DNA from: Selenomonas ruminantium AC2024
GTDB lineage: Bacteria > Bacillota > Negativicutes > Selenomonadales > Selenomonadaceae
NCBI RefSeq assembly: GCF_000687995.1
Contig: NZ_JIAC01000001.1
Location: 2,418,001-2,482,000 of the forward strand
DNA length: 64,000 bases
Direction: 5' to 3'
The notes beneath the pieces are model-generated. The model searched no databases, was not told the DNA's origin, and saw only the letters and a program-made list of their open reading frames with translations. The position numbers were made by a program, and so were the translations under genes. Shown here one piece after another: positions 1 through 64,000 of the stretch. Position 1 is the first letter of the stretch. Every line of letters begins with the position of its first letter.

Positions 1-1472
1 TCCGGCATCAGCATATCGAGCTGAATCGTACCGCACTGCCACGTACGGCCGATGGAATCGCGCAGATGGAAGTCAATCTTTGGGCCGTAGAACGCGCCGT
101 CACCTTCGTTGATGACATACTTGAGACCGCGGTGTTCCAAAGCATTGCGCAGAGCATTCGTAGCATTTTCCCAGATTTCGTCAGACCCCATGGAGTCCTC
201 CGGACGCGTGGAGAGTTCTGCCGTGTACTTCAGACCAAACGTGCTGTAGACTTCATCGAAGAGGTCAATCGTATGCTGGATTTCATCCTCAATCTGTGCC
301 GGCGTGATGAAGAGATGCGCATCATCCTGCGTGAAGTTGCGGACACGGAACAAGCCGTGGAGCGCACCGGAGAGCTCGTGGCGATGAACAAGACCAAGCT
401 CGCCCATACGCAGCGGCAGGTCACGATAGCTATGCTGATGGGATTTATACACCAGCATACCGCCCGGGCAGTTCATGGGTTTTACTGCATAATCTTCATC
501 GTCAATCTTCGTGAAGTACATGTTTTCTTTATAATGATCCCAGTGACCGGAAGTCTCCCAGAGCTTGCGGTTCATGATCATCGGGGTCTTGATTTCCTGA
601 TAGCCATAACGGCGATGTACTTCGCGCCAGTAGTTGATGAGCTCGTTGCGGACAACCATGCCATTCGGATGGAAGAACGGGAAGCCCGGACCTTCTTCGT
701 GCAGGCTGAACAGGTCAAGTTCCTTGCCCAGTTTACGGTGGTCGCGCTTAGCTGCTTCTTCGAGCATATGCAGGTATTCATCGAGGTCAGCCTGCTTTTC
801 AAAAGCCGTACCATAGATGCGCTGCAGCATCTTGTTCTTCTCGCTGCCGCGCCAGTAAGCACCAGCTACGCTCTGCAGTTTGAGTGCCTTAACCTTGCCC
901 GTGGATAATACATGAGGGCCAGCGCAGAGGTCGGTGAATTCTCCCTGCGTATAGAGCGTAATCAGCGCATCTTCCGGCAGGTCGTTGATGAGTTCCACCT
1001 TGTAGCTTTCGCCCATTTCCTCAAACATCTTGAGGGCATCGGCACGGCTGACTTCCTTGCGTTCAAGCTTGAGGTTTTCCTTGACGATTTTCTTCATTTC
1101 CTTTTCGATATCCTTGAGGTCAGCTTCGCTGAGCTGGCGGTCCATGTCGATATCGTAGTAGAAGCCATTGTCAATAGCCGGGCCGATAGCCAGCTTTACA
1201 TTGTCTTCCTTGTAGAGGCGTTTTACAGCCTGTGCCAGGATATGGGAAGCCGTGTGTCTGAGTGCCCAGCGGCCATCTGCTTCTTCAAACGTCAGAAACT
1301 CTACCGTGCAGTCCTTATTAAGAACAGCCGTCAGGTCCTTCGTTTCGCCGTCAACCTTAGCAGCCAGTACCTTCTTGGCCAGGCTGTTGCTGACCTGTTT
1401 TACAAAATCCAAAATGCTCGTGCCGGCCTCAACCTCGCGCAGAGCACCGTCCTTCAACGTAATCTTCAGCAT
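1..1472 (-). CDS. thrS: Threonyl-tRNA synthetase, C-terminal part outside window
   Basis: Charges tRNA-Thr with threonine in the cytosol. About 490 N-terminal residues are present; the family is usually about 640, so the end of the catalytic core and the anticodon-binding domain lie beyond position 1. Read from the ATG at 1472 the protein opens with a TGS domain (MLKITLKDGA), followed by the editing domain with HTASHILAQA and DLCAGPHV, then the class II core with MNCPGGMLVYK and the motif 2 region RHELSGALHGLFRVRNFTQD. No frameshift is seen. It is transcribed behind a T-box leader with an ACC specifier, so expression should rise when tRNA-Thr is uncharged. The identification is secure. Confidence 0.97.
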   Translation of the reverse strand, partial: MLKITLKDGALREVEAGTSILDFVKQVSNSLAKKVLAAKVDGETKDLTAVLNKDCTVEFLTFEEADGRWALRHTASHILAQAVKRLYKEDNVKLAIGPAIDNGFYYDIDMDRQLSEADLKDIEKEMKKIVKENLKLERKEVSRADALKMFEEMGESYKVELINDLPEDALITLYTQGEFTDLCAGPHVLSTGKVKALKLQSVAGAYWRGSEKNKMLQRIYGTAFEKQADLDEYLHMLEEAAKRDHRKLGKELDLFSLHEEGPGFPFFHPNGMVVRNELINYWREVHRRYGYQEIKTPMIMNRKLWETSGHWDHYKENMYFTKIDDEDYAVKPMNCPGGMLVYKSHQHSYRDLPLRMGELGLVHRHELSGALHGLFRVRNFTQDDAHLFITPAQIEDEIQHTIDLFDEVYSTFGLKYTAELSTRPEDSMGSDEIWENATNALRNALEHRGLKYVINEGDGAFYGPKIDFHLRDSIGRTWQCGTIQLDMLMP

Positions 1473-1489
1473 TGTATTTCCCTCCTAAA

Positions 1490-1735
1490 ACTAAAAAAAC
1501 TTCGTCCCTGAATAGGGACGAAGCTATAACCTCGTGGTTCCACCCTGATTGCCACAGACTATGCCCATGGCCACTCAGCGCTTGTAACGATAGCGTAACC
1601 GTCTGCCAATACTGATGGGCCCAGCCCACGTTCCTGCCAGCAGCTCCAAAGTGGTAACAGCAACAACTAACCCAGAACCCTTGCACCATACAGGTTCCTC
1701 TCTAAGAGCCGTTTCCTCACTGTCATGTCTTTGTC
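1490..1735 (-). promoter_or_regulatory. T-box leader of thrS, Thr (ACC) specifier
   Basis: The minus-strand leader carries the T-box antiterminator core GGGTGGAACCACGAGG (1530-1545). Its terminator is a 9-bp stem (arms 1500-1508 and 1516-1524) followed by seven U (1493-1499). Stem I contains AGAGAGGAACC and, at its base, TTACCACTTTGGAG, where ACC (1653-1655) sits at the specifier position. ACC is a threonine codon and matches the downstream gene. Confidence 0.93.
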
Positions 1736-1757
1736 TTTGCCTTTAACTGATAGACAT

Positions 1758-1786
1758 ATTATAGGTTGCCCAAGTTGACATGTCAA
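1758..1786 (-). promoter_or_regulatory. Sigma-70 type promoter of thrS
   Basis: Minus strand TTGACA (1781-1786), a 17-bp spacer and TATAAT (1758-1763) lie directly upstream of the T-box leader. The -35 box is half of the perfect palindrome TTGACATGTCAA (1775-1786), one of the eleven TGACAWGTCA words in this window. Confidence 0.85.
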
Positions 1787-1902
1787 GGGATAACATCAAA
1801 TTCCCCTGTAAAAAATTCCCCTGCCCTTTTCACTTGCCATGGCAGGGTTATGAGCTGCCAAAGTTGAATAAGTATAGCATAAATCTAAAGGAGGCAGTAA
1901 AA

Positions 1903-2283
1903 ATGAGTATTATCAGCGGACTAATCGGCAATGCGGCGGAAACGGATATCGAAGATGTAAAAAAAGACTACGGCAAACTATTGGGCATGAGTGAACAGGT
2001 AATCCAGGCCTACCAATGGGTGCGTGACCTGCTTATCTTCACTGACTACAGGCTGATACTGGTGGATATACAGGGTGCTACCGGCAAAAAAGTCGACTAC
2101 CACTCCATTCCCTACAAGAGTATCCGCCACTTCGCCGTAGAATCCACCGGACACTTTGACCTGGAGGCGGAACTCAAAATCTGGGTAGCCGGTCTTGGTG
2201 CTGAACCACTGGTCTACACCTTCAGCAAGGACGCCGACGTCTACCGCGTACAAGCCCTGCTGGCAGAATGCGTCGGCAAATAA
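1903..2283 (+). CDS. PH domain-containing protein (bPH_1 type)
   Basis: A 126-residue soluble protein of the bacterial pleckstrin-homology-like family (PF08000 type). Family traits seen are LLIFTDYRLILVDIQG near residue 44, followed by HSIPYKSIRHFAVES. The molecular function of this family is not established. I chose the ATG at 1903 because AAAGGAGG (1887-1894) lies at good distance. The open frame extends upstream to 1780, but those codons (FPCKKFPCPFHLP) look non-coding and overlap the thrS promoter region. It stands alone between the divergent thrS and the vWA gene. Confidence 0.85.
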   Translation: MSIISGLIGNAAETDIEDVKKDYGKLLGMSEQVIQAYQWVRDLLIFTDYRLILVDIQGATGKKVDYHSIPYKSIRHFAVESTGHFDLEAELKIWVAGLGAEPLVYTFSKDADVYRVQALLAECVGK

Positions 2284-2319
2284 GCAAAAAGAACGGATAA
2301 AAAACAGGAGCTGATTCAC

Positions 2320-3111
2320 GTGTATAAAACTTTAATATCACTGGCAGCGGTGCTCGTCATGAGTACCAGCCTGTGCTTTGCCCGGGAACTGCCAACGGAT
2401 AAACTGGTGGAAAAGCCGTCCACAGAAGTACAGCAGCCGCTGTTCCTGCAGCATGAGCATACATCTAAATGTATTCTTACCTCTGCCGAACCCGTGCAGA
2501 TAATCTGCATTCTTGACCGTTCCGGCTCAATGCGCAAGGTAGCCGAAGATACAATCGGCGGCTATAACACTTTCATAGAAAAACAGAAACAGAAAAAAGG
2601 ACGCGCCGAAGTTACCACCGTCCTTTTCGATGACAGATACGAAAAAATCGTGGACGCCAAAGATATCCAAAAAGTGCCGGAACTGACCAATAAGAATTAC
2701 TACCCCCGTGGCATGACGGCCCTGCTTGACGCTGTCGGCCGCACCATCACCGGCACCATGGATAAAATGAATCAGAACGGCATCTGCCCGGCCAAACGGC
2801 GCGTGCTGTTCCTCATTATGACCGATGGCAAAGAAAACAACAGTGTAGAATACACCAAAGCTGATGTAAAAGCCATGATTGATACGGCCTCTAAAGAATA
2901 TAAATGGAATTTCATCTTCATGGGAGCCAATATCGACTCTGTATCTGAGGCCGCAGCCCTAGGTATCGGCGCTAACCATGCCGTGAATTATAAACACGAC
3001 GCCGGCGGCGTAAGACAATCCTTCTCCCGCATGGACGCCGCCGCCAGCGAAATGCGCGACAAAGGCAGCGTCGGCGAAAGTTGGAAACAAGCCGGCGAAC
3101 AGCCACAGTAA
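2320..3111 (+). CDS. Secreted von Willebrand factor A domain protein
   Basis: A 263-residue protein with an N-terminal signal peptide (hydrophobic LISLAAVLVMSTSLCFA, cleavage probably near residue 21) and a vWA domain from about residue 58. The metal-ion-dependent adhesion site starts with ILDRSGSM (DxSxS), and later MTDGKENNS supplies the conserved aspartate. vWA domains bind protein ligands through a divalent metal; the partner here is unknown. The start codon is GTG at 2320, with AGGAG at 2306-2310. The C-terminal stretch AAASEMRDKGSVGESWKQ looks flexible. It is likely periplasmic and has its own terminator. Confidence 0.85.
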   Translation: MYKTLISLAAVLVMSTSLCFARELPTDKLVEKPSTEVQQPLFLQHEHTSKCILTSAEPVQIICILDRSGSMRKVAEDTIGGYNTFIEKQKQKKGRAEVTTVLFDDRYEKIVDAKDIQKVPELTNKNYYPRGMTALLDAVGRTITGTMDKMNQNGICPAKRRVLFLIMTDGKENNSVEYTKADVKAMIDTASKEYKWNFIFMGANIDSVSEAAALGIGANHAVNYKHDAGGVRQSFSRMDAAASEMRDKGSVGESWKQAGEQPQ

Positions 3112-3158
3112 ATCCTTTAAACATCTCCCCATCGCTTACTGACAAAATTTTCATAGCA

Positions 3159-3200
3159 AAAGGCAGTGACAAAATGCTTGCGCATCTTGTCACTGCCTTT
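3159..3200. terminator. Bidirectional terminator between the vWA gene and tyrA
   Basis: A perfect 14-bp stem (3159-3172 with 3187-3200) lies between two convergent genes. T-rich sequence follows on the plus strand (aggttttta) and on the minus strand (TTTGCTATGAAAATTTT). Confidence 0.85.
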
Positions 3201-3216
3201 AGGTTTTTATATGCAG

Positions 3217-4113
3217 TTAGTTCGGGTCGAATTTGTTTTGGGCGTTTTCGAGCAGGGCGTCACGGCGTTTCTTGGAGGCTGTGAAGTAGTCGTAGACGGC
3301 CTGTCTGTCCTGATTTTCGCAGGCTGTAATCACGCTGCCGATAATTTCCTGCAAGGTCCTGAGGTTGGCGGCAATGGCCTTGCCGTTGGTCATGCAGATA
3401 TCTGCCCACATATCGGCATTGGACGAGGCGATACGGGTGGTATCCTTGAAACCGCCGCCAATGAGTTTGATACAGGACTCCATATCACCGCCGGACTGGT
3501 TGAGGAGTGTTACCAGCGCTGCCGCCGCTACATGGGGCACGTGGCTGATAACGGAGGCACAGCGGTCATGTTTGGCGATATCGAGCGTTGTAAAGTTGGC
3601 GCCGGTATGCTTTAACAGCGCCATAAGCTTTGCATGCGCCTCAGGCGGTGCGCCTGTGTCCTCCACGATGACGTAGGCCTTGCCCACGAACAAGTCTTTT
3701 TTCGCTGCGGTTACGCCGCTTTTTTCCCGGCCGGTCATGGGGTGGCCGGCGATGTAGTAGATATCCGGGGGCAGAATCTTTTGCAGGTGCTCCCAGATAT
3801 ACTGCTTAGTACTGCCGGCGTCGGTGATAATCGCGCCTTTTTTCAGATAGGGCAGTATCTTTTCCACCATGGGCACGATTTGCAGCACCGGCGGACTCAA
3901 AAAGATGATATCCGCCTGCTCCACAACGGCTTTTACGTCCGGTGAGGCAAAGTCCACAGCTCCGAGTTCCATAGCCTTGTCCATGGAGGCCTGGCTGCGG
4001 CACAGGCCGGTGATGTAGATATCATCGCCGAGCTTGTCCTTCAGGCACAGCCCCAAAGAACCGCCGATGAGGCCTACACCGATAATGGCCAGCGTTGTTT
4101 TTTCCCGTGCCAT
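3217..4113 (-). CDS. tyrA: Prephenate dehydrogenase
   Basis: Oxidatively decarboxylates prephenate to 4-hydroxyphenylpyruvate, the committed step to tyrosine. It has 298 residues. A Rossmann dinucleotide fold opens at residue 10 with IIGVGLIGGSLGL, and the family motifs DAGSTK and HPMTGREKSG follow, the latter providing the catalytic histidine region. There is no fused chorismate mutase and no ACT domain, so feedback control by tyrosine through an ACT domain is not expected. It directly follows aroF in the same transcript, which is governed by a tyrosine T-box; that agreement supports both calls. Confidence 0.96.
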   Translation of the reverse strand: MAREKTTLAIIGVGLIGGSLGLCLKDKLGDDIYITGLCRSQASMDKAMELGAVDFASPDVKAVVEQADIIFLSPPVLQIVPMVEKILPYLKKGAIITDAGSTKQYIWEHLQKILPPDIYYIAGHPMTGREKSGVTAAKKDLFVGKAYVIVEDTGAPPEAHAKLMALLKHTGANFTTLDIAKHDRCASVISHVPHVAAAALVTLLNQSGGDMESCIKLIGGGFKDTTRIASSNADMWADICMTNGKAIAANLRTLQEIIGSVITACENQDRQAVYDYFTASKKRRDALLENAQNKFDPN

Positions 4114-5127
4114 TTATACAGTGCGCTCCATTACCGCCGCAATTTTGCCCAGGTCCTCCATCAGGCGGTTGAAATTCTTCGGCGTCAAGCTCTGGTCGCC
4201 ATCGGAAAGCGCCACCTCCGGATGAGGATGTACTTCGATGATAAGGCCGTCACAGCCGGCAGCCACAGCCGCGCGGGCCATGGGCTGAACCATCTGCCAG
4301 CGGCCGGTGCCGTGGCTGGGGTCCACGATGATGGGCAAGTGGGAAAGTTCCTTGACGGCGGCTACCGCACTAAGGTCAAGGGTATTACGCGTAAAAGTTT
4401 CATACGTACGGATACCACGCTCGCAGAGAATGACCTGCTCATTGCCGCCCGCCATAATGTACTCGGCAGCATTGAGCCATTCGCTGATGGTAGCCGACAG
4501 TCCGCGCTTGAGCATGACAGGCTTATTGGCCTTGCCCAAAGCCTTCAAGAGCTGGAAGTTCTGCATGTTGCGGGCGCCGACCTGATAGAGGTCAGCGTAT
4601 TTGCCCACCAGTTCCAAATCGTCCTTGTCCACGATTTCCGTCACGACCTTGAGGCCTTCCTCGTCCGCTACTTGACGCAGCATCTTGAGGCCGTCTTCGG
4701 CAAGGCCCTGAAAATCATAGGGGCTGGTACGTGGCTTAAAAGCACCACCGCGCAGGAACTGCGCACCGCCAGCTTTCACAGCCTTAGCTGCTTCCCTAAG
4801 CTGCTCGATGCTTTCCACCGAGCAGGGACCTGCCATAACCACAATCTGCTTGCCGCCGACCTTCACGCCGTCCACGTCCACGATGGTATCTTCCGGATGG
4901 AAATTGCGGCTGACCAATTTATATTTTTCCGTGATGCGGACGGTCTTTTCCACGCCCTCCATCATATTCATTTCCAAGTTTGCGATTTTCTTCTGATCGC
5001 CAATCACACCTACGATGGTTACTTCCTCGCCTTCTGATATATGGGTTCTAAGTCCAGCGGATTCCACTTTTTTGATGACTTTTTCTAAATTTTCTTTTGT
5101 AGCACTGGGGCTCATTACGATAATCAT
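4114..5127 (-). CDS. aroF: 3-deoxy-7-phosphoheptulonate synthase, type I-beta
   Basis: Condenses phosphoenolpyruvate and erythrose 4-phosphate, the first step of the shikimate pathway. The protein has 337 residues: an N-terminal ferredoxin-like regulatory domain (about 1-70) typical of the Thermotoga-like DAHP synthases, then the TIM barrel with [34 protein letters not shown] and [20 protein letters not shown] chose the ATG at 5127 because GGAGG (5135-5139) is then 7 nt away; the ATG at 5133 would have only one base of spacing. Its stop abuts the tyrA start, consistent with an aroF-tyrA operon. Confidence 0.96.
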
Positions 5128-5164
5128 GTTCATTCCTCCATAATAACATAATAAAGTCAAAGTT

Positions 5165-5440
5165 CAAATAGAAAAAGCCCGCCCCCTCACAGGGACGAGC
5201 TGTTATACCCGTGGTACCACCCTGCTTGCTGATGCAAGCCTCTCTATTCGGATACATACATATCCTAGCCTCTGATAACGGTGGCATTCCGGCGCGGCCT
5301 ACTAATCTGTACATCAGTTGTTCAACCGGCTGCTCAGGAGTGTATTTCAAAGGTTCCATCTGCGGCGTTACACCAGCCCGCCGCTCTCTGTAAGACTTCT
5401 GCCTCTTACTTCTCTCCGTCTTTGCATTTACTCTTGTTGC
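5165..5440 (-). promoter_or_regulatory. T-box leader of aroF-tyrA, Tyr (UAC) specifier
   Basis: On the minus strand the antiterminator core GGGTGGTACCACGGG maps to 5208-5222. The terminator stem (5177-5200) is followed by five U (5172-5176). Stem I shows GACGGAGAGAAGTAAGAGG and the specifier context TTTGAAATACACTCCTGAG. The triplet UAC at 5342-5344 decodes tyrosine, which fits a tyrosine-biosynthesis operon. Confidence 0.92.
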
Positions 5441-5445
5441 TTGAT

Positions 5446-5474
5446 ACTATAGCAGTTTGTAGCCATATTGTCAA
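5446..5474 (-). promoter_or_regulatory. Promoter of aroF-tyrA
   Basis: Minus strand TTGACA (5469-5474), a 17-bp spacer and TATAGT (5446-5451) lie immediately upstream of the Tyr T-box leader. Confidence 0.82.
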
Positions 5475-5524
5475 CCGCAATTTGTAAAATCATACAGTAT
5501 TTCCACCACAGAAAAACTTTTTCT

Positions 5525-5977
5525 TCAGACTTTTACCATGGCGATTTCATCACAGTTGGGGAATTTGGGGCAGTCGATACATTCCTTCCAAACTTTATGC
5601 GGAAGTTCTTCCTTATTGATGACCTCAAAGCCTAAAGCCTTAAAAAACTCCGGCTGATAAGTCAGGGTAAAATACTTTTCAATACCTAAGACTTCGCCAT
5701 CTTCTATCAGACGGCGCACAATCTCGGCACCAATGCCCCGGCGGCGCTTGTCCGGCGCTACCGCCATGGTGCGCACCTCCGCCAGCCTGTCCCAGATTAT
5801 ATGGAGCCCGCCCACACCGGCGATACTGCCATCATCATCCACGGCTACCACCATATCCCGCAGGGTTTCATAGAGCGTATTGCGGGAACGGGCCAGCATT
5901 ACCCCCTGTCCGGCGTAATCGGCCACCAGTTCATAAATGGCTTCCACATCTTCAAATTTTGCTTTCCGGTAAATCAT
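5525..5977 (-). CDS. GNAT N-acetyltransferase, N-acetylglutamate synthase-like
   Basis: A 150-residue single-domain GNAT protein. The acetyl-CoA pyrophosphate loop is RTMAVAPDKRRRGIG (about residues 69-83). The C-terminal LPHKVWKECIDCPKFPNC resembles the tail of short stand-alone ArgA-type enzymes, which acetylate glutamate in arginine synthesis; that substrate is inference. No arginine genes are adjacent. The spaced cysteines (CIDCPKFPNC) could bind metal or simply be structural. The start is the ATG at 5977. Confidence 0.8.
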   Translation of the reverse strand: MIYRKAKFEDVEAIYELVADYAGQGVMLARSRNTLYETLRDMVVAVDDDGSIAGVGGLHIIWDRLAEVRTMAVAPDKRRRGIGAEIVRRLIEDGEVLGIEKYFTLTYQPEFFKALGFEVINKEELPHKVWKECIDCPKFPNCDEIAMVKV

Positions 5978-6012
5978 GCTCTCATCTCACTTGCTCTATA
6001 TTAGGTATTTCC

Positions 6013-6059
6013 ACCTCATCCGAGCGCTTCGCGCCCACCTTCCCCTCAAGGGGAAGGCT
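6013..6059 (+). repeat. Two-hairpin dispersed repeat, copy R1
   Basis: ACCTCATCCG, then a small palindrome (AGCGCTTCGCGC), then CACCTTCCCC-TCAA-GGGGAAGGCT. Two more copies lie at 6711-6757 (inverted) and 6772-6816 (direct). The repeat overlaps the 3' end of nth and supplies its stop codon. Confidence 0.85.
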
Positions 6060-6693
6060 GAAAATCTATTGCTGTTGGGCACACATCTGCTAAAGGACAC
6101 TTGCTACACAACGGCTTGCGGGCTTTGCAGATATTCCGTCCATGCCAAATCAGCCAATGATGGGCTGCGGACCATTTATCCTTGGGGATGGCCTTCATGA
6201 GGCCCTGCTCCACCGCTAAGGGCGTATCCCCTGCCGCCAGTTTCAGCCGGTTGCTGACCCGGAACACATGGGTGTCCACCGCAATGGCCGGGGCATTAAA
6301 GCCCACACTCATGACCACATTGGCCGTCTTGCGCCCCACGCCGGGCAGTTCCTGCAGTTTTGCAAAATCAGCGGGGACCTCCCCGCCATACTGCTCGCAG
6401 AGAATCTGGCAGGTCGCCATGATGTTTTTAGCCTTATTACGAAAGAGCCCGCAGTCCCGGATTTCCTCCTCCAAAGCCGCCAGTCCCAATGAGAGAATAG
6501 CCTCCGGCGTGGCCGCTTTCTGAAACAGCCGGGCCGTAGTCACATTCACCCGCTTATCGGTACATTGAGCCGACAGAATCACCGCAATCAAGAGTTCAAA
6601 GGGATTGCGGAAAATCAAAGCCGGCTTGGTATCCTTATAGACTTCCCCTAAAATGCGTATCTGTTCTTCCTTAATTTTTTTCGTAACACGCAT
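6046..6693 (-). CDS. nth: Endonuclease III
   Basis: Base-excision-repair DNA glycosylase and AP lyase for oxidised pyrimidines. It has 215 residues. The helix-hairpin-helix LPGVGRKTANVV carries the catalytic lysine, VDTHVFRVSNRL carries the catalytic aspartate, and CKARKPLCSKCPLADVC gives the four cysteines of the 4Fe-4S cluster. After the cluster the frame runs TAIDFQPSP and stops; FQPSP and the TGA come from repeat R1 (6013-6059), so the native tail was probably replaced by the repeat. The catalytic core is intact, so the enzyme should be active. Confidence 0.96.
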   Translation of the reverse strand: MRVTKKIKEEQIRILGEVYKDTKPALIFRNPFELLIAVILSAQCTDKRVNVTTARLFQKAATPEAILSLGLAALEEEIRDCGLFRNKAKNIMATCQILCEQYGGEVPADFAKLQELPGVGRKTANVVMSVGFNAPAIAVDTHVFRVSNRLKLAAGDTPLAVEQGLMKAIPKDKWSAAHHWLIWHGRNICKARKPLCSKCPLADVCPTAIDFQPSP

Positions 6694-6710
6694 AATGCTC
6701 TCCTATACAT

Positions 6711-6816
6711 AAGCCTTCCCCTCTGGGGAAGGTGGGCGCGCAGCGCTCGGATGAGGTCGTTCTTTCGCTATACCTCATCCGCCCCTAACGGGGCACCTTC
6801 TCCATAGGAGAAGGCT
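6711..6816. repeat. Two-hairpin dispersed repeats, copies R2 (inverted) and R3 (direct)
   Basis: R2 (6711-6757, minus orientation) reads ACCTCATCCG, AGCGCTGCGCGC, CACCTTCCCC, AGA, GGGGAAGGCT. R3 (6772-6816, plus) reads ACCTCATCCG, CCCCTAACGGGG, CACCTTCTCC, ATA, GGAGAAGGCT. Both small stems change sequence while keeping pairing. R3 is followed by TGTTTTTT and could terminate plus-strand transcription. Confidence 0.85.
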
Positions 6817-6821
6817 GTTTT

Positions 6822-8183
6822 TTAGTTCGTCAAGCTCCGAATTGGCGCTGGGATACGGCCGCCGCGGGCAATAAAGGCATCCGAGCTGTACTGGTTGCGT
6901 ACCGGTACAATGGGGCAGTAGCCCAAAAGGCCACCAAATTCTACCATGTCTCCGACTTTCTTGCCCGGCACAGGGATAACACGTACCGCCGTGGTCTTGT
7001 TGTTAATCATGCCGATAGCCGCTTCATCGGCAATAATGCCGGAAATCGTTGCCGCACTCGTGTCGCCTTCAATGGCAATCATATCGAGGCCCACAGAGCA
7101 GACGCAGGTCATGGCTTCGAGTTTCTCCAAGGACAGGCTGCCGGTCTTGATGGCGTTAATCATGCCTTCATCTTCACTTACCGGAATGAAAGCACCGGAG
7201 AGGCCGCCGACATGAGATGAAGCCATCAGGCCGCCCTTCTTCACCGCGTCATTAAGGAGTGCCAGAGCCGCCGTCGTGCCCGGAGCACCGCAGCTTTCAA
7301 TGCCCATTTCCTCGATAATGCGGGCCACACTGTCGCCTACTGCCGGCGTGGGTGCCAACGACAGGTCGATGATACCGAAGGGTACGCCCAGACGCTTGGA
7401 CGCTTCACGAGCCACCAGTTGGCCTACGCGGGTAATCTTGAAAGCCGTCTTTTTGATGGTTTCCGCAATCTCCGTGAAATCAGCGCCTTTCTTGGCTTCC
7501 AGAGCATGTTTTACCACGCCTGGGCCGCTGACGCCGACACTTACGACTTTGTCCGCTTCGCTGACACCATGGAAGGCACCAGCCATAAAAGGATTATCCC
7601 CGGGAGCATTACAGAATACGACGAGCTTAGCACAACCCAGCGCGTCATTATCGCGGGTAAGTTCTGCCGTACGCTTGATGACCTCGCCCATTTCCCGGAC
7701 GCAGTCCATATTAATACCAGTCTTGGTGGAACCAAGATTTACAGACGAACAGACGACATCCGTCGTTGCCAGTGCCTGCGGAATCGAGTTAATCAGAATG
7801 CGGTCACCGTTGGTAAAGCCCTTTTCCACCAGAGCAGAAAAACCACCGATGAAGTTGACACCGATTTCCTTGGCGGCCCTGTCCATGGCTTCTGCCACCG
7901 GCACATAGGAATCCGTCTTGCAGGCATCCGCTGCAATGGCAATCGGCGTAACGGATACGCGCTTATGGATGATGGGGATACCGTATTCCGCTTCAATATC
8001 CTCCCCCGTCTTTACGAGGAACTCCGCCGACTTGGTAATCTTGTCATACACATTGCGGCAAAACTGGTCCATATTCGGATGCGCACAATCCCGCAGGGAA
8101 ATGCCCATGGTAATGGTACGCACGTCCAGTTTGTTCTCAGTAATCATCTCATTTGTTTCAATGATATTGTCTATGCTAATCAA
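6822..8183 (-). CDS. DUF711 / UPF0210 (PFL family) protein
   Basis: A 453-residue cytosolic protein of the UPF0210 family, distantly related to glycyl-radical-type folds by annotation only; its biochemical role is not known. Characteristic stretches are [15 protein letters not shown] near the start and [19 protein letters not shown] in the middle. I use a TTG start at 8183 because AGGAGG (8191-8196) lies 7 nt upstream and no better-placed ATG exists. It follows the ACT-domain gene by 24 bp. The pairing of these two families is a recurrent arrangement in Firmicutes, which suggests an amino-acid-responsive function. Confidence 0.9.
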
Positions 8184-8207
8184 AAACTTATCCTCCTAAA
8201 GGTCACA

Positions 8208-8477
8208 TCAGATGTTGTGCATTACATTGAAGATATCGGCATGCTGCGCCTTGATATCCACGTTGATTTCCTGACCGCTTTCCTTGAGCTTCTTCTGCAG
8301 ATCCACCAGCTTAATCTTGCTGCTGCTGATTTCCGCAATCAGAATCATATTAAAGTAGCCATCCAGGATGTTCTGATTGATAGACAGAATGTTGACATTG
8401 TTCTCGGCGAGAATCTGGCTAACCATGGCGATAATGCCTACACGGTCTTTGCCTACAACGGTTACTACAAGTTTCAT
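8208..8477 (-). CDS. ACT domain-containing protein (UPF0237)
   Basis: A single ACT domain of 89 residues (MKLVVTVVGKDRVGIIAMVS), a fold that binds small ligands such as amino acids, usually as a dimer. There is no enzymatic domain. It is the first gene of a two-gene operon with the DUF711 protein, whose activity it may regulate; that is inference from conserved pairing. The ligand is unknown. Confidence 0.92.
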   Translation of the reverse strand: MKLVVTVVGKDRVGIIAMVSQILAENNVNILSINQNILDGYFNMILIAEISSSKIKLVDLQKKLKESGQEINVDIKAQHADIFNVMHNI

Positions 8478-8729
8478 TTACACATTTCTCCTTCAATTCC
8501 AAATTCACCTGCACATTGTGTAAATATAGAACAATGTGTCAACACAAACAAACTCATAAAACTACATTTCCAATTATATCAGTGTCTGCACCAAAAACCA
8601 ATAGCTCATAAAAAAAACTTTAACGCCTGTTCCTGTCAATTCAACCATGCCTAAATTGTATACATTTTACGATAATCTCCATCTATTATTCCAATTAGTT
8701 ATAGTTTGAGAAAAAAATCACGCTTTACA

Positions 8730-8907
8730 TTGACAAAGCAATAATTAGCACCTATACTATGCTTGTGATGTTAAATCTTGTGATGCTCCAAAAACCTAGT
8801 ATTTACGCCGTTCTACAAGGCTTTATTATTTCGTTTTTCCAGCTCGTCACGAGTTAGTACGCATAATCGTTGTTTATGCGTTAATAATTTAGAGGAGAGT
8901 GTTAGTT
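8730..8907 (+). promoter_or_regulatory. Promoter and long 5' leader of the carboxyltransferase gene
   Basis: TTGACA (8730-8735), a 17-bp spacer and TATACT (8753-8758) form a near-consensus promoter. About 140 nt of untranslated leader follow, ending in a hairpin (ACGCATAA 8859-8866 with TTATGCGT 8874-8881) just before the GAGGAGAG ribosome-binding site. I do not recognise a known riboswitch. The 8478-8729 stretch upstream is AT-rich with no gene, and holds one TGTATACA palindrome (8657-8664). Confidence 0.75.
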
Positions 8908-10296
8908 ATGGCAAAGAAACCTGTCAAAATCATGGAAACCGTTCTGCGTGACGGTCATCAGTCTCTGTGTGCTACCCGCATGCGCATTGAAGACATGCTT
9001 CCCCAGCTCAAAGCCTTGGATTCCGTAGGCTACAAAGCATTGGAAGCATGGGGCGGTGCTACTTTTGATACCTGCCTGCGTTTCCTGAACGAAGATCCCT
9101 GGGAACGTCTGGACACCCTGAAAGCTAACCTCAAGACTCCGATTCAGATGCTGCTGCGCGGCCAGAATCTTCTTGGCTATAACCACTACTCCAATGACGT
9201 GGTAGAAAAATTCGTCCGTCACGCTTCCGCCCATGGTGTTGGCGTATTCCGTATCTTCGATGCCCTCAACGATGTACGCAATCTGAAAGTTGCCATTGAA
9301 GCTGCACTGGCTTGCCCGGAAAAACCGGAAGTTCAGGGCTGCCTCGTATACACCATCAGCCCGGTTCATACCAATGAAAAATTCGTAGAATTGGCCAAAG
9401 AACTGCAGGATATGGGTTGCCATTCCGTCTGCATCAAGGATATGTCCGGCCTCTTGAAACCGTATGTAGCAGAAGACCTGGTTAAGAAGCTCAAAGCTGC
9501 TCTGGACATTCCTGTGGAACTGCACACCCACTGCACCTCCGGTTTCGGCCATGCTACTTATCTCAAAGCTATTGAAGCTGGCGTGGACATCATCGACACG
9601 GCTTTGGCTCCCTTCTCCTCTGACACTTCCCAGCCCTGCACGGAAACCATGGTTCGCGCTCTCGAAGGCACGGAATATGATACCGGCATTGACGTTCAGA
9701 AACTCACGCCGATTTCCAAACACTTCCTCGAAGTTAAAAAACGCGTTATCAACGAATTCAACCTCAAGGGTTATTTCGATATCAACCCCAACGTACTGGA
9801 CTTCCAGATTCCGGGCGGTATGCTCTCCAACCTGGCTAACCAGCTCAAGGAAGCTGGCATGGAAGACAAGTATCAGGACCTCTTGGATGAAATGCCTCGC
9901 GTTCGCAAAGACCTGGGCTATCCTCCTCTCGTTACACCGTCCTCTCAGATTGTCGGCACCATGGCAACCTTCAATGTCATGAGCGGCGAACGCTACAAGA
10001 TGGTACCGAAGGAATTCAAAGACCTTGCCCGCGGCAAATTCGGCCGTACGCCGGTTGCTATCGACCGCGATTTCCTGACTAAGACGCTGGGCATTGCTCC
10101 GGAAGACATCATCGAAGACTGCTCCATCGAAGATGCAAAGGCTAAGACCTTCGCAGAATTTGAAGCAGAACTCAAGGAAAAAGGCTATCTTAATCCTTCC
10201 GAAGAAGATGTCCTCTCCTACGCTCTGTTCCCGCAGGTTGCAGAAGAATTCTTCCAGAAACATTATCAGAAGGTAACGGCTTACAAACGTTCCTGA
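8908..10296 (+). CDS. Carboxyltransferase subunit without biotin domain (OadA/PycB/5S type)
   Basis: Transfers a carboxyl group between biotin and pyruvate/oxaloacetate. It has 462 residues from the ATG at 8908, placed by GAGGAGAG (8892-8899). The TIM-barrel part carries the metal and substrate motifs ETVLRDGHQSLCATRMR, CIKDMSGLL (the lysine normally carbamylated) and HTHCTSG; the PYC/OADA conserved domain follows. The C-terminal biotinyl domain of full oxaloacetate decarboxylase alpha chains (about 600 residues, with an AMKM motif) is absent, and no biotin carrier or membrane beta/gamma subunit lies nearby. It must therefore work with a carrier encoded elsewhere, in a decarboxylase, pyruvate carboxylase or methylmalonyl-CoA transcarboxylase complex; sequence alone does not decide. 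Confidence 0.88.
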   Translation: MAKKPVKIMETVLRDGHQSLCATRMRIEDMLPQLKALDSVGYKALEAWGGATFDTCLRFLNEDPWERLDTLKANLKTPIQMLLRGQNLLGYNHYSNDVVEKFVRHASAHGVGVFRIFDALNDVRNLKVAIEAALACPEKPEVQGCLVYTISPVHTNEKFVELAKELQDMGCHSVCIKDMSGLLKPYVAEDLVKKLKAALDIPVELHTHCTSGFGHATYLKAIEAGVDIIDTALAPFSSDTSQPCTETMVRALEGTEYDTGIDVQKLTPISKHFLEVKKRVINEFNLKGYFDINPNVLDFQIPGGMLSNLANQLKEAGMEDKYQDLLDEMPRVRKDLGYPPLVTPSSQIVGTMATFNVMSGERYKMVPKEFKDLARGKFGRTPVAIDRDFLTKTLGIAPEDIIEDCSIEDAKAKTFAEFEAELKEKGYLNPSEEDVLSYALFPQVAEEFFQKHYQKVTAYKRS

Positions 10297-10326
10297 GCTG
10301 CTTCGCCCACCTGAATATCACTAAGT

Positions 10327-10370
10327 CAAAGATGACTACGCTTCGCTGTGCGTAGTCATCTTTTCTTTTT
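10327..10370 (+). terminator. Rho-independent terminator after the carboxyltransferase gene
   Basis: The stem AAGATGACTACGC / GCGTAGTCATCTT is followed by TTCTTTTTCT. Confidence 0.9.
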
Positions 10371-10377
10371 CTCCCTA

Positions 10378-10405
10378 TTGATTTGTTATAGAAACATGGT
10401 ATAAT
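10378..10405 (+). promoter_or_regulatory. Promoter of dapL
   Basis: TTGATT (10378-10383), a 16-bp spacer and TATAAT (10400-10405) lie 44 nt before the start codon. Confidence 0.7.
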
Positions 10406-10448
10406 ATACCCAAAAGTTATATTGAGAATAATTCTTTTGGAGGTTTAT

Positions 10449-11684
10449 ATGGCTACAATCAACGACAACTACCTGAAACTCCCTGGCAGCTATCTCTTTG
10501 CCGAAATCGCCCGCCGGGTGGCAGCCTTTAAGGAAGCACATCCTGAAGCAGACATCATTCGCCTGGGCATTGGCGATGTGACCCAACCTCTGCCCCCTGC
10601 CTGCATCGAGGCCATGCACAAAGCTGTAGATGAACTGGCCAGCGCCGATACCTTCCGCGGATATGGTCCGGAACAGGGCTACAGTTTCCTCACCGATGCC
10701 ATCATCGAGCACAACTACAAGGCCCGCGGCATTGAGATTGCCAGTGACGAAATCTTCATCAGCGACGGCTCCAAGAGCGACTGCGGCAACATTCAGGAAA
10801 TCTTCGGTACCGATAACAAGGTCGCTATCACTGACCCGGTTTATCCGGTCTATCTGGACACCAATGTTATGGCAGGCCGCACGGGCACACTGCAGGAGGA
10901 CGGCCACTTTGCAGGTGTCACCTACCTGCCCTGTGATGCCAGCAACAACTTCGCACCGGAACTGCCTGCGGAACGCGTAGACATGATTTACCTCTGCTGC
11001 CCCAACAATCCTACGGGGACGACCCTTTCCCGCGCAGAATTGAAGAAATGGGTGGACTACGCCCGCGAAAATCAGTCCGTCATCCTCTTTGATGCAGCTT
11101 ATGCCGCCTATATCACCGAAGAGGATGTGCCCCGCTCCATCTACGAAATCGAAGGAGCCAAGGATGTAGCCATCGAGTTCCGTTCCTTCTCCAAGACCGC
11201 GGGTTTCACGGGTACCCGCTGCGGTTACACCATCATCCCCAAAACTGTCAAAGGCCGTGCCGCTGACGGCAGTCTGGTGGAATTCAACAAACTTTGGAAC
11301 CGCCGCCATACTACCAAATTCAACGGCACCGCTTACATCGTTCAGCGTGGCGCTGCCGCCATCTACACGGAGGAAGGCCAAAAACAGGTCAAGGAAACCA
11401 TTGCCTACTACATGGAAAATGCCCGTATCATCCGCGAGGGGCTGCAGGCGGCTGGTATCGAAGCCTACGGCGGCATCAACGCCCCCTATATCTGGCTCAA
11501 AACACCAAACAACATGCCCTCTTGGGATTTCTTCGATAAACTCCTGACCGAAGTCCACATCGTGGGCACCCCGGGTGCCGGCTTCGGCCCCTGTGGCGAA
11601 GGCTACTTCCGTCTCACCGCCTTCGGTGACCGTGAAAACACACTGCGGGCTGTGGAGCGCATCAAGACTAAACTACATATCTGA
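10449..11684 (+). CDS. dapL: LL-diaminopimelate aminotransferase
   Basis: Converts tetrahydrodipicolinate and glutamate to LL-2,6-diaminopimelate, a one-step bypass to lysine and to peptidoglycan meso-DAP. The protein has 411 residues, the family's usual length. It carries [31 protein letters not shown] and the PLP-lysine motif [16 protein letters not shown] chose the ATG at 10449, which has GGAGG (10439-10443) 5 nt upstream; the upstream in-frame codons (RIILLEVY) precede the ribosome-binding site. It is monocistronic, with its own promoter and terminator. Confidence 0.96.
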
Positions 11685-11702
11685 TTGTAAAATCGCACAT
11701 AC

Positions 11703-11737
11703 AAAAGTGGAGAGCTCTGGGCCCTCCACTTTTTATT
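11703..11737. terminator. Bidirectional terminator between dapL and the chemoreceptor gene
   Basis: AAAAGTGGAG (11703-11712) pairs with CTCCACTTTT (11724-11733). T-rich tails flank it on both strands, and the two genes are convergent. Confidence 0.87.
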
Positions 11738-11750
11738 TGCCTGTAAAATT

Positions 11751-13472
11751 TTAGAATTTGAATTTCCGCAGGGAATTCTGCAAATCCTGTGCGAGATTTG
11801 CCAAGGCCGTGCTGGCATCGGCAATCTCAGCAGCGGAAGCAGACTGCTCTTCGGAGGCAGCGGAAACGCTTTCCATTTCCGAAGCCACCATGCCGCCCTT
11901 CTGCAGAATACCGCTGGATTTTTCCTTGATATTCTGGGTATCCTGTTCCACAACATGCAGTTCCTTGGTCATTTCTTCAGCCTGTTTAGCAACTCCTAAA
12001 GCGGCATCGTAAATGCTCTTAAAGGTATCACGAAGCTGTTCAACGGATGCAGTGCCTTCTTTCACTGCGGCACTACCCTTTTGCATGGAGGAAACGGCCT
12101 CGGCGGTTTCCGACTGAATCCCGCTGATAAGACCAGTAATCTGCTTGGCTGCTTCCTGGGAAGCCTCGGCGAGCTTACGGACTTCATCAGCAACTACGGC
12201 AAAGCCACGGCCATGTTCACCAGCACGGGCTGCTTCGATAGCTGCATTCAAGGCCAGCAGATTGGTCTGTTCGGCAATCGAAGAAATCGTCTCCACAATC
12301 TGACCGATTTCCTGGGAACTCTGCCCCAGCTTATCGACGGTCTCGGCGGAGCTGTTGACAATCTGCGCCACACTGTTAATCTGGTTAACGGCCAGTTTCA
12401 CCGCATCATTGCCTTCCACTGCCGCCTTATTGCTGGTGTTGGCATGTTCCGAAACCATATTGGCGGTACGGCTCAGCCGCTCGATAGCCTGCACGGCATT
12501 CTCAATGGAATCCATGGCACCGGTGACATCTACCTGCTGTTCCGCTACAGCACCGGCTGCGTTGGTGACAGACTGTGCCACCTGTTCCGAAGCCTGTGCC
12601 GACTGCTGGGAGCTGGCCGTAAGTTCTTCGGAGGAAGCCGCCAGCTGTTCGGCAGTAGCACTGGTACTGCGCATGAGCTTATTCAAGGTCATACGCACTT
12701 CTGCAACTTTATCGGCCATTTCACCGAATTCATCACCACGGATAATCGTACGGGGATGTTCGCTGAAATCACCACCACGCAGACGTTCCAGGGAACGCAT
12801 CATAGCCTGAACAGGGTTAACCATTTCGCGGGTAATCCACATTGCTACGGCAACCATAATAATCAGCCCCAGCAAAAGCTGAATAATCATATTGCGGATA
12901 GCAGCTTCCGTGTCCGCATCATTCTGCGTATTGAGTTCTTCCGCATGGCTGTTTTCCAGTTCCGTCATCTTATTGATATGCGGGCGCATCTGATCCAGCA
13001 ATTTGGCGCCTTCACGATTATAGAGCGCCCTGCCTTCTTCCATCTGGCCGGCCTGACAAAGTTTTACCGCATCGTTCAGATTTTTTCGCAGCGCTGCCCA
13101 GCTACTTTTATACGATTCGAGTTCTTTCTTAATCACGTCCGGCTTACCTGGTATGGCTTCATAGTTTTTGATTCCATCATCCACAAATTGCAAACCTTCC
13201 TGGAATTTCTTGTCTAAATTCTGCATGCGCTGTGGGTCATCCTTTACCGTAGTCATGATAATCATCATGCCCTGCGCATAGCGTGTACCATAGCGCATAT
13301 CGCTAAGATAACCGATGGATCTGACCGAGCTGGAATACATTTCTTCCATATCGACCTGTGCTTTTTTTGCCGTGGAATAGCCCTGATAGCCGATAACCAG
13401 CATACCGATTACGGCAAATGCTGCTAGTATCAGCATCTTATAGGCTACCCGCAGGTTTTTAATAAATCCCAT
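11751..13472 (-). CDS. Methyl-accepting chemotaxis protein
   Basis: Transmembrane chemoreceptor of 573 residues. Seen in order: a first membrane helix (about 12-31), a periplasmic four-helix-bundle sensor (about 32-188), a second membrane helix (about 190-212), a HAMP domain ([19 protein letters not shown] onward) and a long cytoplasmic coiled coil. The signalling tip is [19 protein letters not shown], the CheA/CheW contact. The ligand cannot be read from sequence. It is a single gene, so the rest of the chemotaxis system is elsewhere. No C-terminal CheR-binding pentapeptide is visible; the protein ends SLRKFKF. Confidence 0.96.
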
Positions 13473-13498
13473 TCTTTACCCACTCCTTTGAAGTAAAA

Positions 13499-13541
13499 AT
13501 ATAACCCGTAAAGTTAATACCTATATCTTTACGGGTTATAT
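13499..13541 (-). terminator. Terminator of the pheS-pheT-zapA operon
   Basis: A perfect 15-bp inverted repeat (13499-13513 with 13527-13541, ATATAACCCGTAAAG) is followed on the minus strand by TTTTTACTT. Confidence 0.87.
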
Positions 13542-13576
13542 TCGTGAGCAAAGGAAATTTTCCTGCTATTATTCAG

Positions 13577-13840
13577 TTATTTTTCATCCAGAAGGTCTAC
13601 AAGTTCGTCGTAGTCTTTCTTGAGCTTATAATATTCCTCTGCGATTTGCAAAGTGGTGAGCACGGCAATCTTGCGCTCATCAAAGCTGCGCACCGAGCGG
13701 GACATGGCTTTCATCTTCTTGTCCACCGCTGCCGCCAGCATCTTCATGTGCTGCGGGTCGTCGGTTTTCAGCGGATAGCTGTTGCCGTAAATCTCCACCA
13801 CCACGCGCTCAGCGGGGCGGTTATTTTTTTCTTCTGCCAT
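13577..13840 (-). CDS. zapA: Cell division protein ZapA
   Basis: FtsZ-ring stabilising protein of 87 residues. The N-terminal part (ERVVVEIYGNSYPLKTDDPQ) is the globular ZapA head, and the rest is a coiled coil (ALTTLQIAEEYYKLKKDYDEL type) that mediates tetramerisation. It lies 12 bp downstream of pheT, an arrangement common in Firmicutes, and the transcript ends at the strong hairpin just behind it. Coupling to the Phe T-box means division-protein supply may vary with phenylalanine charging. Confidence 0.93.
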   Translation of the reverse strand: MAEEKNNRPAERVVVEIYGNSYPLKTDDPQHMKMLAAAVDKKMKAMSRSVRSFDERKIAVLTTLQIAEEYYKLKKDYDELVDLLDEK

Positions 13841-13852
13841 ACGATCACCTGC

Positions 13853-16282
13853 TTATGCACGCAATTCGGCACCGAACTGTTTTTCCACAGATTTGAGGAT
13901 ATTATTGAAGGCCGTATCGGCTTCCTCATCGGTCAGTGTCTTGTCCTTGGACTGGAACTGCAGGTTGAAGGCAAGGCTCTTCTTACCTTCAGCTACATGT
14001 TCGCCGGTGTACACATCGAAAAGCGTTACGGACTTGAAGTGCTTGCCGCCGTTCTTCGTGATAACCTGCTCAATCTTGCCAGCTTCGGCATCTGTATCCA
14101 CCACAATAGCCAAATCGCGGGAAGTTGCCGGGAACTTGGGCAGGCTATCGAAATGGAAGTTCTTGGCGGTGTACTTCATGAGCACTTCCACGTCCATCTC
14201 AAAGAGATAAACTTTCTGCTTGATGCCGAAGTTTTCGGCAGCCTGCGGATGCAATTCGCCCAGGGTGGCGATGACTTCACGGCCCTTCTTGAAGAGTGCG
14301 GTCTTGCCCGGATGCAGGGCGAAGTGTTCACCGGCTTCTACAGTATACTTGGAGATGGAAAGGCTGGCGAGCAGTTCTTCGACCAAGCCCTTCATATCGT
14401 AGAAGTCAATCATGTCATTTGTCTGGTTCCAGCCCACCGTATTACGGCGGCCCGTCATCAGACCAACGAGTTTTACGACTTCTTCCGGCTGTTCCGTTAC
14501 GGGCAGCTGTTTCGGGAAGAATACGGGAGCTACATCAAAGAGACGCAAATCCATATTCTTGCGGGAGAAGTTGCGCACAGCATTTTCCATGATGGAGGTC
14601 AGAAGGCTCGTGCGCACGAGCGGATAGTCATCTGTCAGCGGGTTCATGATGGGCACAGCCTTGCGCAGTTCGCTGTCAGCCGGCACCAGCATCTTGTCCA
14701 GCAGGTCGGTATTCGTGAAGCTGAAGGACAGCTCCTCGGTCATGCCCAGACCGACGAGGATTTCCTTAATCTTGTCGATGAAATCCTGACGAGGGCTCTG
14801 CTTGCCCTGCATTACAGCACCCCAAGGCAGGGTCGGCGCGATATTGTCAAAGCCGTAGATGCGGGAAATTTCCTCAGAGAGGTCTTCCATGCAGGTGCAG
14901 TCATTGCGCCAAGTGGGAACCTTAGCCACAAAGCCTTCGCCTTCCGTCCGTACGGCAAAGCCAAGACTCGTGAGGATTTCCATCATCTTGCTGGCACTGA
15001 GCTGCGTACCCAGACGAGCATTAATCTGCTCGGCCGTATAATGGATTTCCGTCTGTTCTTTCGGTGCCGGATATACATCCACCATGCCCTGCGTTACCGT
15101 GCAAGCACCCATTTCCTGCAGGAGCTGACAGGCGCGATCGAGCGCGCGGGGAATTGCCGTCACGTCTACGCCGCGTTCAAAACGTCCCGAAGCTTCGGAG
15201 TGCAGACCGCAGGCACGGGAAGTGCGGCGGATGCTGGCACCATTAAAGGAAGCTGCTTCGAGCACGATGGTCGTGGTCTTTTCCGTCACTTCGGATTCAA
15301 GGCCGCCCATTACACCGGCAAGGCCAGCTGGCTTTTCGCAGTCGGCAATGACGAGTTCCGTGCCCTTGGCAATGCGGGAGCTGTCATCCAAAGTATGGAG
15401 GTTTTCGCCTTCTTTAGCCAGACGGGCCGTCAGGCTGTGACCGGCGATTTCATCATAATCATAGGCGTGCATGGGCTGGCCCAGTTCCACCATGACAAAG
15501 TTGGTCACATCGACCACGTTGTTGATGGCACGGATGCCTGCACCTTCGAGACGCTGCTGCATCCATTCCGGAGATGGACCAACCTTGACATTCTTGATCA
15601 CGCGGGCAGCAAAACGGTCGCAGAGGTCGCTTTCAATGCCAATCTTAATCATATCGGCAGCCTTGGCTTCGTCATCTTCCTTGACGGAGATTTCCGGATA
15701 GTGCGGCTCATTCCCCGTGAGCACTGCGGCTTCACGCACAAGACCGACAACGCTGAAGCAATCGGCACGGTTAGCTGTCAATTCAAATTCGAGCACGACA
15801 TCATCAAGGCCGAGCACATCCTTGGCGGGCACACCGACCGGCGTATCAGCAGGCAGGATGTAGATGCCGTTCTTTTCTTCTTCCGTCAGCTTGGTGAGGT
15901 CCATCTTGAGTTCTTCCGCGGAGCACAGCATACCATTGGACGGCAGGCCGCGCAGCTTGCCCTTCTTGATGTGGAGGCCGTTAGGAAGATGCGCACCAAC
16001 CATAGCCACCGGCACCACCTGGCCTTCGGCCACATTCTGCGCACCCGTGATAATCTGAATGAGTTCCGGCTCGCCCACATTCATCTGGCAAATCTGCAGA
16101 TGGTCGGAATCCGGATGGGCTTCGAGCTTTTCAATACGGCCCGTTACCACTTTATCAAGTCCTTCGTCCGCGCGGATAACATTTTCCACGGGAACACCGG
16201 ACATTGTGTATTTGTCGGCCAATTCCTCAGCCGTTTCGTTGAACTTTATATAATCGTTTAACCATTTAATGGAAACCTGCAT
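13853..16282 (-). CDS. pheT: Phenylalanyl-tRNA synthetase beta chain
   Basis: The 809-residue beta subunit of the alpha2-beta2 enzyme that charges tRNA-Phe. Domains seen in order are the EMAP/tRNA-binding OB fold (about 40-150, LEAHPDSDHLQICQMNVGE), the B3/B4 editing region (about 200-400, FERGVDVTAI), B5, the catalytic-like core, and the C-terminal ferredoxin-like anticodon-binding domain (KFPATSRDLAIVVD onward). It lies 16 bp behind pheS. Length and domain order are normal. Confidence 0.97.
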   Translation of the reverse strand: MQVSIKWLNDYIKFNETAEELADKYTMSGVPVENVIRADEGLDKVVTGRIEKLEAHPDSDHLQICQMNVGEPELIQIITGAQNVAEGQVVPVAMVGAHLPNGLHIKKGKLRGLPSNGMLCSAEELKMDLTKLTEEEKNGIYILPADTPVGVPAKDVLGLDDVVLEFELTANRADCFSVVGLVREAAVLTGNEPHYPEISVKEDDEAKAADMIKIGIESDLCDRFAARVIKNVKVGPSPEWMQQRLEGAGIRAINNVVDVTNFVMVELGQPMHAYDYDEIAGHSLTARLAKEGENLHTLDDSSRIAKGTELVIADCEKPAGLAGVMGGLESEVTEKTTTIVLEAASFNGASIRRTSRACGLHSEASGRFERGVDVTAIPRALDRACQLLQEMGACTVTQGMVDVYPAPKEQTEIHYTAEQINARLGTQLSASKMMEILTSLGFAVRTEGEGFVAKVPTWRNDCTCMEDLSEEISRIYGFDNIAPTLPWGAVMQGKQSPRQDFIDKIKEILVGLGMTEELSFSFTNTDLLDKMLVPADSELRKAVPIMNPLTDDYPLVRTSLLTSIMENAVRNFSRKNMDLRLFDVAPVFFPKQLPVTEQPEEVVKLVGLMTGRRNTVGWNQTNDMIDFYDMKGLVEELLASLSISKYTVEAGEHFALHPGKTALFKKGREVIATLGELHPQAAENFGIKQKVYLFEMDVEVLMKYTAKNFHFDSLPKFPATSRDLAIVVDTDAEAGKIEQVITKNGGKHFKSVTLFDVYTGEHVAEGKKSLAFNLQFQSKDKTLTDEEADTAFNNILKSVEKQFGAELRA

Positions 16283-16298
16283 ATGTAAACCTCCCTAA

Positions 16299-17324
<1,026 letters not shown>

Positions 17325-17339
17325 TTATTTACCTCCTGC

Positions 17340-17585
17340 CTTATGAAAAGCAAACTATAAAAGCCCTCGCCCCCGCACAATATGTGCACGAGGGGCGAAG
17401 GCTGAATTTCGCGGTACCACCCTGATTTATCACTTGCATCTTCTTAACGCGAAGCACACGTCCGGCATTTCCTCCGAAAAGCTCCCAAGCGAACTTTCAA
17501 AATCCGGCATTATCTCCATCCCAGCAGCGGAGACTCTCTAAAAATGCCCGCGAAGTTTACTCTTCTTGTTCATCGCCACAATACA
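17340..17585 (-). promoter_or_regulatory. T-box leader of pheST-zapA, Phe (UUC) specifier
   Basis: The antiterminator core GGGTGGTACCGCG lies at about 17410-17422. The terminator hairpin (17363-17402) is followed by TTTTATAGTTT. The specifier context reads GAAAGTTCGCTTGGGAG, with UUC (17491-17493), a phenylalanine codon. Confidence 0.92.
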
Positions 17586-17589
17586 TAGA

Positions 17590-17618
17590 ATTGTAGCATA
17601 AAGACCGCGGGATTGCAA
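17590..17618 (-). promoter_or_regulatory. Promoter of pheST-zapA
   Basis: Minus strand TTGCAA (17613-17618), a 17-bp spacer and TACAAT (17590-17595). Confidence 0.75.
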
Positions 17619-17652
17619 ACAAAAATGCTGCAAAGTGAAGGAGGATGAAATA

Positions 17653-17681
17653 TTGATAGCCCCTGCAATCTCTGTTATACT
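17653..17681 (+). promoter_or_regulatory. Promoter of the U32 gene
   Basis: TTGATA (17653-17658), a 17-bp spacer and TATACT (17676-17681), about 55 nt before the start codon. Confidence 0.72.
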
Positions 17682-17735
17682 TATAGATTGGGACTATATA
17701 ATAAAAAATCATATCCAAAAGGAGTTTGTTTTTAG

Positions 17736-19685
17736 ATGTTATTAAATCGTAAATCCGTAGAACTGCTGGCACCTGCCGGCACCTGGGACGCCCTGGTGGC
17801 TGGTGTGGAATCCGGCGCTGATGCCTGCTACCTCGGCGGCAAACATTTCAATATGCGCATGCATGAGGGCGATTTCAACTTTGATGACGAGATGCTCAAG
17901 AAGGCCATTGCCTACACCCATGAGCATGGCGTTAAGCTCTACATCACACTCAACAACCTGATCAGTGACGAGGAAATTCCCGCTCTGCGTGAATACCTCA
18001 CCTACCTCAACGAAATCCGCCCGGATGCTATCCTCGTACAGGACTTTGCGGTACTCGAACTCATTCACGAAATGGGCATCAAAATTCCAGTGCACACCTC
18101 CGTTATGATGAATACCCATAACGAGCACGCTATCGAAAAGCTCAAGGAATACGGCATTACCCGCGTTGTTGTGGGCCGCGAGATGACGCTCTCCGAGCTC
18201 TCCCTGTTCCGTGAGCGCACGGGTATTGAAGTGGAATACTTCATGCACGGCGATATGTGCATCAGCGAAAGCGGTCAGTGCATTCACTCCGGCGTGGTCT
18301 TTGGCCAGAGCGGCAACCGTGGCCGCTGCCTGAAACCATGCCGCTGGGCTTATCAGCTGATTGATGAAAAGACGGGCGAAGTGCTCGACAAGGACAGCGA
18401 CGGTGCCTATAAGCTGGCGCTCAAGGATATGTGCATGTACCGCCATATCCCCCAGCTCATTCAGGCTGGCGTGTTCTCCTTCAAAATCGAAGGCCGTATG
18501 CGCCCCGCTCCCTTTATCCGCCGCATTGTCAGCACCTACCGCAAGGCCATTGATGCCTATATCGCTGACCCGACGGGCTGGCAGCCGGATGAAGAAGGCT
18601 GGAAAAGCCTCTATGAAAACCGTGCCCGCGACTTTACGACCACCTTTGCCTTCGGTTCCCCGGATAAAAAGGACATCGGCTTCGATGGCACGCGTGAACC
18701 GCGCTTCTTCAGCGATGCCGTGAAGGAAGCCGGTTTCCAGGACGAAATCCTAAAGCAGGAACGCGATATTGACAAGTCAAATCCCGACCACCGCACATTA
18801 AGCGTCCGCGTAAACACCGTCGGTGCAGCCTGCGCCGTTATTGACAATGGTGCCGATATCGTCTATGTCGGCGGCGAAACCTTCCGCCCCAACAAGCCTT
18901 GGAGCCTCAAAGATTTTGCTGAAGTTATCGCCTACAACAAGGGCCGCGCCAAAATCATCATCAACACGCCGCGCACGACCATGCGCCGGGAATGCGGCGA
19001 ACTGGAACAGTTCTTCACGGCGCTGAAACAGCGTGAACTCAAAGCCGACGGCATCATGGTCAGCAACCTTGGCTCGTTGAAGCTGGCCAAGCGTCTGACG
19101 GATTTACCAGTGCAGGCGGATGTGTCCTTTAACCTCTTTAACCATCTGGCCGCCAAGTTCCTCAAGGAAAATGGCCTGACCATGGGTACGGCTTCTTATG
19201 AGCTTTCGTTTGAGCAGCTGCGCGAAATCGTCGAAAGCTCCGAGCTGCCCATCGAAGTTGTGGTACACGGTTCCTATGAATCCATGATTTGCGACCACAA
19301 TATTCCGGGCATGAGCCTGCCATTCTTCAACGAACTCAACAATCCCGAAGTTCTCGACCGCCGCTATGCCCTGCTCGACAAAGCTGGCGAAAAGCATTCC
19401 CTGCGCGTTGACCAGTTTGGCCGCAACCACATTTACTTTGCCAAGGACCTCTGTCTCTATCCGTACCTTGCGAAGTTTAACGGCTTGGGCGCTTACCGCA
19501 TTGAGGCGCAGGATTACGCACCGGAATTTGCCGGCATGGTCACCCGCATTTACCGCACGGCTTTGGACAACCTCACGGCAGGCAAAGAGGCCTTCCACGC
19601 CGATGACCTCGAAACGCTCAAAAAAGGCCCGCGGCAGCTTGGTCTTGGCACCTACCGTTTCCGCCGGAGCCGCAACTCCATCTAA
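17736..19685 (+). CDS. U32 family protein with two U32-like halves
   Basis: A 649-residue member of peptidase family U32. Several members are now known as iron-sulfur-dependent tRNA or rRNA hydroxylation factors rather than proteases (TrhP, RlhA); RlhA has a similar size. The first half carries the signature HGDMCISESGQC and GNRGRCLKPCRW, whose cysteines would bind the cluster, and FKIEGRMRPA. The second half (from about residue 348) repeats the barrel (ADIVYVGGETFRP) and ends with VVHGSYESMICDHN, a weaker HG...M...H echo of the signature. The start ATG follows AAAAGGAG. The palindrome TTGACAAGTCAA lies inside the gene at 18769. The RNA target is inference. Confidence 0.85.
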   Translation: MLLNRKSVELLAPAGTWDALVAGVESGADACYLGGKHFNMRMHEGDFNFDDEMLKKAIAYTHEHGVKLYITLNNLISDEEIPALREYLTYLNEIRPDAILVQDFAVLELIHEMGIKIPVHTSVMMNTHNEHAIEKLKEYGITRVVVGREMTLSELSLFRERTGIEVEYFMHGDMCISESGQCIHSGVVFGQSGNRGRCLKPCRWAYQLIDEKTGEVLDKDSDGAYKLALKDMCMYRHIPQLIQAGVFSFKIEGRMRPAPFIRRIVSTYRKAIDAYIADPTGWQPDEEGWKSLYENRARDFTTTFAFGSPDKKDIGFDGTREPRFFSDAVKEAGFQDEILKQERDIDKSNPDHRTLSVRVNTVGAACAVIDNGADIVYVGGETFRPNKPWSLKDFAEVIAYNKGRAKIIINTPRTTMRRECGELEQFFTALKQRELKADGIMVSNLGSLKLAKRLTDLPVQADVSFNLFNHLAAKFLKENGLTMGTASYELSFEQLREIVESSELPIEVVVHGSYESMICDHNIPGMSLPFFNELNNPEVLDRRYALLDKAGEKHSLRVDQFGRNHIYFAKDLCLYPYLAKFNGLGAYRIEAQDYAPEFAGMVTRIYRTALDNLTAGKEAFHADDLETLKKGPRQLGLGTYRFRRSRNSI

Positions 19686-19710
19686 TCTGTTTATATTTTA
19701 GGGGGAAGTT

Positions 19711-21009
19711 ATGGAAAGCAAAAAATTCATCGGCCCTGAGGCCATTATCGAAAAGAAGAAAAAATACATCATGCCCTGCTTAGGTCATTTCTACAAGGAA
19801 CCGGCCCAGATGGTCAAAGGTTCCATGCAGTACCTCTGGGACAGCACGGGCAAGAAATATCTGGATATGTACGCCGGCGTGTCCGTTATGAACTGCGGCC
19901 ACTGCAATCCGGAAATCCTGGAGAAGATGAAGGCTCAGATTGACGAGCTGCAGCATGTCTGCAACATCTACCTCACGGAAAACTTCGTGAACCTGGCAGA
20001 AAAGCTGGCCCAGGTCACTCCTGGCGATTTGCAGAAGTCCTTCTTCTGCTCCACGGGTTCCGAAGCTACGGAAGGTGCCTTCCTGCTGGCTTCCGTCTAC
20101 ACAGGCAACAGCGAAATCATCGCCCTGCGCCACGGCCTGCACGGCCGCACAAAGCTGGGCATGAGCGTAACGGGCCTTACCATGTGGCGCACCGACCCCA
20201 ATCCCGTTGGCGGCATTCACTTTGCCCCCAACCCGAACTGCTATCGCTGCCCCATGAACAAAAAATTCCCGGAATGCGATTACGCCTGCGCCAATGCCAT
20301 CGAGGATTTGATTAAATCCTCCACCTCCGGCCATCCCGGTGCCTTTATCGCCGAAACCATTCAGGGCAACGCCGGCTGCGTAGTGCCGCCCAAAGGCTAC
20401 TTCAAGCGCGTCAAAGAAATCCTTGACCAGTACAATACCCTGCTGATTATCGACGAAGTACAGACGGGCTTTGCCCGCAGCGGCAAGATGTTTGCCATCG
20501 AAAATTACGATGTCGTCCCCGATATCATGTGCATGGCCAAAGCCTTGGGCAACGGCGCCCCGATTTCCGCCTTTATCTCCACGGCTAAGATTGCTGATAC
20601 CTACACCCGCCCCGGCGCTTCGACGCTCGGCGGCAATCCGGTATCCTCCACGACAGCCATGGCGGTTCTCGACTATATCGAAGAACACAAGCTTATGGAA
20701 AATGCTCAGGCACGCGGTGAGCAACTTAGAAGCGGCCTGCGTGAGCTGCAGCAGAAACATCCCGTTATCGGCGATGTGCGTGGCCTCGGCCTGATGGATG
20801 GCGCAGAATTCATCCATGCGGACGGCAGTCCTGCTCCGGAAATCCTTGACGATGTACTCGAAGTCCTCAAAGACCGCGGCTTTATCATCGGCAAGAACGG
20901 CGTAGACCGCAACGTCATGGCCTTCCAGCCGCCTTTGGTGATTACGGAAGAAAATGTCAACGACGTACTGAACGCCCTGGACATAGTCTTAACCGAAAAA
21001 AATCTCTAA
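19711..21009 (+). CDS. Class III aminotransferase, aspartate aminotransferase family
   Basis: A PLP enzyme of 432 residues moving an omega- or alpha-amino group to a keto acid. Motifs are LLIIDEVQTGFARSG (aspartate contacting the PLP ring nitrogen), MAKALGNGAPISAF (Schiff-base lysine) and GLHGRTKLGMS. The N-terminal GHFYKEPAQMVKGSMQYLWD resembles alanine-glyoxylate and beta-amino-acid:pyruvate transaminases (AGXT2-like). The substrate is not decided; 4-aminobutyrate or ornithine remain possible. CYRCPMNKKFPECDYAC is a cysteine-rich insert seen in this subgroup. It lies 25 bp behind the U32 gene and is probably co-transcribed. Confidence 0.88.
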   Translation: MESKKFIGPEAIIEKKKKYIMPCLGHFYKEPAQMVKGSMQYLWDSTGKKYLDMYAGVSVMNCGHCNPEILEKMKAQIDELQHVCNIYLTENFVNLAEKLAQVTPGDLQKSFFCSTGSEATEGAFLLASVYTGNSEIIALRHGLHGRTKLGMSVTGLTMWRTDPNPVGGIHFAPNPNCYRCPMNKKFPECDYACANAIEDLIKSSTSGHPGAFIAETIQGNAGCVVPPKGYFKRVKEILDQYNTLLIIDEVQTGFARSGKMFAIENYDVVPDIMCMAKALGNGAPISAFISTAKIADTYTRPGASTLGGNPVSSTTAMAVLDYIEEHKLMENAQARGEQLRSGLRELQQKHPVIGDVRGLGLMDGAEFIHADGSPAPEILDDVLEVLKDRGFIIGKNGVDRNVMAFQPPLVITEENVNDVLNALDIVLTEKNL

Positions 21010-21026
21010 AACAATAAAACAACAAA

Positions 21027-21118
21027 GCCCGCCCCGCTGGGTATATCTTCCTGCAGCGTTTGACAAGCTTGCGCGCAAGAAAGATATCCCCCGCGGGGCG
21101 GGCGGCTTACTATAAAGC
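21027..21118 (-). repeat. 3'-end hairpin element, copy A
   Basis: Read on the minus strand just after the stop of the 21120-21386 gene: TAGTAAGCC, a GC-rich stem (21027-21103) and TTTGTTGTTTT. The apex contains CAAGCTTGTCAAACGCTGC. It is a diverged member of the family with copies at 46198, 46336, 49380 and 55035. Confidence 0.78.
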
Positions 21119-21119
21119 A

Positions 21120-21386
21120 CTATTTCACTGGTGTATTGATTTCTTTGACGATTTTTGCCTCTTCGCGGCCCAGACACCAGCCCAAGGTCTTGATTTCCGA
21201 ATACAGCATCACGCGCTGTTCCCGGTTGTCCACCTGCGCCTGCATCAAATCTTGATACTGGCTGATGGCTTGATTGTAGCGGGCCAGTATGGCCTGCACC
21301 GTTCTGGGCTTTTCCGGACGCTGTTCCTTGTGGCGGCGGATCAAATCTTCGGCAGCATTTACCGTTTCGTTGTCCGTGATAATCAT
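21120..21386 (-). CDS. Small conserved-looking hypothetical protein
   Basis: An 88-residue, charged, largely helical soluble protein with no recognised domain. The ribosome-binding site AGAAAGGA lies about 8 nt before the ATG at 21386, which supports translation. The sequence TVQAILARYNQAISQYQDLM looks amphipathic and could form a coiled coil. It is followed directly by hairpin element A. Function unknown. Confidence 0.65.
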   Translation of the reverse strand: MIITDNETVNAAEDLIRRHKEQRPEKPRTVQAILARYNQAISQYQDLMQAQVDNREQRVMLYSEIKTLGWCLGREEAKIVKEINTPVK

Positions 21387-21481
21387 AGCGGTCTTCCTTT
21401 CTGCAAATATCTTCTTAAAGAAGCATATTCGCCCTTTATCGGGAAAATCCTCTATTGACCATGAACCGCCGTCAAAAACCT

Positions 21482-22198
21482 TTAGCCCTCGGCACCGAAA
21501 GCTGCTTCAACAGGAGGCGGTCCTCCCTGCGGGCCACCATGCTGGCCGCCCTTTTTGAAATCCGGACGCAGTTTGCTCGCGTCTACGCCCAATTTCTTGG
21601 CGATATCGCTCCAACGGTTATTGATTTTCTTCATATCCAGGACCGCCTGCAAATCCTTGCCGCTGAGTTTGGCAATCTTGGCAGCCATGCTGATATCCTG
21701 AGCCCGATAGCCGTTGTTAAGAAGCGCCAAAGCCTTAGCCTTGTCAATATCGCCGCGCTTAGCCATGCGATCGGCCGTCATCTCGTTCATCTGCTTGCGG
21801 AACTGTTCCGGCGTAACCCCCAGAGCTTTGCCCACATCCGGCCAGCGCTTGTCTGCCGTCTTCATGGCCAGCACATCCTTAAAGGATTTGCCGGAAATCT
21901 TGGACAGCATCGCCGCCTGACCGATGTCCTGGAAGTCCCGCTTGTTGTTGACGGCCTCTTTCACCTCTGCTTCGCTAACGCCGAAGGCCTCATGCAGTCG
22001 TTTGGCCACATCATCAGCATTCATATTCATCATGGGGTGCTGGCCACCCTTATGCCCCTGCATCATATGCGGAGGAGCCTGACGTTCGCCGCCCTTGGCC
22101 ACCGTCTCCGCAGCCTGAGCCTGACCGCTCAGCAGGCCAAAGCCCGTACCAACCATCAGAGCGCCGGCCACAATACCAGCTAACATTTTCTTACGCAT
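21482..22198 (-). CDS. Exported protein with an internal duplication
   Basis: A 238-residue protein with a signal peptide (residues 1-29, ending AQA-A). I start at the ATG at 22198, 8 nt from GGAGG (22207-22211). After a His/Met/Gly-rich stretch (HMMQGHKGGQHPMMNMN, about 44-60) come two homologous helical repeats, about residues 68-134 and 151-212. Both carry the pattern SGKxxxxVLxMKxxxxRWxDxxKxLGV. The tail is Gly/Pro/Gln-rich. The His/Met cluster could bind a metal such as copper, but no enzymatic motif is present. Periplasmic location is inferred; the function is unknown. Confidence 0.75.
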   Translation of the reverse strand: MRKKMLAGIVAGALMVGTGFGLLSGQAQAAETVAKGGERQAPPHMMQGHKGGQHPMMNMNADDVAKRLHEAFGVSEAEVKEAVNNKRDFQDIGQAAMLSKISGKSFKDVLAMKTADKRWPDVGKALGVTPEQFRKQMNEMTADRMAKRGDIDKAKALALLNNGYRAQDISMAAKIAKLSGKDLQAVLDMKKINNRWSDIAKKLGVDASKLRPDFKKGGQHGGPQGGPPPVEAAFGAEG

Positions 22199-22377
22199 AA
22201 TATATACCTCCATTCAACATTAGAACCTATTTCGTTATCCTGCTTATACTATATCGCATGATTCTTATAGTTGCTTTAGATTACCATTAATTTTTCGTAA
22301 AAAATCGCTGAAATTAAGCTGAAATGTAGAGACCCCCATAAGTTAGACCAAGAAATCTAACTTATGGGGGTCTTTTT

Positions 22378-22935
22378 ATGGCAAAATATAGTGCAGAATT
22401 TAAATTTGAAGTAGTCCAAGAGTATTTGAACGGACATATAGGATATACTGACTTAACAAAAAAATATGACATCCCTTCAAAAAAATGTATTCAAGAATGG
22501 GTCGGAAAATATCGTAGAGTGGGGAAAGATGGACTTCAACGGTCAAGAAAAAATGGAACCTATTCTTTCCAATTCAAGGTAAATGCTGTAGAGTTATATT
22601 TAAGTACAGAGATTTCTTACCAAGAATTGGCACTTCGACTAAATTTGAAATCTGCGGGCCTTTTAGCTAACTGGGTTCGACGCTATCGTGCTGTTGGTAT
22701 AGAAGGTCTCAAACCGCAACGGAAAGGCAGGCGGCCAAAGATGCCAGATAAAGCCAGTATTACACCAGAATGCAATATAAATCAAGATGAGAAGCTTAAA
22801 CAGCTGGAAGAAGAAAATCTCAAGCTTCGTATTGAGGTGGCTTATTTAAAAGGACTGAGGAGATTGCGCCTGGAGCAAGAGGCGCAGAAGCGAAAGCAAG
22901 GATCGCCCACAGTCTCCGAGGATCATTCAAATTAA
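22378..22935 (+). CDS. IS3-family transposase OrfA
   Basis: A 185-residue DNA-binding component with two helix-turn-helix repeats (about residues 5-50, EVVQEYLNGHIGYTDLTKKY, and about 63-110, NAVELYLSTEISYQELALRL), followed by a leucine-zipper-like coiled coil (LKQLEEENLKLRIEVAYLKG). A perfect slippery heptamer TTTAAAA (22845-22851), in phase as T TTA AAA, allows -1 frameshifting into OrfB. Confidence 0.92.
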   Translation: MAKYSAEFKFEVVQEYLNGHIGYTDLTKKYDIPSKKCIQEWVGKYRRVGKDGLQRSRKNGTYSFQFKVNAVELYLSTEISYQELALRLNLKSAGLLANWVRRYRAVGIEGLKPQRKGRRPKMPDKASITPECNINQDEKLKQLEEENLKLRIEVAYLKGLRRLRLEQEAQKRKQGSPTVSEDHSN

Positions 22936-23777
22936 AAGACATCCTTGCAGTTATAAAACTCCCTAAAGCCACTTACATGTATTGGCAACAGCGATTCGAC
23001 CGCCAAAATCCGGATGCTGAGTTAGAATCAAAAATCAAAGCTATTCGGCAGAACAACAAGGACTTTGGTTATCGTCGAATCTGGGGTAAGCTCCGCAAAG
23101 AGGGCCTTTTAGTCAATCGCAAGAAAGTTCAGCGACTTGTCCAGAAATTAGGGCTACAGGTAAAAGCTTTCTCTCACAAGAGCCGCAAGTACAGTTCCTA
23201 CAAAGGTACTGTTGGGCGTATTGCACCCAATCGGCTGCGTCGCCGCTTCGATACCTGTATCCCACATCAAAAAATCACCACAGATACCACTGAATTTAAG
23301 TATTATGAAATGGACACCAAAGGGAATATTCTTACACGCAAGGCATATCTAGACCCGTTCCTTGACCTTTATAATCGTGAAATCATTAGCTTTAGTATCA
23401 CCAAACGGCCATCATCACAAGGCATTATGTCTGCTTTGGATAAGGCAATTGCCATTACCAGCGACTGCCCTTATCGTCGAACGTTCCATTCCGACCAGGG
23501 ATGGGCTTACCAAATGGGTAGCTATGTAGGTCGATTAAAGGAAGAACGAATTTTTCAAAGTATGTCTCGCAAAGGTACTTGTCTGGATAATAGCGTGATG
23601 GAAAATTTCTTTGGCCTGCTAAAACAGGAAATCTATTATGGGCATACCTATCACAGCTTCGAAGAACTTGAACGAGCTATACGGCATTACATCACATATT
23701 ACAATAAGCACAGAATCAAAGCTAAGCTGGGGTGGCTCAGCCCAGTAGATTACCGATTACGTCATGCCGCAGCGTAA
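22851..23777 (+). CDS. IS3-family transposase OrfB (made by -1 frameshift)
   Basis: The catalytic part of the OrfAB transposase. After slippage at 22845-22851 the frame reads RTEEIAPGARGAEAKARIAH and stays open to the stop at 23777. The integrase core carries all three acidic residues: TTDTTEFKYY (D), TFHSDQGWAYQ (D) and VMENFFGLLKQEIYYG (E, with the usual K/R seven residues later). An internal ATG at 22977 could also start a shorter product. Nothing is broken, so the element may be mobile. Confidence 0.92.
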   Translation, partial: RTEEIAPGARGAEAKARIAHSLRGSFKLKDILAVIKLPKATYMYWQQRFDRQNPDAELESKIKAIRQNNKDFGYRRIWGKLRKEGLLVNRKKVQRLVQKLGLQVKAFSHKSRKYSSYKGTVGRIAPNRLRRRFDTCIPHQKITTDTTEFKYYEMDTKGNILTRKAYLDPFLDLYNREIISFSITKRPSSQGIMSALDKAIAITSDCPYRRTFHSDQGWAYQMGSYVGRLKEERIFQSMSRKGTCLDNSVMENFFGLLKQEIYYGHTYHSFEELERAIRHYITYYNKHRIKAKLGWLSPVDYRLRHAAA

Positions 23778-23951
23778 AAAAACCGGTAGCAGCAAATAAT
23801 TGCTACTACCGGTAAGGTCTAACTTTATGGGGTCACTACAAAATAATGCTGATGATAAATATATTTTATTTTCTTTGCGAAAAAAAGAGGAAAAATCGCC
23901 GCACATGTAGTATTATATGTTATGTGATAATTATGGAAAGAGGTGTATTCG

Positions 23952-24158
23952 ATGACAGATCAGGAAATCGAGAAACTCGTTCAGGATAAACTCAACGAGG
24001 CTTATCAGGCAGAGGAACATCCCAAGAAGTTCTTCGTCACGGAAAACGGACGCGGTGTTTGCGATGGCGGCGACCTTTACAACGCTCTCCTCGGCGACAT
24101 GATGCGCATTTCCCAGAAAGCTCTGACGGAAATTCTCAAGGAAGCACTGAAGAAATAA
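23952..24158 (+). CDS. Small hypothetical acidic protein
   Basis: A 68-residue protein (MTDQEIEKLVQDKLNEAY...). I start at the ATG at 23952, about 8 nt after AGAGG; the GTG at 23943 overlaps that site. It is mostly helical and charged, with a central FFVTENGRGVCDGGDLYNAL. I do not recognise a domain. It lies 111 bp downstream of the insertion sequence and has its own terminator, so it is probably a genuine gene. Confidence 0.65.
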   Translation: MTDQEIEKLVQDKLNEAYQAEEHPKKFFVTENGRGVCDGGDLYNALLGDMMRISQKALTEILKEALKK

Positions 24159-24169
24159 GCAAAGTGTCA

Positions 24170-24207
24170 AATTCCCGGCAACAGATGGTTGCCGGGAATT
24201 TTTCTTT
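24170..24207. terminator. Terminator between the 68-aa gene and the DUF445 operon
   Basis: AATTCCCGGCAAC (24170-24182) pairs with GTTGCCGGGAATT (24188-24200), followed by TTTCTTTTT. It lies between convergent genes and can serve both. Confidence 0.9.
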
Positions 24208-24211
24208 TTAT

Positions 24212-25510
24212 TCACATCGTTATCTGCAGACAGGCAAAGAGCAGCAGACCAATGCCCGCCCCCACAATGGAACCGTTCATGCGTATCCAGAGCAAATCCG
24301 GTTCAACCTTGTCATAGACCAGATGATTGAGCTGCTCATCGGTAAGCCGGGAGAGTACATCGGTGACGATAACCCCCACCAAAGTCTGGGCATGCAGGGC
24401 AGAACGCCCCAGCAGGTCGAAGAGGAAGCTATCCACAGTCTCGTGGAGCAGCTCATCATTTTCCACCAGATACAGCATGCGCCTGTATTCTTCACGAATA
24501 AGTTCCTCCAGCCGGGAACGCAGGGCCGGCAGATGCTCTGCCAGCGGGTCCACATCCCGCGCCTTATCCTCCAGAAAGTGCAGGCGCAGATGGTCAAACA
24601 TCTCCACCACTGCCGTTTCCAAAGGCAAATCCTTGAGCAGGCTGTCCTTTAATTCATGCGTCAGCTGATGGAACTGCGGCTCCCGATTGAGTTCTGCCGC
24701 CTTTTCGTAGAAGAGGGCCAGCATTTCCTGCTGCAAGGGCGAATCCTGTGTGCCCAGCTCGTCCAGCATGGCCAGCAGCTGCCGTTGAATCAATTCGGCA
24801 GCCTCCTCGTAGTTAATCAAATCCACAGCCTGAGCAAAGCCAGCCAGCAGCTGCGCAAAGACATTCTCGCCGGTCTTTTCCTCCTCGTAGGCTTCGAGCA
24901 GGGCCTTGATTTGCTGGCGGGCAGCAGCCGTAGAGGCCTGTGCACGCCAATAGGCGGCTATCCGCTGGACAAACTCCTTATCCTTGCCGGTCTTCTGCAG
25001 CCATTTTCCCCAGAGGGCAAAGAAATCCTCCGGCTCGACTTTTGCCAGAGCTTCCCGCATCTTCGAAGCGATAACGCCAGCCTGCGCCTTAGACTGCTGC
25101 ATCAGAAAATCCCGTACATAATCCACGAGCTGGCCTACCAGCCGAGCTTCGTTAGCCGGTTCCCTTAGCCAGCCCAACAGCATGGGCATGATATGCAGCC
25201 GCTCCAAATGGCGGAAAATCTTGCGCTTGGAGAAAAACTCCTTCTGCACCAGCGTAACAGATGCTTTGATAAAGGCATCCCGCCGCCGGGGCAGAATCGC
25301 CGTGTGATAGGGAAAGCCCAACGGCTTGCGGAACAAAGCCGTCACGGCGAACCAGTCGGCAATGCCCCCGACCAAAGCCGCCTCGCTGGCAAAGAGCAGC
25401 GCGTCACTAACCAGACTGTAAGGATAGCGCAGATGAAGATACAAAGCCAGCAGGAACAGGCCAAAGACAATCAGCAGGGTTTTGTCCGCCTTGTTTAAGC
25501 CACGCTTCAC
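24212..25510 (-). CDS. DUF445 membrane protein, paralogue 1
   Basis: About 432 residues of the DUF445 family: an N-terminal membrane segment (LLIVFGLFLLALYLHL), the family block GGIADWFAVTALFRKPLGFPYHTAILPRRRD, a long helical middle, and a C-terminal membrane helix after RMNGSIVGAGIGLLLFA. Biochemical function is unknown. I prefer the GTG at 25510: the GTG at 25519 sits immediately against the AAAGGA ribosome-binding site. It overlaps the end of the upstream paralogue by a few bases, so translation is probably coupled. Confidence 0.85.
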   Translation of the reverse strand: MKRGLNKADKTLLIVFGLFLLALYLHLRYPYSLVSDALLFASEAALVGGIADWFAVTALFRKPLGFPYHTAILPRRRDAFIKASVTLVQKEFFSKRKIFRHLERLHIMPMLLGWLREPANEARLVGQLVDYVRDFLMQQSKAQAGVIASKMREALAKVEPEDFFALWGKWLQKTGKDKEFVQRIAAYWRAQASTAAARQQIKALLEAYEEEKTGENVFAQLLAGFAQAVDLINYEEAAELIQRQLLAMLDELGTQDSPLQQEMLALFYEKAAELNREPQFHQLTHELKDSLLKDLPLETAVVEMFDHLRLHFLEDKARDVDPLAEHLPALRSRLEELIREEYRRMLYLVENDELLHETVDSFLFDLLGRSALHAQTLVGVIVTDVLSRLTDEQLNHLVYDKVEPDLLWIRMNGSIVGAGIGLLLFACLQITM

Positions 25511-26742
25511 AGCCCCCACATCCTTTCTGTCAGGGTAATGAGCACATAGAGGCCCATCCCCACCAACGCCCCCACTACCGAGCCATTGATACGAATCATC
25601 TGCAGATCATCCTGTACCTTGTCCTCCACAAAAGTCACCAGTTCATCATCTGAGAATTCGTCCAGCCGCTCGCGGATAATGCCCGGAATCAGTCCATGAT
25701 GCTTAGTCAATTCATCCCGCAGGAAATCCTTGACGGAGCGGTCAAATTTTGCCTGCCACTGCGCCGAGCCGATAAACTTATCGATGAGGCCATCCACATA
25801 AGCCTGCACATGCGGCAGCCAAAAGGGCTCCTCCCCCTTGATATTCTCTTCGAGCCAACGGGCTATCATGCTGGTCAAATCCACCTGCTCCAAGAGCTTT
25901 TCTTTCTTATCCCGCAGTAAATCCCGCAGCCGTTCATCCTGACTGAGGCTGTAGAGCATGGTCACAAGCCCGGTATGCAAATCACTGCCTGCCGTCACAC
26001 CATGCTGCTGAAGCTGGGCGAGTCTTGCCTTGACCCGCGTCACGAGCATGGTGAGAATCTTTTCATCCGTCACCCCCATGGAGGCCAATACAAAGGCCCG
26101 GCCTGCCGAATCCTTCTCATAGCTTTCCCGCAGCACGCGGATATGAGCCAGCAGGGCCTGCCGCAGGGCAGGCGAGTCAATGACCTGACCACTGATGGCG
26201 GCCAGACTATTTACCAGCTGCTCCGTATGTTCCTTTTTCGTCAGGAGGTGCAGGATTTCCGGCAAAATATCCTCAAAGGCAAAGGAACTCAGCCCCTGAT
26301 GAATCGCAGGCGCCAATTCCTCGGCTATGCGGCAAGAATCCAAATCGTTAACGGCCTTCAACAGCACACCTTTTACCACCTGATGAACCCGCTCCCGGCC
26401 TCCACGATGGATAAAATATTCTGCCAGCAGCTGGGCAGTATTCTGTTTTTCCAGCACACTCATAATATTTTCCGTGCTCAGCAGGTCCTCACTGGCATAG
26501 ACGACCAGGGCTTCCATGATACGGCTGCGGTTGCGCCGCAGGATGTCCGTACGATAGGCGATGCCCAAGGGCTTACGAAAAATGGCGGTCACGGCAAACC
26601 AATCTGCCAGACCGCCAATCGTTGCCGCCAAAAAGCCATGATGCACCATGCCGGCCACAAAACTTTCCGGCAGGGCAAAGGTGCCCAGAAAACCTGCCGC
26701 ACTGAGCCCTAATGCCAGATTGGCTTTATTTTTTTTCTGCAT
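25507..26742 (-). CDS. DUF445 membrane protein, paralogue 2
   Basis: 411 residues with the same architecture as its neighbour: an N-terminal hydrophobic segment, GGLADWFAVTAIFRKPLGIAYRTDILRRNR, a helical core, and the C-terminal IRINGSVVGALVGMGLYVLI. The two paralogues are clearly homologous at both ends but diverged in the middle, suggesting an old tandem duplication and perhaps a hetero-oligomer. It starts one base after the galU stop, so galU and both DUF445 genes form one transcript. Confidence 0.87.
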   Translation of the reverse strand: MQKKNKANLALGLSAAGFLGTFALPESFVAGMVHHGFLAATIGGLADWFAVTAIFRKPLGIAYRTDILRRNRSRIMEALVVYASEDLLSTENIMSVLEKQNTAQLLAEYFIHRGGRERVHQVVKGVLLKAVNDLDSCRIAEELAPAIHQGLSSFAFEDILPEILHLLTKKEHTEQLVNSLAAISGQVIDSPALRQALLAHIRVLRESYEKDSAGRAFVLASMGVTDEKILTMLVTRVKARLAQLQQHGVTAGSDLHTGLVTMLYSLSQDERLRDLLRDKKEKLLEQVDLTSMIARWLEENIKGEEPFWLPHVQAYVDGLIDKFIGSAQWQAKFDRSVKDFLRDELTKHHGLIPGIIRERLDEFSDDELVTFVEDKVQDDLQMIRINGSVVGALVGMGLYVLITLTERMWGL

Positions 26743-26743
26743 G

Positions 26744-27622
26744 TCAATTCATTTTCCCTATAAGTTCCTTCAGATAGGACTGGAAGCTTGCCCCCAAATC
26801 CTCCCGGCGCAGGGCAAATTCCACCGTGGCCTTCAAAAAGCCCAGCTTATCCCCCACGTCATAGCGCTGACCTTCAAAGTCATAGGCATAGACCGCATCC
26901 TGACGAGCCAGCACCTTCAAGGCATCGGTGAGCTGAATCTCGCCGCCCTTGCCCGGCTGGGTCTTTTCCAGAATGTCAAAAATCTGGGGCTTGATGATAT
27001 ATCGGCCCAATACAGCCATCTGGCTGGGAGCTTCTTCCACGGCCGGTTTTTCCACCATGTCCGCTACGCGCATCAGACGGCTGTTATCCGTCTGCGTGCC
27101 CGCTACGATACCATAAGCTGAAACTTTCTCCTGCGGCACATTCTGGCACCCCAACACCGAACCGCCGGTAGCTTCGTAAATATCAATGAGCTGCGCCAGC
27201 GCCGGCTTAGCGGGATTGTAAACCACATCATCACCCAGCAGCACCGCAAAGGGCTCACTCCCCATAAAGGAGCGGGCACAGAGAATGGCATCCCCCAGCC
27301 CCCGCATATAGCGCTGACGGATGTAATGGATATTGATGTCTGCCGTTTCTCTCACGATTGCCAGCAAATCATCCTTGCCCTTTTCCTGCAAAGCCATCTC
27401 CAATGCCGGAGCACTGTCGAAATGGTCCTCGATGGCGCGCTTGCCATGACCGCTGATAATCAGAATATCTTCAATGCCGCTGGCCTTGGCCTCCTCCACG
27501 ATGTATTGGATGGTCGGCTTATCTACAATCGGCAGCATCTCCTTAGGCGTTGCCTTGGTAGCGGGCAAAAATCTCGTCCCGTAACCTGCTGCCGGAATTA
27601 CGGCCTTTTTGATCTTCTGCAT
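26744..27622 (-). CDS. galU: UTP-glucose-1-phosphate uridylyltransferase
   Basis: Makes UDP-glucose from UTP and glucose 1-phosphate for envelope polysaccharide and LPS precursors. It has 292 residues. The nucleotide-binding motif is AAGYGTRFLPATKATPKEML, the substrate pocket is KPTIQYIVEEA, and GRYIIKPQIFDIL and EIQLTDAL are typical. Length is normal. It is the first gene of an operon with two DUF445 membrane proteins. Confidence 0.95.
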   Translation of the reverse strand: MQKIKKAVIPAAGYGTRFLPATKATPKEMLPIVDKPTIQYIVEEAKASGIEDILIISGHGKRAIEDHFDSAPALEMALQEKGKDDLLAIVRETADINIHYIRQRYMRGLGDAILCARSFMGSEPFAVLLGDDVVYNPAKPALAQLIDIYEATGGSVLGCQNVPQEKVSAYGIVAGTQTDNSRLMRVADMVEKPAVEEAPSQMAVLGRYIIKPQIFDILEKTQPGKGGEIQLTDALKVLARQDAVYAYDFEGQRYDVGDKLGFLKATVEFALRREDLGASFQSYLKELIGKMN

Positions 27623-27708
27623 TGCTAAATCCCCTTACTGTATATATTTCGTCAATTTATTATTATTATACACAAATTTGTAAAATCCTGCCACAATTCC
27701 ATATGAAA

Positions 27709-27735
27709 AGAGCAGCCTCTTGCGAGACTGCTCCC
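27709..27735 (-). terminator. Terminator of infC-rpmI-rplT
   Basis: The minus strand GGAGCAGTCT / AGGCTGCTC stem is followed by TTTTCAT. Confidence 0.85.
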
Positions 27736-27767
27736 TAATGCCGCATAGTGCAGCGAATACTCTTTAA

Positions 27768-28121
27768 TTAGAGGTTTTCTTTAGCAACAGCAACGAGCTG
27801 AGCGAAAGCCTTCTCATCGGAGATGGCCAGATCTGCCAGCATCTTGCGGTTAACTTCAACGCCAGCCTTGGTCAGGCCGCAAACGAGACGGCTGTAGGAA
27901 ATGCCGTTTACACGTGCAGCAGCGTTGATACGAGCGATCCAGAGACGACGGAAGTTGCCCTTCTTCGCACGACGGTCACGACGAGCGTAGTAGAGAGCCT
28001 TCATTACGGTCTCGTTAGCTTTCTTAAACTGTTTGCTCTTGGAACCTTTGTAACCCTTAGCGAGCTTCAGGATTTTCTTATGACGTCTATGTGCAGTCAC
28101 GCCTACTTTTACTCTTGGCAT
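27768..28121 (-). CDS. rplT: 50S ribosomal protein L20
   Basis: A 117-residue, strongly basic large-subunit assembly protein that binds 23S rRNA ([19 protein letters not shown]..., [20 protein letters not shown]). It is the last gene of the canonical infC-rpmI-rplT operon. In Firmicutes L20 feeds back on the operon leader; the leader found upstream of infC makes the same control likely here. Confidence 0.98.
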
Positions 28122-28171
28122 GGTTTCATCCTCCTAAAAAATCAAATTAAACGATAAAATTACGGTTTAGC

Positions 28172-28369
28172 TTATGCGTAGGGAAGCATGTTCTTTACGC
28201 GGCCGAAATCAGCAGCGGTAACGAGAGCTGCCTTGCGCAGGTTGCGCTTGCGCTTCGGAGACTTCTTCTCCAGAATGTGGCTCTTGAAAGCCTTGTTACG
28301 TTTGAATTCACCACTACCAGTTGCGGTAAAGCGTTTAGCTGCTGCTCTGCGAGTCTTAATCTTTGGCAT
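28172..28369 (-). CDS. rpmI: 50S ribosomal protein L35
   Basis: A 65-residue basic ribosomal protein ([20 protein letters not shown]) between infC and rplT, in the order found in nearly all Firmicutes. The length is standard. Confidence 0.98.
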
Positions 28370-28400
28370 TACATTTTCCTCCTTAAATTAGCCTTTGCAC

Positions 28401-28952
28401 TTAGGATTCCTGTGCAGGCTGTTTGGGCTTCGATGCTTTCTGCACTTTCGGTGCAACAATCATCGTCATATTTTTTCCTTCAAGTTTGGCATTGCGTTCA
28501 ATGGAAACACGGTCGCCCAGTGCTTCTGCCACACGGCCCAGGACAGTTTTGCCCAGTTCCGGATGGGAGAGCTCACGGCCACGGAACATAATCGTCACTT
28601 TGACTTTGTTCCCTTCCTCTACGAAACGAAGTGCATTCTTCAACTTGACGTCAAAATCGTGTTGTTCAATATTGGGGCGAAGCTTCACTTCTTTGATGTT
28701 AATGACCTTCTGCTTCTTCTTCGCTTCCTTTTCGCGCTTCTGCTGCTCATAACGGTACTTACCGAAGTCCATGATGCGGCAGACCGGCGGCTTAGCCTTC
28801 GGGGCAATCTCGACGAGGTCAAGATGCTGTTCCTCAGCCATGCGCAGTGCGTCCCGGGTAGCCATGATGCCCAGCTGTTCGCCTTCGGCACTGGTTACGC
28901 GCACTTCGCGGATGCGAATCTCCTCATTGATGCGTAAGGATTCTCTGCTAAT
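28401..28952 (-). CDS. infC: Translation initiation factor IF-3 with an ATT start codon
   Basis: Binds the 30S subunit, proofreads the start codon and prevents subunit joining. The first ATG/GTG in frame (GTG at 28904) would truncate the N-terminal domain. The frame is open to an ATT at 28950-28952, 9 nt behind a strong AGGAGG, and the added residues SRESLRINEEIRIREV match the conserved IF-3 N-terminus. The protein is then 183 residues with both domains. Rare ATT initiation is the classic feature by which IF-3 limits its own synthesis. Confidence 0.95.
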   Translation of the reverse strand: MSRESLRINEEIRIREVRVTSAEGEQLGIMATRDALRMAEEQHLDLVEIAPKAKPPVCRIMDFGKYRYEQQKREKEAKKKQKVINIKEVKLRPNIEQHDFDVKLKNALRFVEEGNKVKVTIMFRGRELSHPELGKTVLGRVAEALGDRVSIERNAKLEGKNMTMIVAPKVQKASKPKQPAQES

Positions 28953-28969
28953 AGTAAAACACCTCCTGC

Positions 28970-29110
28970 TTAAAGTCTACATCTCTTATCTAAACAAGAA
29001 AGAGGCGGCACAAAGCCACCTCTAAAAACTCAATGCTATAAACCCGTCTGACTCATGTTAACCGTCAGCAGGTGAGAAGCGGTGGCTTCTTCTTGTTCAC
29101 GACTTTGATA
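28970..29110 (-). promoter_or_regulatory. infC operon leader with attenuator (L20-type)
   Basis: The leader contains GAAGCCACCGCTTCTCACCTGCTGACGG, a conserved infC leader pattern. An intrinsic terminator follows (AGAGGTGGC 29015-29023 with GCCGCCTCT 29001-29009, then TTCTTGTTT). GCCACC of the first part can pair with GGTGGC of the terminator, giving an alternative fold. That supports control by transcription attenuation, probably by L20. Confidence 0.8.
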
Positions 29111-29134
29111 GTTTAGCATAGAATTTCCCGGCTG

Positions 29135-29890
29135 TCAAATATTTTTTCCAATACTTTCCTGAATAACGGCCGAAGGTGTGGTATCCAGATAGCGGCGAAA
29201 GACCTGACAGAAATTCTTGTAATCGCCAAAGCCCGTCTGCTCCGCCACCTCATATACCCGCCAGGTGCCCGCCCGCAGGAGCTTCACGGCCTGCTGCAGA
29301 CGGTACTTGGCCAGAAGTGTGCCAAAGGTCTGGCCGGTTTCTTCCTTCAACTTGCGGGAAATATAGCTTAGTGAAACAAGCTGGTCTGCGGCTATCTGCT
29401 CCAAGCTGATATGCTGCCGGTAGTTTTCCACCACAGCCTGCCAGACCGCCTGCACATAGGGATTCCGGCTCTCCTTGGCCGCAGACAGTTCCTCGGCAAA
29501 GGGCAGATTATCTTCCGCCGCCTCGCTGCCGCCAATTTTTTGCAGCAATCTTGCCAGTTCCTCATCATCCACAGGCTTCAAAAGATAATCCGCGGCCTGC
29601 AGGCGCAGGGCCTCCCGCACATAGTCAAAATCAGCAAAACTCGTAAGGTACACCAGCTTGGGCAGGATGTTTTCCTCCTGCAGCACTCTGGCCAGTTCCA
29701 GCCCATCCATATTGGGCATGCGGATATCCGTGAGCAGCACATCCGGGTGCAGGCTGCGAATAAGTGGCAGAGCCTCGGCGCCGTCAGCAGCCTCTCCCAC
29801 GACTTCGGCGCCTACCGCTTCCCAGTCAAAGGTGGCGATAAGTCCCTGCCGGATGATATCCTCGTCTTCTACAATCACAATGCGCAACAT
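29135..29890 (-). CDS. Response regulator, AraC-type (YesN/HptR-like)
   Basis: A 251-residue transcription factor. The receiver domain (1-120) has the acidic pair EDED, the phospho-acceptor aspartate in LLTDIRMPNMDGLEL and the lysine in YLLKPVDDEEL. The C-terminal AraC helix-turn-helix pair (about 150-245) includes LVSLSYISRKLKEETGQTF and GFGDYKNFCQVFRR. It lies 5 bp behind the sensor kinase gene and is its evident partner. By analogy with HptARS it may activate a sugar-phosphate transporter, but the target genes are not in this window. Confidence 0.9.
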   Translation of the reverse strand: MLRIVIVEDEDIIRQGLIATFDWEAVGAEVVGEAADGAEALPLIRSLHPDVLLTDIRMPNMDGLELARVLQEENILPKLVYLTSFADFDYVREALRLQAADYLLKPVDDEELARLLQKIGGSEAAEDNLPFAEELSAAKESRNPYVQAVWQAVVENYRQHISLEQIAADQLVSLSYISRKLKEETGQTFGTLLAKYRLQQAVKLLRAGTWRVYEVAEQTGFGDYKNFCQVFRRYLDTTPSAVIQESIGKNI

Positions 29891-29895
29891 GAATC

Positions 29896-31428
29896 CTACT
29901 CCCCTTTTGCCCTTTGATATGGCAGGCAGATGGTCACGCAGTTCTGCCCAGCCTCCTCCCGGATGCTTACCCCATAATCCCGGCCATAGAGCAGCTGTAT
30001 CCGGCGGTGAATGTTAAAGAGCCCTGTATGCTCCGTAATGTTTTCCTCCATCTGCAGCATTTTCTGCCAATCGGCCAAGGCCTCTGACGAAAAGCCCGGC
30101 CCCTTATCGCAGACAGCGACCTGCAGATTTTCGCCCTGCCGGGAAATGACCAAACGGATATGCTTTATTCCGCTTTTATCGGCGCCATACTTTATGGCAT
30201 TTTCCAATACCGGCTGGAATAGCAGTTTGGGTATCTCTGCCTCCCAGACCTCCGAGTCAATCTCCTCGGTAAAATCCAGCCGCTTGCCAAAACGGTACTG
30301 CTGAATTTCCAAATAGCGGTGAACGTAATCCAAATCATCCGCCAGACGCACCTGCTGAACGGAATTGTTGATGCTGTAGCGCAGCAAAGCCGACAGGGCC
30401 ATCACCATTTTCACCGCCGCTGCCGGGTTCAGCTTAACCATATACTTGATGTTTTCCAGCGTATTAAACAGAAAATGCGGATTGAACTGGGACACGAGTT
30501 CCCGCATCTCTGCTTTCGAGGTGAGTTTTTCCACGGTCTGAGCCCGCAGGCGGCTCTCGCGCTGCACACTCCAAAAGATGACCGGCAGCAGCACCGCCAG
30601 CAGGATGAGTAGCAGCATACCGCCCATAAAGTAGCGCACGAGCAGGCTGCGCACCGGCGTGATGGCGAGCACCCGCACGCCATAGGGCAAATGGCTCTGC
30701 GTCACATAGTAGACCTCCTGCTCCACTTCCGCCAGACCACCATTCAGCCCACAGACCAGCGGCAGCAATTTTCCCTGACCGTCCACTGGCACACTTCCCT
30801 GGGCAGCTGCCTGATTGTAATATGCATCCGTCACCACCAGCTTGATGCCCGGCTTTTGTCCCTGCGCCAGCATATTTTCTCCGGCAATAGCCAGCAGGAG
30901 ATAGCCTTGCAATTCATTGTTCTTATAGAGAGCCTTGCCCCGGACAAAATCCTGCTGGCGCTCCCCCATGCGCACAAATTCTGCCACTGGCTCCTGCCTT
31001 TGCCGCAAGCGCTCCATAAAGCCCCAGTTCCTATCCTGCAATGGCAGGGGCAGCTGCCTGCGGCTGCCCAAAAGCAAATTGCCCTCTGCATCCGTCAGAT
31101 AAAATTCCAGCGGCAGGCTGCTCTGATTGACCGTTTCATAAACCACACCATAGAGTGCTGCCCGGGCTTCGACGTCCTGCACCTGCCCCGTTAAAGGCAG
31201 TGCACTGGCATTGATGCGGTTTTCCAGCTGCTTCATGATTTCATCACTGTCCACCAGCAGGCGCTCAATGCGCTCAGCAGCCCCCTGACGGGCCGTATAA
31301 TTTCCCGTCAGCACGTAATGATGCCAGCTGTAGACGATTAAGAGCAGGCTGATAAGGGACAGCAAAATTGCCGGCAGCAGCGCATATTTCAGCAGTGCCC
31401 GCCGCAGTTCATCCTGAAAGTTATACAT
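29896..31428 (-). CDS. Sensor histidine kinase (YesM/HptS-like)
   Basis: 510 residues. An N-terminal membrane helix (about 12-33) is followed by a large extracytoplasmic sensor region (about 35-265), a second membrane helix (about 270-292, GGMLLLILLAVLLPVIFW), the His_kinase domain with phospho-acceptor SQFNPHFLFNTLE, and the ATPase (LFQPVLENAIKYGADKSG, VCDKGPGFS). There is no HAMP domain between the second helix and the kinase. It lies 3 bp behind the binding-lipoprotein gene, which suggests that protein delivers the signal to the periplasmic sensor. Confidence 0.92.
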   Translation of the reverse strand: MYNFQDELRRALLKYALLPAILLSLISLLLIVYSWHHYVLTGNYTARQGAAERIERLLVDSDEIMKQLENRINASALPLTGQVQDVEARAALYGVVYETVNQSSLPLEFYLTDAEGNLLLGSRRQLPLPLQDRNWGFMERLRQRQEPVAEFVRMGERQQDFVRGKALYKNNELQGYLLLAIAGENMLAQGQKPGIKLVVTDAYYNQAAAQGSVPVDGQGKLLPLVCGLNGGLAEVEQEVYYVTQSHLPYGVRVLAITPVRSLLVRYFMGGMLLLILLAVLLPVIFWSVQRESRLRAQTVEKLTSKAEMRELVSQFNPHFLFNTLENIKYMVKLNPAAAVKMVMALSALLRYSINNSVQQVRLADDLDYVHRYLEIQQYRFGKRLDFTEEIDSEVWEAEIPKLLFQPVLENAIKYGADKSGIKHIRLVISRQGENLQVAVCDKGPGFSSEALADWQKMLQMEENITEHTGLFNIHRRIQLLYGRDYGVSIREEAGQNCVTICLPYQRAKGE

Positions 31429-31431
31429 CTA

Positions 31432-32436
31432 TTATTCCCGTCCTTCTGACACCGCTTCGTAATACTGCCGGAATCTGGCCAGCAGTTCTCCCTGCACTTC
31501 CCAGCCCGCCTGTTCACCAATGGATAACAGGTCCGGGCCGCCCGCAGGGACCGCCACATCCTGCCGAACACTACGGCGGCGGAGATGATTTACAATATAC
31601 TGCTGGGTCCTGCGGCTCAGCATAAAATCCACAAAAGCCTGCGCCGCCTGCTCATGGCGGGTATTCTTTAAGATGTAGATACCGTCCGGCTCACTGACCA
31701 CACCTTCCTGCATGTAGACAATCTTCACCGGTCGTCCCTGGGCAGTTTCATAAAGCGCCGCTTCCTCAAAGGTGCAGCCCGCCACACATTTTCCCTTGGC
31801 CACCGCTTCGCTGACCTCCTGACTGTCCGCCAGCAGGCGGCCGTTCAGATTCCGGCAGAACTTGCGGATGTACGTCCAGCCATCTTCCGGCTCCTCCTTC
31901 CCCATGACCGCCAGCATATTCAGCAAATGGGCATAGGAAGAAGAGGATGCCGCGGGGTCTGCAAAGGCGATGCGCCCGGCCAAGGACTTGTTGAGCAAAT
32001 CCTTATAGCCGCGGATTTCCATATTTCCCAGCAGATTGGTATTCACCAGCAGCACGCTGGGCACATTCGTAAAAGGAGTCATCCGGCCATCTTCGTTGCG
32101 GAACTGCGGCAAAAGCATCTCCTCCTCGGGAGAGTGATAGACCGCAAATAAATCCCGCTGCTCTGACACTTTGGAAATGGAACCGCCCCAGAGGACATCG
32201 GCCTGACCGGGTTGTTCCTGTGCAATCCGCTCCAACAGTTCTCCGGTTCCTCCAGTCACTATCCGCACGGAAATCCCTGTCTGCCCCTCGAATTCATCCA
32301 CCAATGGCTGGATAAAACTTTGCGGATGCGGTGAATACACCACCAGTTCCTCTCCTGCTTCATCCGCCGCTTGCCCGCAGCCGTCCGCCCACAGGGCGCA
32401 GCATAATATCATTATATAACAAATTATTTTTCGCAT
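31432..32436 (-). CDS. Binding lipoprotein of ABC type 1/6 fold (HptA/Fbp-like), probable sensor accessory
   Basis: A 334-residue periplasmic-binding-protein-fold lipoprotein. It has a signal peptide with a cysteine in ALWADGC (-3 Ala is unusual for a lipobox), then EELVVYSPHPQSFIQPLVDEF, typical of iron/phosphonate/sugar-phosphate binding proteins. I start at the ATG at 32436, 7 nt from GGAGG (32444-32448). No permease or ATPase gene follows; instead it heads an operon with a YesM-type kinase and an AraC-type regulator. That is the HptA-HptS-HptR layout, in which the binding protein senses external hexose phosphate. The ligand is inferred by analogy; iron is the alternative. Confidence 0.82.
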   Translation of the reverse strand: MRKIICYIMILCCALWADGCGQAADEAGEELVVYSPHPQSFIQPLVDEFEGQTGISVRIVTGGTGELLERIAQEQPGQADVLWGGSISKVSEQRDLFAVYHSPEEEMLLPQFRNEDGRMTPFTNVPSVLLVNTNLLGNMEIRGYKDLLNKSLAGRIAFADPAASSSSYAHLLNMLAVMGKEEPEDGWTYIRKFCRNLNGRLLADSQEVSEAVAKGKCVAGCTFEEAALYETAQGRPVKIVYMQEGVVSEPDGIYILKNTRHEQAAQAFVDFMLSRRTQQYIVNHLRRRSVRQDVAVPAGGPDLLSIGEQAGWEVQGELLARFRQYYEAVSEGRE

Positions 32437-32534
32437 ATCCCAGCCTCCTTCCCTATAGTACCATAAACTCCTCCCGGATGATACCAATCCAGCCCAACTG
32501 TTCAAAATCTAGGATAATTATCCGTTTTTCACGA

Positions 32535-32563
32535 TTGTAAAAGCAAGAACAACTCGTTATAAT
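32535..32563 (+). promoter_or_regulatory. Promoter of the exported HAD phosphatase gene
   Basis: TTGTAA (32535-32540), a 17-bp spacer and TATAAT (32558-32563) in the divergent intergenic region. Confidence 0.75.
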
Positions 32564-32605
32564 CAATACGTAATCATTCAAAAAGCCAAAGGGGATTGAT
32601 GAAAA

Positions 32606-33697
32606 ATGATGAAACTGAGCAAGAAAAAAATTCTGGCCTGCGCGCTGGCCGCTTCCATGAGCTGGGGATTTGCTTATCATGCAGACGCTGCCACCCGCAG
32701 CGAAATCGCCGCCATCCATGTGGAAAAGGCCAAGGACTTCAAATATTGGAGTGACAACGCACCGGCTAAGAAGCAGCTCATTGAATATGTGCAGGACGTT
32801 ACCAACAAGAAGAGCCCCAACTACATTCCGGTTGAAGACCGCATTGCCGTCTTCGACTGTGACGGCACTCTGATGTGCGAAACGGCGCCCTTCTACTTCG
32901 ACTGGATGCTCTGCCTCCACCGCATGCAGAACGACCCGACTTATAAACCCTCTGCCGAAGAAAAGAAACTGGCGCAGGAATTTGCCACCGCCATTGCCAA
33001 TCACAAAGTCACCGACGAAATGGATGAGCTGAAAAACAACAAGATTTTCCCGAAAATCTTTGCCGGCATGACGCCGGAAGCTTATCAGGCTTACGTGGAC
33101 AAATACATGAAGAACAGTAATGTGCAGGGCCTCACCAACCTCAAGACCGGTGAAGCCTTCTATCTGCCCATGGCCGAAGTGGTTTCCTATCTGGACAAGC
33201 ATAACTTCACCGTCTATGTCGTGTCCGGCTGCGAGCGTGATACCGTCCGCACCTTGGTCAAGGACATCATGCCCATCCAGCCCAACCATGTGATTGGCTC
33301 TGACCACAGCTACCGCATGGAAAAACAGCCGGAAAATGTTCGGGCTGACTTCTATCAGTACACGCCTGGCGACAAACTGGTACGAGGCGACAAGCTCGTC
33401 GGCATCAATGTCAAGAGCAACAAGGTTGTCCTCATTCACCGCGAAATCGGCAAGAAACCAGTCCTGGCCTTCGGCAACAGCTCCGGTGATGCCAGCATGT
33501 TCGACTACACCATCACGGACAACAAGTACAAGGCTGCTGCCTTCACCCTGCTCTGCGACGATACGGAACGCGAGCTGGGCAACAAGGCCAAAGCAGACAA
33601 GATGAAAGCCTCCGCTCAAAAACACGGCTGGACTTCCATCTCCATGAAGGACGACTTCAAAACCATCTATGGCGACAACGTAAAACGTTCGAAATAA
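32606..33697 (+). CDS. Exported HAD-superfamily phosphatase
   Basis: A 363-residue phosphohydrolase with a signal peptide (about 1-29, KKILACALAASMSWGFAYHA). HAD motif I is AVFDCDGTLM (nucleophile and acid/base aspartates), motif II is YVVSGCERDTV, and motif IV is AFGNSSGDASM. The order and cap insertion resemble phosphoserine-phosphatase-like HADs, but export implies an extracytoplasmic phosphate ester as substrate. It is divergent from the HptARS-like sensory operon, so a link between phosphate-ester cleavage and sensing is possible. A second in-frame ATG three bases later is an equally good start. Confidence 0.87.
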   Translation: MMKLSKKKILACALAASMSWGFAYHADAATRSEIAAIHVEKAKDFKYWSDNAPAKKQLIEYVQDVTNKKSPNYIPVEDRIAVFDCDGTLMCETAPFYFDWMLCLHRMQNDPTYKPSAEEKKLAQEFATAIANHKVTDEMDELKNNKIFPKIFAGMTPEAYQAYVDKYMKNSNVQGLTNLKTGEAFYLPMAEVVSYLDKHNFTVYVVSGCERDTVRTLVKDIMPIQPNHVIGSDHSYRMEKQPENVRADFYQYTPGDKLVRGDKLVGINVKSNKVVLIHREIGKKPVLAFGNSSGDASMFDYTITDNKYKAAAFTLLCDDTERELGNKAKADKMKASAQKHGWTSISMKDDFKTIYGDNVKRSK

Positions 33698-33809
33698 AGC
33701 AAGATGAAAAATCATTCGATTTTTCATCAGCCCTTACACGAAATCTAAGCGATTCTACGCCTTGCAGGCTTGACTCGCAAAGATTTTGTAGTAAAAACTT
33801 CCCCAATGA

Positions 33810-33853
33810 AAAGAGGATGTGGCGAAATCACTTCGTTCACATCCTCTTTTATT
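33810..33853. terminator. Bidirectional terminator between the HAD phosphatase gene and aroE
   Basis: AAGAGGATGTG (33811-33821) pairs with CACATCCTCTT, followed by TTATTATAA. A second, weaker hairpin (GATGAAAAATC / GATTTTTCATC, 33703-33728) lies nearer the phosphatase stop. Confidence 0.83.
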
Positions 33854-33859
33854 ATAAAA

Positions 33860-34714
33860 TCATTTATCCGTCAACGCCTGGTGCAGGGCTTCCTGCATGC
33901 AGCTCAGGTCCGGCTCAATGCCAGTCCACATTTTCAGCGCCGCAGCTCCCTGCCCGGCCAGCATTTCCTCGCCATTCACCGTCTTATGGCCATGCTCACG
34001 GGCTTCCCGCAGGAAGCGTGTCTCTGCCGGCGTATAGATGATGTCATAGACAAAAGCATCGGCTTTGACTTTTGACCAGTCAACCGGCGGGCATTCCTCC
34101 ACCTTGGGCGTCATACCCAAAGGCGTAGTGTTGACCAGAAGGTCTGCGGCTTGCAGCTTTTCAGCAAAAGCAGCATCTTCCCAATGGCAGACCGTCACCT
34201 TGCCATAAGCGGAAAACTCGTCTGCCAAGGGCTGGGCCTTGGCAGGATTGCGCACACCGAGCACCACTTCGCCGGCACCGGCCTTGATAAGCCCCCAGAT
34301 AACGGCACGGGCCGCGCCGCCTGCCCCTAAGAGCACGGCCAGCTTATTTGACATGTCAATTTTACGGGAAACGAGTGCCCCCATAAAGCCCAGACAGTCC
34401 GTATTATACCCCGTCAATTTTCCCTTATCGTTGACCACGGTATTGACAGCCCCGATAATCTTCGCCGCCTCGTCAATCTCGTCCAGCAAGGGCATAATGG
34501 CGGACTTATGGGGAATGGTCACATTCCAGCCCCGATAATGCAAGGCTTTAAGTCCGGCCACCGCCGCCGGCAAATCCTCTGGCTGCACAGGCAGAGCTGT
34601 ATAATTATAGTCAAGATTTGACTTGTCAATCGCTGCATTCTGCAGTACGGGCGACAGGGAATGGGCAATAGGCCAGCCGATAACGCCTAGGTTCTGGGTG
34701 GTTCCGGTAATCAT
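33860..34714 (-). CDS. aroE: Shikimate dehydrogenase
   Basis: Reduces 3-dehydroshikimate to shikimate with NADPH, the fourth step of aromatic synthesis. It has 284 residues. The substrate domain has GWPIAHSLSPVLQN and GWNVTIPHKSAIMPLLDE (catalytic lysine); the cofactor domain has LLGAGGAARAVIWGL and later VNTTPLGMTP. Its start overlaps the pncB stop by one base, implying co-transcription. Two TGACAWGTCA-type palindromes lie inside the gene (34348-34359 and 34618-34629). Confidence 0.96.
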   Translation of the reverse strand: MITGTTQNLGVIGWPIAHSLSPVLQNAAIDKSNLDYNYTALPVQPEDLPAAVAGLKALHYRGWNVTIPHKSAIMPLLDEIDEAAKIIGAVNTVVNDKGKLTGYNTDCLGFMGALVSRKIDMSNKLAVLLGAGGAARAVIWGLIKAGAGEVVLGVRNPAKAQPLADEFSAYGKVTVCHWEDAAFAEKLQAADLLVNTTPLGMTPKVEECPPVDWSKVKADAFVYDIIYTPAETRFLREAREHGHKTVNGEEMLAGQGAAALKMWTGIEPDLSCMQEALHQALTDK

Positions 34715-36171
34715 CAGGCATGCTCCTCACGGGTTTTGGACAGAAGTTCCATCTTGAGCTCATAATAATCCGGTGTCATATCGAGATAATGACGGTGCGG
34801 ATTTTCAAAGCGCTGCTCCTCTTCCCAAATCTCGCCATCGAGCTGTGCTTTTACATAGTCACGAATTTCATCGAGATTTGGCAGTTCTTCTACACGCTTG
34901 CCCTGACGCACATAGAGCTTGCGCAGGTTTTTGAGCGTGCAGTTTTCAAAGGTGCGATTCTTCCAAGGTTTCTGCGGGTCCACATAGCGGAAAGGCTCGC
35001 TCATGTCAATCGGCTCACCGCAGATGGCCATCATATCCGCCACAGCCTTGCCATCGGCATCATAGACACGGTACAAATCCTTCAGTCCCGGATTCGTAAT
35101 CTTCTCCACGTTTTCCGAAACCTTGATGCGCGGCGCAAACTCACCGTTTTCCCCGACTGCCGCGAGTTTATAGACTGCACCAAACACCGGCTCGGACTTG
35201 GCCGTAATCAGGCGCTCGCCGATGCCGAAACTGTCAATGCAGGCACCCTGATTCAGCAGAGAAGCCACGGTGAATTCATCGAGGCTGTTGGACACGACAA
35301 TCATGCAGTCCTCAAGGCCTGCCGCATCGAGCATCTTGCGGACTTTCTTGGAGAGATACGCCAGGTCACCGGAATCAATGCGGATGCCCTTGAGGCGTTT
35401 GCCCATGGGCTCTAAAATCTCATGCGCCACGCGGATGGCATTGGGAATGCCGGAGTGAATGACATCGTAAGTATCGACCAAGAGCACCGTGGCATCCGGA
35501 TAGGTTTCTGCATAGGTCTTGAAGGCCGTGAACTCATCCCCGTAGAACATCACCCAGCTATGCGCCATCGTGCCGGAGATGGGAATGTTAAACATCTGAC
35601 CGGCAGATACCGTAGCCGTTCCCACTACGCCGCCGATATAGGCCGCACGGGCACCATACGTTGCCGCATCCATGTTATGGGCACGGCGGGCACCGAAGTC
35701 TGACACCGCCCGGCCCTGCGCTGCTTTGACAATGCGGCGCGCTTTGGTCGCAATCAGCGACTGATGGTTAACCTGTGCCAGAATAGCCGTTTCCACCAGC
35801 TGGGCATCAATCAGCGGCGCTACGACCGTAATGCAGGGCTCGTTTGGATACATAATCGTGCCTTCGGGCATAGCATAGATATCCCCGCTGAAGTGGAAGT
35901 TTTCCAGATAGTTCAAGAACTCTTCCGAAAACATTTTCTGCTGACGGAAATACTCTACATCCTCCTTGGAGAACTCCATGTTCTCCACATACTCAATGAC
36001 CTGCTCCAGCCCGGCAAAGATGGCAAAGCCCCCCTTGTCCGGATTGGCCCGGTAGAATACATCAAAGGCCACCTGTACATCTTTATCGTGGTCCTGAAAA
36101 TAACCATTGGCCATGGTCATTTCATAGAAATCCATCATCATGGTTATATTGCGTTTATCAAACTGTGTCAA
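34714..36171 (-). CDS. pncB: Nicotinate phosphoribosyltransferase
   Basis: Makes nicotinate mononucleotide from nicotinate and PRPP in NAD salvage. It has 485 residues from a TTG start at 36171, which stands 7 nt behind GGAGG (36179-36183). Family features are FDKRNITMMMDFYEMTMANG, SDFGARRAHNMDAATYGARA with the catalytic histidine region, SGTMAHSWVM and GIRIDSGDLAYLSKK. It is co-transcribed with aroE, a pairing with no evident pathway logic. Confidence 0.94.
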   Translation of the reverse strand: MTQFDKRNITMMMDFYEMTMANGYFQDHDKDVQVAFDVFYRANPDKGGFAIFAGLEQVIEYVENMEFSKEDVEYFRQQKMFSEEFLNYLENFHFSGDIYAMPEGTIMYPNEPCITVVAPLIDAQLVETAILAQVNHQSLIATKARRIVKAAQGRAVSDFGARRAHNMDAATYGARAAYIGGVVGTATVSAGQMFNIPISGTMAHSWVMFYGDEFTAFKTYAETYPDATVLLVDTYDVIHSGIPNAIRVAHEILEPMGKRLKGIRIDSGDLAYLSKKVRKMLDAAGLEDCMIVVSNSLDEFTVASLLNQGACIDSFGIGERLITAKSEPVFGAVYKLAAVGENGEFAPRIKVSENVEKITNPGLKDLYRVYDADGKAVADMMAICGEPIDMSEPFRYVDPQKPWKNRTFENCTLKNLRKLYVRQGKRVEELPNLDEIRDYVKAQLDGEIWEEEQRFENPHRHYLDMTPDYYELKMELLSKTREEHA

Positions 36172-36258
36172 AAGGACACCTCCAGTATGCGGCAAAGCCG
36201 TTATCGATTAAATCATACCTTTGTATTATACCATTTTAAGACCAGGTAAGCAAAAGCA

Positions 36259-36297
36259 AAAAGCACATGTTCCTCGCGCAAAGGAACATGTGCTTTT
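36259..36297 (-). terminator. Terminator of leuS
   Basis: A perfect 15-bp stem (AAAAGCACATGTTCC, 36259-36273 with 36283-36297), followed on the minus strand by TGCTTTTGC. Confidence 0.85.
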
Positions 36298-36304
36298 CTA
36301 ACGC

Positions 36305-38779
36305 TTATTTCACAACGATATTTACCAGTTTCTTGGGTACGCAGATAACCTTGACGATGGTCTTGCCTTCGGTGAGTTCTTTTGCCCTAGGCAGTTCCTT
36401 GACGGCTGCTTCCATGGCCGTCTTGTCGATGTCAGCCGGCAGGGTGATGCGGTCTCTTACCTTGCCGTTAATCTGCAGAACGATTTCGATTTCCGCAAGT
36501 TTCGTGGCTTCTTCTTCGTATTTCGGCCACTGCTGCTGATGAACACTGCCTTCGCCGAAGAGATTATGCCAGAGTTCCTCGGTGATATGCGGCGCAAAAG
36601 GAGCGAGCATCTTGATAAGTGCTGCGGCAAATTCTCTTGCCAGACCGGCATTGAGTTCCTTGTCCTGGAAGGCATAAGCGGCGTTCACAAGTTCCATAAT
36701 GGAGGAAATCGCCGTATTGAACATGAAGCGGTCGCGAATGTCTTCGGTAACCTTCTTGATGGTTACATGGAGAACGCGGCGCAGTTCTTTTTCTTCCTTG
36801 GTCAGCGCGGACACATCATAGCTGTCCTTGCCAGCCTTGACCATATCTTCGAAGTGGTCGAGGATACGCCATACACGGCCCAGGAAGCGGAACGCGCCTT
36901 CTACGCCCTGGTCGCTCCACTCAAGGTCACGGTCAACCGGAGCGGCGAACAGGATGAAGAGTCTTGCCGTATCCGCACCGTATTTGCCGATGATTTCTTC
37001 CGGCGAAACCACATTGCCCTTGGACTTGCTCATCTTGGAGCCGTCTTTTAAGACCATGCCCTGCGTGAGCAGGTTGGCGAACGGTTCGTCAAAGTCTACG
37101 AGGCCGGCATCATGGAGCACCTTGGTGAAGAAACGGGAGTACAGGAGATGCAGGATGGCATGCTCAATACCGCCGATATACTGGTCAACGGGTGCCCAGT
37201 AGTTGACTTTATCTTTGGCAAAAGGTGCCTTATCGTTTTTCGGGTCGGTGTAGCGCAGGTAATACCAGGAGGAGCAGATAAAGGTGTCCATGGTATCCGT
37301 TTCGCGCTTGGCATCGGCACCGCACTTCGGGCACTTGCAGTTGACGAACGCTTCGCTCGTAGCGAGCGGAGACAGAGCGCCGCTGTCGAAAGAAACATCT
37401 TCCGGCAGTCTAACCGGCAAATCTTCTTCCGGCACGAGCACTTCGCCGCAGTGCGGGCAGTGGATAACCGGAATCGGTGCGCCCCAATAACGCTGACGGG
37501 AAATCAGCCAATCGCGCAGACGGTAGTTGACCTTGCGCTTACCAAAGCCCTGTGCTTCGGCTTCATCAATGATGCCGCTCATAGCCTTGTGGATTTCCAT
37601 GCCCGTGAACTTACCGGAGTTGACCAGTACGCCGTCCTTATCCGTGTAGGCAGCGTCCATTTCCTCGAGTTTGAGTTCCTTGTCCTTCGGCTGCAAAGTC
37701 AGGATAATCGGCAGGTCATACTTCTTGGCAAACATCCAGTCGCGCTGGTCGCCGGAGGGCACACCCATAACGGCACCCGTACCATAGTCAGCCAGTACAT
37801 AGTTGGTCACCCAAAGCTGTGCCTTGTTGCCGTTGAACGGATTGATGGCGTAAACGCCCGTGAAGATACCTTCTTTTTCCGATTCGCTGGAGGTACGCTC
37901 CATTTCGGACTGGTTGCGAACCTTGTCGCAGAACGCCTTGATTTCGGCGGCTTTCGGGTTGTTCTCGCAGATTTTTTCCACGAGCGGATTTTCGGCAGCC
38001 AGAGCCACGAAGGTGATACCATAAGCCGTATCGGGACGGGTCGTGTAGACGGAAAGCTTTTCATCCATGCCCTCTACAGGCATCTCGAATTCGAGGCCTT
38101 CGCTGCGGCCAATCCAGTTGTCCTGCATGGTCTTAACGCGTTCCGGCCAGCCCTTGAGCTTGTCGAGGTCTTTCAGGAGCACATCGGCATAGTCCGTGAT
38201 TTTGAGGAACCACTGGGAGAGGTCTTTTTTCTGTACTTCGGAGTCGCAGCGCCAGCATTTGCCGTCGATAACCTGCTCATTGGCCAGTACCGTACCGCAG
38301 GTGTCGCACCAGTTAACGGAGGCCTTTTTCTTGTAAGCCAGGCCCTTCTTGTAGAAGAGTTCAAAGAGCCACTGCGTCCACTTGTAGTATTCCGGCGTGC
38401 AGGTGATGGCTTCTCTGTCCCAATCGTAGGACAGGCCCATGGAGCGCTGCTGGCGCTTCATGTTTTCGATATTGGAGAACGTCCAGTCCGAGGGTTTTAC
38501 ATTGTTCTTGATGGCGGCGTTTTCGGCCGGCATACCAAAGGAGTCAAAGCCCATGGGATGAAGCACATTGAAGCCCTCCATGGTCTTGTAGCGGGCCATA
38601 ACATCACCGATGGAGTAGTTACGGACATGGCCCATATGCAAATTGCCCGAGGGGTACGGGAACATCTCCAGCGCGTAATATTTCGGGCGATTTTCGTCCA
38701 TCTCCGTCTTAAAGGCAGCATCTTTTTCCCATTTATCCTGCCATTTTTTTTCTATCTCCTGGGGTGAGTATTTATCCAA
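36305..38779 (-). CDS. leuS: Leucyl-tRNA synthetase
   Basis: 824-residue class I synthetase. The HIGH-type motif is [17 protein letters not shown] appears as [10 protein letters not shown], and the CP1 editing domain ([15 protein letters not shown]) lies between. Two zinc-type CxxC pairs are visible ([11 protein letters not shown] and WRCDSE). The start codon is TTG at 38779 behind AGGAGG. Unlike thrS and pheST it has no T-box: only about 40 nt separate the promoter from the start codon. Confidence 0.97.
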
Positions 38780-38815
38780 AGCAATCTCCTCCTACGTTGT
38801 TTCACAATTAGATGT

Positions 38816-38844
38816 ATTATAGCGCAATATTACAAAAATCGCAA
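38816..38844 (-). promoter_or_regulatory. Promoter of leuS
   Basis: Minus strand TTGCGA (38839-38844), a 17-bp spacer and TATAAT (38816-38821). Confidence 0.75.
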
Positions 38845-38851
38845 CCTATGC

Positions 38852-39781
38852 TTAGAGTTGTCCACTCTCAATTTCCTTTTGTCTTTCCTGTTCCTCCAGC
38901 CATCTGGCCCGCGCATCCTGATAAGTCTCGCAGGCCAGCGTAAAGCCCTTGCCGGACACTTCGGAAGTATCGGAGACAATCATAAAGGCCTGCGGGTCGT
39001 AATGGTCCACAATGGCCTTAACCCGGCTGACCTGTGTCAGCCGCACCACAATGAACAGCACTTCCTTATGCTCCCGGGCAAAGCCGCCCTTGCCTTCGAG
39101 ATAAGTCACGCCGCGATGGACGTTTTCCATGATTTCCTGACAGATTTGCTCCGCTGCCGGAGACACGATAAAGATGGACTTTTCACGGTTAAGGCCTGCG
39201 GCTACACGATTGGTAAGCTCCGCCGTCACATAGATGGACACGAGCGTGTAAAGAGCTTCATCCATATTGAACATCCAAGCCGAGGCCATGACAATGACGA
39301 AGTTCATCACAAAGATGCAGGTTCCCATGTCCAGCGAGTAAAACTTCTTGGCCACGGCGCCCAGCACATCCAGGCCGCCGGTGTTGGCATTGGCCCGGAA
39401 GATGATACCAAAGCCGATACCGGCCATCACGCCGCCGAAGATGGCGTTGAGCATGCCATCCTGGGTGACATTCCAATCCACCATAAAGTGCGTGGCATCG
39501 AGAATAATCGAGAGCACCACCGTGCCCACAACAGTATCCCAGGCGTAAAGGCGGCCAAAGACCCGATAGGCCAGATACAAAATCGGCAGGTTGTAGACGA
39601 TATTCTGCATACCGACAGGCAAATCGGTCAGATAGTAGATAATCAGCGCAATACCGCTGAGGCCCCCGGTCAGCAGATGGGCCGGGATGATAAAGAGATT
39701 GAAACCCAAACAGACAATCAGCGCCCCCAGGGTAATCTGCAGGTAGCGCTTGGCCTGTTTTGCAAATTCATTTCTCAACAT
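38852..39781 (-). CDS. YitT family membrane protein (DUF161 + DUF2179)
   Basis: 309 residues with about five or six membrane helices in the first 210 residues (ITLGALIVCLGFNLFIIPAH, GGLSGIALIIYYLTDLP and others). A C-terminal cytoplasmic DUF2179 domain follows (IFIVSPAAEQICQEIMENVHRG, then MIVSDTSEVSGKGFT). The family is widespread in Firmicutes; the transported substrate is not established. It is a single gene between leuS and the nif3 operon. Confidence 0.9.
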   Translation of the reverse strand: MLRNEFAKQAKRYLQITLGALIVCLGFNLFIIPAHLLTGGLSGIALIIYYLTDLPVGMQNIVYNLPILYLAYRVFGRLYAWDTVVGTVVLSIILDATHFMVDWNVTQDGMLNAIFGGVMAGIGFGIIFRANANTGGLDVLGAVAKKFYSLDMGTCIFVMNFVIVMASAWMFNMDEALYTLVSIYVTAELTNRVAAGLNREKSIFIVSPAAEQICQEIMENVHRGVTYLEGKGGFAREHKEVLFIVVRLTQVSRVKAIVDHYDPQAFMIVSDTSEVSGKGFTLACETYQDARARWLEEQERQKEIESGQL

Positions 39782-39806
39782 ACATTCATTCCTATAATTT
39801 ATTTTC

Positions 39807-40610
39807 TTATATTACGGTAAAGAAATCCTGGGAGGACTGGTCGGCGATAACCTCCATCTGATACTCCGCCAGTTCCTCGGTCAGACGCTTCCGCAGGACT
39901 TCAACCACCGGGAATTCCGTGGCAAAATGGCCCGCATCAATCACATGCATGCCCAGTTCCACAGCCGTCTGTGCTTCGTGATACTTCACATCCCCCGTCA
40001 CATAGACATCAGCCCCCATAAAGGCGGCCTTCTGGATGAATTCCGCGCCACTGCCGCTGCAAAGTGCCACCTTGCGCACAGGACGAGCCCCGGCGTGAAC
40101 CAGCCGCACATGCTCGGCAGGCAGAGCCTCCCGCACCTGTTTGGCAAAATCTTCCACTGCCATGGGCACAGGCAGACTGCCGATACGGCCCAGACTTTCC
40201 ACCGTGCCATCTTCCTGTTGGGAAGTTATCACGAACGTAGACAGCTTGCTCAGGCCAATGGCTTCTGCCAGTACATCATTGACACCGCCCACGGCAATAT
40301 CAAGATTTGTATGGGCAGCGGCCACGGCAATATCATGCTTTAAGAGCTGCTGGAGTCTCGCCCCCAAGGGCAAATCCGTACGAATTTTTTTGAGGCCTTT
40401 GAATATCAGCGGATGATGGGCCACAATCATATTGGCCCCGGCCGCAATGGCCTGCTCCACTACGTTATCGCTGACATCAAGGCAGACGAGAATCTTGCGG
40501 ATATCCTGATTGAATGCCCCCACGAGCAGACCGGGATTATCCCAATCCTCGGCCAGCCGCTTGGGCGCAATGCGCTCCAGAGCATCCATAACCACCTGGC
40601 ATTTTACCAT
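39807..40610 (-). CDS. Nif3-like dinuclear metal centre protein
   Basis: A 267-residue NIF3/YqfO family protein (annotated in databases as GTP cyclohydrolase 1 type 2 homologue; the true activity is unclear). Metal ligands are visible in MIVAHHPLIFKG near the start, AAHTNLDIAVGG in the middle and VIDAGHFATEFP near the end. It lacks the central domain of about 100 residues found in the Bacillus protein. It overlaps trmK by 7 bp, the usual Firmicute neighbour. Confidence 0.93.
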   Translation of the reverse strand: MVKCQVVMDALERIAPKRLAEDWDNPGLLVGAFNQDIRKILVCLDVSDNVVEQAIAAGANMIVAHHPLIFKGLKKIRTDLPLGARLQQLLKHDIAVAAAHTNLDIAVGGVNDVLAEAIGLSKLSTFVITSQQEDGTVESLGRIGSLPVPMAVEDFAKQVREALPAEHVRLVHAGARPVRKVALCSGSGAEFIQKAAFMGADVYVTGDVKYHEAQTAVELGMHVIDAGHFATEFPVVEVLRKRLTEELAEYQMEVIADQSSQDFFTVI

Positions 40611-41293
40611 TTCAACCGTTCCTCCAATGCTCTCACCCGGCGTTTTATCTGGCCGAAGCGCTTATCGCCCTTGGCCCGTTCACTCTTTTCCATACCGCTG
40701 AGTATCCGCCGCTGCTGAAACAGCAGGGCCTCGATATGATGTCTTAAGAGCGGCGGTTTCTTCTGCCAAAGTTTTGGTCCCACCAGCAAATCAAGGCCCG
40801 ACGGTTTCCTGCGGGAACCTTTTTCGGCTTTGATGATTTCATAGATACGGCCGTCATCAATGACCAGATTTTCATCCACGATATGCCAGTCATGTTCATA
40901 GAGCCATTCCCGCAGTTGCGGGGCACCATTCATGGGCTGGAGCACCAAGGTTTTAAGCTCTGCTGTGATTTCCGGGCTGGCCTCCAGGATGTTGTTCATC
41001 AGGATGCCGCCCATGCCGGCAATGCAGACGGTATCCACTTCACCAGGCTGCAGAACCTTCAGGCCATCACCTATGCGCACGGAAATCTGTTCTTCGCCGA
41101 TGGCGTTTTCGTGGACGGTACGCTTCGCGGCTTCATAGGGGCCGCGATTCAAGTCACCGGCTACCACAAAATCGGCTTTGCCCTGCTGCAAAAGGGCAAC
41201 GGCCAGATAACCATGGTCGGTGCCGATATCTGCAGCCCGGCTGCCTTCCGGCACGAAGTCAGCCAACGCCTGTAATCTGTCATCTAAATGCAT
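40604..41293 (-). CDS. trmK: tRNA (adenine-22-N1)-methyltransferase
   Basis: SAM-dependent enzyme of 229 residues that makes m1A22 in tRNA. The SAM motif is AADIGTDHGYLAVALLQ, followed by GDLNRGPYEAA and VCIAGMGGILMNNIL, characteristic of TrmK. The C-terminal helical part (about 160-229) is the expected coiled-coil domain. It lies downstream of rpoD behind a terminator and upstream of nif3. Confidence 0.93.
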   Translation of the reverse strand: MHLDDRLQALADFVPEGSRAADIGTDHGYLAVALLQQGKADFVVAGDLNRGPYEAAKRTVHENAIGEEQISVRIGDGLKVLQPGEVDTVCIAGMGGILMNNILEASPEITAELKTLVLQPMNGAPQLREWLYEHDWHIVDENLVIDDGRIYEIIKAEKGSRRKPSGLDLLVGPKLWQKKPPLLRHHIEALLFQQRRILSGMEKSERAKGDKRFGQIKRRVRALEERLKW

Positions 41294-41323
41294 AAGGATG
41301 CCTCCTTTTCATTGCAATAAGAA

Positions 41324-41349
41324 AAGGGTGCAACACAAGTTACACCCTT
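41324..41349 (-). terminator. Terminator after rpoD
   Basis: The minus strand AAGGGTGTAA / TTGCACCCTT stem is followed by TTCTTATT. It separates dnaG-rpoD from trmK-nif3, possibly allowing read-through. Confidence 0.75.
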
Positions 41350-41362
41350 GATATTCATGGTC

Positions 41363-42505
41363 TTAGTCCAGGAAATCCTTGAGCTTGCGGCTGCGGCTGG
41401 GGTGACGAAGTTTCCGCAGCGCCTTGGCCTCAATCTGGCGGATACGCTCACGGGTAACGCCAAAGTTCTGGCCCACTTCTTCCAGCGTCCGTGCCCGGCC
41501 ATCATCAAGGCCGAAACGCAGGCGCAGGACTTTTTCCTCACGCGGTGTCAAGGTATCGAGGACTTCTTCGAGCTGTTCCTTCAAAAGCATGAAGGAAGCG
41601 GCATCTGCCGGTGCCGGAGCATCCTGGTCTTCGATGAAGTCGCCCAGATGGGAATCTTCCTCTTCGCCGATTGGCGTTTCCAGGGATACCGGCTCCTGAG
41701 CGATTTTCATAATCTCGCGGACGCGTTCCACGCTGATGTCCATCTCCTTGGCGATTTCCTCCGGAGACGGTTCACGGCCCAGCTGCTGCAGGAGCTGGCG
41801 GGACACGCGAATCAGCTTGTTGATGGTTTCCACCATGTGCACCGGAATACGGATGGTACGGGCCTGGTCCGCAATGGCGCGGGTGATGGCCTGACGAATC
41901 CACCAGGTAGCATAGGTACTGAACTTATAGCCCTTGGTGTAATCGAATTTTTCTACGGCCTTGATAAGGCCCAGATTGCCTTCCTGAATTAAATCCAAGA
42001 ACAACATGCCACGGCCCACATAACGCTTGGCGATGCTGACTACCAATCGCAGGTTAGCTTCCGCCAGACGCTTCTGGGCGATTTCGTCACCATCCTGCAT
42101 GCGCTTGGCTAGCGCCACTTCTTCATCAGCCGTGAGCAGAGGTACGCGGCCGATTTCCTTGAGGTACATGCGAACGGGGTCATCAATGCTGATGCCTTCG
42201 GGAACGGAGAGGTCAATCTCCACTTCCTCCGTGTCCTTGTCGTCCACATCAATATCTTCATCCCCTACATCAGTAGTAGAGGAATCGTCTACGATTTCAA
42301 TGCCCTGCTGGCTGAAGGTGTCATACATGCGGTCAATTTCATCAGGGGTCAGGTCTTCCTGCTGAAGAGCTTCCACAAGCTCTCCATATGTCAATGTACC
42401 ACCGTTTTTATTTCCTTTGGACAAAAGATTTTCCACAATCTCCGAACTGTGGTTTTTACTTCCAGCCTCAGCCTGTGCGACTTTCCTCTTTTTCGCCTCA
42501 GCCAT
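41363..42505 (-). CDS. rpoD: Primary sigma factor RpoD/SigA
   Basis: Housekeeping sigma factor of 380 residues. Region 1.2 is [17 protein letters not shown], region 2 includes [18 protein letters not shown] and [17 protein letters not shown], and region 4 ends with the helix-turn-helix [19 protein letters not shown]. An acidic N-terminal stretch ([15 protein letters not shown]) replaces a full region 1.1. It follows dnaG by 41 bp. The near-consensus promoters in this window match what this protein should recognise. Confidence 0.97.
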
Positions 42506-42546
42506 TCAGCATTCCCCTTTCCTCGACCTCGATGTTCGATACAAAT

Positions 42547-44349
42547 TCATTCAAACTGTAATTCTTCCATTTCACTTTTTATTTTTTGCGCCTGATTGAG
42601 TTCTGCCACATAGGCACTATCCCCGGCCCGGGCAAGGCTTTCCGCCCGCTGGGAATGTTCGATATAGCACCTGTTCAAATAGGCCTTGCGCAAAACCCGC
42701 AATGCGTTATCATACGCTTCGGTTTCACTGAGAACGCCCAGTTCCTCCACCATGGCCCGGGATAATTCCGCCACAGCTTCCTCACTGAGTTTGCTATTTA
42801 TCTCAGCATCATTAATTTTCTGCCCTTGGGCCGCTATCTCCTGCAAGATAAGCAAAATTTCCCGCTGGGAATTGTCGCCAATGCTTTCCAAAGGCACCAT
42901 CGTGGCAAAATGCTGCAATATGCCGCTATCCTGCCAGGCCAGCCGGATAACAACCCGGCCTGCCCGCTGCAAGGCAGTATCGGTACGCCGCACAGCCTGC
43001 CTTATGGGCTCGCGTTGTGCGGGGCCACTGTCCTCCGGCAGAGACTGATGACCAAACCGCCGCAGCTCATCCCGCACAATGCCTTCATCAAGAAGCAGAC
43101 TCTGAGCCAGCCGCTTGATGTACTCGCCCAGCACCGCCGGTTCCCGAATCCCGGTAAGCACCGGCAGCATGGCATGCAGGGCTTTGACCTTACCCTCCAA
43201 CGTAGCATGGTCATAATTCTTCAGCACATACTGCAGACGGTATTCCACCAAAGGCAAAGCCTTCTTCACCAACTGCTGAAACGCTTCCGCGCCATGCTTG
43301 CGGATATACTCGTCTGGATCCTTGCCATCGGGCACCACAATGACCCGCACCGCAGCTCCGGTGCCCTGCACAATCGACAGCGCCCGGATGGTGGCCTTCT
43401 GCCCGGCATCATCACTGTCATAACAGAAGTAGATAGCCGGAGCATAGCGCAGCAAGAGCTTGCAATGCTCTGCCGTAAAGGCTGTGCCCAAGGATGCCAC
43501 GACATTTTTGACCCCCGCACTGAACACGGAGATGGCATCCATATAGCCTTCCACCACAATGGCATAGCCTGCCTGTTTGATGGCCCGGTGCGCCCTGTCC
43601 AAACCGAACAGGATGCGCCGCTTATTAAAGAGCACGGTTTCGGGTGTATTCAGATACTTGGGTGTGCTGTCATCCAGTACCCGGCCGCCGAAGCCAACCA
43701 CCCGGCCCCGCTCGTCGGCAATGGGAATCATGACGCGGTTGCGGAACCGGTCATAGATACCCCCGCCGTTTTGACGCTCGGCTGCCAGCCCCCCAGCCAG
43801 TAAAAATTCCTGCTTCACTCCACGCTTCAAAAAAGCGGTGGACAACTTATCCCAAGCCTGTGGGGCATAACCGAGCTTAAATTCTTCAATTGTCTCAGCC
43901 GAAATGGCCCGGCCTGCAAAATAAGCCTTCCCCGGCTCGCCCAGACGCGTCAGCGTCAGGCAGTTATGAAAGAAGTCCCGGGCCATCTCGTTAACCTTAC
44001 GCAAGTCTGCAATTTCCCTGTCCCTGGCGATTTCCTGAGGCGTCTTCTGCCGTTGCGGCATAGGAATGCCCAGCTTCTCTGCCTGCAGCTTAATCGCTTC
44101 AAAATAGGAAATGTTTTCCATCAGGGATATGAACTTAAAGACATTTCCTCCGGCGTGGCAGCCAAAGCAATAGAAAAAGCCCTTGTCGGGAACCACAGAA
44201 AAAGAAGGGGTCTTTTCGCCATGAAAGGGGCAACAGCCCCAATACCTGTTTCCCTTGCGTTTCAAAGGAACATAGCTTTGCACAACTTGCAGGAGGTCGG
44301 ACTGGGCAGTAACCTGCTCCACAAATTCATCCATATCCTCTCTGTGCAT
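42547..44349 (-). CDS. dnaG: DNA primase
   Basis: Synthesises RNA primers at the replication fork. It has 600 residues from the ATG at 44349, which stands 6 nt from AGGGG. The CHC2 zinc finger is CCPFHGEKTPSFS plus FYCFGCHAGG, followed by the catalytic core and the TOPRIM motifs (VVEGYMDAIS and YFCYDSDDAGQKA). The C-terminal helical region binds the replicative helicase. It lies upstream of rpoD as in the classic macromolecular-synthesis operon, but without rpsU. Confidence 0.96.
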   Translation of the reverse strand: MHREDMDEFVEQVTAQSDLLQVVQSYVPLKRKGNRYWGCCPFHGEKTPSFSVVPDKGFFYCFGCHAGGNVFKFISLMENISYFEAIKLQAEKLGIPMPQRQKTPQEIARDREIADLRKVNEMARDFFHNCLTLTRLGEPGKAYFAGRAISAETIEEFKLGYAPQAWDKLSTAFLKRGVKQEFLLAGGLAAERQNGGGIYDRFRNRVMIPIADERGRVVGFGGRVLDDSTPKYLNTPETVLFNKRRILFGLDRAHRAIKQAGYAIVVEGYMDAISVFSAGVKNVVASLGTAFTAEHCKLLLRYAPAIYFCYDSDDAGQKATIRALSIVQGTGAAVRVIVVPDGKDPDEYIRKHGAEAFQQLVKKALPLVEYRLQYVLKNYDHATLEGKVKALHAMLPVLTGIREPAVLGEYIKRLAQSLLLDEGIVRDELRRFGHQSLPEDSGPAQREPIRQAVRRTDTALQRAGRVVIRLAWQDSGILQHFATMVPLESIGDNSQREILLILQEIAAQGQKINDAEINSKLSEEAVAELSRAMVEELGVLSETEAYDNALRVLRKAYLNRCYIEHSQRAESLARAGDSAYVAELNQAQKIKSEMEELQFE

Positions 44350-44502
44350 AAAAATCCCCTTACCTGCGTTGTTAATATAAAAGACACTTGTATACAATTC
44401 GCTACTTTTTTGCGATATCCTTCTTTTTTACAAAAATTTCTACATAAACTATAACATTTTTTGCATACAGTTCTTTTACATTATAGTATTCTACTCTGTT
44501 TG

Positions 44503-45522
44503 TCAATATCCTTTTTTATTTTTTTCTAAGGCACGGCCCATGGGAGGCATGAAAATTTCTTCAAACAGGGCCACTGCATAACTGTCGGTAAGCCCCGCCA
44601 CATAGTCCGTGACAATCTTCTGCCGGCCCCAGCAGGGCTCCCTGTTAATGAATTCCTGCGGCAGCTGGTCAAAGTTCTCCAGGAAGTAATGGTAAAGCTC
44701 TCGCAGCACAAAGGAAGCCTGCTCACGCTCGCGGAAAAGTTTATCCGAGTGATAGATATGCGTGAACATAAATTCGCGGAATACATCCATTGCCTGCTTT
44801 ATCACCGCCGACTGCAAAATATCATCCGCATCCTGAGAAGTGACAATCATATCCGCGACCATGCTCGTAATCATCTGGGAGGTATCGTGACCGAGCTTGT
44901 CATAAACCTCCTGCGGCAAATCGCCGGGCTTTAGGAGGCCTGCGCGCAGACTGTCATCATAGTCGTGACAGAGATAGGCAATGCGGTCTGCCGTGCGCAC
45001 AATGCGCCCTTCCAAGGTCTGGGGCAGATTTTTCCCCGTGTGGTTCACAATGCCGTCCTTGACCTCATAGGTCAGATTGAGGCCCTGACCGCCACGCTCC
45101 AGGAATTCCACCACCCGCAGGCTCTGCTCGTTGTGGGTGAAGTGCCCCGTAAGCTCATCCATCACCGACTCACCGGCATGGCCGAAGGGCGTATGGCCCA
45201 CATCATGGCCCAGAGCAATGGCTTCCGTCAAATCTTCATTGAGCCGCAGCCCTCGCGCAATGGTGCGGGAAATCTGGGAAACCTCCAGACTGTGGGTCAT
45301 GCGGGTGCGGTAATGGTCACCGGCCACGATATAGACCTGGGTTTTATGTTTCAGGCGGCGAAAGGATTTAGAATGAAGAATCCTGTCCCGGTCACGCTGG
45401 AACTTCGTGCGGAAGGCGCACTCCTCCATGGGATATTTTCGCTTAGCTTCCCGGCTCTTGGCCGCAAAGGGCGAAAGGATTTGATACTCCTGTTCTTCAA
45501 TTCTTTCTCTCACGTTCATCAT
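44503..45522 (-). CDS. dgt: dGTP triphosphohydrolase-like HD protein
   Basis: A 339-residue HD-domain nucleotide triphosphohydrolase of the Dgt family, releasing tripolyphosphate from dNTPs. Metal ligands are in RMTHSLEVSQISRTIARGL and ALGHDVGHTPFGHAGE, then VRTADRIAYLCHDYDD. Three start codons in a row (GTG 45525, ATG 45522, ATG 45519) follow GGAGG; the ATG at 45522 has the best spacing (7 nt). It lies directly upstream of dnaG on the same strand and may be co-transcribed. Confidence 0.93.
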   Translation of the reverse strand: MMNVRERIEEQEYQILSPFAAKSREAKRKYPMEECAFRTKFQRDRDRILHSKSFRRLKHKTQVYIVAGDHYRTRMTHSLEVSQISRTIARGLRLNEDLTEAIALGHDVGHTPFGHAGESVMDELTGHFTHNEQSLRVVEFLERGGQGLNLTYEVKDGIVNHTGKNLPQTLEGRIVRTADRIAYLCHDYDDSLRAGLLKPGDLPQEVYDKLGHDTSQMITSMVADMIVTSQDADDILQSAVIKQAMDVFREFMFTHIYHSDKLFREREQASFVLRELYHYFLENFDQLPQEFINREPCWGRQKIVTDYVAGLTDSYAVALFEEIFMPPMGRALEKNKKGY

Positions 45523-45641
45523 CACGCCACCTCCATGTTCACATCTTATCTATAAGTATAACCCATTTAAGCAATTTTTGCCAAACAGACAATTTTGCGG
45601 TAAAATAAAAGCAAGCAATAAATAAAACAGGGAGTGATTTT

Positions 45642-46178
45642 ATGAAATGTATACGCATACCCTTGTTGTTGATTGGTATGTTTTTCAGCCTGCTCACCCT
45701 CTGCTATGCCAAAGACATAGAAGGCGGGCACACCCTCAATGCCGACATGGCCAAAAGCAAGTATCAACCTGTGGTCAGCGCAGACCACAGCCAGTATAAC
45801 GAAGACAATGGACTCTACGAACTCACCGGCAATGTCCGCATCCAATGCCAGGACCGGCTGATTACCGCCGCCAACGCCAAAATCAACGCCACTACCCTGC
45901 AGGTCTGGGCAGATGGCGGCACCGCCATCCATGAAGGCGAGCTGACCTTCACCGGCGATGCCCTGTATGCTGAACTGACCGAAAGCACCGCCTGGTTCTT
46001 CGGCACCCGCTGCGGCTGTGAGCGTCCCGGTCTGGCTATCCACAGCGACAACATGCGCTACAACTGGCAGACCCACATTGTGATTTTTGATGGCCATGTG
46101 CTCTGGGTGCAGAAAGGCAAGAGCAATACCTCCAGCCATTTGGAATTTGACCTCAATAAAAACGACGTCGTAAGATAG
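45642..46178 (+). CDS. LptA/OstA-like periplasmic protein
   Basis: A 178-residue exported protein. The signal peptide spans residues 1-23 (LLLIGMFFSLLTLCYA), and the mature part has the OstA-type beta-strand repeats (ADHSQYNEDNGLYELTGNVRIQCQDRLITA, HSDNMRYNWQTHIVIFDGHV). LptA carries lipopolysaccharide across the periplasm, so the protein supports a diderm envelope. It stands alone rather than in an lpt cluster, so it may be an additional LptA-like paralogue. Downstream it ends in hairpin element D. Confidence 0.82.
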   Translation: MKCIRIPLLLIGMFFSLLTLCYAKDIEGGHTLNADMAKSKYQPVVSADHSQYNEDNGLYELTGNVRIQCQDRLITAANAKINATTLQVWADGGTAIHEGELTFTGDALYAELTESTAWFFGTRCGCERPGLAIHSDNMRYNWQTHIVIFDGHVLWVQKGKSNTSSHLEFDLNKNDVVR

Positions 46179-46197
46179 TACGCACCATTTTAGGTTC

Positions 46198-46290
46198 GTT
46201 TACATCGTAACGGAAAAGCCCGGTACAACTATTTCTTCCGCTTAGACAAGCTTGTCAAACGCTACAGAAATAGTTGTACCGGGCTTTTTT
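46198..46290 (+). repeat. 3'-end hairpin element, copy D
   Basis: GTTTACATCGTAA, then a long stem (46218-46284, GCCCGGTACAACTATTTCT / AGAAATAGTTGTACCGGGC) and TTTTTT. The apex holds GCTTAGACAAGCTTGTCA and AACGCTAC. It lies 19 bp after the LptA-like gene, in sense orientation, and is a good rho-independent terminator. Confidence 0.88.
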
Positions 46291-46335
46291 GTCAATTTCG
46301 AGGTATTTTACTTTTCATATTACTGCTAAAACCAA

Positions 46336-46438
46336 GCCCGCCCCGCTGATGATGTTTTCCCGCAGCTTTTGACAAGCCTGTCTATGGCGAAGGGAAAATA
46401 TTATCAGCGGGGCGGGCGTCTTAGCATTACGATGTAAT
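46336..46438 (-). repeat. 3'-end hairpin element, copy B
   Basis: Minus strand: GATTACATCGTAATGCTAAGAC, a stem (46336-46417, GCCCGCCCCGCTGAT / ATCAGCGGGGCGGGC), then TTGGTTTTAG. The apex holds CAGGCTTGTCAAAAGCTGC. It lies just after the AGCS symporter stop, in sense orientation, tail to tail with copy D. Confidence 0.88.
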
Positions 46439-46446
46439 CTAAAAAA

Positions 46447-47862
46447 TTATTCGCAGCTCATATCCACAACTTCACCCTTCTTCTCCTTGACCACTACCTC
46501 ACGCTGGAATTCAAAACATTCATCAGCGATATCCTTGTTGAGCCACAGGAGGCAGATAAGGTTCGGGATAGCCATCAGGCCGTTCATGGTGTCGGAGAAG
46601 TTCCAGACCACTTCGAGCGCCGTGGTAGCACCTACGAAAGTCACAAGGCCGAAGAGGATGCGATAGCCCATGATGACGGGGCGCTTCTTAATCAGATATT
46701 CCAGCGCTTTTTCACCGTAGTATTCCCAACCCAGAATGGTGGAGAAGGCAAAGAGGCTCAAAGAAATCGAAATAATCAGCTTGCCGTAATCACCAAATAC
46801 CGTGCTGAACGCTGCAATGGTGAGCTCAGCTCCGGAGAACAATTCACCAGTAGCCGGATTGATGGTGCCCAGCACACCGGAGGAACAAATCACAAGTCCC
46901 GTCAGCATGCAGACAATCATCGTATCGAAGAAGGTGCCCGTCATGTTAACGTAACCCTGACGGGAAGCATGGTCGGTCCGGGCTGCCGCTGCCGCAATCG
47001 GAGCAGAACCTAAGCCTGCCTCGTTGGAGAACACGCCGCGGGCCACACCCCAACGCATGGAGGTCAGCATGGACGCCACAATGGAGCCGCCTACACCACC
47101 GGCCACCGAATCAAAGGAAAAGGCCATGCGGAACATTTCTACAATACCGGCGGGCACAGCTGCGATATTGACCACAATCACGATGCCAGCTGTCACAAAA
47201 TAGAATGCCGCCATTGCGGGAACGACCACGCTGGACACCTTGCCAATACTGCGAATGCCCCGAATGAGAACAGCCAGTGCCAAAACCATAATCACAGCAC
47301 CAGTGACATAGCTGGGCACGCCATAACTATGGGACAGCGCCGCCGCAATGGAATTGGCCTGCGTCATGTTGCCGATGCCGAAAGAAGCCAATGTCACGAA
47401 CAGCGCAAAGAGAAAGGCCAAGGTGCGGCCGGCAAACTTATTCTTGATGCCGTACTTCATGGCATACATGGGGCCGCCGGACATTTCACCTACAGAGTTG
47501 GTTTCCCGATACTTCACCGCCAGAACAGACTCTGCGTATTTCGTGGACAGGCCGAAGGCGGCGCTAATCCACATCCAGACCAGGGCACCAGGTCCCCCCA
47601 GTACCATGGCCGTGGCCACACCGACGATATTACCGGTACCCACCGTAGCCGACAAAGCTGTCATCAGAGACTGGAAGGGCGAGATATCGCCTTCATGCTC
47701 ATCCCGATGACGGAAAATCATGCGAATGGCATAAACCAGATTGCGCCAAGGCAAGAAGTGCAGGCGCACCGTCAGGAAGATACCCGTTCCCACCAGCAGA
47801 GCCAGCATTACCGGCCCCCAGACAAAATTATTAATGTCCGCCATTAATGTTGCAAAATCCAT
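46447..47862 (-). CDS. Sodium:alanine (AGCS) symporter
   Basis: An inner-membrane transporter of about 471 residues with roughly ten membrane helices. AGCS signatures are GTGNIVGVATAMVLGGPGALVWMW, GGPMYAMKYG and SNEAGLGSAPIAAAAARTDHASRQG. It imports small neutral amino acids (alanine or glycine) with Na+. Start choice: the ATG at 47862 has AAGGG about 12 nt upstream, while the ATG at 47874 abuts that site. It is followed by hairpin element B. Confidence 0.93.
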   Translation of the reverse strand: MDFATLMADINNFVWGPVMLALLVGTGIFLTVRLHFLPWRNLVYAIRMIFRHRDEHEGDISPFQSLMTALSATVGTGNIVGVATAMVLGGPGALVWMWISAAFGLSTKYAESVLAVKYRETNSVGEMSGGPMYAMKYGIKNKFAGRTLAFLFALFVTLASFGIGNMTQANSIAAALSHSYGVPSYVTGAVIMVLALAVLIRGIRSIGKVSSVVVPAMAAFYFVTAGIVIVVNIAAVPAGIVEMFRMAFSFDSVAGGVGGSIVASMLTSMRWGVARGVFSNEAGLGSAPIAAAAARTDHASRQGYVNMTGTFFDTMIVCMLTGLVICSSGVLGTINPATGELFSGAELTIAAFSTVFGDYGKLIISISLSLFAFSTILGWEYYGEKALEYLIKKRPVIMGYRILFGLVTFVGATTALEVVWNFSDTMNGLMAIPNLICLLWLNKDIADECFEFQREVVVKEKKGEVVDMSCE

Positions 47863-48007
47863 AAATCCACACATCCCTTTTAAGCATAAGAAAACTCTTC
47901 TGCTGTAAAGCACGCAGAAGAGCGTCTTTCGTTGACGTCTATGTGTAGTATTATAATCGACTCTTGTTAAGTTGTAAATAAACGCGGCAAAAAATTCCCT
48001 TCTACAT

Positions 48008-48021
48008 AAATGTATACATTT
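48008..48021. promoter_or_regulatory. Perfect palindrome AAATGTATACATTT, possible operator
   Basis: It lies in the 160-bp gap between two divergent genes, 59 bp before the pseudo-ATPase start codon. TGTATACA also occurs before the carboxyltransferase gene (8657-8664) and before dnaG (44389-44396). GntR-type repressors favour such symmetric sites; the binding protein is unknown. Confidence 0.4.
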
Positions 48022-48079
48022 AACAGGAAAAACTTTTTCGGATGACGAATATCCTAATTAAGAAAACGAGGAGATGCCT

Positions 48080-49300
48080 ATGAAGAAAAATTTTAGCAAT
48101 CTTTATTTATTCCTTCCAACGGTCGCCCTCGCGGGTGGTATCGGTTATTACTGGCACACGACAGGCCTTGAGGACACGCTCGTGCTCAACGCAGCCGCGG
48201 CGGTTTTCATTGCCGCCCTGCCCTTGCCCTACATGCTGGGAAAAATTCTGCCCTATGCCCGCGGTGCCCGGCAGGCGAAAAAGCAGGACATCGAGCTTGC
48301 CAGCGACAGCCAGCTGCAGGAAATCAGCAACATTGATACTCTGATTTTGGCCCGCCATGGAGTTGTCACCGAAGGCCATCCCTATGTGGCCAACCTTTTT
48401 CCAGCAGGAGTCAGCCAAAACGCCCTGCTTTCCCTGGCCGCTTCGGCAGAAAAACAGGCCAACCATCCTTTGGGCAAAGCCATCTACGAAACCGCCAGCC
48501 AACGCGGTCTGCAGTTATTGGAGGCCAGCACCTTCACGGAAATTCCCGGCTGCGGCGTGGAAGCCATCGTGGGGCGCAACTCCCTGCGAGTGGGCAGCCT
48601 TGCCTGGCTCAAACGGGAAGGCATTGACATCAGCGCCGAGCTCGTCACCAAAAATGACCAACTGACCCAAAGAGGTCACAGTACCGTCTTCGTGGCCAAC
48701 GGCAAATACTGCCGCGGCATCATCGCCATTGATGATGCCCTGTCCGAAGATACCTTAAAGGCCATTCGCAAATTACAGCGGCAAAAAATCCAGACCGTGA
48801 TGCTGACCCGCGAGAACAAACGCACAGCTGCCGCCATTGGCAAGGAAGCCGGTATGAGCGCGGCTCACGGCCAGCTGACCACCGAAGGCAAGCTGCGGGA
48901 AATTCAACTGTTAAAGGCTAGAGGCACCGGTACAGCCATTGTGGACCGGGAAAAGGTCGATGACTCTCTGGCCAGTGCCGTAGATGCCGTCATCGAGCTG
49001 GCTCCGGTGAAGAACGAAAAGGATCCGCAGCCTGACCAACCGCTTCAGCGGCATAATCCCCATGCCATCTTCCTAAAAAGCGGCCTTCTCTGGGATTTTG
49101 CCGCCCTGCAGGAAATCGGCCAGCAGACCATCGCCCGCATCAAGCTCAACATCGCGATTTCTCTGGTCACCTTCGCGCTGGTGCTCCCGCTCGCCGCCGG
49201 AGCCCTCTATCCCTTCGGCCTCCCCTTCCTCCCCGCCTGGGGCGCATTGGCAGGCCAAGGACTGGCCCTGATACTGGTGACCGTCAACTCCCTACGCTGA
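48080..49300 (+). CDS. Catalytically dead, truncated P1B-type (CopA-like) ATPase relative
   Basis: A 406-residue membrane protein homologous to the second half of copper ATPases, with every key motif replaced. The ion-site CPC becomes LPLP (residues 47-50). The phosphorylation motif DKTGT becomes ARHGV (91-95, with TEG kept). MLTGDN becomes MLTREN (241-246). GDGINDAP becomes VDREKVDD (288-295). The nucleotide-domain HP (NHPLGKAI, 128-135) and GCGVEA are retained. The metal-binding domain, the first membrane helices and the actuator (TGE) domain are absent. The C-terminal helix pair (LPLAAGALYPFGLPFLPAWG) still resembles CopA. It cannot pump; a regulatory, scaffold or nucleotide-sensing role is inference. 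The ATG at 48080 is 6 nt from AGGAG. Confidence 0.8.
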   Translation: MKKNFSNLYLFLPTVALAGGIGYYWHTTGLEDTLVLNAAAAVFIAALPLPYMLGKILPYARGARQAKKQDIELASDSQLQEISNIDTLILARHGVVTEGHPYVANLFPAGVSQNALLSLAASAEKQANHPLGKAIYETASQRGLQLLEASTFTEIPGCGVEAIVGRNSLRVGSLAWLKREGIDISAELVTKNDQLTQRGHSTVFVANGKYCRGIIAIDDALSEDTLKAIRKLQRQKIQTVMLTRENKRTAAAIGKEAGMSAAHGQLTTEGKLREIQLLKARGTGTAIVDREKVDDSLASAVDAVIELAPVKNEKDPQPDQPLQRHNPHAIFLKSGLLWDFAALQEIGQQTIARIKLNIAISLVTFALVLPLAAGALYPFGLPFLPAWGALAGQGLALILVTVNSLR

Positions 49301-49379
49301 TTGACAAGTCAAATTTGACATGTCAACTCCCCTTGGAATCAACATATAGCAGCTTTTAGAACTATTGCTAATGAAAACA

Positions 49380-49480
49380 GCCCGGTGGCTGATGATTACT
49401 TTCCGTAGCGTTTGACAAGCCTGTCTAAGCGAAGGAAAGCAATTATCAGCCACCGGGCGTCTTACTGCCACGATGTAAAC
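49380..49480 (-). repeat. 3'-end hairpin element, copy C
   Basis: Minus strand: GTTTACATCGTGGCAGTAAGAC, a stem (49380-49458, GCCCGGTGGCTGAT / ATCAGCCACCGGGC), then TGTTTTCATT. The apex reads TTCGCTTAGACAGGCTTGTC plus AAACGCTAC. It starts at the base after the stop codon of the P-loop/Asp23 gene. Confidence 0.88.
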
Positions 49481-50314
49481 TTATGCTTTAACGTATAATG
49501 TTTTCACCTGGATGTTGACTTCATGCACAATCATCCCCGTCATAAACTCCACCGCATCCCGCACATCCTTCTGTGCCTGGGCCAGCAAAGTGGGAATATG
49601 ATTGCCATACGTGAGCACAACCCCGCAGACGATTTTCAGCCCCAGGTCCTCATCACCCTGCATAAGATGTTTCACCTGCAGGCCATCGACCTTGGTAATG
49701 GCCTCGATTTTCTTCAACGCCGCACCGACAATGGACTTGATGGCCATATCGTCAATGGACAGCTTACCATAATAGCTGAATACCGGCCGCACAATGGACT
49801 TTTCGCCCAGACGGCGGCGCTTGGTAGATGACCGCTTGAACAGCGTCTGCAAGGGGTCAACCAGATAACCCGAAAAATGCGGTTTGAGCTCAATGGTGGG
49901 TACAGGAATGATATGCTTGCCCTCTTTCAGGCGGTGAAACTGGGCCATAGCCATTTCCTGTTTGGTTGCCACGTCCTCAATGTGAATGATTTTGGCAATC
50001 TGCGGCAGATGCAGCGCCTTGGCAATCTTAAACACCATGTTCTCCGAAGTGCCTAAAATTAAAATGCGGTGAGGCTTTGCCTCCTTGATGGCCGCCTGCA
50101 CCTCTTCGGCATGTCCCGGCAGGACAAAAATCGCCCGCCGTACCGCCATGATTTTACTTTGTTCTTTCTTCGCGGAATGACCGCCCACTATCTTGCCGTC
50201 CTTAATCAGGATTCCATCATCGATAATGGCGTCCGCCTTATGCTTATGCGCCACAATCAGCGCGTGGTGACTTTTGCCGGTGCCGCTGGGCCCGACCAAA
50301 GCAATCACATCCAT
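49481..50314 (-). CDS. P-loop NTPase fused to an Asp23/Gls24 domain
   Basis: 277 residues. The N-terminal part (about 1-150) has a Walker A motif GPSGTGKSH (residues 8-16), a probable nucleotide-binding fold (AIIDDGILIKDGKIVGGHSAKKEQ) and a strand RILILGTSENM. The C-terminal part (about 165-275) is an Asp23/Gls24 (DUF322) domain: YYGKLSIDDMAIKSIVGAAL, then VCGVVLTYGNHIPTLLAQAQKDVRDAVEFMTG. Asp23 proteins are envelope-stress and membrane-surface factors in Gram-positive bacteria; a kinase-like head on one is unusual. The function is unknown, and an envelope-linked ATP-dependent switch is speculative. Hairpin element C follows its stop directly. Confidence 0.85.
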   Translation of the reverse strand: MDVIALVGPSGTGKSHHALIVAHKHKADAIIDDGILIKDGKIVGGHSAKKEQSKIMAVRRAIFVLPGHAEEVQAAIKEAKPHRILILGTSENMVFKIAKALHLPQIAKIIHIEDVATKQEMAMAQFHRLKEGKHIIPVPTIELKPHFSGYLVDPLQTLFKRSSTKRRRLGEKSIVRPVFSYYGKLSIDDMAIKSIVGAALKKIEAITKVDGLQVKHLMQGDEDLGLKIVCGVVLTYGNHIPTLLAQAQKDVRDAVEFMTGMIVHEVNIQVKTLYVKA

Positions 50315-50329
50315 ATACAGCTCTCCTGA

Positions 50330-51166
50330 CTAACTATTAAACTTGCCTAAAGGACGATAAAAAGCCTCTGCCCACTTGTCCTCCATAGTGAATACGCCCA
50401 CCTCCGAAGGATAGCGGGTCGGATAACCATGAAAATCGGAACCACCTGCAGGCAGCAGGTTAAACTCTTTGGCCATCATGTAATAACGGGCCGTATCATC
50501 AGCATCATGACGGGGATAGAATACCTCTATCCCCTCAATGCCGCGCTGACAGATATCCCGCACCAGCTCATCATCACCCACCAGCTTTGGATGGGCCAGA
50601 ACCGGCGTACCGCCAGCGTCCTTGATGAGCGCAATGATTTCCTCCACTTCCAGATGGTAATGGGGCACATAAGCCGGCTTGCCCTTTTCGAGCACGGCCG
50701 CAAAGGCATCCCGCACAGAGGGAAAGAAGCCCTTCCGCACCAAAATCCGGGCAATATGGGAACGACTGATGGATTTGCTGGCACCAGCCAAAGTGAGCAC
50801 TTCCGCTTCGGTAATAGGATAGCCCAATTCCTGCAGCTTGCCCACCATATCGCTGAAGCGTGTCCAGCGTGCCTCCGTTACATCATTCAGCTTATCAATC
50901 AAATCAGGATAATAAATATCCACATTATAGCCCAGAATATGAACTTCATGCACCGGATGATGGGCGCTGAATTCAATCCCCGGAATTAGATGTATCCCCC
51001 GCGTGGGGTATACTCCGTTCTCGTAGAGATAGCTCACCCCGTCCACCGTATCGTGGTCGGTGATGGCTATGTATTTGAGACCGGCAGCTTTTGCCGCTGC
51101 CACAAGCTCCTCCGGCGTAAGTTTTCCGTCTGAGAAGGTCGTGTGCATGTGCAAATCACTTGCCAT
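50330..51166 (-). CDS. PHP-domain phosphoesterase (TrpH/RNase AM-like)
   Basis: 278-residue polymerase-and-histidinol-phosphatase-type metalloenzyme. Metal ligands are visible in [41 protein letters not shown] and the terminal GGSDFHGYP. The closest characterised enzymes hydrolyse 3',5'-nucleoside bisphosphates or trim RNA 5' ends (YciV/RNase AM); the substrate is inferred. It lies 15 bp upstream of the P-loop/Asp23 gene on the same strand, so the two are probably co-transcribed. Confidence 0.9.
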
Positions 51167-51198
51167 TTATTGTCACTCCTATGCCGAATCAGCGACAC

Positions 51199-51459
51199 TC
51201 AACGAGGTTCCACGATAAGCTTAATCGCCGTACGCTCTTCCCCCTCGATATTGATATCGGTAAAGGCCGGAATGCAGATGAGGTCAATGCCATGAGGAGC
51301 CACAAAACCGCGAGCAATGGCTACCGCCTTGACCGCCTGATTAAGGGCGCCGGCACCAATGGCCTGCATTTCTGCACTGGAATGCTCCCGGAGCACACCA
51401 GCCAATGCACCAGCTACTGAATTCGGATTCGATTTGGCAGATACTTTCAAGATTTCCAT
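51199..51459 (-). CDS. spoVS: Stage V sporulation protein S-like protein
   Basis: An 86-residue SpoVS protein (MEILKVSAKSNPNSVAGALAG...), a small Alba-like fold with very high conservation. In Bacillus it affects sporulation and septation; it also occurs in many non-sporulating bacteria. I start at the ATG at 51459, which matches the family N-terminus. It lies downstream of rny and ymdB as in Bacillus, which supports orthology. The presence in a probably non-sporulating diderm points to a general role. Confidence 0.95.
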   Translation of the reverse strand: MEILKVSAKSNPNSVAGALAGVLREHSSAEMQAIGAGALNQAVKAVAIARGFVAPHGIDLICIPAFTDINIEGEERTAIKLIVEPR

Positions 51460-51603
51460 GACTTTACACGTCCTCTCTTGCAACAAAACTGCAACAATGT
51501 TCTACATTTTCCTATGACATATCTAACTGATACTAAGTTAGTATTCTGCACATAAGGAAAAATTCCTGCCATGAGAAAAAATCTTTAAAAGTAATGCCTG
51601 TTA

Positions 51604-52383
51604 TTATTCTTTTATCAGGATGCGCTCCACATTGGTGGTGCGGTTCGTGCTGTCGTCAATGTCCACAATCAGCGCCGAGTACACCATGGGGCCGCTTTCC
51701 TCCAAGTCAAAACGGCAGGGCATGGCCGTGGTAAACTTCTGCAGAATGATTTCCGTCTTGACGCCCAGAATGGAATTCCAGGGCCCGACCATGCCCAAGT
51801 CGGTGATGTAGGCCGTACCCTGCGGCAGTATGCGCTCATCTGCCGTCTGGATATGGGTATGAGTGCCTACTACGGCATTGACCCGACCATCCAGATACCA
51901 GCCCATGGCCATCTTTTCCGAAGTGGTCTCCGCATGGAAGTCCAAAAAAATAACATCGCATTCCTTGTTGAGTTCCCGCAGGATTTCTTCAATCTTCTGG
52001 AACGGGCAGTCCAGTGCCGGCATAAAGGCCCGGCCCGAAAGATTTACCACGCCGATGTTCTTGGCCTTGAAGGGGTAGATGCAGTAGCCCTTGCCCGGCG
52101 TTCCCTCGGGATAGTTGGCTGGACGAATCAGGAAAGGCTCCTGGTCGATAAACTCAAAGACATCCTTCTTGTCCCAGACATGATTGCCGGAGGTGATGAT
52201 GTCTGCCCCGCCATGGTAAAGACCATCCAGTGACTTTCTCGTATAGCCCTTGCCTCCGGCCGAATTCTCTCCGTTGACAATGACCACGTCAATATTCTTT
52301 TCGGCCTTGAGCTGGGCCGTGAATTTCTGAAACGCCTTGCGGCCGGGCTTGCCCACAACGTCCCCTGTCAGCATTACGCGCAT
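51604..52383 (-). CDS. ymdB: YmdB-family metallophosphoesterase
   Basis: 259 residues of the TIGR00282 family. Metal-binding motifs are LTGDVVGKPGRKAF, VNGENSAGGKGYT, SGNHVWDKKDVFEF, DFHAETTSEKMAMG and VVGTHTHIQTADE. The Bacillus homologue is a 2',3'-cyclic nucleotide phosphodiesterase affecting RNA turnover and multicellular behaviour. It is part of the rny-ymdB-spoVS order, which links it to RNase Y. Confidence 0.94.
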   Translation of the reverse strand: MRVMLTGDVVGKPGRKAFQKFTAQLKAEKNIDVVIVNGENSAGGKGYTRKSLDGLYHGGADIITSGNHVWDKKDVFEFIDQEPFLIRPANYPEGTPGKGYCIYPFKAKNIGVVNLSGRAFMPALDCPFQKIEEILRELNKECDVIFLDFHAETTSEKMAMGWYLDGRVNAVVGTHTHIQTADERILPQGTAYITDLGMVGPWNSILGVKTEIILQKFTTAMPCRFDLEESGPMVYSALIVDIDDSTNRTTNVERILIKE

Positions 52384-52395
52384 ATTTTACTCCTC

Positions 52396-52938
52396 TCAGC
52401 GGTTGTAGACCACAACCTTGTCCTTATCCCGCATACCAATCATCTTTTCGCGGATACGGCTGCTCTGAGCCATATCAAACATCTGGTCCAGTACATTGCT
52501 CTGCATGGTGGAAAAATCCGGCTCCAATGAATCCAATGTGTGTACATCAATCTGCAGGTCGTCACCGAATTTGTCACAGAACAACTCTGCCAATAAGTCC
52601 AGCTCGCCCCGCAGCATGGTGGCCAGCTGACGGCGCACGTGCACCGTCATGCGGGAGCCGTTGACATCAGCGTCCAGCGCCAGCCACACAGGGCCGCTGC
52701 CATGCAAATCATGATAGGTCTGCACGCTCTTGTCCACCAGATTGGCAAATTCTTCCATTTCCTCATGGGCAATCTTCTTCTTCACCACAAAGTCCAGAGT
52801 TATCTCCGTATCCTGCGGCTCATAGGCCACGGCATAGAGTTCGGGATAACATACGAGCATCGAGGCCAGCAGCTGTACCCCGGTGTTCATTTCCTTGCGG
52901 CTGCCGGAAGTTTTCCCACTAAGATTAAATCCTAACAT
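52396..52938 (-). CDS. Conserved-looking hypothetical protein between rny and ymdB
   Basis: A 180-residue soluble protein with no domain I recognise. It has no signal peptide or membrane segment. The N-terminus MLGFNLSGKTSGSRKEMNTGVQ is glycine/serine-rich, the middle is mixed alpha/beta (TEITLDFVVKKKI), and the C-terminus is charged (SSRIREKMIGMRDKDKVVVY). Its position between RNase Y and YmdB, 12 bp from ymdB, suggests a role with RNA decay, but that is context only. Confidence 0.75.
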   Translation of the reverse strand: MLGFNLSGKTSGSRKEMNTGVQLLASMLVCYPELYAVAYEPQDTEITLDFVVKKKIAHEEMEEFANLVDKSVQTYHDLHGSGPVWLALDADVNGSRMTVHVRRQLATMLRGELDLLAELFCDKFGDDLQIDVHTLDSLEPDFSTMQSNVLDQMFDMAQSSRIREKMIGMRDKDKVVVYNR

Positions 52939-53009
52939 AGTCGATTCCTCTCATGTACGAAGAGGGCGCAAGGCTCACGCCCTGCACCCTCCTAACATGC
53001 GCTTTCACA

Positions 53010-54557
53010 TTATTTTGCATAATCGACGACGCGGGTCTCACGGATAATCGTGGCCTTAATCTGACCAGGATATTCGAGTTCGTCTTCGATTTTCTTGACA
53101 ATGTTATGAGCCAAAGCTGCTGCTTCAGCATCGTCCACCTTGTCCGGTTTAACCATTACGCGGATTTCGCGGCCTGCCTGAATGGCAAAGCAGCGCTCAA
53201 CACCGTCGTAGGACTCGGCGATTTCCTCCAGGCTCTTAAGGCGCTTGAGGTAGGATTCCAGGCTTTCACGGCGGGCACCGGGACGGGCTGCCGATACTGC
53301 ATCAGCGGCTGCGACAAGCACTGCTTCAACGCTGGTAGCTTCCACATCACCATGATGGGCGGCAATGCAGTTGATGACGTCCTTGGACTCCCGGAACTTG
53401 CGGGCGATATCCGCACCAATGGTGGTGTGGCTGCCTTCCACTTCATGGTCAATGGACTTGCCGATGTCGTGGAGGAGACCGCCGCGCTTGGCCAGCGTAA
53501 CATCACAGCCCAGTTCAGAAGCCATGACACCAGCCAGATGGGAAACCTCAATGGAATGATTCAGCACATTCTGCCCGTAGCTTGTACGGTAACGCAGACG
53601 GCCCAGAAGCTTGATAAGCTCCGGATGGATACCGTGCACACCGGTATCGAAGGTTGCCTGTTCACCGGCTTCCTTGATGCGCATATCCACTTCCCGCTTG
53701 GCTTTTTCCACCATTTCTTCGATGCGGGCAGGATGGATACGGCCGTCCTGAATGAGCTTTTCGAGTGCGATACGGGCGGTTTCGCGGCGTACCGGGTCAA
53801 AGCCCGACAGGATAACGGCTTCCGGCGTATCATCGATGATGAGGTCAATGCCCGTCAGCGTTTCGAGCGTCCGGATATTGCGGCCCTCACGGCCGATGAT
53901 GCGGCCTTTCATCTCATCGTTGGGCAGGGCCACCACGGATACGGTGGTTTCTGCCACATGGTCAGCGGCGCAGCGCTGGATGGCCTGGCTCAGGATATCC
54001 CGGGCCTTCTTGTCGGACTCATCCTTAATCTGCTGCTCGTACTCTTTGATTTTCATGGCCTTTTCGTGCTTCAGTTCTTCCTCGGCTTCGGCCATGAGCA
54101 TTACCCTTGCTTCTTCAGCAGTCAGGCTGGAAATGCGTTCCAGTTCCGATTTCTGCTGTTCGTGCATCTCATCAATCGCCTGCTGGGTCTTGTCGATGCG
54201 GGCCTCCTTGCGGGAAAGGCTCTCTTCTTTCTTCTCCAGAGAATCCAGCTTGCGGTCAAGATTTTCTTCTTTCTGTACTACGCGGCGTTCCTGACGCTGA
54301 AGTTCGCTGCGACGTTCTTTCGTCTCACGGTCAAGTTCCTGACGCTGGCGATGGATTTCTTCCTTCGCTTCGAGCAGGGCTTCCTTCTTCTTCGTCTCGC
54401 CTTTTTCTTCCGCGTCCGCTACAATGCGTTTTGCTTCTTCTTCAGCGGAGCCAATCTGGGCTTCAGCCGTGCGCTTGCGCATGGTATAGCCTAAGCCGGC
54501 ACCGATGACTGCTGCGATTATTACCGCTACTACTATTTCGATAACGATAATACTCAC
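53010..54557 (-). CDS. rny: Ribonuclease Y
   Basis: Membrane-anchored endoribonuclease of 515 residues that starts bulk mRNA decay. Seen in order: an N-terminal membrane helix ([21 protein letters not shown]), a long charged coiled coil (about 28-200), a KH domain ([19 protein letters not shown]) and an HD domain ([32 protein letters not shown]). The proposed GTG start at 54557 stands almost against its AAGGGGG site, so the true start may differ by a few codons. It heads the cluster with the unknown gene, ymdB and spoVS. Confidence 0.96.
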
Positions 54558-54731
54558 CCCCTTGTTACTTATTTGCGTTCATGCATGATTTATTTGTCTG
54601 GATAGTTCTTCAACTATACCCTACTATTTTAATGTTTTTCTCCATAAGTGTCAAGAAATCCTAGCCAAAACGACCTAAATGAAGTAGAATGAATAAGGTA
54701 TTGATTTTTGGACTTATTTGGGGGTAATGAT

Positions 54732-55022
54732 ATGTTGAAATGCTCAGAGTGCCAGCGCGATTTGCCGGAAAAAGAGGCACTTGTGAATAAAAACGAAGAA
54801 GGAGAACAGCGGATTATCTGTCCCGAGTGCTTTCAGAAGCTCACCGGCGTGGATTACAAGACGTTTGCCTTCCGCAAGGAAAATGCCAAGCAGACCTTCT
54901 GGGCTGTGCTCTTCTGTCTGGGCGCTACGGTTTACGCCTTTATGGAGAAAGGCGTAGAGTGGGGTATCGGCGGCATTGTGCTGACGGTGCTGGTTTACTT
55001 GTTCTCCAGCAAAGTAAAATAA
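54732..55022 (+). CDS. Zinc-ribbon membrane protein
   Basis: A 97-residue protein. Two CxxC pairs (CSEC near residue 4 and CPEC near residue 34) form a likely zinc ribbon. Two membrane helices follow (FWAVLFCLGATVYAFM and GIGGIVLTVLVYLF). I start at the ATG at 54732 with GGGGG (54719-54724) about 7 nt upstream. It is divergent from rny and ends in hairpin element E. The function is unknown. Confidence 0.75.
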   Translation: MLKCSECQRDLPEKEALVNKNEEGEQRIICPECFQKLTGVDYKTFAFRKENAKQTFWAVLFCLGATVYAFMEKGVEWGIGGIVLTVLVYLFSSKVK

Positions 55023-55034
55023 CTGCGAATTACA

Positions 55035-55100
55035 GTTTACATCGTGGTGCTAAGACGCCCGGTGGTTGGTAATATACATCACCAGCCACCGGGCTTTACT
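55035..55100 (+). repeat. 3'-end hairpin element, copy E (short form)
   Basis: GTTTACATCGTGGTGCTAAGAC, then a stem GCCCGGTGGTTGGT / ACCAGCCACCGGGC (55057-55094) and TTTACTTTTAC. The conserved apical module is missing, replaced by AATATACATC. It lies 12 bp after the zinc-ribbon gene, in sense orientation. Confidence 0.85.
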
Positions 55101-55109
55101 TTTACACCA

Positions 55110-56132
55110 TCACTTAATGATATCCTTGAACTCCTCCGCACTCACCTGGAAGGTATCCAAAATGGCTTTGCTGCTCATGGTGCCGCTTTCGTAGAGTTTC
55201 TTTAGGATGACTTTTCTGGCCTCCTCCATGCCTTTGGCATATCCTTCATCATAGAGAGGCGGCTGCAGTCCCTGTTCGGCATTGCGCGTGTTGAGTCCAC
55301 CGAGCAGGGTGTTTCTTATCTGCACATCCGGCTTCTTCCAAAGTGCATCCCGGTCCACCATTCTAGTGGGCATAATCTTATTCTTGAGCTGATAGTCGCC
55401 GTCCGCGAGCATCTGCCAGGTTTCATCGGCAGGCCAGGATTTTTTGAGGCACCGCTCCACGTTGAGCCGGTCGCTTTTCTGATAGAACTTCTTGGCCGCT
55501 TCCATGGTGCTGCCGCCGGCAATCTTGCGGCGAATCAGACGCTCTTTCAAATCCTGCGGCTCGGCGCTGACAAAGAGACTGTAGTCGGCAAAGGAGCGGA
55601 CATTCTGCCACTTGTCCTCGCCTAAGAGCAGCCAGTTGCCCTCCAAAATCACGATGGGCCGCTTCACCGTCACCATATCCTCCAGCACATCATGGATGGT
55701 CCTATCGTAAATTGGCCAGCGCACATTGTTCTTGCGCGCATCCGTCAATTTGCCCATGAGCTTTTCCACGGCAAACGTCTCAGGCGCTCCCTTGATGGCA
55801 CTTAGGGGAATCACTTTGCCATCCCGTTCAATGCTATGGGATGCCAGATACGAATTGGGATAATGAAAACCATCCAACCCCAGAGCCTGCACCGGCACGA
55901 TTTCCTCATCGGTATTGGACAGCCGCTCCAGAAACAAAGCCAACGTGGACTTGCCTACGCCCGGCGGCGCCGCTAGAAAAACAATCATCCGCCGGCCCAA
56001 TTTTTGCTGCATCTTGCTCATGCGCCGCAAAAAGGGCAGGAACAATGTGTCAATGGTTGCCTGATTGTACTGTACTTTATGCGCCAGGCCGTTAATCATC
56101 AGCCTGCAGGTGCGCCAAACTTTATCATTCAT
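55110..56132 (-). CDS. Nucleoside/sugar kinase-like P-loop protein (YggC-like)
   Basis: 340 residues. The P-loop is AAPPGVGKSTLALFL, followed by GLDGFHYPNSYLAS, IYDRTIHD and VILEGNWLLLGEDKW, the pattern of the phosphoribulokinase/uridine-kinase-like YggC/FrcK family. The substrate is not determined. A C-terminal extension of about 90 residues (DVQIRNTLLGGLNTRNAEQG, then YDEGYAKGMEEARKVILKKL) is rich in charged helix and ends LDTFQVSAEEFKDIIK, like a small protein-interaction tail. I chose the ATG at 56132 (7 nt from GGAGG) over 56135. Confidence 0.82.
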   Translation of the reverse strand: MNDKVWRTCRLMINGLAHKVQYNQATIDTLFLPFLRRMSKMQQKLGRRMIVFLAAPPGVGKSTLALFLERLSNTDEEIVPVQALGLDGFHYPNSYLASHSIERDGKVIPLSAIKGAPETFAVEKLMGKLTDARKNNVRWPIYDRTIHDVLEDMVTVKRPIVILEGNWLLLGEDKWQNVRSFADYSLFVSAEPQDLKERLIRRKIAGGSTMEAAKKFYQKSDRLNVERCLKKSWPADETWQMLADGDYQLKNKIMPTRMVDRDALWKKPDVQIRNTLLGGLNTRNAEQGLQPPLYDEGYAKGMEEARKVILKKLYESGTMSSKAILDTFQVSAEEFKDIIK

Positions 56133-56313
56133 CATCTTGCCTCCCTGCCTTTCTCTAAACAGAATAACAGTCTTTCCCTGACTGTGCAAGCTAAGCCTCA
56201 CATCTTTATTATCGTTAAATTTCTATTAAAAATTAAGGAAGATTAACACAATGTTGATTTTTTTCGCTATAATAATGATAGATAAAAAATTTGACCGATG
56301 GAGGATTTTGACC

Positions 56314-57387
56314 ATGAATAACAAGACTTTGAAACGCAAGATACTCACCGGACTCACAGCCCTCTGCCTTTCCCTGCCGCTGGCCTATGTTCCCTCTGCA
56401 GCTCCGGCGGCAGAAGCCAGCACTGCCAGCATCATCGGTGCCGTAATCTCCGGTGCCGTTGCCCACAGCCAGCTGGACAGCACCATCCGCAAATACAACA
56501 ATGACCCGCAGGGCCGTCAGCAGCTGTTTCAGCAGATGAAGGCACAGTACGGCGTCAATGAAGACCCTTATCTGAATGCGCAGCTCGACCGAATCATGCA
56601 GAATCTGACTGCCGGTATCGGCGCTGTTGACTCCTCGATTTACGATAAACCCTATAATTATTTCATCAACAATCAGGGCAGCTTCAATGCCTTCTGCACG
56701 CTGGGTCACAACCTCAGCGTCAACACAGGCCTATACAAGATGCTGACCAACGAAGATGAAATTGCTGTCGTGTTGGGCCACGAAATGGGCCACGGCCAGA
56801 AGGACCATCCGGCCAAAGGTGCACGCCAGTCCTTGAACATGCAGATTCTTGGCGCAGCTACCGGTTCCCAGCTCGGCGTCATCATGGCCAACGTCGTCAA
56901 CAACCGCCATATCACCAAACCCATGGAACGCGAAGCCGACAAGCTGGCCTTTGACTACATCACCCATACCAATTACAATCCCGGTGCCTGTGCCGCCGTT
57001 TGGCAGCGCGTTATGGACAAGTCCAAGAGCCGCCCCTCCGACTTCCAGCAGTTCATGTCCGACCATCCGGCCAACGATGACCGCCGCGATACTTACGCCA
57101 AACTGCTGAACCAGTACAGCGGCGGCCATGTCACCAACAAGGACGGCACCATCAAAATCAACACCAAGGACTTCTGCACCCCCGCAGCCCACGGTGACAT
57201 GAGTGCCAAGGAACGTGCCTACTTTGTCATGGGCAATCTGGCTGCCGCTTACCATAACGGCCACAACAAAGCCAATGCTTATGCTGACGGCAACACGGTA
57301 ATGATGGGCCAGCAGCCCATCATCACCTGCAACAGCAGTGATGAAAGCGCCAGCGTTCTGGCTGACCGCCTCAATAAAATCAAATAA
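56314..57387 (+). CDS. Exported M48-family metalloprotease
   Basis: A 357-residue periplasmic zinc peptidase. The signal peptide is about residues 1-34 (GLTALCLSLPLAYVPSAAPA). The catalytic site is VVLGHEMGHGQKDH, with the third ligand glutamate in MEREADKLAFDYI, as in BepA/LoiP-type envelope proteases. I start at the ATG at 56314, which has GGAGG (56300-56304) 9 nt away; the longer frame from 56251 has no site. A likely role is outer-membrane quality control; the substrate is unknown. It is transcribed together with the AI-2E-family gene 17 bp downstream. Confidence 0.92.
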   Translation: MNNKTLKRKILTGLTALCLSLPLAYVPSAAPAAEASTASIIGAVISGAVAHSQLDSTIRKYNNDPQGRQQLFQQMKAQYGVNEDPYLNAQLDRIMQNLTAGIGAVDSSIYDKPYNYFINNQGSFNAFCTLGHNLSVNTGLYKMLTNEDEIAVVLGHEMGHGQKDHPAKGARQSLNMQILGAATGSQLGVIMANVVNNRHITKPMEREADKLAFDYITHTNYNPGACAAVWQRVMDKSKSRPSDFQQFMSDHPANDDRRDTYAKLLNQYSGGHVTNKDGTIKINTKDFCTPAAHGDMSAKERAYFVMGNLAAAYHNGHNKANAYADGNTVMMGQQPIITCNSSDESASVLADRLNKIK

Positions 57388-57404
57388 TAAGGAGAGAAGT
57401 CTCC

Positions 57405-58460
57405 ATGGCCTTCAAAAAATACCGCACCTCTATCCTGCTGGCCGTCACCTTTACGATACTGCTGTCCACCTTCTGGTATATGCCGCAGCTGGCTTTTATC
57501 ATCTTTATTTCGTTACTTCTGCAGCTGCTGCTCCTGCCGCTGACGAACAGACTGGCCCGCAAAATTCCGCGGGCTCTGGCGGCAGGCTTGGTACTGTTGG
57601 GCTTTCTAAGCCTTGCCCTGCTGCTTATCGGATTGGTGTCCAAGAGTTTCATTCCGACATTCAGCCGTTTCGTCACAGATTTTCCGCAGCTTACGGAACA
57701 GATACAAAACATTCCCTGGCTGCGGGAATCTGACTTTCTACAGGGGCAGCTCTCGGACATCTGGTCGGAAATGAAAAATGCCAGCACCGAAGTGCTCAAA
57801 TCTTCGCTGACCCTGCTGCTGTCCTTCTTCAGCAAGGCCATTGATTTGGTGATTATCCTGTTTGTGACCTTCTACCTGTTAAAGGACGGCGAGCAAATCC
57901 AAAAATATCTCGCGAGCCTCTTCCCCGCCCGGGACTATGAACGGGTCATGCATCTTTTTGACAAAATCTTAAGCGCCCTGCGGACTTACATCTGCAGCCA
58001 GCTGGTCATCTGCTGCATCACCGCCGTGATTGTCTTTCTCTACTTCACGATTCGCCACCTGCCCTATGCTTCGGTCTTCGCCGTCGTATCCGGCATCTGC
58101 GAGTTCATCCCGGTGCTGGGGCCGACGGTGGCTTCCGCCTTCGGTACCCTGTTAACGGCCACCGTCAATCCCATGGTAGCCCTGCAGACTGCAGGCTTTT
58201 ACCTCCTGCTCACGCAGGTCAATCACAACTTCGTCTATCCAACGCTTATCGGCAAATCCTTAAATCTCCATCCCATTGCCATCATCCTTGGCATCGTACT
58301 GGGTGGCGAGCTTCTAGGTGCCGCCGGCATGTTCCTGGCCGTGCCCTTCATCGTCATCTGCAAGCTGGTAATCGAGGATATCTATAAAGACCGGATGCTG
58401 ACCCGCGAAAAAGAACAGGCCTCCCGCTGGCTGGCCAAGAAAAGTGAACAGGCAAAATAA
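57405..58460 (+). CDS. AI-2E family transporter (PerM-like)
   Basis: A 351-residue inner-membrane protein with about seven or eight helices (SILLAVTFTILLSTFWYM, FIIFISLLLQLLLLPL, GLVLLGFLSLALLLIGLV and later ones). Family motifs are LFVTFYLLKDGEQIQKYL and VFAVVSGICEFIPVLGPTVASAFG. The family name comes from one quorum-signal exporter; most members have unknown substrates, some being Na+/H+ antiporters. It ends at the paired-palindrome terminator at 58464-58498. Confidence 0.93.
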   Translation: MAFKKYRTSILLAVTFTILLSTFWYMPQLAFIIFISLLLQLLLLPLTNRLARKIPRALAAGLVLLGFLSLALLLIGLVSKSFIPTFSRFVTDFPQLTEQIQNIPWLRESDFLQGQLSDIWSEMKNASTEVLKSSLTLLLSFFSKAIDLVIILFVTFYLLKDGEQIQKYLASLFPARDYERVMHLFDKILSALRTYICSQLVICCITAVIVFLYFTIRHLPYASVFAVVSGICEFIPVLGPTVASAFGTLLTATVNPMVALQTAGFYLLLTQVNHNFVYPTLIGKSLNLHPIAIILGIVLGGELLGAAGMFLAVPFIVICKLVIEDIYKDRMLTREKEQASRWLAKKSEQAK

Positions 58461-58463
58461 AAA

Positions 58464-58498
58464 AGTTGACATGTCAGATTTTGACATGTCAACTTTTT
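58464..58498 (+). terminator. Terminator built from two TGACATGTCA palindromes
   Basis: GTTGACATGTCA and TGACATGTCAAC pair across GATTT, followed by TTTTTTA. Each arm is itself palindromic, so two alternative folds exist. Confidence 0.85.
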
Positions 58499-58523
58499 TA
58501 TTTCCATCCGCCCCCAGCACTAT

Positions 58524-59015
58524 TCATTTTGTAAATAAGACTTCTATCATTTCATTTTCAAATTCATCTATCTTTTCTTGACTTGAATAATAATACCGCT
58601 CAAACTCCTCCGGCCTAACTTTACAAAAATAAATTTTAGCATCACAATACTCATCTAATGACACACTTAAAATAATACATATTTTTTCCAGAGGATACTC
58701 CTTACGCAATCTCATTCTAAGACAATCGGCTATACGTCTGGCGACATACACTTTTTTCCCAAGATTTTTAGTCTTTATATACGTCTCCACATATATTTCA
58801 TTTTCATATAATTCAAAACCAGTTTTGTTTTCATATTCCTGGATTATATATTCCCAATCAAGATTTTTCGTTTCTATTTCATGCAACAATATGCATCCGG
58901 AATCGCTTTTAATTTTCAAATTCCAAAAGGATTTTTTTATCATCTTGGCCACATTCAGCTCATCAATATATATCTTTTCTTTTATGTAATCGGCCATTTT
59001 TTTATTAATCCACAC
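58524..59015 (-). CDS. AT-rich orphan hypothetical protein
   Basis: A 163-residue protein rich in Lys, Ile, Glu and Tyr. Its base composition is visibly more AT-rich than all neighbours, and its codons favour A/T endings, which suggests recent acquisition. The GTG at 59015 follows AGAGG by 7 nt. No domain is recognised. Size and composition resemble immunity proteins of toxin systems, but no partner toxin is seen; that reading is speculative. It lies between the terminators of two core operons. Confidence 0.7.
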   Translation of the reverse strand: MWINKKMADYIKEKIYIDELNVAKMIKKSFWNLKIKSDSGCILLHEIETKNLDWEYIIQEYENKTGFELYENEIYVETYIKTKNLGKKVYVARRIADCLRMRLRKEYPLEKICIILSVSLDEYCDAKIYFCKVRPEEFERYYYSSQEKIDEFENEMIEVLFTK

Positions 59016-59079
59016 TTTGTTTCCTCTTTCTGATTATTGCCCTGTTCGCTCTAATATCTTTGGTAGCATTTAATTTAAT

Positions 59080-59129
59080 AAAAAGATACTTTCACCTGTA
59101 CCTAGGATACGAGATGAAAGTATCTTTTT
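59080..59129 (-). terminator. Terminator of htpG
   Basis: AAAAAGATACTTTCA pairs with TGAAAGTATCTTTTT; on the minus strand it continues into ATTAAATTAAA. It can also serve transcripts from the other side. Confidence 0.85.
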
Positions 59130-59159
59130 CAATAGGACTTCGGTCCTTTTTATATGAAC

Positions 59160-61124
59160 TTATTTTGCCATGAGCTTAGCTACCTTATTGGCGAAGTCCA
59201 CCGGGTTCTCCGGCAGGATGCCTTCGATAAGGAGGGCCTGAGTGTAAAGCAGGTCGCAGTAATCCTTAAAGTCAGCGCTTTCCTTGCCGCCATCATGGAG
59301 GCTCTGCAGACGCGTGAAGAGTTCATGGTGCGGGTTGATTTCGAGGATGCGCTTAGCCTTGAACATCGGATTGTTCATTTCGGCAAAGGTCTGTTCCATG
59401 GAAAGGGACGGGCCAGCTTCGTCAGCTACAAGGCAGACAGCGCTGGATTTCAGACGGGCCGAAACTTTAACGTCAGCTACCTTTTCGCCCAAAGCTTCCT
59501 TGATGTCCTTCAAAAGGTCATCATTCTTCTTCTGGATGTCTTCCGTTTCCTTCTTGACTTCCTGGCTTTCGGCATCGTCGAGGTCGAGGTCGCCGCGGCT
59601 GATGGAATGGAAGCTCTTGCCCTCGTATTCACGCAGGGTTTCAATGCAGAATTCGTCTACCGGGTCAAGGAGATACAGCACTTCGAGGCCCTTATCGCGC
59701 AGGGTTTCCATCTGCGGCAGATGCTCGATGGTTTCCTTATCCTTGGCCGTTGCATAGTAGATTTTCTTCTGACTTTCCGGCATACGCTCTACATATTCCT
59801 TCAGCGTAACCAGTTTGCCTTCCTTGGAGCTCATGAAGAGCAGCAAGTCTTTGAGTTTGTCAATGGTATCGCTGCCGGCATACATGCTGTTGTAAACGCC
59901 AATCTTGAGGGATTTGCCGAACTCGTTCCAGAATTTTTCATAGTCCTCACGCTTGTTCTTGAGCTTGCGGGCCAAGGACTTGAGGATATTCTTTTCGAGA
60001 GCCTTGCCGATAACCTTGAGTTCACGGCTCTGCTGCAGAAGTTCACGGGAGATATTCAGGGAGAGATCCGGAGAATCCACAAGGCCCTTCATAAAGCGCA
60101 GGTAATCCGGCAGCAGGTCCTTGCATTTGTCCATGATGAATACATGACGGGAATAGAGTTGTACACCCGGTTCATAATCCGTATGATAGAGATTGAACGG
60201 TGCGCGGGAAGGAATGGCGAGCAGCGCCGTGTATTCCACGGAACCTTCGGCCTTGGTATGGAATACTTCCATGGGCTTTTCCCATTCATGGAACTGATTC
60301 TTGAAGAACTCATCGTATTCTTCCTCTTTGATGTCGGACTTATTCTTCGTCCAAAGCGGCTGCATGGAGTTCAGCGTGCGGCATTCAATGGTCTTAACCT
60401 TCTCTGCGCCTTCGATTTCCTTGCCTTCATCATCCTTCGGCGTTTCTTCATGCTCGAAGTTCATCTTGATGGGGTAGCGCACATAGTCGCTGTACTTCTT
60501 GACCAGACGTTCAAGCGTGTAATTTTCCGTGAAGTCATTTTCGGCGTCATCACCGAAGAATTCCTTGCCCAGCGTAATCGTGATGCTCGTGCCGCGCTTG
60601 TCACGGTCGCATTCTTCAATGCTGTAGGAACCGTCGCCCGTGGATTCCCAGCGGGTGCCTTCCGTTTCACCAGCCTTGCGGGTTTCGATAACCACCTTTT
60701 CGGCTACCATGAAAGCGGAGTAGAAACCTACACCGAACTGACCAATAAGTTCCTTGTCGGTATTGCCCTCAGCGCCTTCGCTGGCTTCCTTGGCCTTCTT
60801 GAGCTGTTCCATGAATGCCTTGGTGCCAGATTTAGCGATGGTACCAATGTTTTCAATCACTTCCTGACGGCTCATGCCGATACCATTATCGCGAATGGTC
60901 AGCGTATGGTTTTCCTTGTCCGGTTCGAGGAAGATTTCGTAGCTGTCATCCCCTTCGAGGATGTCGCGATTCGTCAGGCTGGCAAAATGCACCTTATCAA
61001 TCGCATCGGATGCGTTGGAGATAAGCTCCCGCAGGAAAATCTCATGATTCGTGTAAATGGAATGAATCATGAGGTCTAACAGTTGTTTGGTTTCCGCTTG
61101 AAATTCATGGGTTTCTTTAGCCAT
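59160..61124 (-). CDS. htpG: Chaperone HtpG (Hsp90)
   Basis: 654-residue ATP-dependent chaperone. The N-terminal GHKL ATPase has ELISNASDAIDKVHF, IRDNGIGMSRQEVI and LIGQFGVGFYSAFMVA. The middle domain holds RGVVDSPDLSLNISRE-type sequence (GLVDSPDLSLNISRELLQQ), and a C-terminal dimerisation domain follows. Length is normal. Expression is evidently controlled by HrcA through the CIRCE element just upstream, unlike in Bacillus subtilis, where htpG lacks CIRCE. Confidence 0.97.
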   Translation of the reverse strand: MAKETHEFQAETKQLLDLMIHSIYTNHEIFLRELISNASDAIDKVHFASLTNRDILEGDDSYEIFLEPDKENHTLTIRDNGIGMSRQEVIENIGTIAKSGTKAFMEQLKKAKEASEGAEGNTDKELIGQFGVGFYSAFMVAEKVVIETRKAGETEGTRWESTGDGSYSIEECDRDKRGTSITITLGKEFFGDDAENDFTENYTLERLVKKYSDYVRYPIKMNFEHEETPKDDEGKEIEGAEKVKTIECRTLNSMQPLWTKNKSDIKEEEYDEFFKNQFHEWEKPMEVFHTKAEGSVEYTALLAIPSRAPFNLYHTDYEPGVQLYSRHVFIMDKCKDLLPDYLRFMKGLVDSPDLSLNISRELLQQSRELKVIGKALEKNILKSLARKLKNKREDYEKFWNEFGKSLKIGVYNSMYAGSDTIDKLKDLLLFMSSKEGKLVTLKEYVERMPESQKKIYYATAKDKETIEHLPQMETLRDKGLEVLYLLDPVDEFCIETLREYEGKSFHSISRGDLDLDDAESQEVKKETEDIQKKNDDLLKDIKEALGEKVADVKVSARLKSSAVCLVADEAGPSLSMEQTFAEMNNPMFKAKRILEINPHHELFTRLQSLHDGGKESADFKDYCDLLYTQALLIEGILPENPVDFANKVAKLMAK

Positions 61125-61168
61125 GTGTTTACGCCTCTCTTTATGTAAAATATTGAGTTACCTAAGAT

Positions 61169-61195
61169 TTAGCACTCTTTCACTCGGAGTGCTAA
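61169..61195. promoter_or_regulatory. CIRCE operator (HrcA binding site) of htpG
   Basis: A perfect TTAGCACTC-N9-GAGTGCTAA lies between the promoter and the htpG start codon, within the expected transcribed leader. Confidence 0.96.
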
Positions 61196-61207
61196 CGTAC
61201 ATGGCTT

Positions 61208-61236
61208 AGTATACGCTAAAAACGGCAAAAAGTCAA
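61208..61236 (-). promoter_or_regulatory. Promoter of htpG
   Basis: Minus strand TTGACT (61231-61236), a 17-bp spacer and TATACT (61208-61213), with CIRCE immediately downstream. Confidence 0.82.
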
Positions 61237-61254
61237 ATTTGACATTTCGCACAG

Positions 61255-61312
61255 AAAAAAGCCAGGGAGCAGCTTTGACTTGTCAAAATTGACAAGTCAG
61301 CCGCCTCCTGGC
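61255..61312 (-). terminator. Terminator of the flavodoxin-like gene, with two TGACAAGTCA-type palindromes
   Basis: GCCAGGAGGCGGCTGACTTG pairs with CAAGTCAAAGCTGCTCCCTGGC (minus strand), followed by TTTTTTCTG. The top of the stem consists of TGACTTGTCA and TGACAAGTCA (61276-61299). Confidence 0.87.
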
Positions 61313-61317
61313 GTCAA

Positions 61318-61887
61318 TTATTCTTCTTTCTGCAGGGCCGCTAATTTGGCCGCCTGTTTGGCTAGAAACTTTTTCTTCAATTCCAATTTGCGCTCCATGC
61401 GGGGCACCAACTCCCGGGCGTTTGCCAAATCCTGTTCATTGGGATGGCTGGCGGCCTGCTGCCAGCGTTTCTGACTTTCAGCACCGCCATGCGGATCATC
61501 AGCTCCGGCATGCTTGCGCTTTTCCAGCAAGGCCGGATTGATTTTTCCCTGACAGCCGAAGGTTCCAAGAATCTCACAGCCCGGCCCGAGGTTATAACCC
61601 GCCCGGGCAAAAGAGGTAATGGCATGTTCACTGGTTGGTTCCGCGCCGTGGGTCTGGAAGAATACCACCTTGCTGTCCTGAACCTTGGCCAGATACTTCA
61701 ACGTCAAAGGGTCCGGCTGGCCCAGCCGCAGCCAGTAACCAATGGCCACAATGTCATAGGCTGACAAGTCAACAGGAGCATCCTGCACCCGAAAGATATC
61801 CGCTTCCTCTGCCGCCTGAGCAATAGCCTCCGCCACCATTTTCGTATTGCCTGTCACCGAGGAATAAATCACTGCCCATTTACTCAA
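61318..61887 (-). CDS. Flavodoxin-family protein with a charged C-terminal helix
   Basis: 189 residues. The FMN phosphate loop is YSSVTGNTKMVAEAIAQ (about residues 8-24), followed by IVAIGYWLRLGQPDP and FFQTHGAEPTSEH. The fold is flavodoxin-like, carrying electrons in the cytosol. The last 50 residues (LVPRMERKLELKKKFLAKQAAKLAALQ) form a basic amphipathic helix absent from small flavodoxins. The start is TTG at 61887, 7 nt from GGAGG. The redox partner is unknown. A TGACAAGTCA word lies at 61762. Confidence 0.85.
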   Translation of the reverse strand: MSKWAVIYSSVTGNTKMVAEAIAQAAEEADIFRVQDAPVDLSAYDIVAIGYWLRLGQPDPLTLKYLAKVQDSKVVFFQTHGAEPTSEHAITSFARAGYNLGPGCEILGTFGCQGKINPALLEKRKHAGADDPHGGAESQKRWQQAASHPNEQDLANARELVPRMERKLELKKKFLAKQAAKLAALQKEE

Positions 61888-62023
61888 AATACCGCCTCCA
61901 AAAATTTATTCCCGTTTATTGTAACAGAATTCTACGGACTCAGCTGTAATCATTGTTACAAGAATAAGTTGTGAAATTGCATTTTGTTGGTGCGAGCTTA
62001 AATTAATCTGTTACAACTCAGTA

Positions 62024-62520
62024 GGGCGGAGGTGGGAATACTTTTGCGCCGCTCGCTAAAATGCCCCGCCAGCATAAAAAGCGCTTTCTAGTCACCAGCG
62101 CCGGGCAGGCCGGCGGCGCATATGCTCAGCTCAACATCCAGTAACAAATGTTTGCGGGCCATCCCTCACTGCGTTCGGGCAGTCGCTCGTTTGCGCCAAA
62201 GCATCCCCACCTCCGCCCAAAGTTACGGTTATATATGTTTGCCACGTTTCGGCTGAAAGCCACAATCACATCGATGTTCTTGTTACGAGAGCAACGAGTT
62301 CGTGGCAATAGGCTAATCCGCATCTTGGGACGAACGGGGAGTGATTTTTCTGTAGGGAGCGACTGCCTGAACGCAGTGAAGGCCGGCCCCATGTAGAACG
62401 AGGCTAAGCAAATACGCTGATAGCAGCGCCGTTGGCCTGCCCGGCGCAGGTAACTGGACATCGCTATTTAACGAGGGGGTCGTTTAGCGGAAAACAGAAA
62501 AATTACTCCCCGTTCGTCCC
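62024..62520. repeat. Gene-free island of nested inverted repeats
   Basis: No credible gene lies in 61888-62597. Four inverted-repeat pairs are visible: 62024-62050 with 62193-62218 (GGGCGGAGGTGGG...); 62097-62120 with 62426-62447 (GCGCCGGGCAGGCC); 62165-62188 with 62357-62379 (CTCACTGCGTTC, GGCAGTCGCTC); and 62327-62352 with 62495-62520 (GGGACGAACGGGGAGT, ATTTTTCTG). The arms interleave, so a single simple hairpin is excluded. It reads as inverted, decayed copies of one unit or a large structured RNA. Confidence 0.75.
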
Positions 62521-62597
62521 TGACTACGCATGAACGAGATACCATAAGCACGAACTGTCAAACTGGAAATATACGAAGGGATTTCCCTATTTGTTTC

Positions 62598-63206
62598 TTA
62601 CGAATGAACCGGCATCATTTTTTCCACCAATCGCTTGACGGGCAATACTTTCAGAATCAGACAGCAGATGGCAAATTCCGTCAGCAGGAAGGAGCCATTA
62701 AAGGTCAGAGAGTACAACACGGGACTCATGCCCTCCGGCGCATAGCTGCCGAAGAACACCACGCCGGAAATGAAATGGCACAGAAACCGCCCGCCGAAGG
62801 CCAGCGCCGTTCCCCCATACAGATGATTGCGGCAGAGACCTGCCAGCCCCATGGCCATAAAGGGCAGCGGATAATCAAAAAGTACCTGCACCGGATGGAG
62901 GATAAAGGGGTCCTGTATGATATTAATCATGCCATAGACAAAACCTGCCAATACTCCAGTGCCCACACCAAAGCGATAGGCAATCAGAATCAACGGCAGC
63001 ATTGCGCCCGCCGTCACACTTCCCCCCTGCGGGAGATGAAAGATATGCAGCTGGTGCAGAACCACCGCCAGCGCTAGCAGCAGCGCCGAAGTAACCATCG
63101 TGTGCGTGTCAAAGGACTCATGACGGACACGCATAAGGCCAATGGCCAGTATCAATACGCCCAGCAGCGCCAACAGCACCACTGGCTGTGCAACAATTTC
63201 CAACAA
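62598..63206 (-). CDS. thiT: Energy-coupled thiamine transporter substrate-binding subunit ThiT
   Basis: S-component of the thiamine ECF transporter, about 202 residues and six or seven membrane helices. The family signature HIFHLPQGGSVTAGAMLPLILIAYRFG is followed by GFVYGMINIIQDPFILHPVQVLFDYPLPFMAMGLAGL. I propose the TTG at 63206, which follows AGGGA by about 7 nt. The open frame reaches a GTG at 63314, but those residues (YNHKCMYYDDIDGATCPRW) are not ThiT-like. An extra N-terminal membrane helix precedes the canonical region. I saw no TPP riboswitch upstream. The ECF module is elsewhere. Confidence 0.88.
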   Translation of the reverse strand: MLEIVAQPVVLLALLGVLILAIGLMRVRHESFDTHTMVTSALLLALAVVLHQLHIFHLPQGGSVTAGAMLPLILIAYRFGVGTGVLAGFVYGMINIIQDPFILHPVQVLFDYPLPFMAMGLAGLCRNHLYGGTALAFGGRFLCHFISGVVFFGSYAPEGMSPVLYSLTFNGSFLLTEFAICCLILKVLPVKRLVEKMMPVHS

Positions 63207-63366
63207 AACTTTTCCCTGCCTTCCCCAACCATATACAATGAACAACTGCGCCCATCTAGGACAAGTTGCCCCGTCAATATCATCATAATACATACATTTA
63301 TGATTATAAACCACTCACCGTTATTTTTCTACCGCAATCTCAACAAAACCTTTGACCAAAGGCATC

Positions 63367-63395
63367 TTGCTCCTGGCGGGCAAACATGCTATAAT
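63367..63395 (+). promoter_or_regulatory. Promoter of the GH114-like gene
   Basis: TTGCTC (63367-63372), a 17-bp spacer and TATAAT (63390-63395), with the extended -10 form TGCTATAAT. Confidence 0.7.
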
Positions 63396-63431
63396 TGCTC
63401 ATCACTAAAATATCATCAAGGAAAGGCAATC

Positions 63432-64000
63432 ATGATGAACAATGACAAGACCTGGTGGCAGCGTTTATTTTTAGGGCTCGGAATCCTGGCTGCCAGTACA
63501 GCAACCCTGTCGGGCAGCGAAGCCTCTGCTCCCGCCCGCTATGACACCGCCATGGTAGGGCTTCTGGGGGAACTCCACGACTACGCGCACAGACACAATC
63601 CCCGGTTCCAGCTGCTGGCCAATGGCGGCTCCTCCTTATATCTGCCCATCGATGGCAATACGCCTGCCAATGTCGGCAAGATGCTGCAGGTTGTGGATGG
63701 ACAGCTGGCAGAATCCGTCCATTATGGCTTTGACATGAAAGATGGCGAGAAAACGCCTCCCGAGGAAAAGGAATTTTTCCTGCAAACCTTGGATGCCGCC
63801 AAAGCAGGCGGCCTGCCCGTATTCGTGCTGGACTATGTAAAAGACGCCCCTCAGGCGGCAGATGCTGCGCAGCAATGCCTAACCAAGGGCTACATTCCGC
63901 TGGCCACCCCCTATCGCGATTTAGACCAACTGCCCCCGTACCCATCTGCCAATATAAATACGGCAGATGTTACTCGGCTGCAGGATGTCAAAAATTATTT
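63432..64000 (+). CDS. Exported GH114-like (polygalactosaminidase/TM1410-type) protein, partial
   Basis: 189 residues before the window edge. A signal peptide spans about residues 1-32 (LFLGLGILAASTATLSGSEA). The mature part has FQLLANGGSSLYL, a YGFD-DGEKTPPEEKEFFL segment, and LPVFVLDYVKDAP, then YIPLATPYRDLDQLP. This order matches the GH114/TM1410 TIM-barrel family, some members of which cut alpha-1,4-polygalactosamine in exopolysaccharide. The catalytic half lies partly beyond the edge. A role in matrix turnover is inference. Two adjacent ATGs (63432, 63435) are both possible. Confidence 0.78.
   Translation, partial: MMNNDKTWWQRLFLGLGILAASTATLSGSEASAPARYDTAMVGLLGELHDYAHRHNPRFQLLANGGSSLYLPIDGNTPANVGKMLQVVDGQLAESVHYGFDMKDGEKTPPEEKEFFLQTLDAAKAGGLPVFVLDYVKDAPQAADAAQQCLTKGYIPLATPYRDLDQLPPYPSANINTADVTRLQDVKNY

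Follow-up and report, generated by a model that had tools for sequence, protein, structure and literature searches.

Sequence and Domain Content

A gene on the forward strand at 48080..49300 of the window, the 64,000-nucleotide stretch of Selenomonas ruminantium AC2024 DNA analyzed in this study, encodes a relative of the copper pump CopA that has lost its pump parts, yet the gene remains intact and under selection in many genera, and the protein has probably taken on a different role in the membrane that involves no pumping. Descent of this dead gene from an active CopA of the same family is well supported.

The most likely start is the ATG at 48080 (MKK...), which is also the start of most orthologues, and the whole frame is open, giving a protein of 406 aa; an alternative start at 48074 would give 408 aa, and residue numbers below follow the 408-aa numbering. 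The ribosome-binding site GAGGAG (48068..48073, + strand) lies 6 nt before the ATG, and GAGG-like stretches precede the start in most of the 13 upstream regions compared, in agreement with the first-pass annotation, which had described an intact frame of 406 codons with a good ribosome-binding site. Scanning the + strand of the window 5′ of the gene with a consensus gave no sigma-70-like promoter. A perfect 16-base palindrome, TAAATGTATACATTTA, lies 5′ of the gene at 48007–48022 and is a possible operator. An operator common to the 13 upstream regions was sought and rejected, the perfect palindrome being limited to the window and a 97%-identical relative (L034). Directly 3′ of the stop codon are tandem TTGAC..GTCAA-type repeats (49301–49326), and farther on, ahead of the convergent neighbor, comes an inverted repeat (49378–49458; CAGCCCGGTGGCTGAT at 49378–49393 and ATCAGCCACCGGGC at 49445–49458) that is perhaps a terminator.

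The top NCBIfam match of the 406-aa protein is the heavy-metal P-type ATPase TIGR01525 (E 2.5e-44, under the family cut-off), PF00702 is found above its cut-off, and the CopA structure 3rfu aligned to residues 13–408 (E 1.1e-34) in a PDB sequence search. The resemblance to the second half of copper P1B-ATPases, initially seen by eye, is thereby borne out, with the protein consisting of the equivalents of M3–M4, the P and N domains, and M5–M6. The actuator domain is indeed missing, as had been claimed: a profile search gave no match to PF00122 in the 406-aa protein, and in the same genome PF00122 matched only the three other P1B-like pumps, one of which is a normal CopA of full length (859 aa between stops, 855 aa from the ATG). 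The AlphaFold model of the protein is moderate (pLDDT 70, pTM 0.54), with some weak stretches within the P and N domains; the PDB structures closest to it are those of CopA, 4bbj and 3rfu.

Alignment to CopA confirmed the reported replacement of CPC, DKTGT, TGDN and GDGIND. All features lie on the + strand. Two membrane helices corresponding to M3–M4 (48092..48283; model helices 7–29 and 34–70) carry LPLP in place of CPC (48218–48229, residues 49–52), after which ARHGV replaces DKTGT (48350..48364, residues 93–97), with loss of the phosphorylation Asp. The N (nucleotide) domain (48389..48709) retains E126, H131-P132, G159xG161, G174 and W178. The second part of the P domain (48710..49009) retains K273 and has TREN for TGDN (48806–48817, residues 245–248) and a VDREKVDD stretch for GDGIND (48941–48964, residues 290–297). 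A variable linker (49010..49063), in many pairs the least constrained stretch by dN/dS, leads to two membrane helices corresponding to M5–M6 (49091..49294; model helices 340–375 and 388–407), where the Tyr-Asn and Met-Ser copper ligands are lost.

Compared with CopA (P1B-1, Cu(I)-exporting; 3rfu and 4bbj), the window protein is therefore alike in the sequence and predicted fold of M3–M4, P/N and M5–M6, but has no actuator or HMA domain. It has none of the features of an active P-type ATPase (the DKTGT Asp, the actuator TGE, and TGD with GDGxND) and none of the P1B-1 copper ligands (CPC, Tyr-Asn and Met-Ser), whereas the P1B N-domain pocket residues E, H, GxG and G are all present. The residues required for transport and phosphorylation by P-type ATPases are well established, and with the loss of these essential residues both activities are excluded.

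Distribution and Motif Conservation

A pump-dead relative was found in 143 of the 189 genomes of the window's family (best match of at least 270 bits, with six active-CopA genomes removed, tallied by hand from the search output), and 40 of the 189 have no such gene above the threshold. In a wider search of 150 genomes, including that of the window, 40 gave a match at E ≤ 1e-60; two of these matches, in G030 and G058, are full-length, were rejected as members of the dead family because they are ordinary active CopAs, and stand outside the dead counts. Class-wide (300 genomes, completeness of at least 85), what was matched beyond the family at E ≤ 1e-75 consisted entirely of open frames of 743–850 aa, in 11 genomes, at a threshold that would miss more divergent dead copies and with matches counted by length rather than by active site. 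The closest named relatives (S. ruminantium SIG242, 97% identity) place the window's genome in Selenomonas. Within the genus, the short dead form is present in 20 of 22 genomes, the G014 copy being interrupted by an in-frame stop; the two genomes lacking the gene are 86% and 83% complete. It is therefore not the case that this copy alone is degenerate, an outcome that the first-pass annotation had named as fatal to its own reading; active full-length counterparts do exist, but in other genera.

The active site was read in 145 copies, comprising the 143 and the partial copies of G245 and G247 (both below 270 bits), after twelve loci had been dropped as duplicates and seven rows as active. The phosphorylated Asp is present in 1/145 dead copies, against 25/25 active pumps. 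The M4 Cys ligands are retained in 11/145 and 9/145 copies, the M5 ligands in 1/140 (Tyr) and 2/140 (Asn), and the M6 ligands in 8/140 (Met) and 4/139 (Ser). The TGD Asp persists in 30/144 copies, the first Asp of GDGxND in 29/144 and the second in 122/144, and the P-domain Lys in 123/144. One member of the dead clade, L093:4329-6284, retains the Asp (DRSGTVT) and has neither TGE nor GDGxND.

The N domain presents another picture. The Glu corresponding to E126 is found in 136/145 copies, the first and second Gly of GxG (G159 and G161) in 112/145 and 145/145, the VG Gly (G174) in 144/145, and the Trp (W178) in 143/145; E163 is a near-invariant position, like G161, G174 and W178. Survival of the HP and GCG motifs, claimed from the sequence of the window alone, is correct for that protein (residues 131–132 and 159–161), but across the family HP is less conserved than this implied: the His is present in 114/145 copies and the Pro is down to 80/145.

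Selection Versus Decay

Whole-gene dN/dS was 0.045–0.145 over 14 pairs of orthologues (Nei-Gojobori), which indicates purifying selection, and the N domain, at 0.013–0.082 over the same number of pairs, is among the parts of the protein with the lowest dN/dS. This was the comparison by which the first-pass annotation had proposed to tell a conserved pseudo-ATPase from simple decay, and the former is strongly supported, as purifying selection far below a dN/dS of 1 and the same motif losses are found across many genera.

That the gene is instead a slowly decaying pseudogene is very improbable. The loss of domains is graded, in-frame stops lie inside the match in 3 of the 143 genomes (G014, G049 and G079), and evolution is quicker than in the surroundings, with a dN/dS of 0.112 for this gene between the window and its nearest relative and 0.011–0.087 for seven neighbor genes. 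The gene is thus constrained, though evolving faster than all seven neighbors. Decay is, however, contradicted by the dN/dS values of all 14 pairs, by the 140/143 matches free of in-frame stops, and by the near-invariance of G161, E163, G174 and W178.

Descent From an Active CopA

In several genera the dead gene lies between a divergent ispE and cydA-cydB-cydDC, with GntR, glmU and prs beyond ispE. In g24 (L091 and L092; two genomes) and g16 (L097; one genome), it is csoR and an active full-length copA that adjoin ispE, the latter with an HMA domain, TGES, CPC and DKTGT. At the g24 locus a copZ-like gene and cydABDC come after csoR-copA, whilst in g16 cydA is 9.9 kb off; g23 (L100, at a contig end) also has csoR-copA, with ispE absent from the 5.4 kb examined. 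Intermediate forms were found as well. Three g6 genomes carry beside ispE a full-length dead form that has an actuator domain (PF00122, 96–112 bits) but substitutions at TGES and the Asp, and in two of the three a copZ-like gene stands behind it. Copies of 538–721 aa with a longer N-terminus occur in g7, g12, g14, g19, g20 and g30; four of the five scanned match only the tail of PF00122, at 17–21 bits (below the cut-off), and one (g20) gave no match. In the short form, as in the window, this longer N-terminal part has gone too.

Phylogenetic analysis agrees with descent from CopA, the dead copies grouping with four active CopAs at a support of 99–100. A tree of 72 rows has the dead copies as a single clade (SH-aLRT 99) that is joined by the active CopAs L097, L100, L050 and L051, from three genera (support 99), and 19 long CopAs stand apart from this group (97). 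The g24 CopAs, which have the fullest csoR-copA-copZ-cyd locus, fall outside the group and near the root in a position without support, whereas the g10 CopAs fall within it but have their genes at another place in the genome, with no CsoR match in G030. Two further trees were made with the motifs masked and with L060 (a duplicate), L099 and L126 (long branches) removed, one of them also without the two Cd/Zn pumps. Without these pumps, the dead copies and the same four CopAs were again united (support 100), and a single clade of dead and long CopA was rejected (p-AU 0.008). The four classes on the masked tree (active; dead with actuator, 3 rows; longer N-terminus, 7 rows; and short) need three changes, which is the minimum. 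With the Cd/Zn outgroup and masking, the dead rows are not one clade and need two changes, the Cd/Zn pumps joining L093 and L094, so a single origin of the dead rows is likely rather than certain.

These loci suggest an ancestral state in which a csoR-linked copA would have stood beside ispE, near cydABDC, in ancestors of the family, with the dead gene inherited vertically from it. Once a second, longer CopA had assumed copper export, the old pump would first have lost its phosphorylated Asp and its Cu ligands, and later the actuator and HMA domains.

Co-occurrence With a Longer CopA

A second, longer CopA was matched at E ≤ 1e-90 in 134 of the 143 genomes with the dead gene (the labels for the two kinds of CopA used here differ from the CopA1/CopA2 types of the literature). 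Eighteen of these long CopAs were examined, and are 838–907 aa stop to stop, with DKTGT and CPCA in all, a C-terminal HMA domain by eye, exact TGES in 13/18 and GDGINDAP in 15/18. An active CopA of the other kind occurs in six genomes (G030, G058, G036, G043, G044 and G067), none of which shows a second CopA, their next matches being at most 37% identical. In the window's genome the long CopA is immediately preceded by a CsoR gene. Among 15 sampled carriers, that genome included, csoR adjoins the long CopA in six (G000, G015, G024, G037, G054 and G068) and is absent or not adjoining in six (G027, G029, G047, G050, G052 and G077), these being the 12 in which its placement was read, with G034, G039 and G064 giving no placement; csoR was beside the dead gene in none of the 15. 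Taken together, the presence of the long CopA in 134/143 genomes, the placement of csoR and the exclusivity in 6/6 genomes suggest that copper export passed to the second CopA and that the old pump was left without its regulator. The six sampled carriers in which csoR does not adjoin the long CopA or is absent speak against this.

The same co-occurrence may be read as a partnership, in which the dead protein would pair with the surviving long CopA and modulate copper export as an inactive paralogue. The long CopA accompanies nearly all carriers (134/143), and the dead gene derives from the other kind of CopA, the active form of which turned up exclusively in genomes lacking the long CopA (6/6). 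The long CopA, however, is also found without the dead gene, for example in g21, g8 and g11, and simple replacement predicts co-occurrence too. A role with the long CopA, argued from co-occurrence, is possible, but a modulating partnership of this kind appears unlikely.

The Cytochrome bd Neighborhood

The gene next downstream of the dead gene, on the same strand, is cydA in 37 of the 143 genomes, across eight genus labels. In one of the 37 counted, G089, the two are separated by a 136-aa ORF that opens with a signal-peptide-like stretch (L066:7914-8321). The counts of cydA and of adjacency were made by hand (33 genomes without cydA, of which 20 were named and 13 obtained by subtraction). Cytochrome bd contains no copper. 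A dedicated assembly or regulatory factor for cytochrome bd (cydABDC), in a position analogous to that of the CcoI pump of cbb3 oxidase biogenesis, would be one way to account for the adjacency. Against this, 18 of the 143 carriers have no cydA match, including the near-complete G015, G027, G034 and G055 and all nine g7 carriers, and cydA is present in 27 of the 40 genomes that lack the dead gene. In the window's genome cydA is ~1 Mb distant. The dead gene also persists in G015 (L054), where the genes that in other genomes flank cydABDC stand together with the dead CopA, with no cyd gene between them, an apparent loss at the locus. The same neighborhood exists, moreover, with an active csoR-copA, so the linkage may be historical. 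A strict partnership with cydA was rejected on these co-occurrence counts; the linkage with cytochrome bd is frequent but not obligatory, and a dedicated bd factor is a doubtful explanation.

CcoI is described as a CopA2-type active Cu pump for the cbb3 oxidase (PMC8475189). The dead protein is like CcoI in being a P1B-type protein associated with a terminal oxidase, and unlike it in that CcoI is an active pump serving a copper oxidase, whereas here the pump residues are gone and the linked oxidase is cytochrome bd.

Possible Function and Significance

Pseudoenzymes are a familiar category among kinases and certain other enzymes, and the dead CopA is like them generally in having lost catalytic residues whilst ligand-pocket residues are retained and selection is maintained. 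Because constraint on the N domain ranks among the strongest in the protein, the favored reading is a pseudoenzyme that is anchored in the membrane, would bind a nucleotide and would act on a partner; this reading has a chance approaching even. Counting against it are the patchier HP motif, the moderate structural model, evolution faster than in the neighboring genes, the 40 of 189 family genomes without the gene, the Asp kept in L093 and the lack of a sigma-70-like site upstream. Nucleotide sensing, as suggested in the first-pass annotation, is compatible with the glycines kept in the N domain and with the low dN/dS of that domain. A tentative hand alignment puts W178 at the position of W1153 in human ATP7B. 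In reported work on ATP7B (PMC3203118), G1099, G1101, G1149 and N1150 are close to ATP, W1153 contacts the ribose, and the H1069Q substitution alters ATP affinity little.

Under the pseudoenzyme reading, the product would be a four-helix membrane protein whose cytoplasmic P and N domains probably fold as before and probably continue to bind a nucleotide. Nucleotide-dependent closing of N on P would then shift the helices and regulate a partner membrane protein, which could be, for instance, the surviving CopA or, where the gene precedes cydA, cytochrome bd or CydDC. A broader and more tentative version is that the whole family turned a replaced copper pump, stepwise, into a transport-dead membrane nucleotide sensor coupling energy state to a partner complex, with the intermediates surviving in sister genera.

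A full-text literature search, which covered few subscription papers and is therefore weak evidence, found no conserved family of dead, actuator-less P-type ATPases, and such a family goes unmentioned in the accessible portion of a review (PMC10654040). A search for literature joining copper genes with Selenomonas or cyd returned no title on the topic, PMC5649020 having csoR and copA only among its references. New here are the ispE-cydABDC setting, the csoR-copA counterpart beside ispE, and the intermediates, first full-length and dead and then with the actuator gone. Short homologues of this type could be misannotated as copper exporters, and the graded forms between active copA and the four-helix remnant amount to a natural experiment on the uses to which a P-type pump may be put after pumping.
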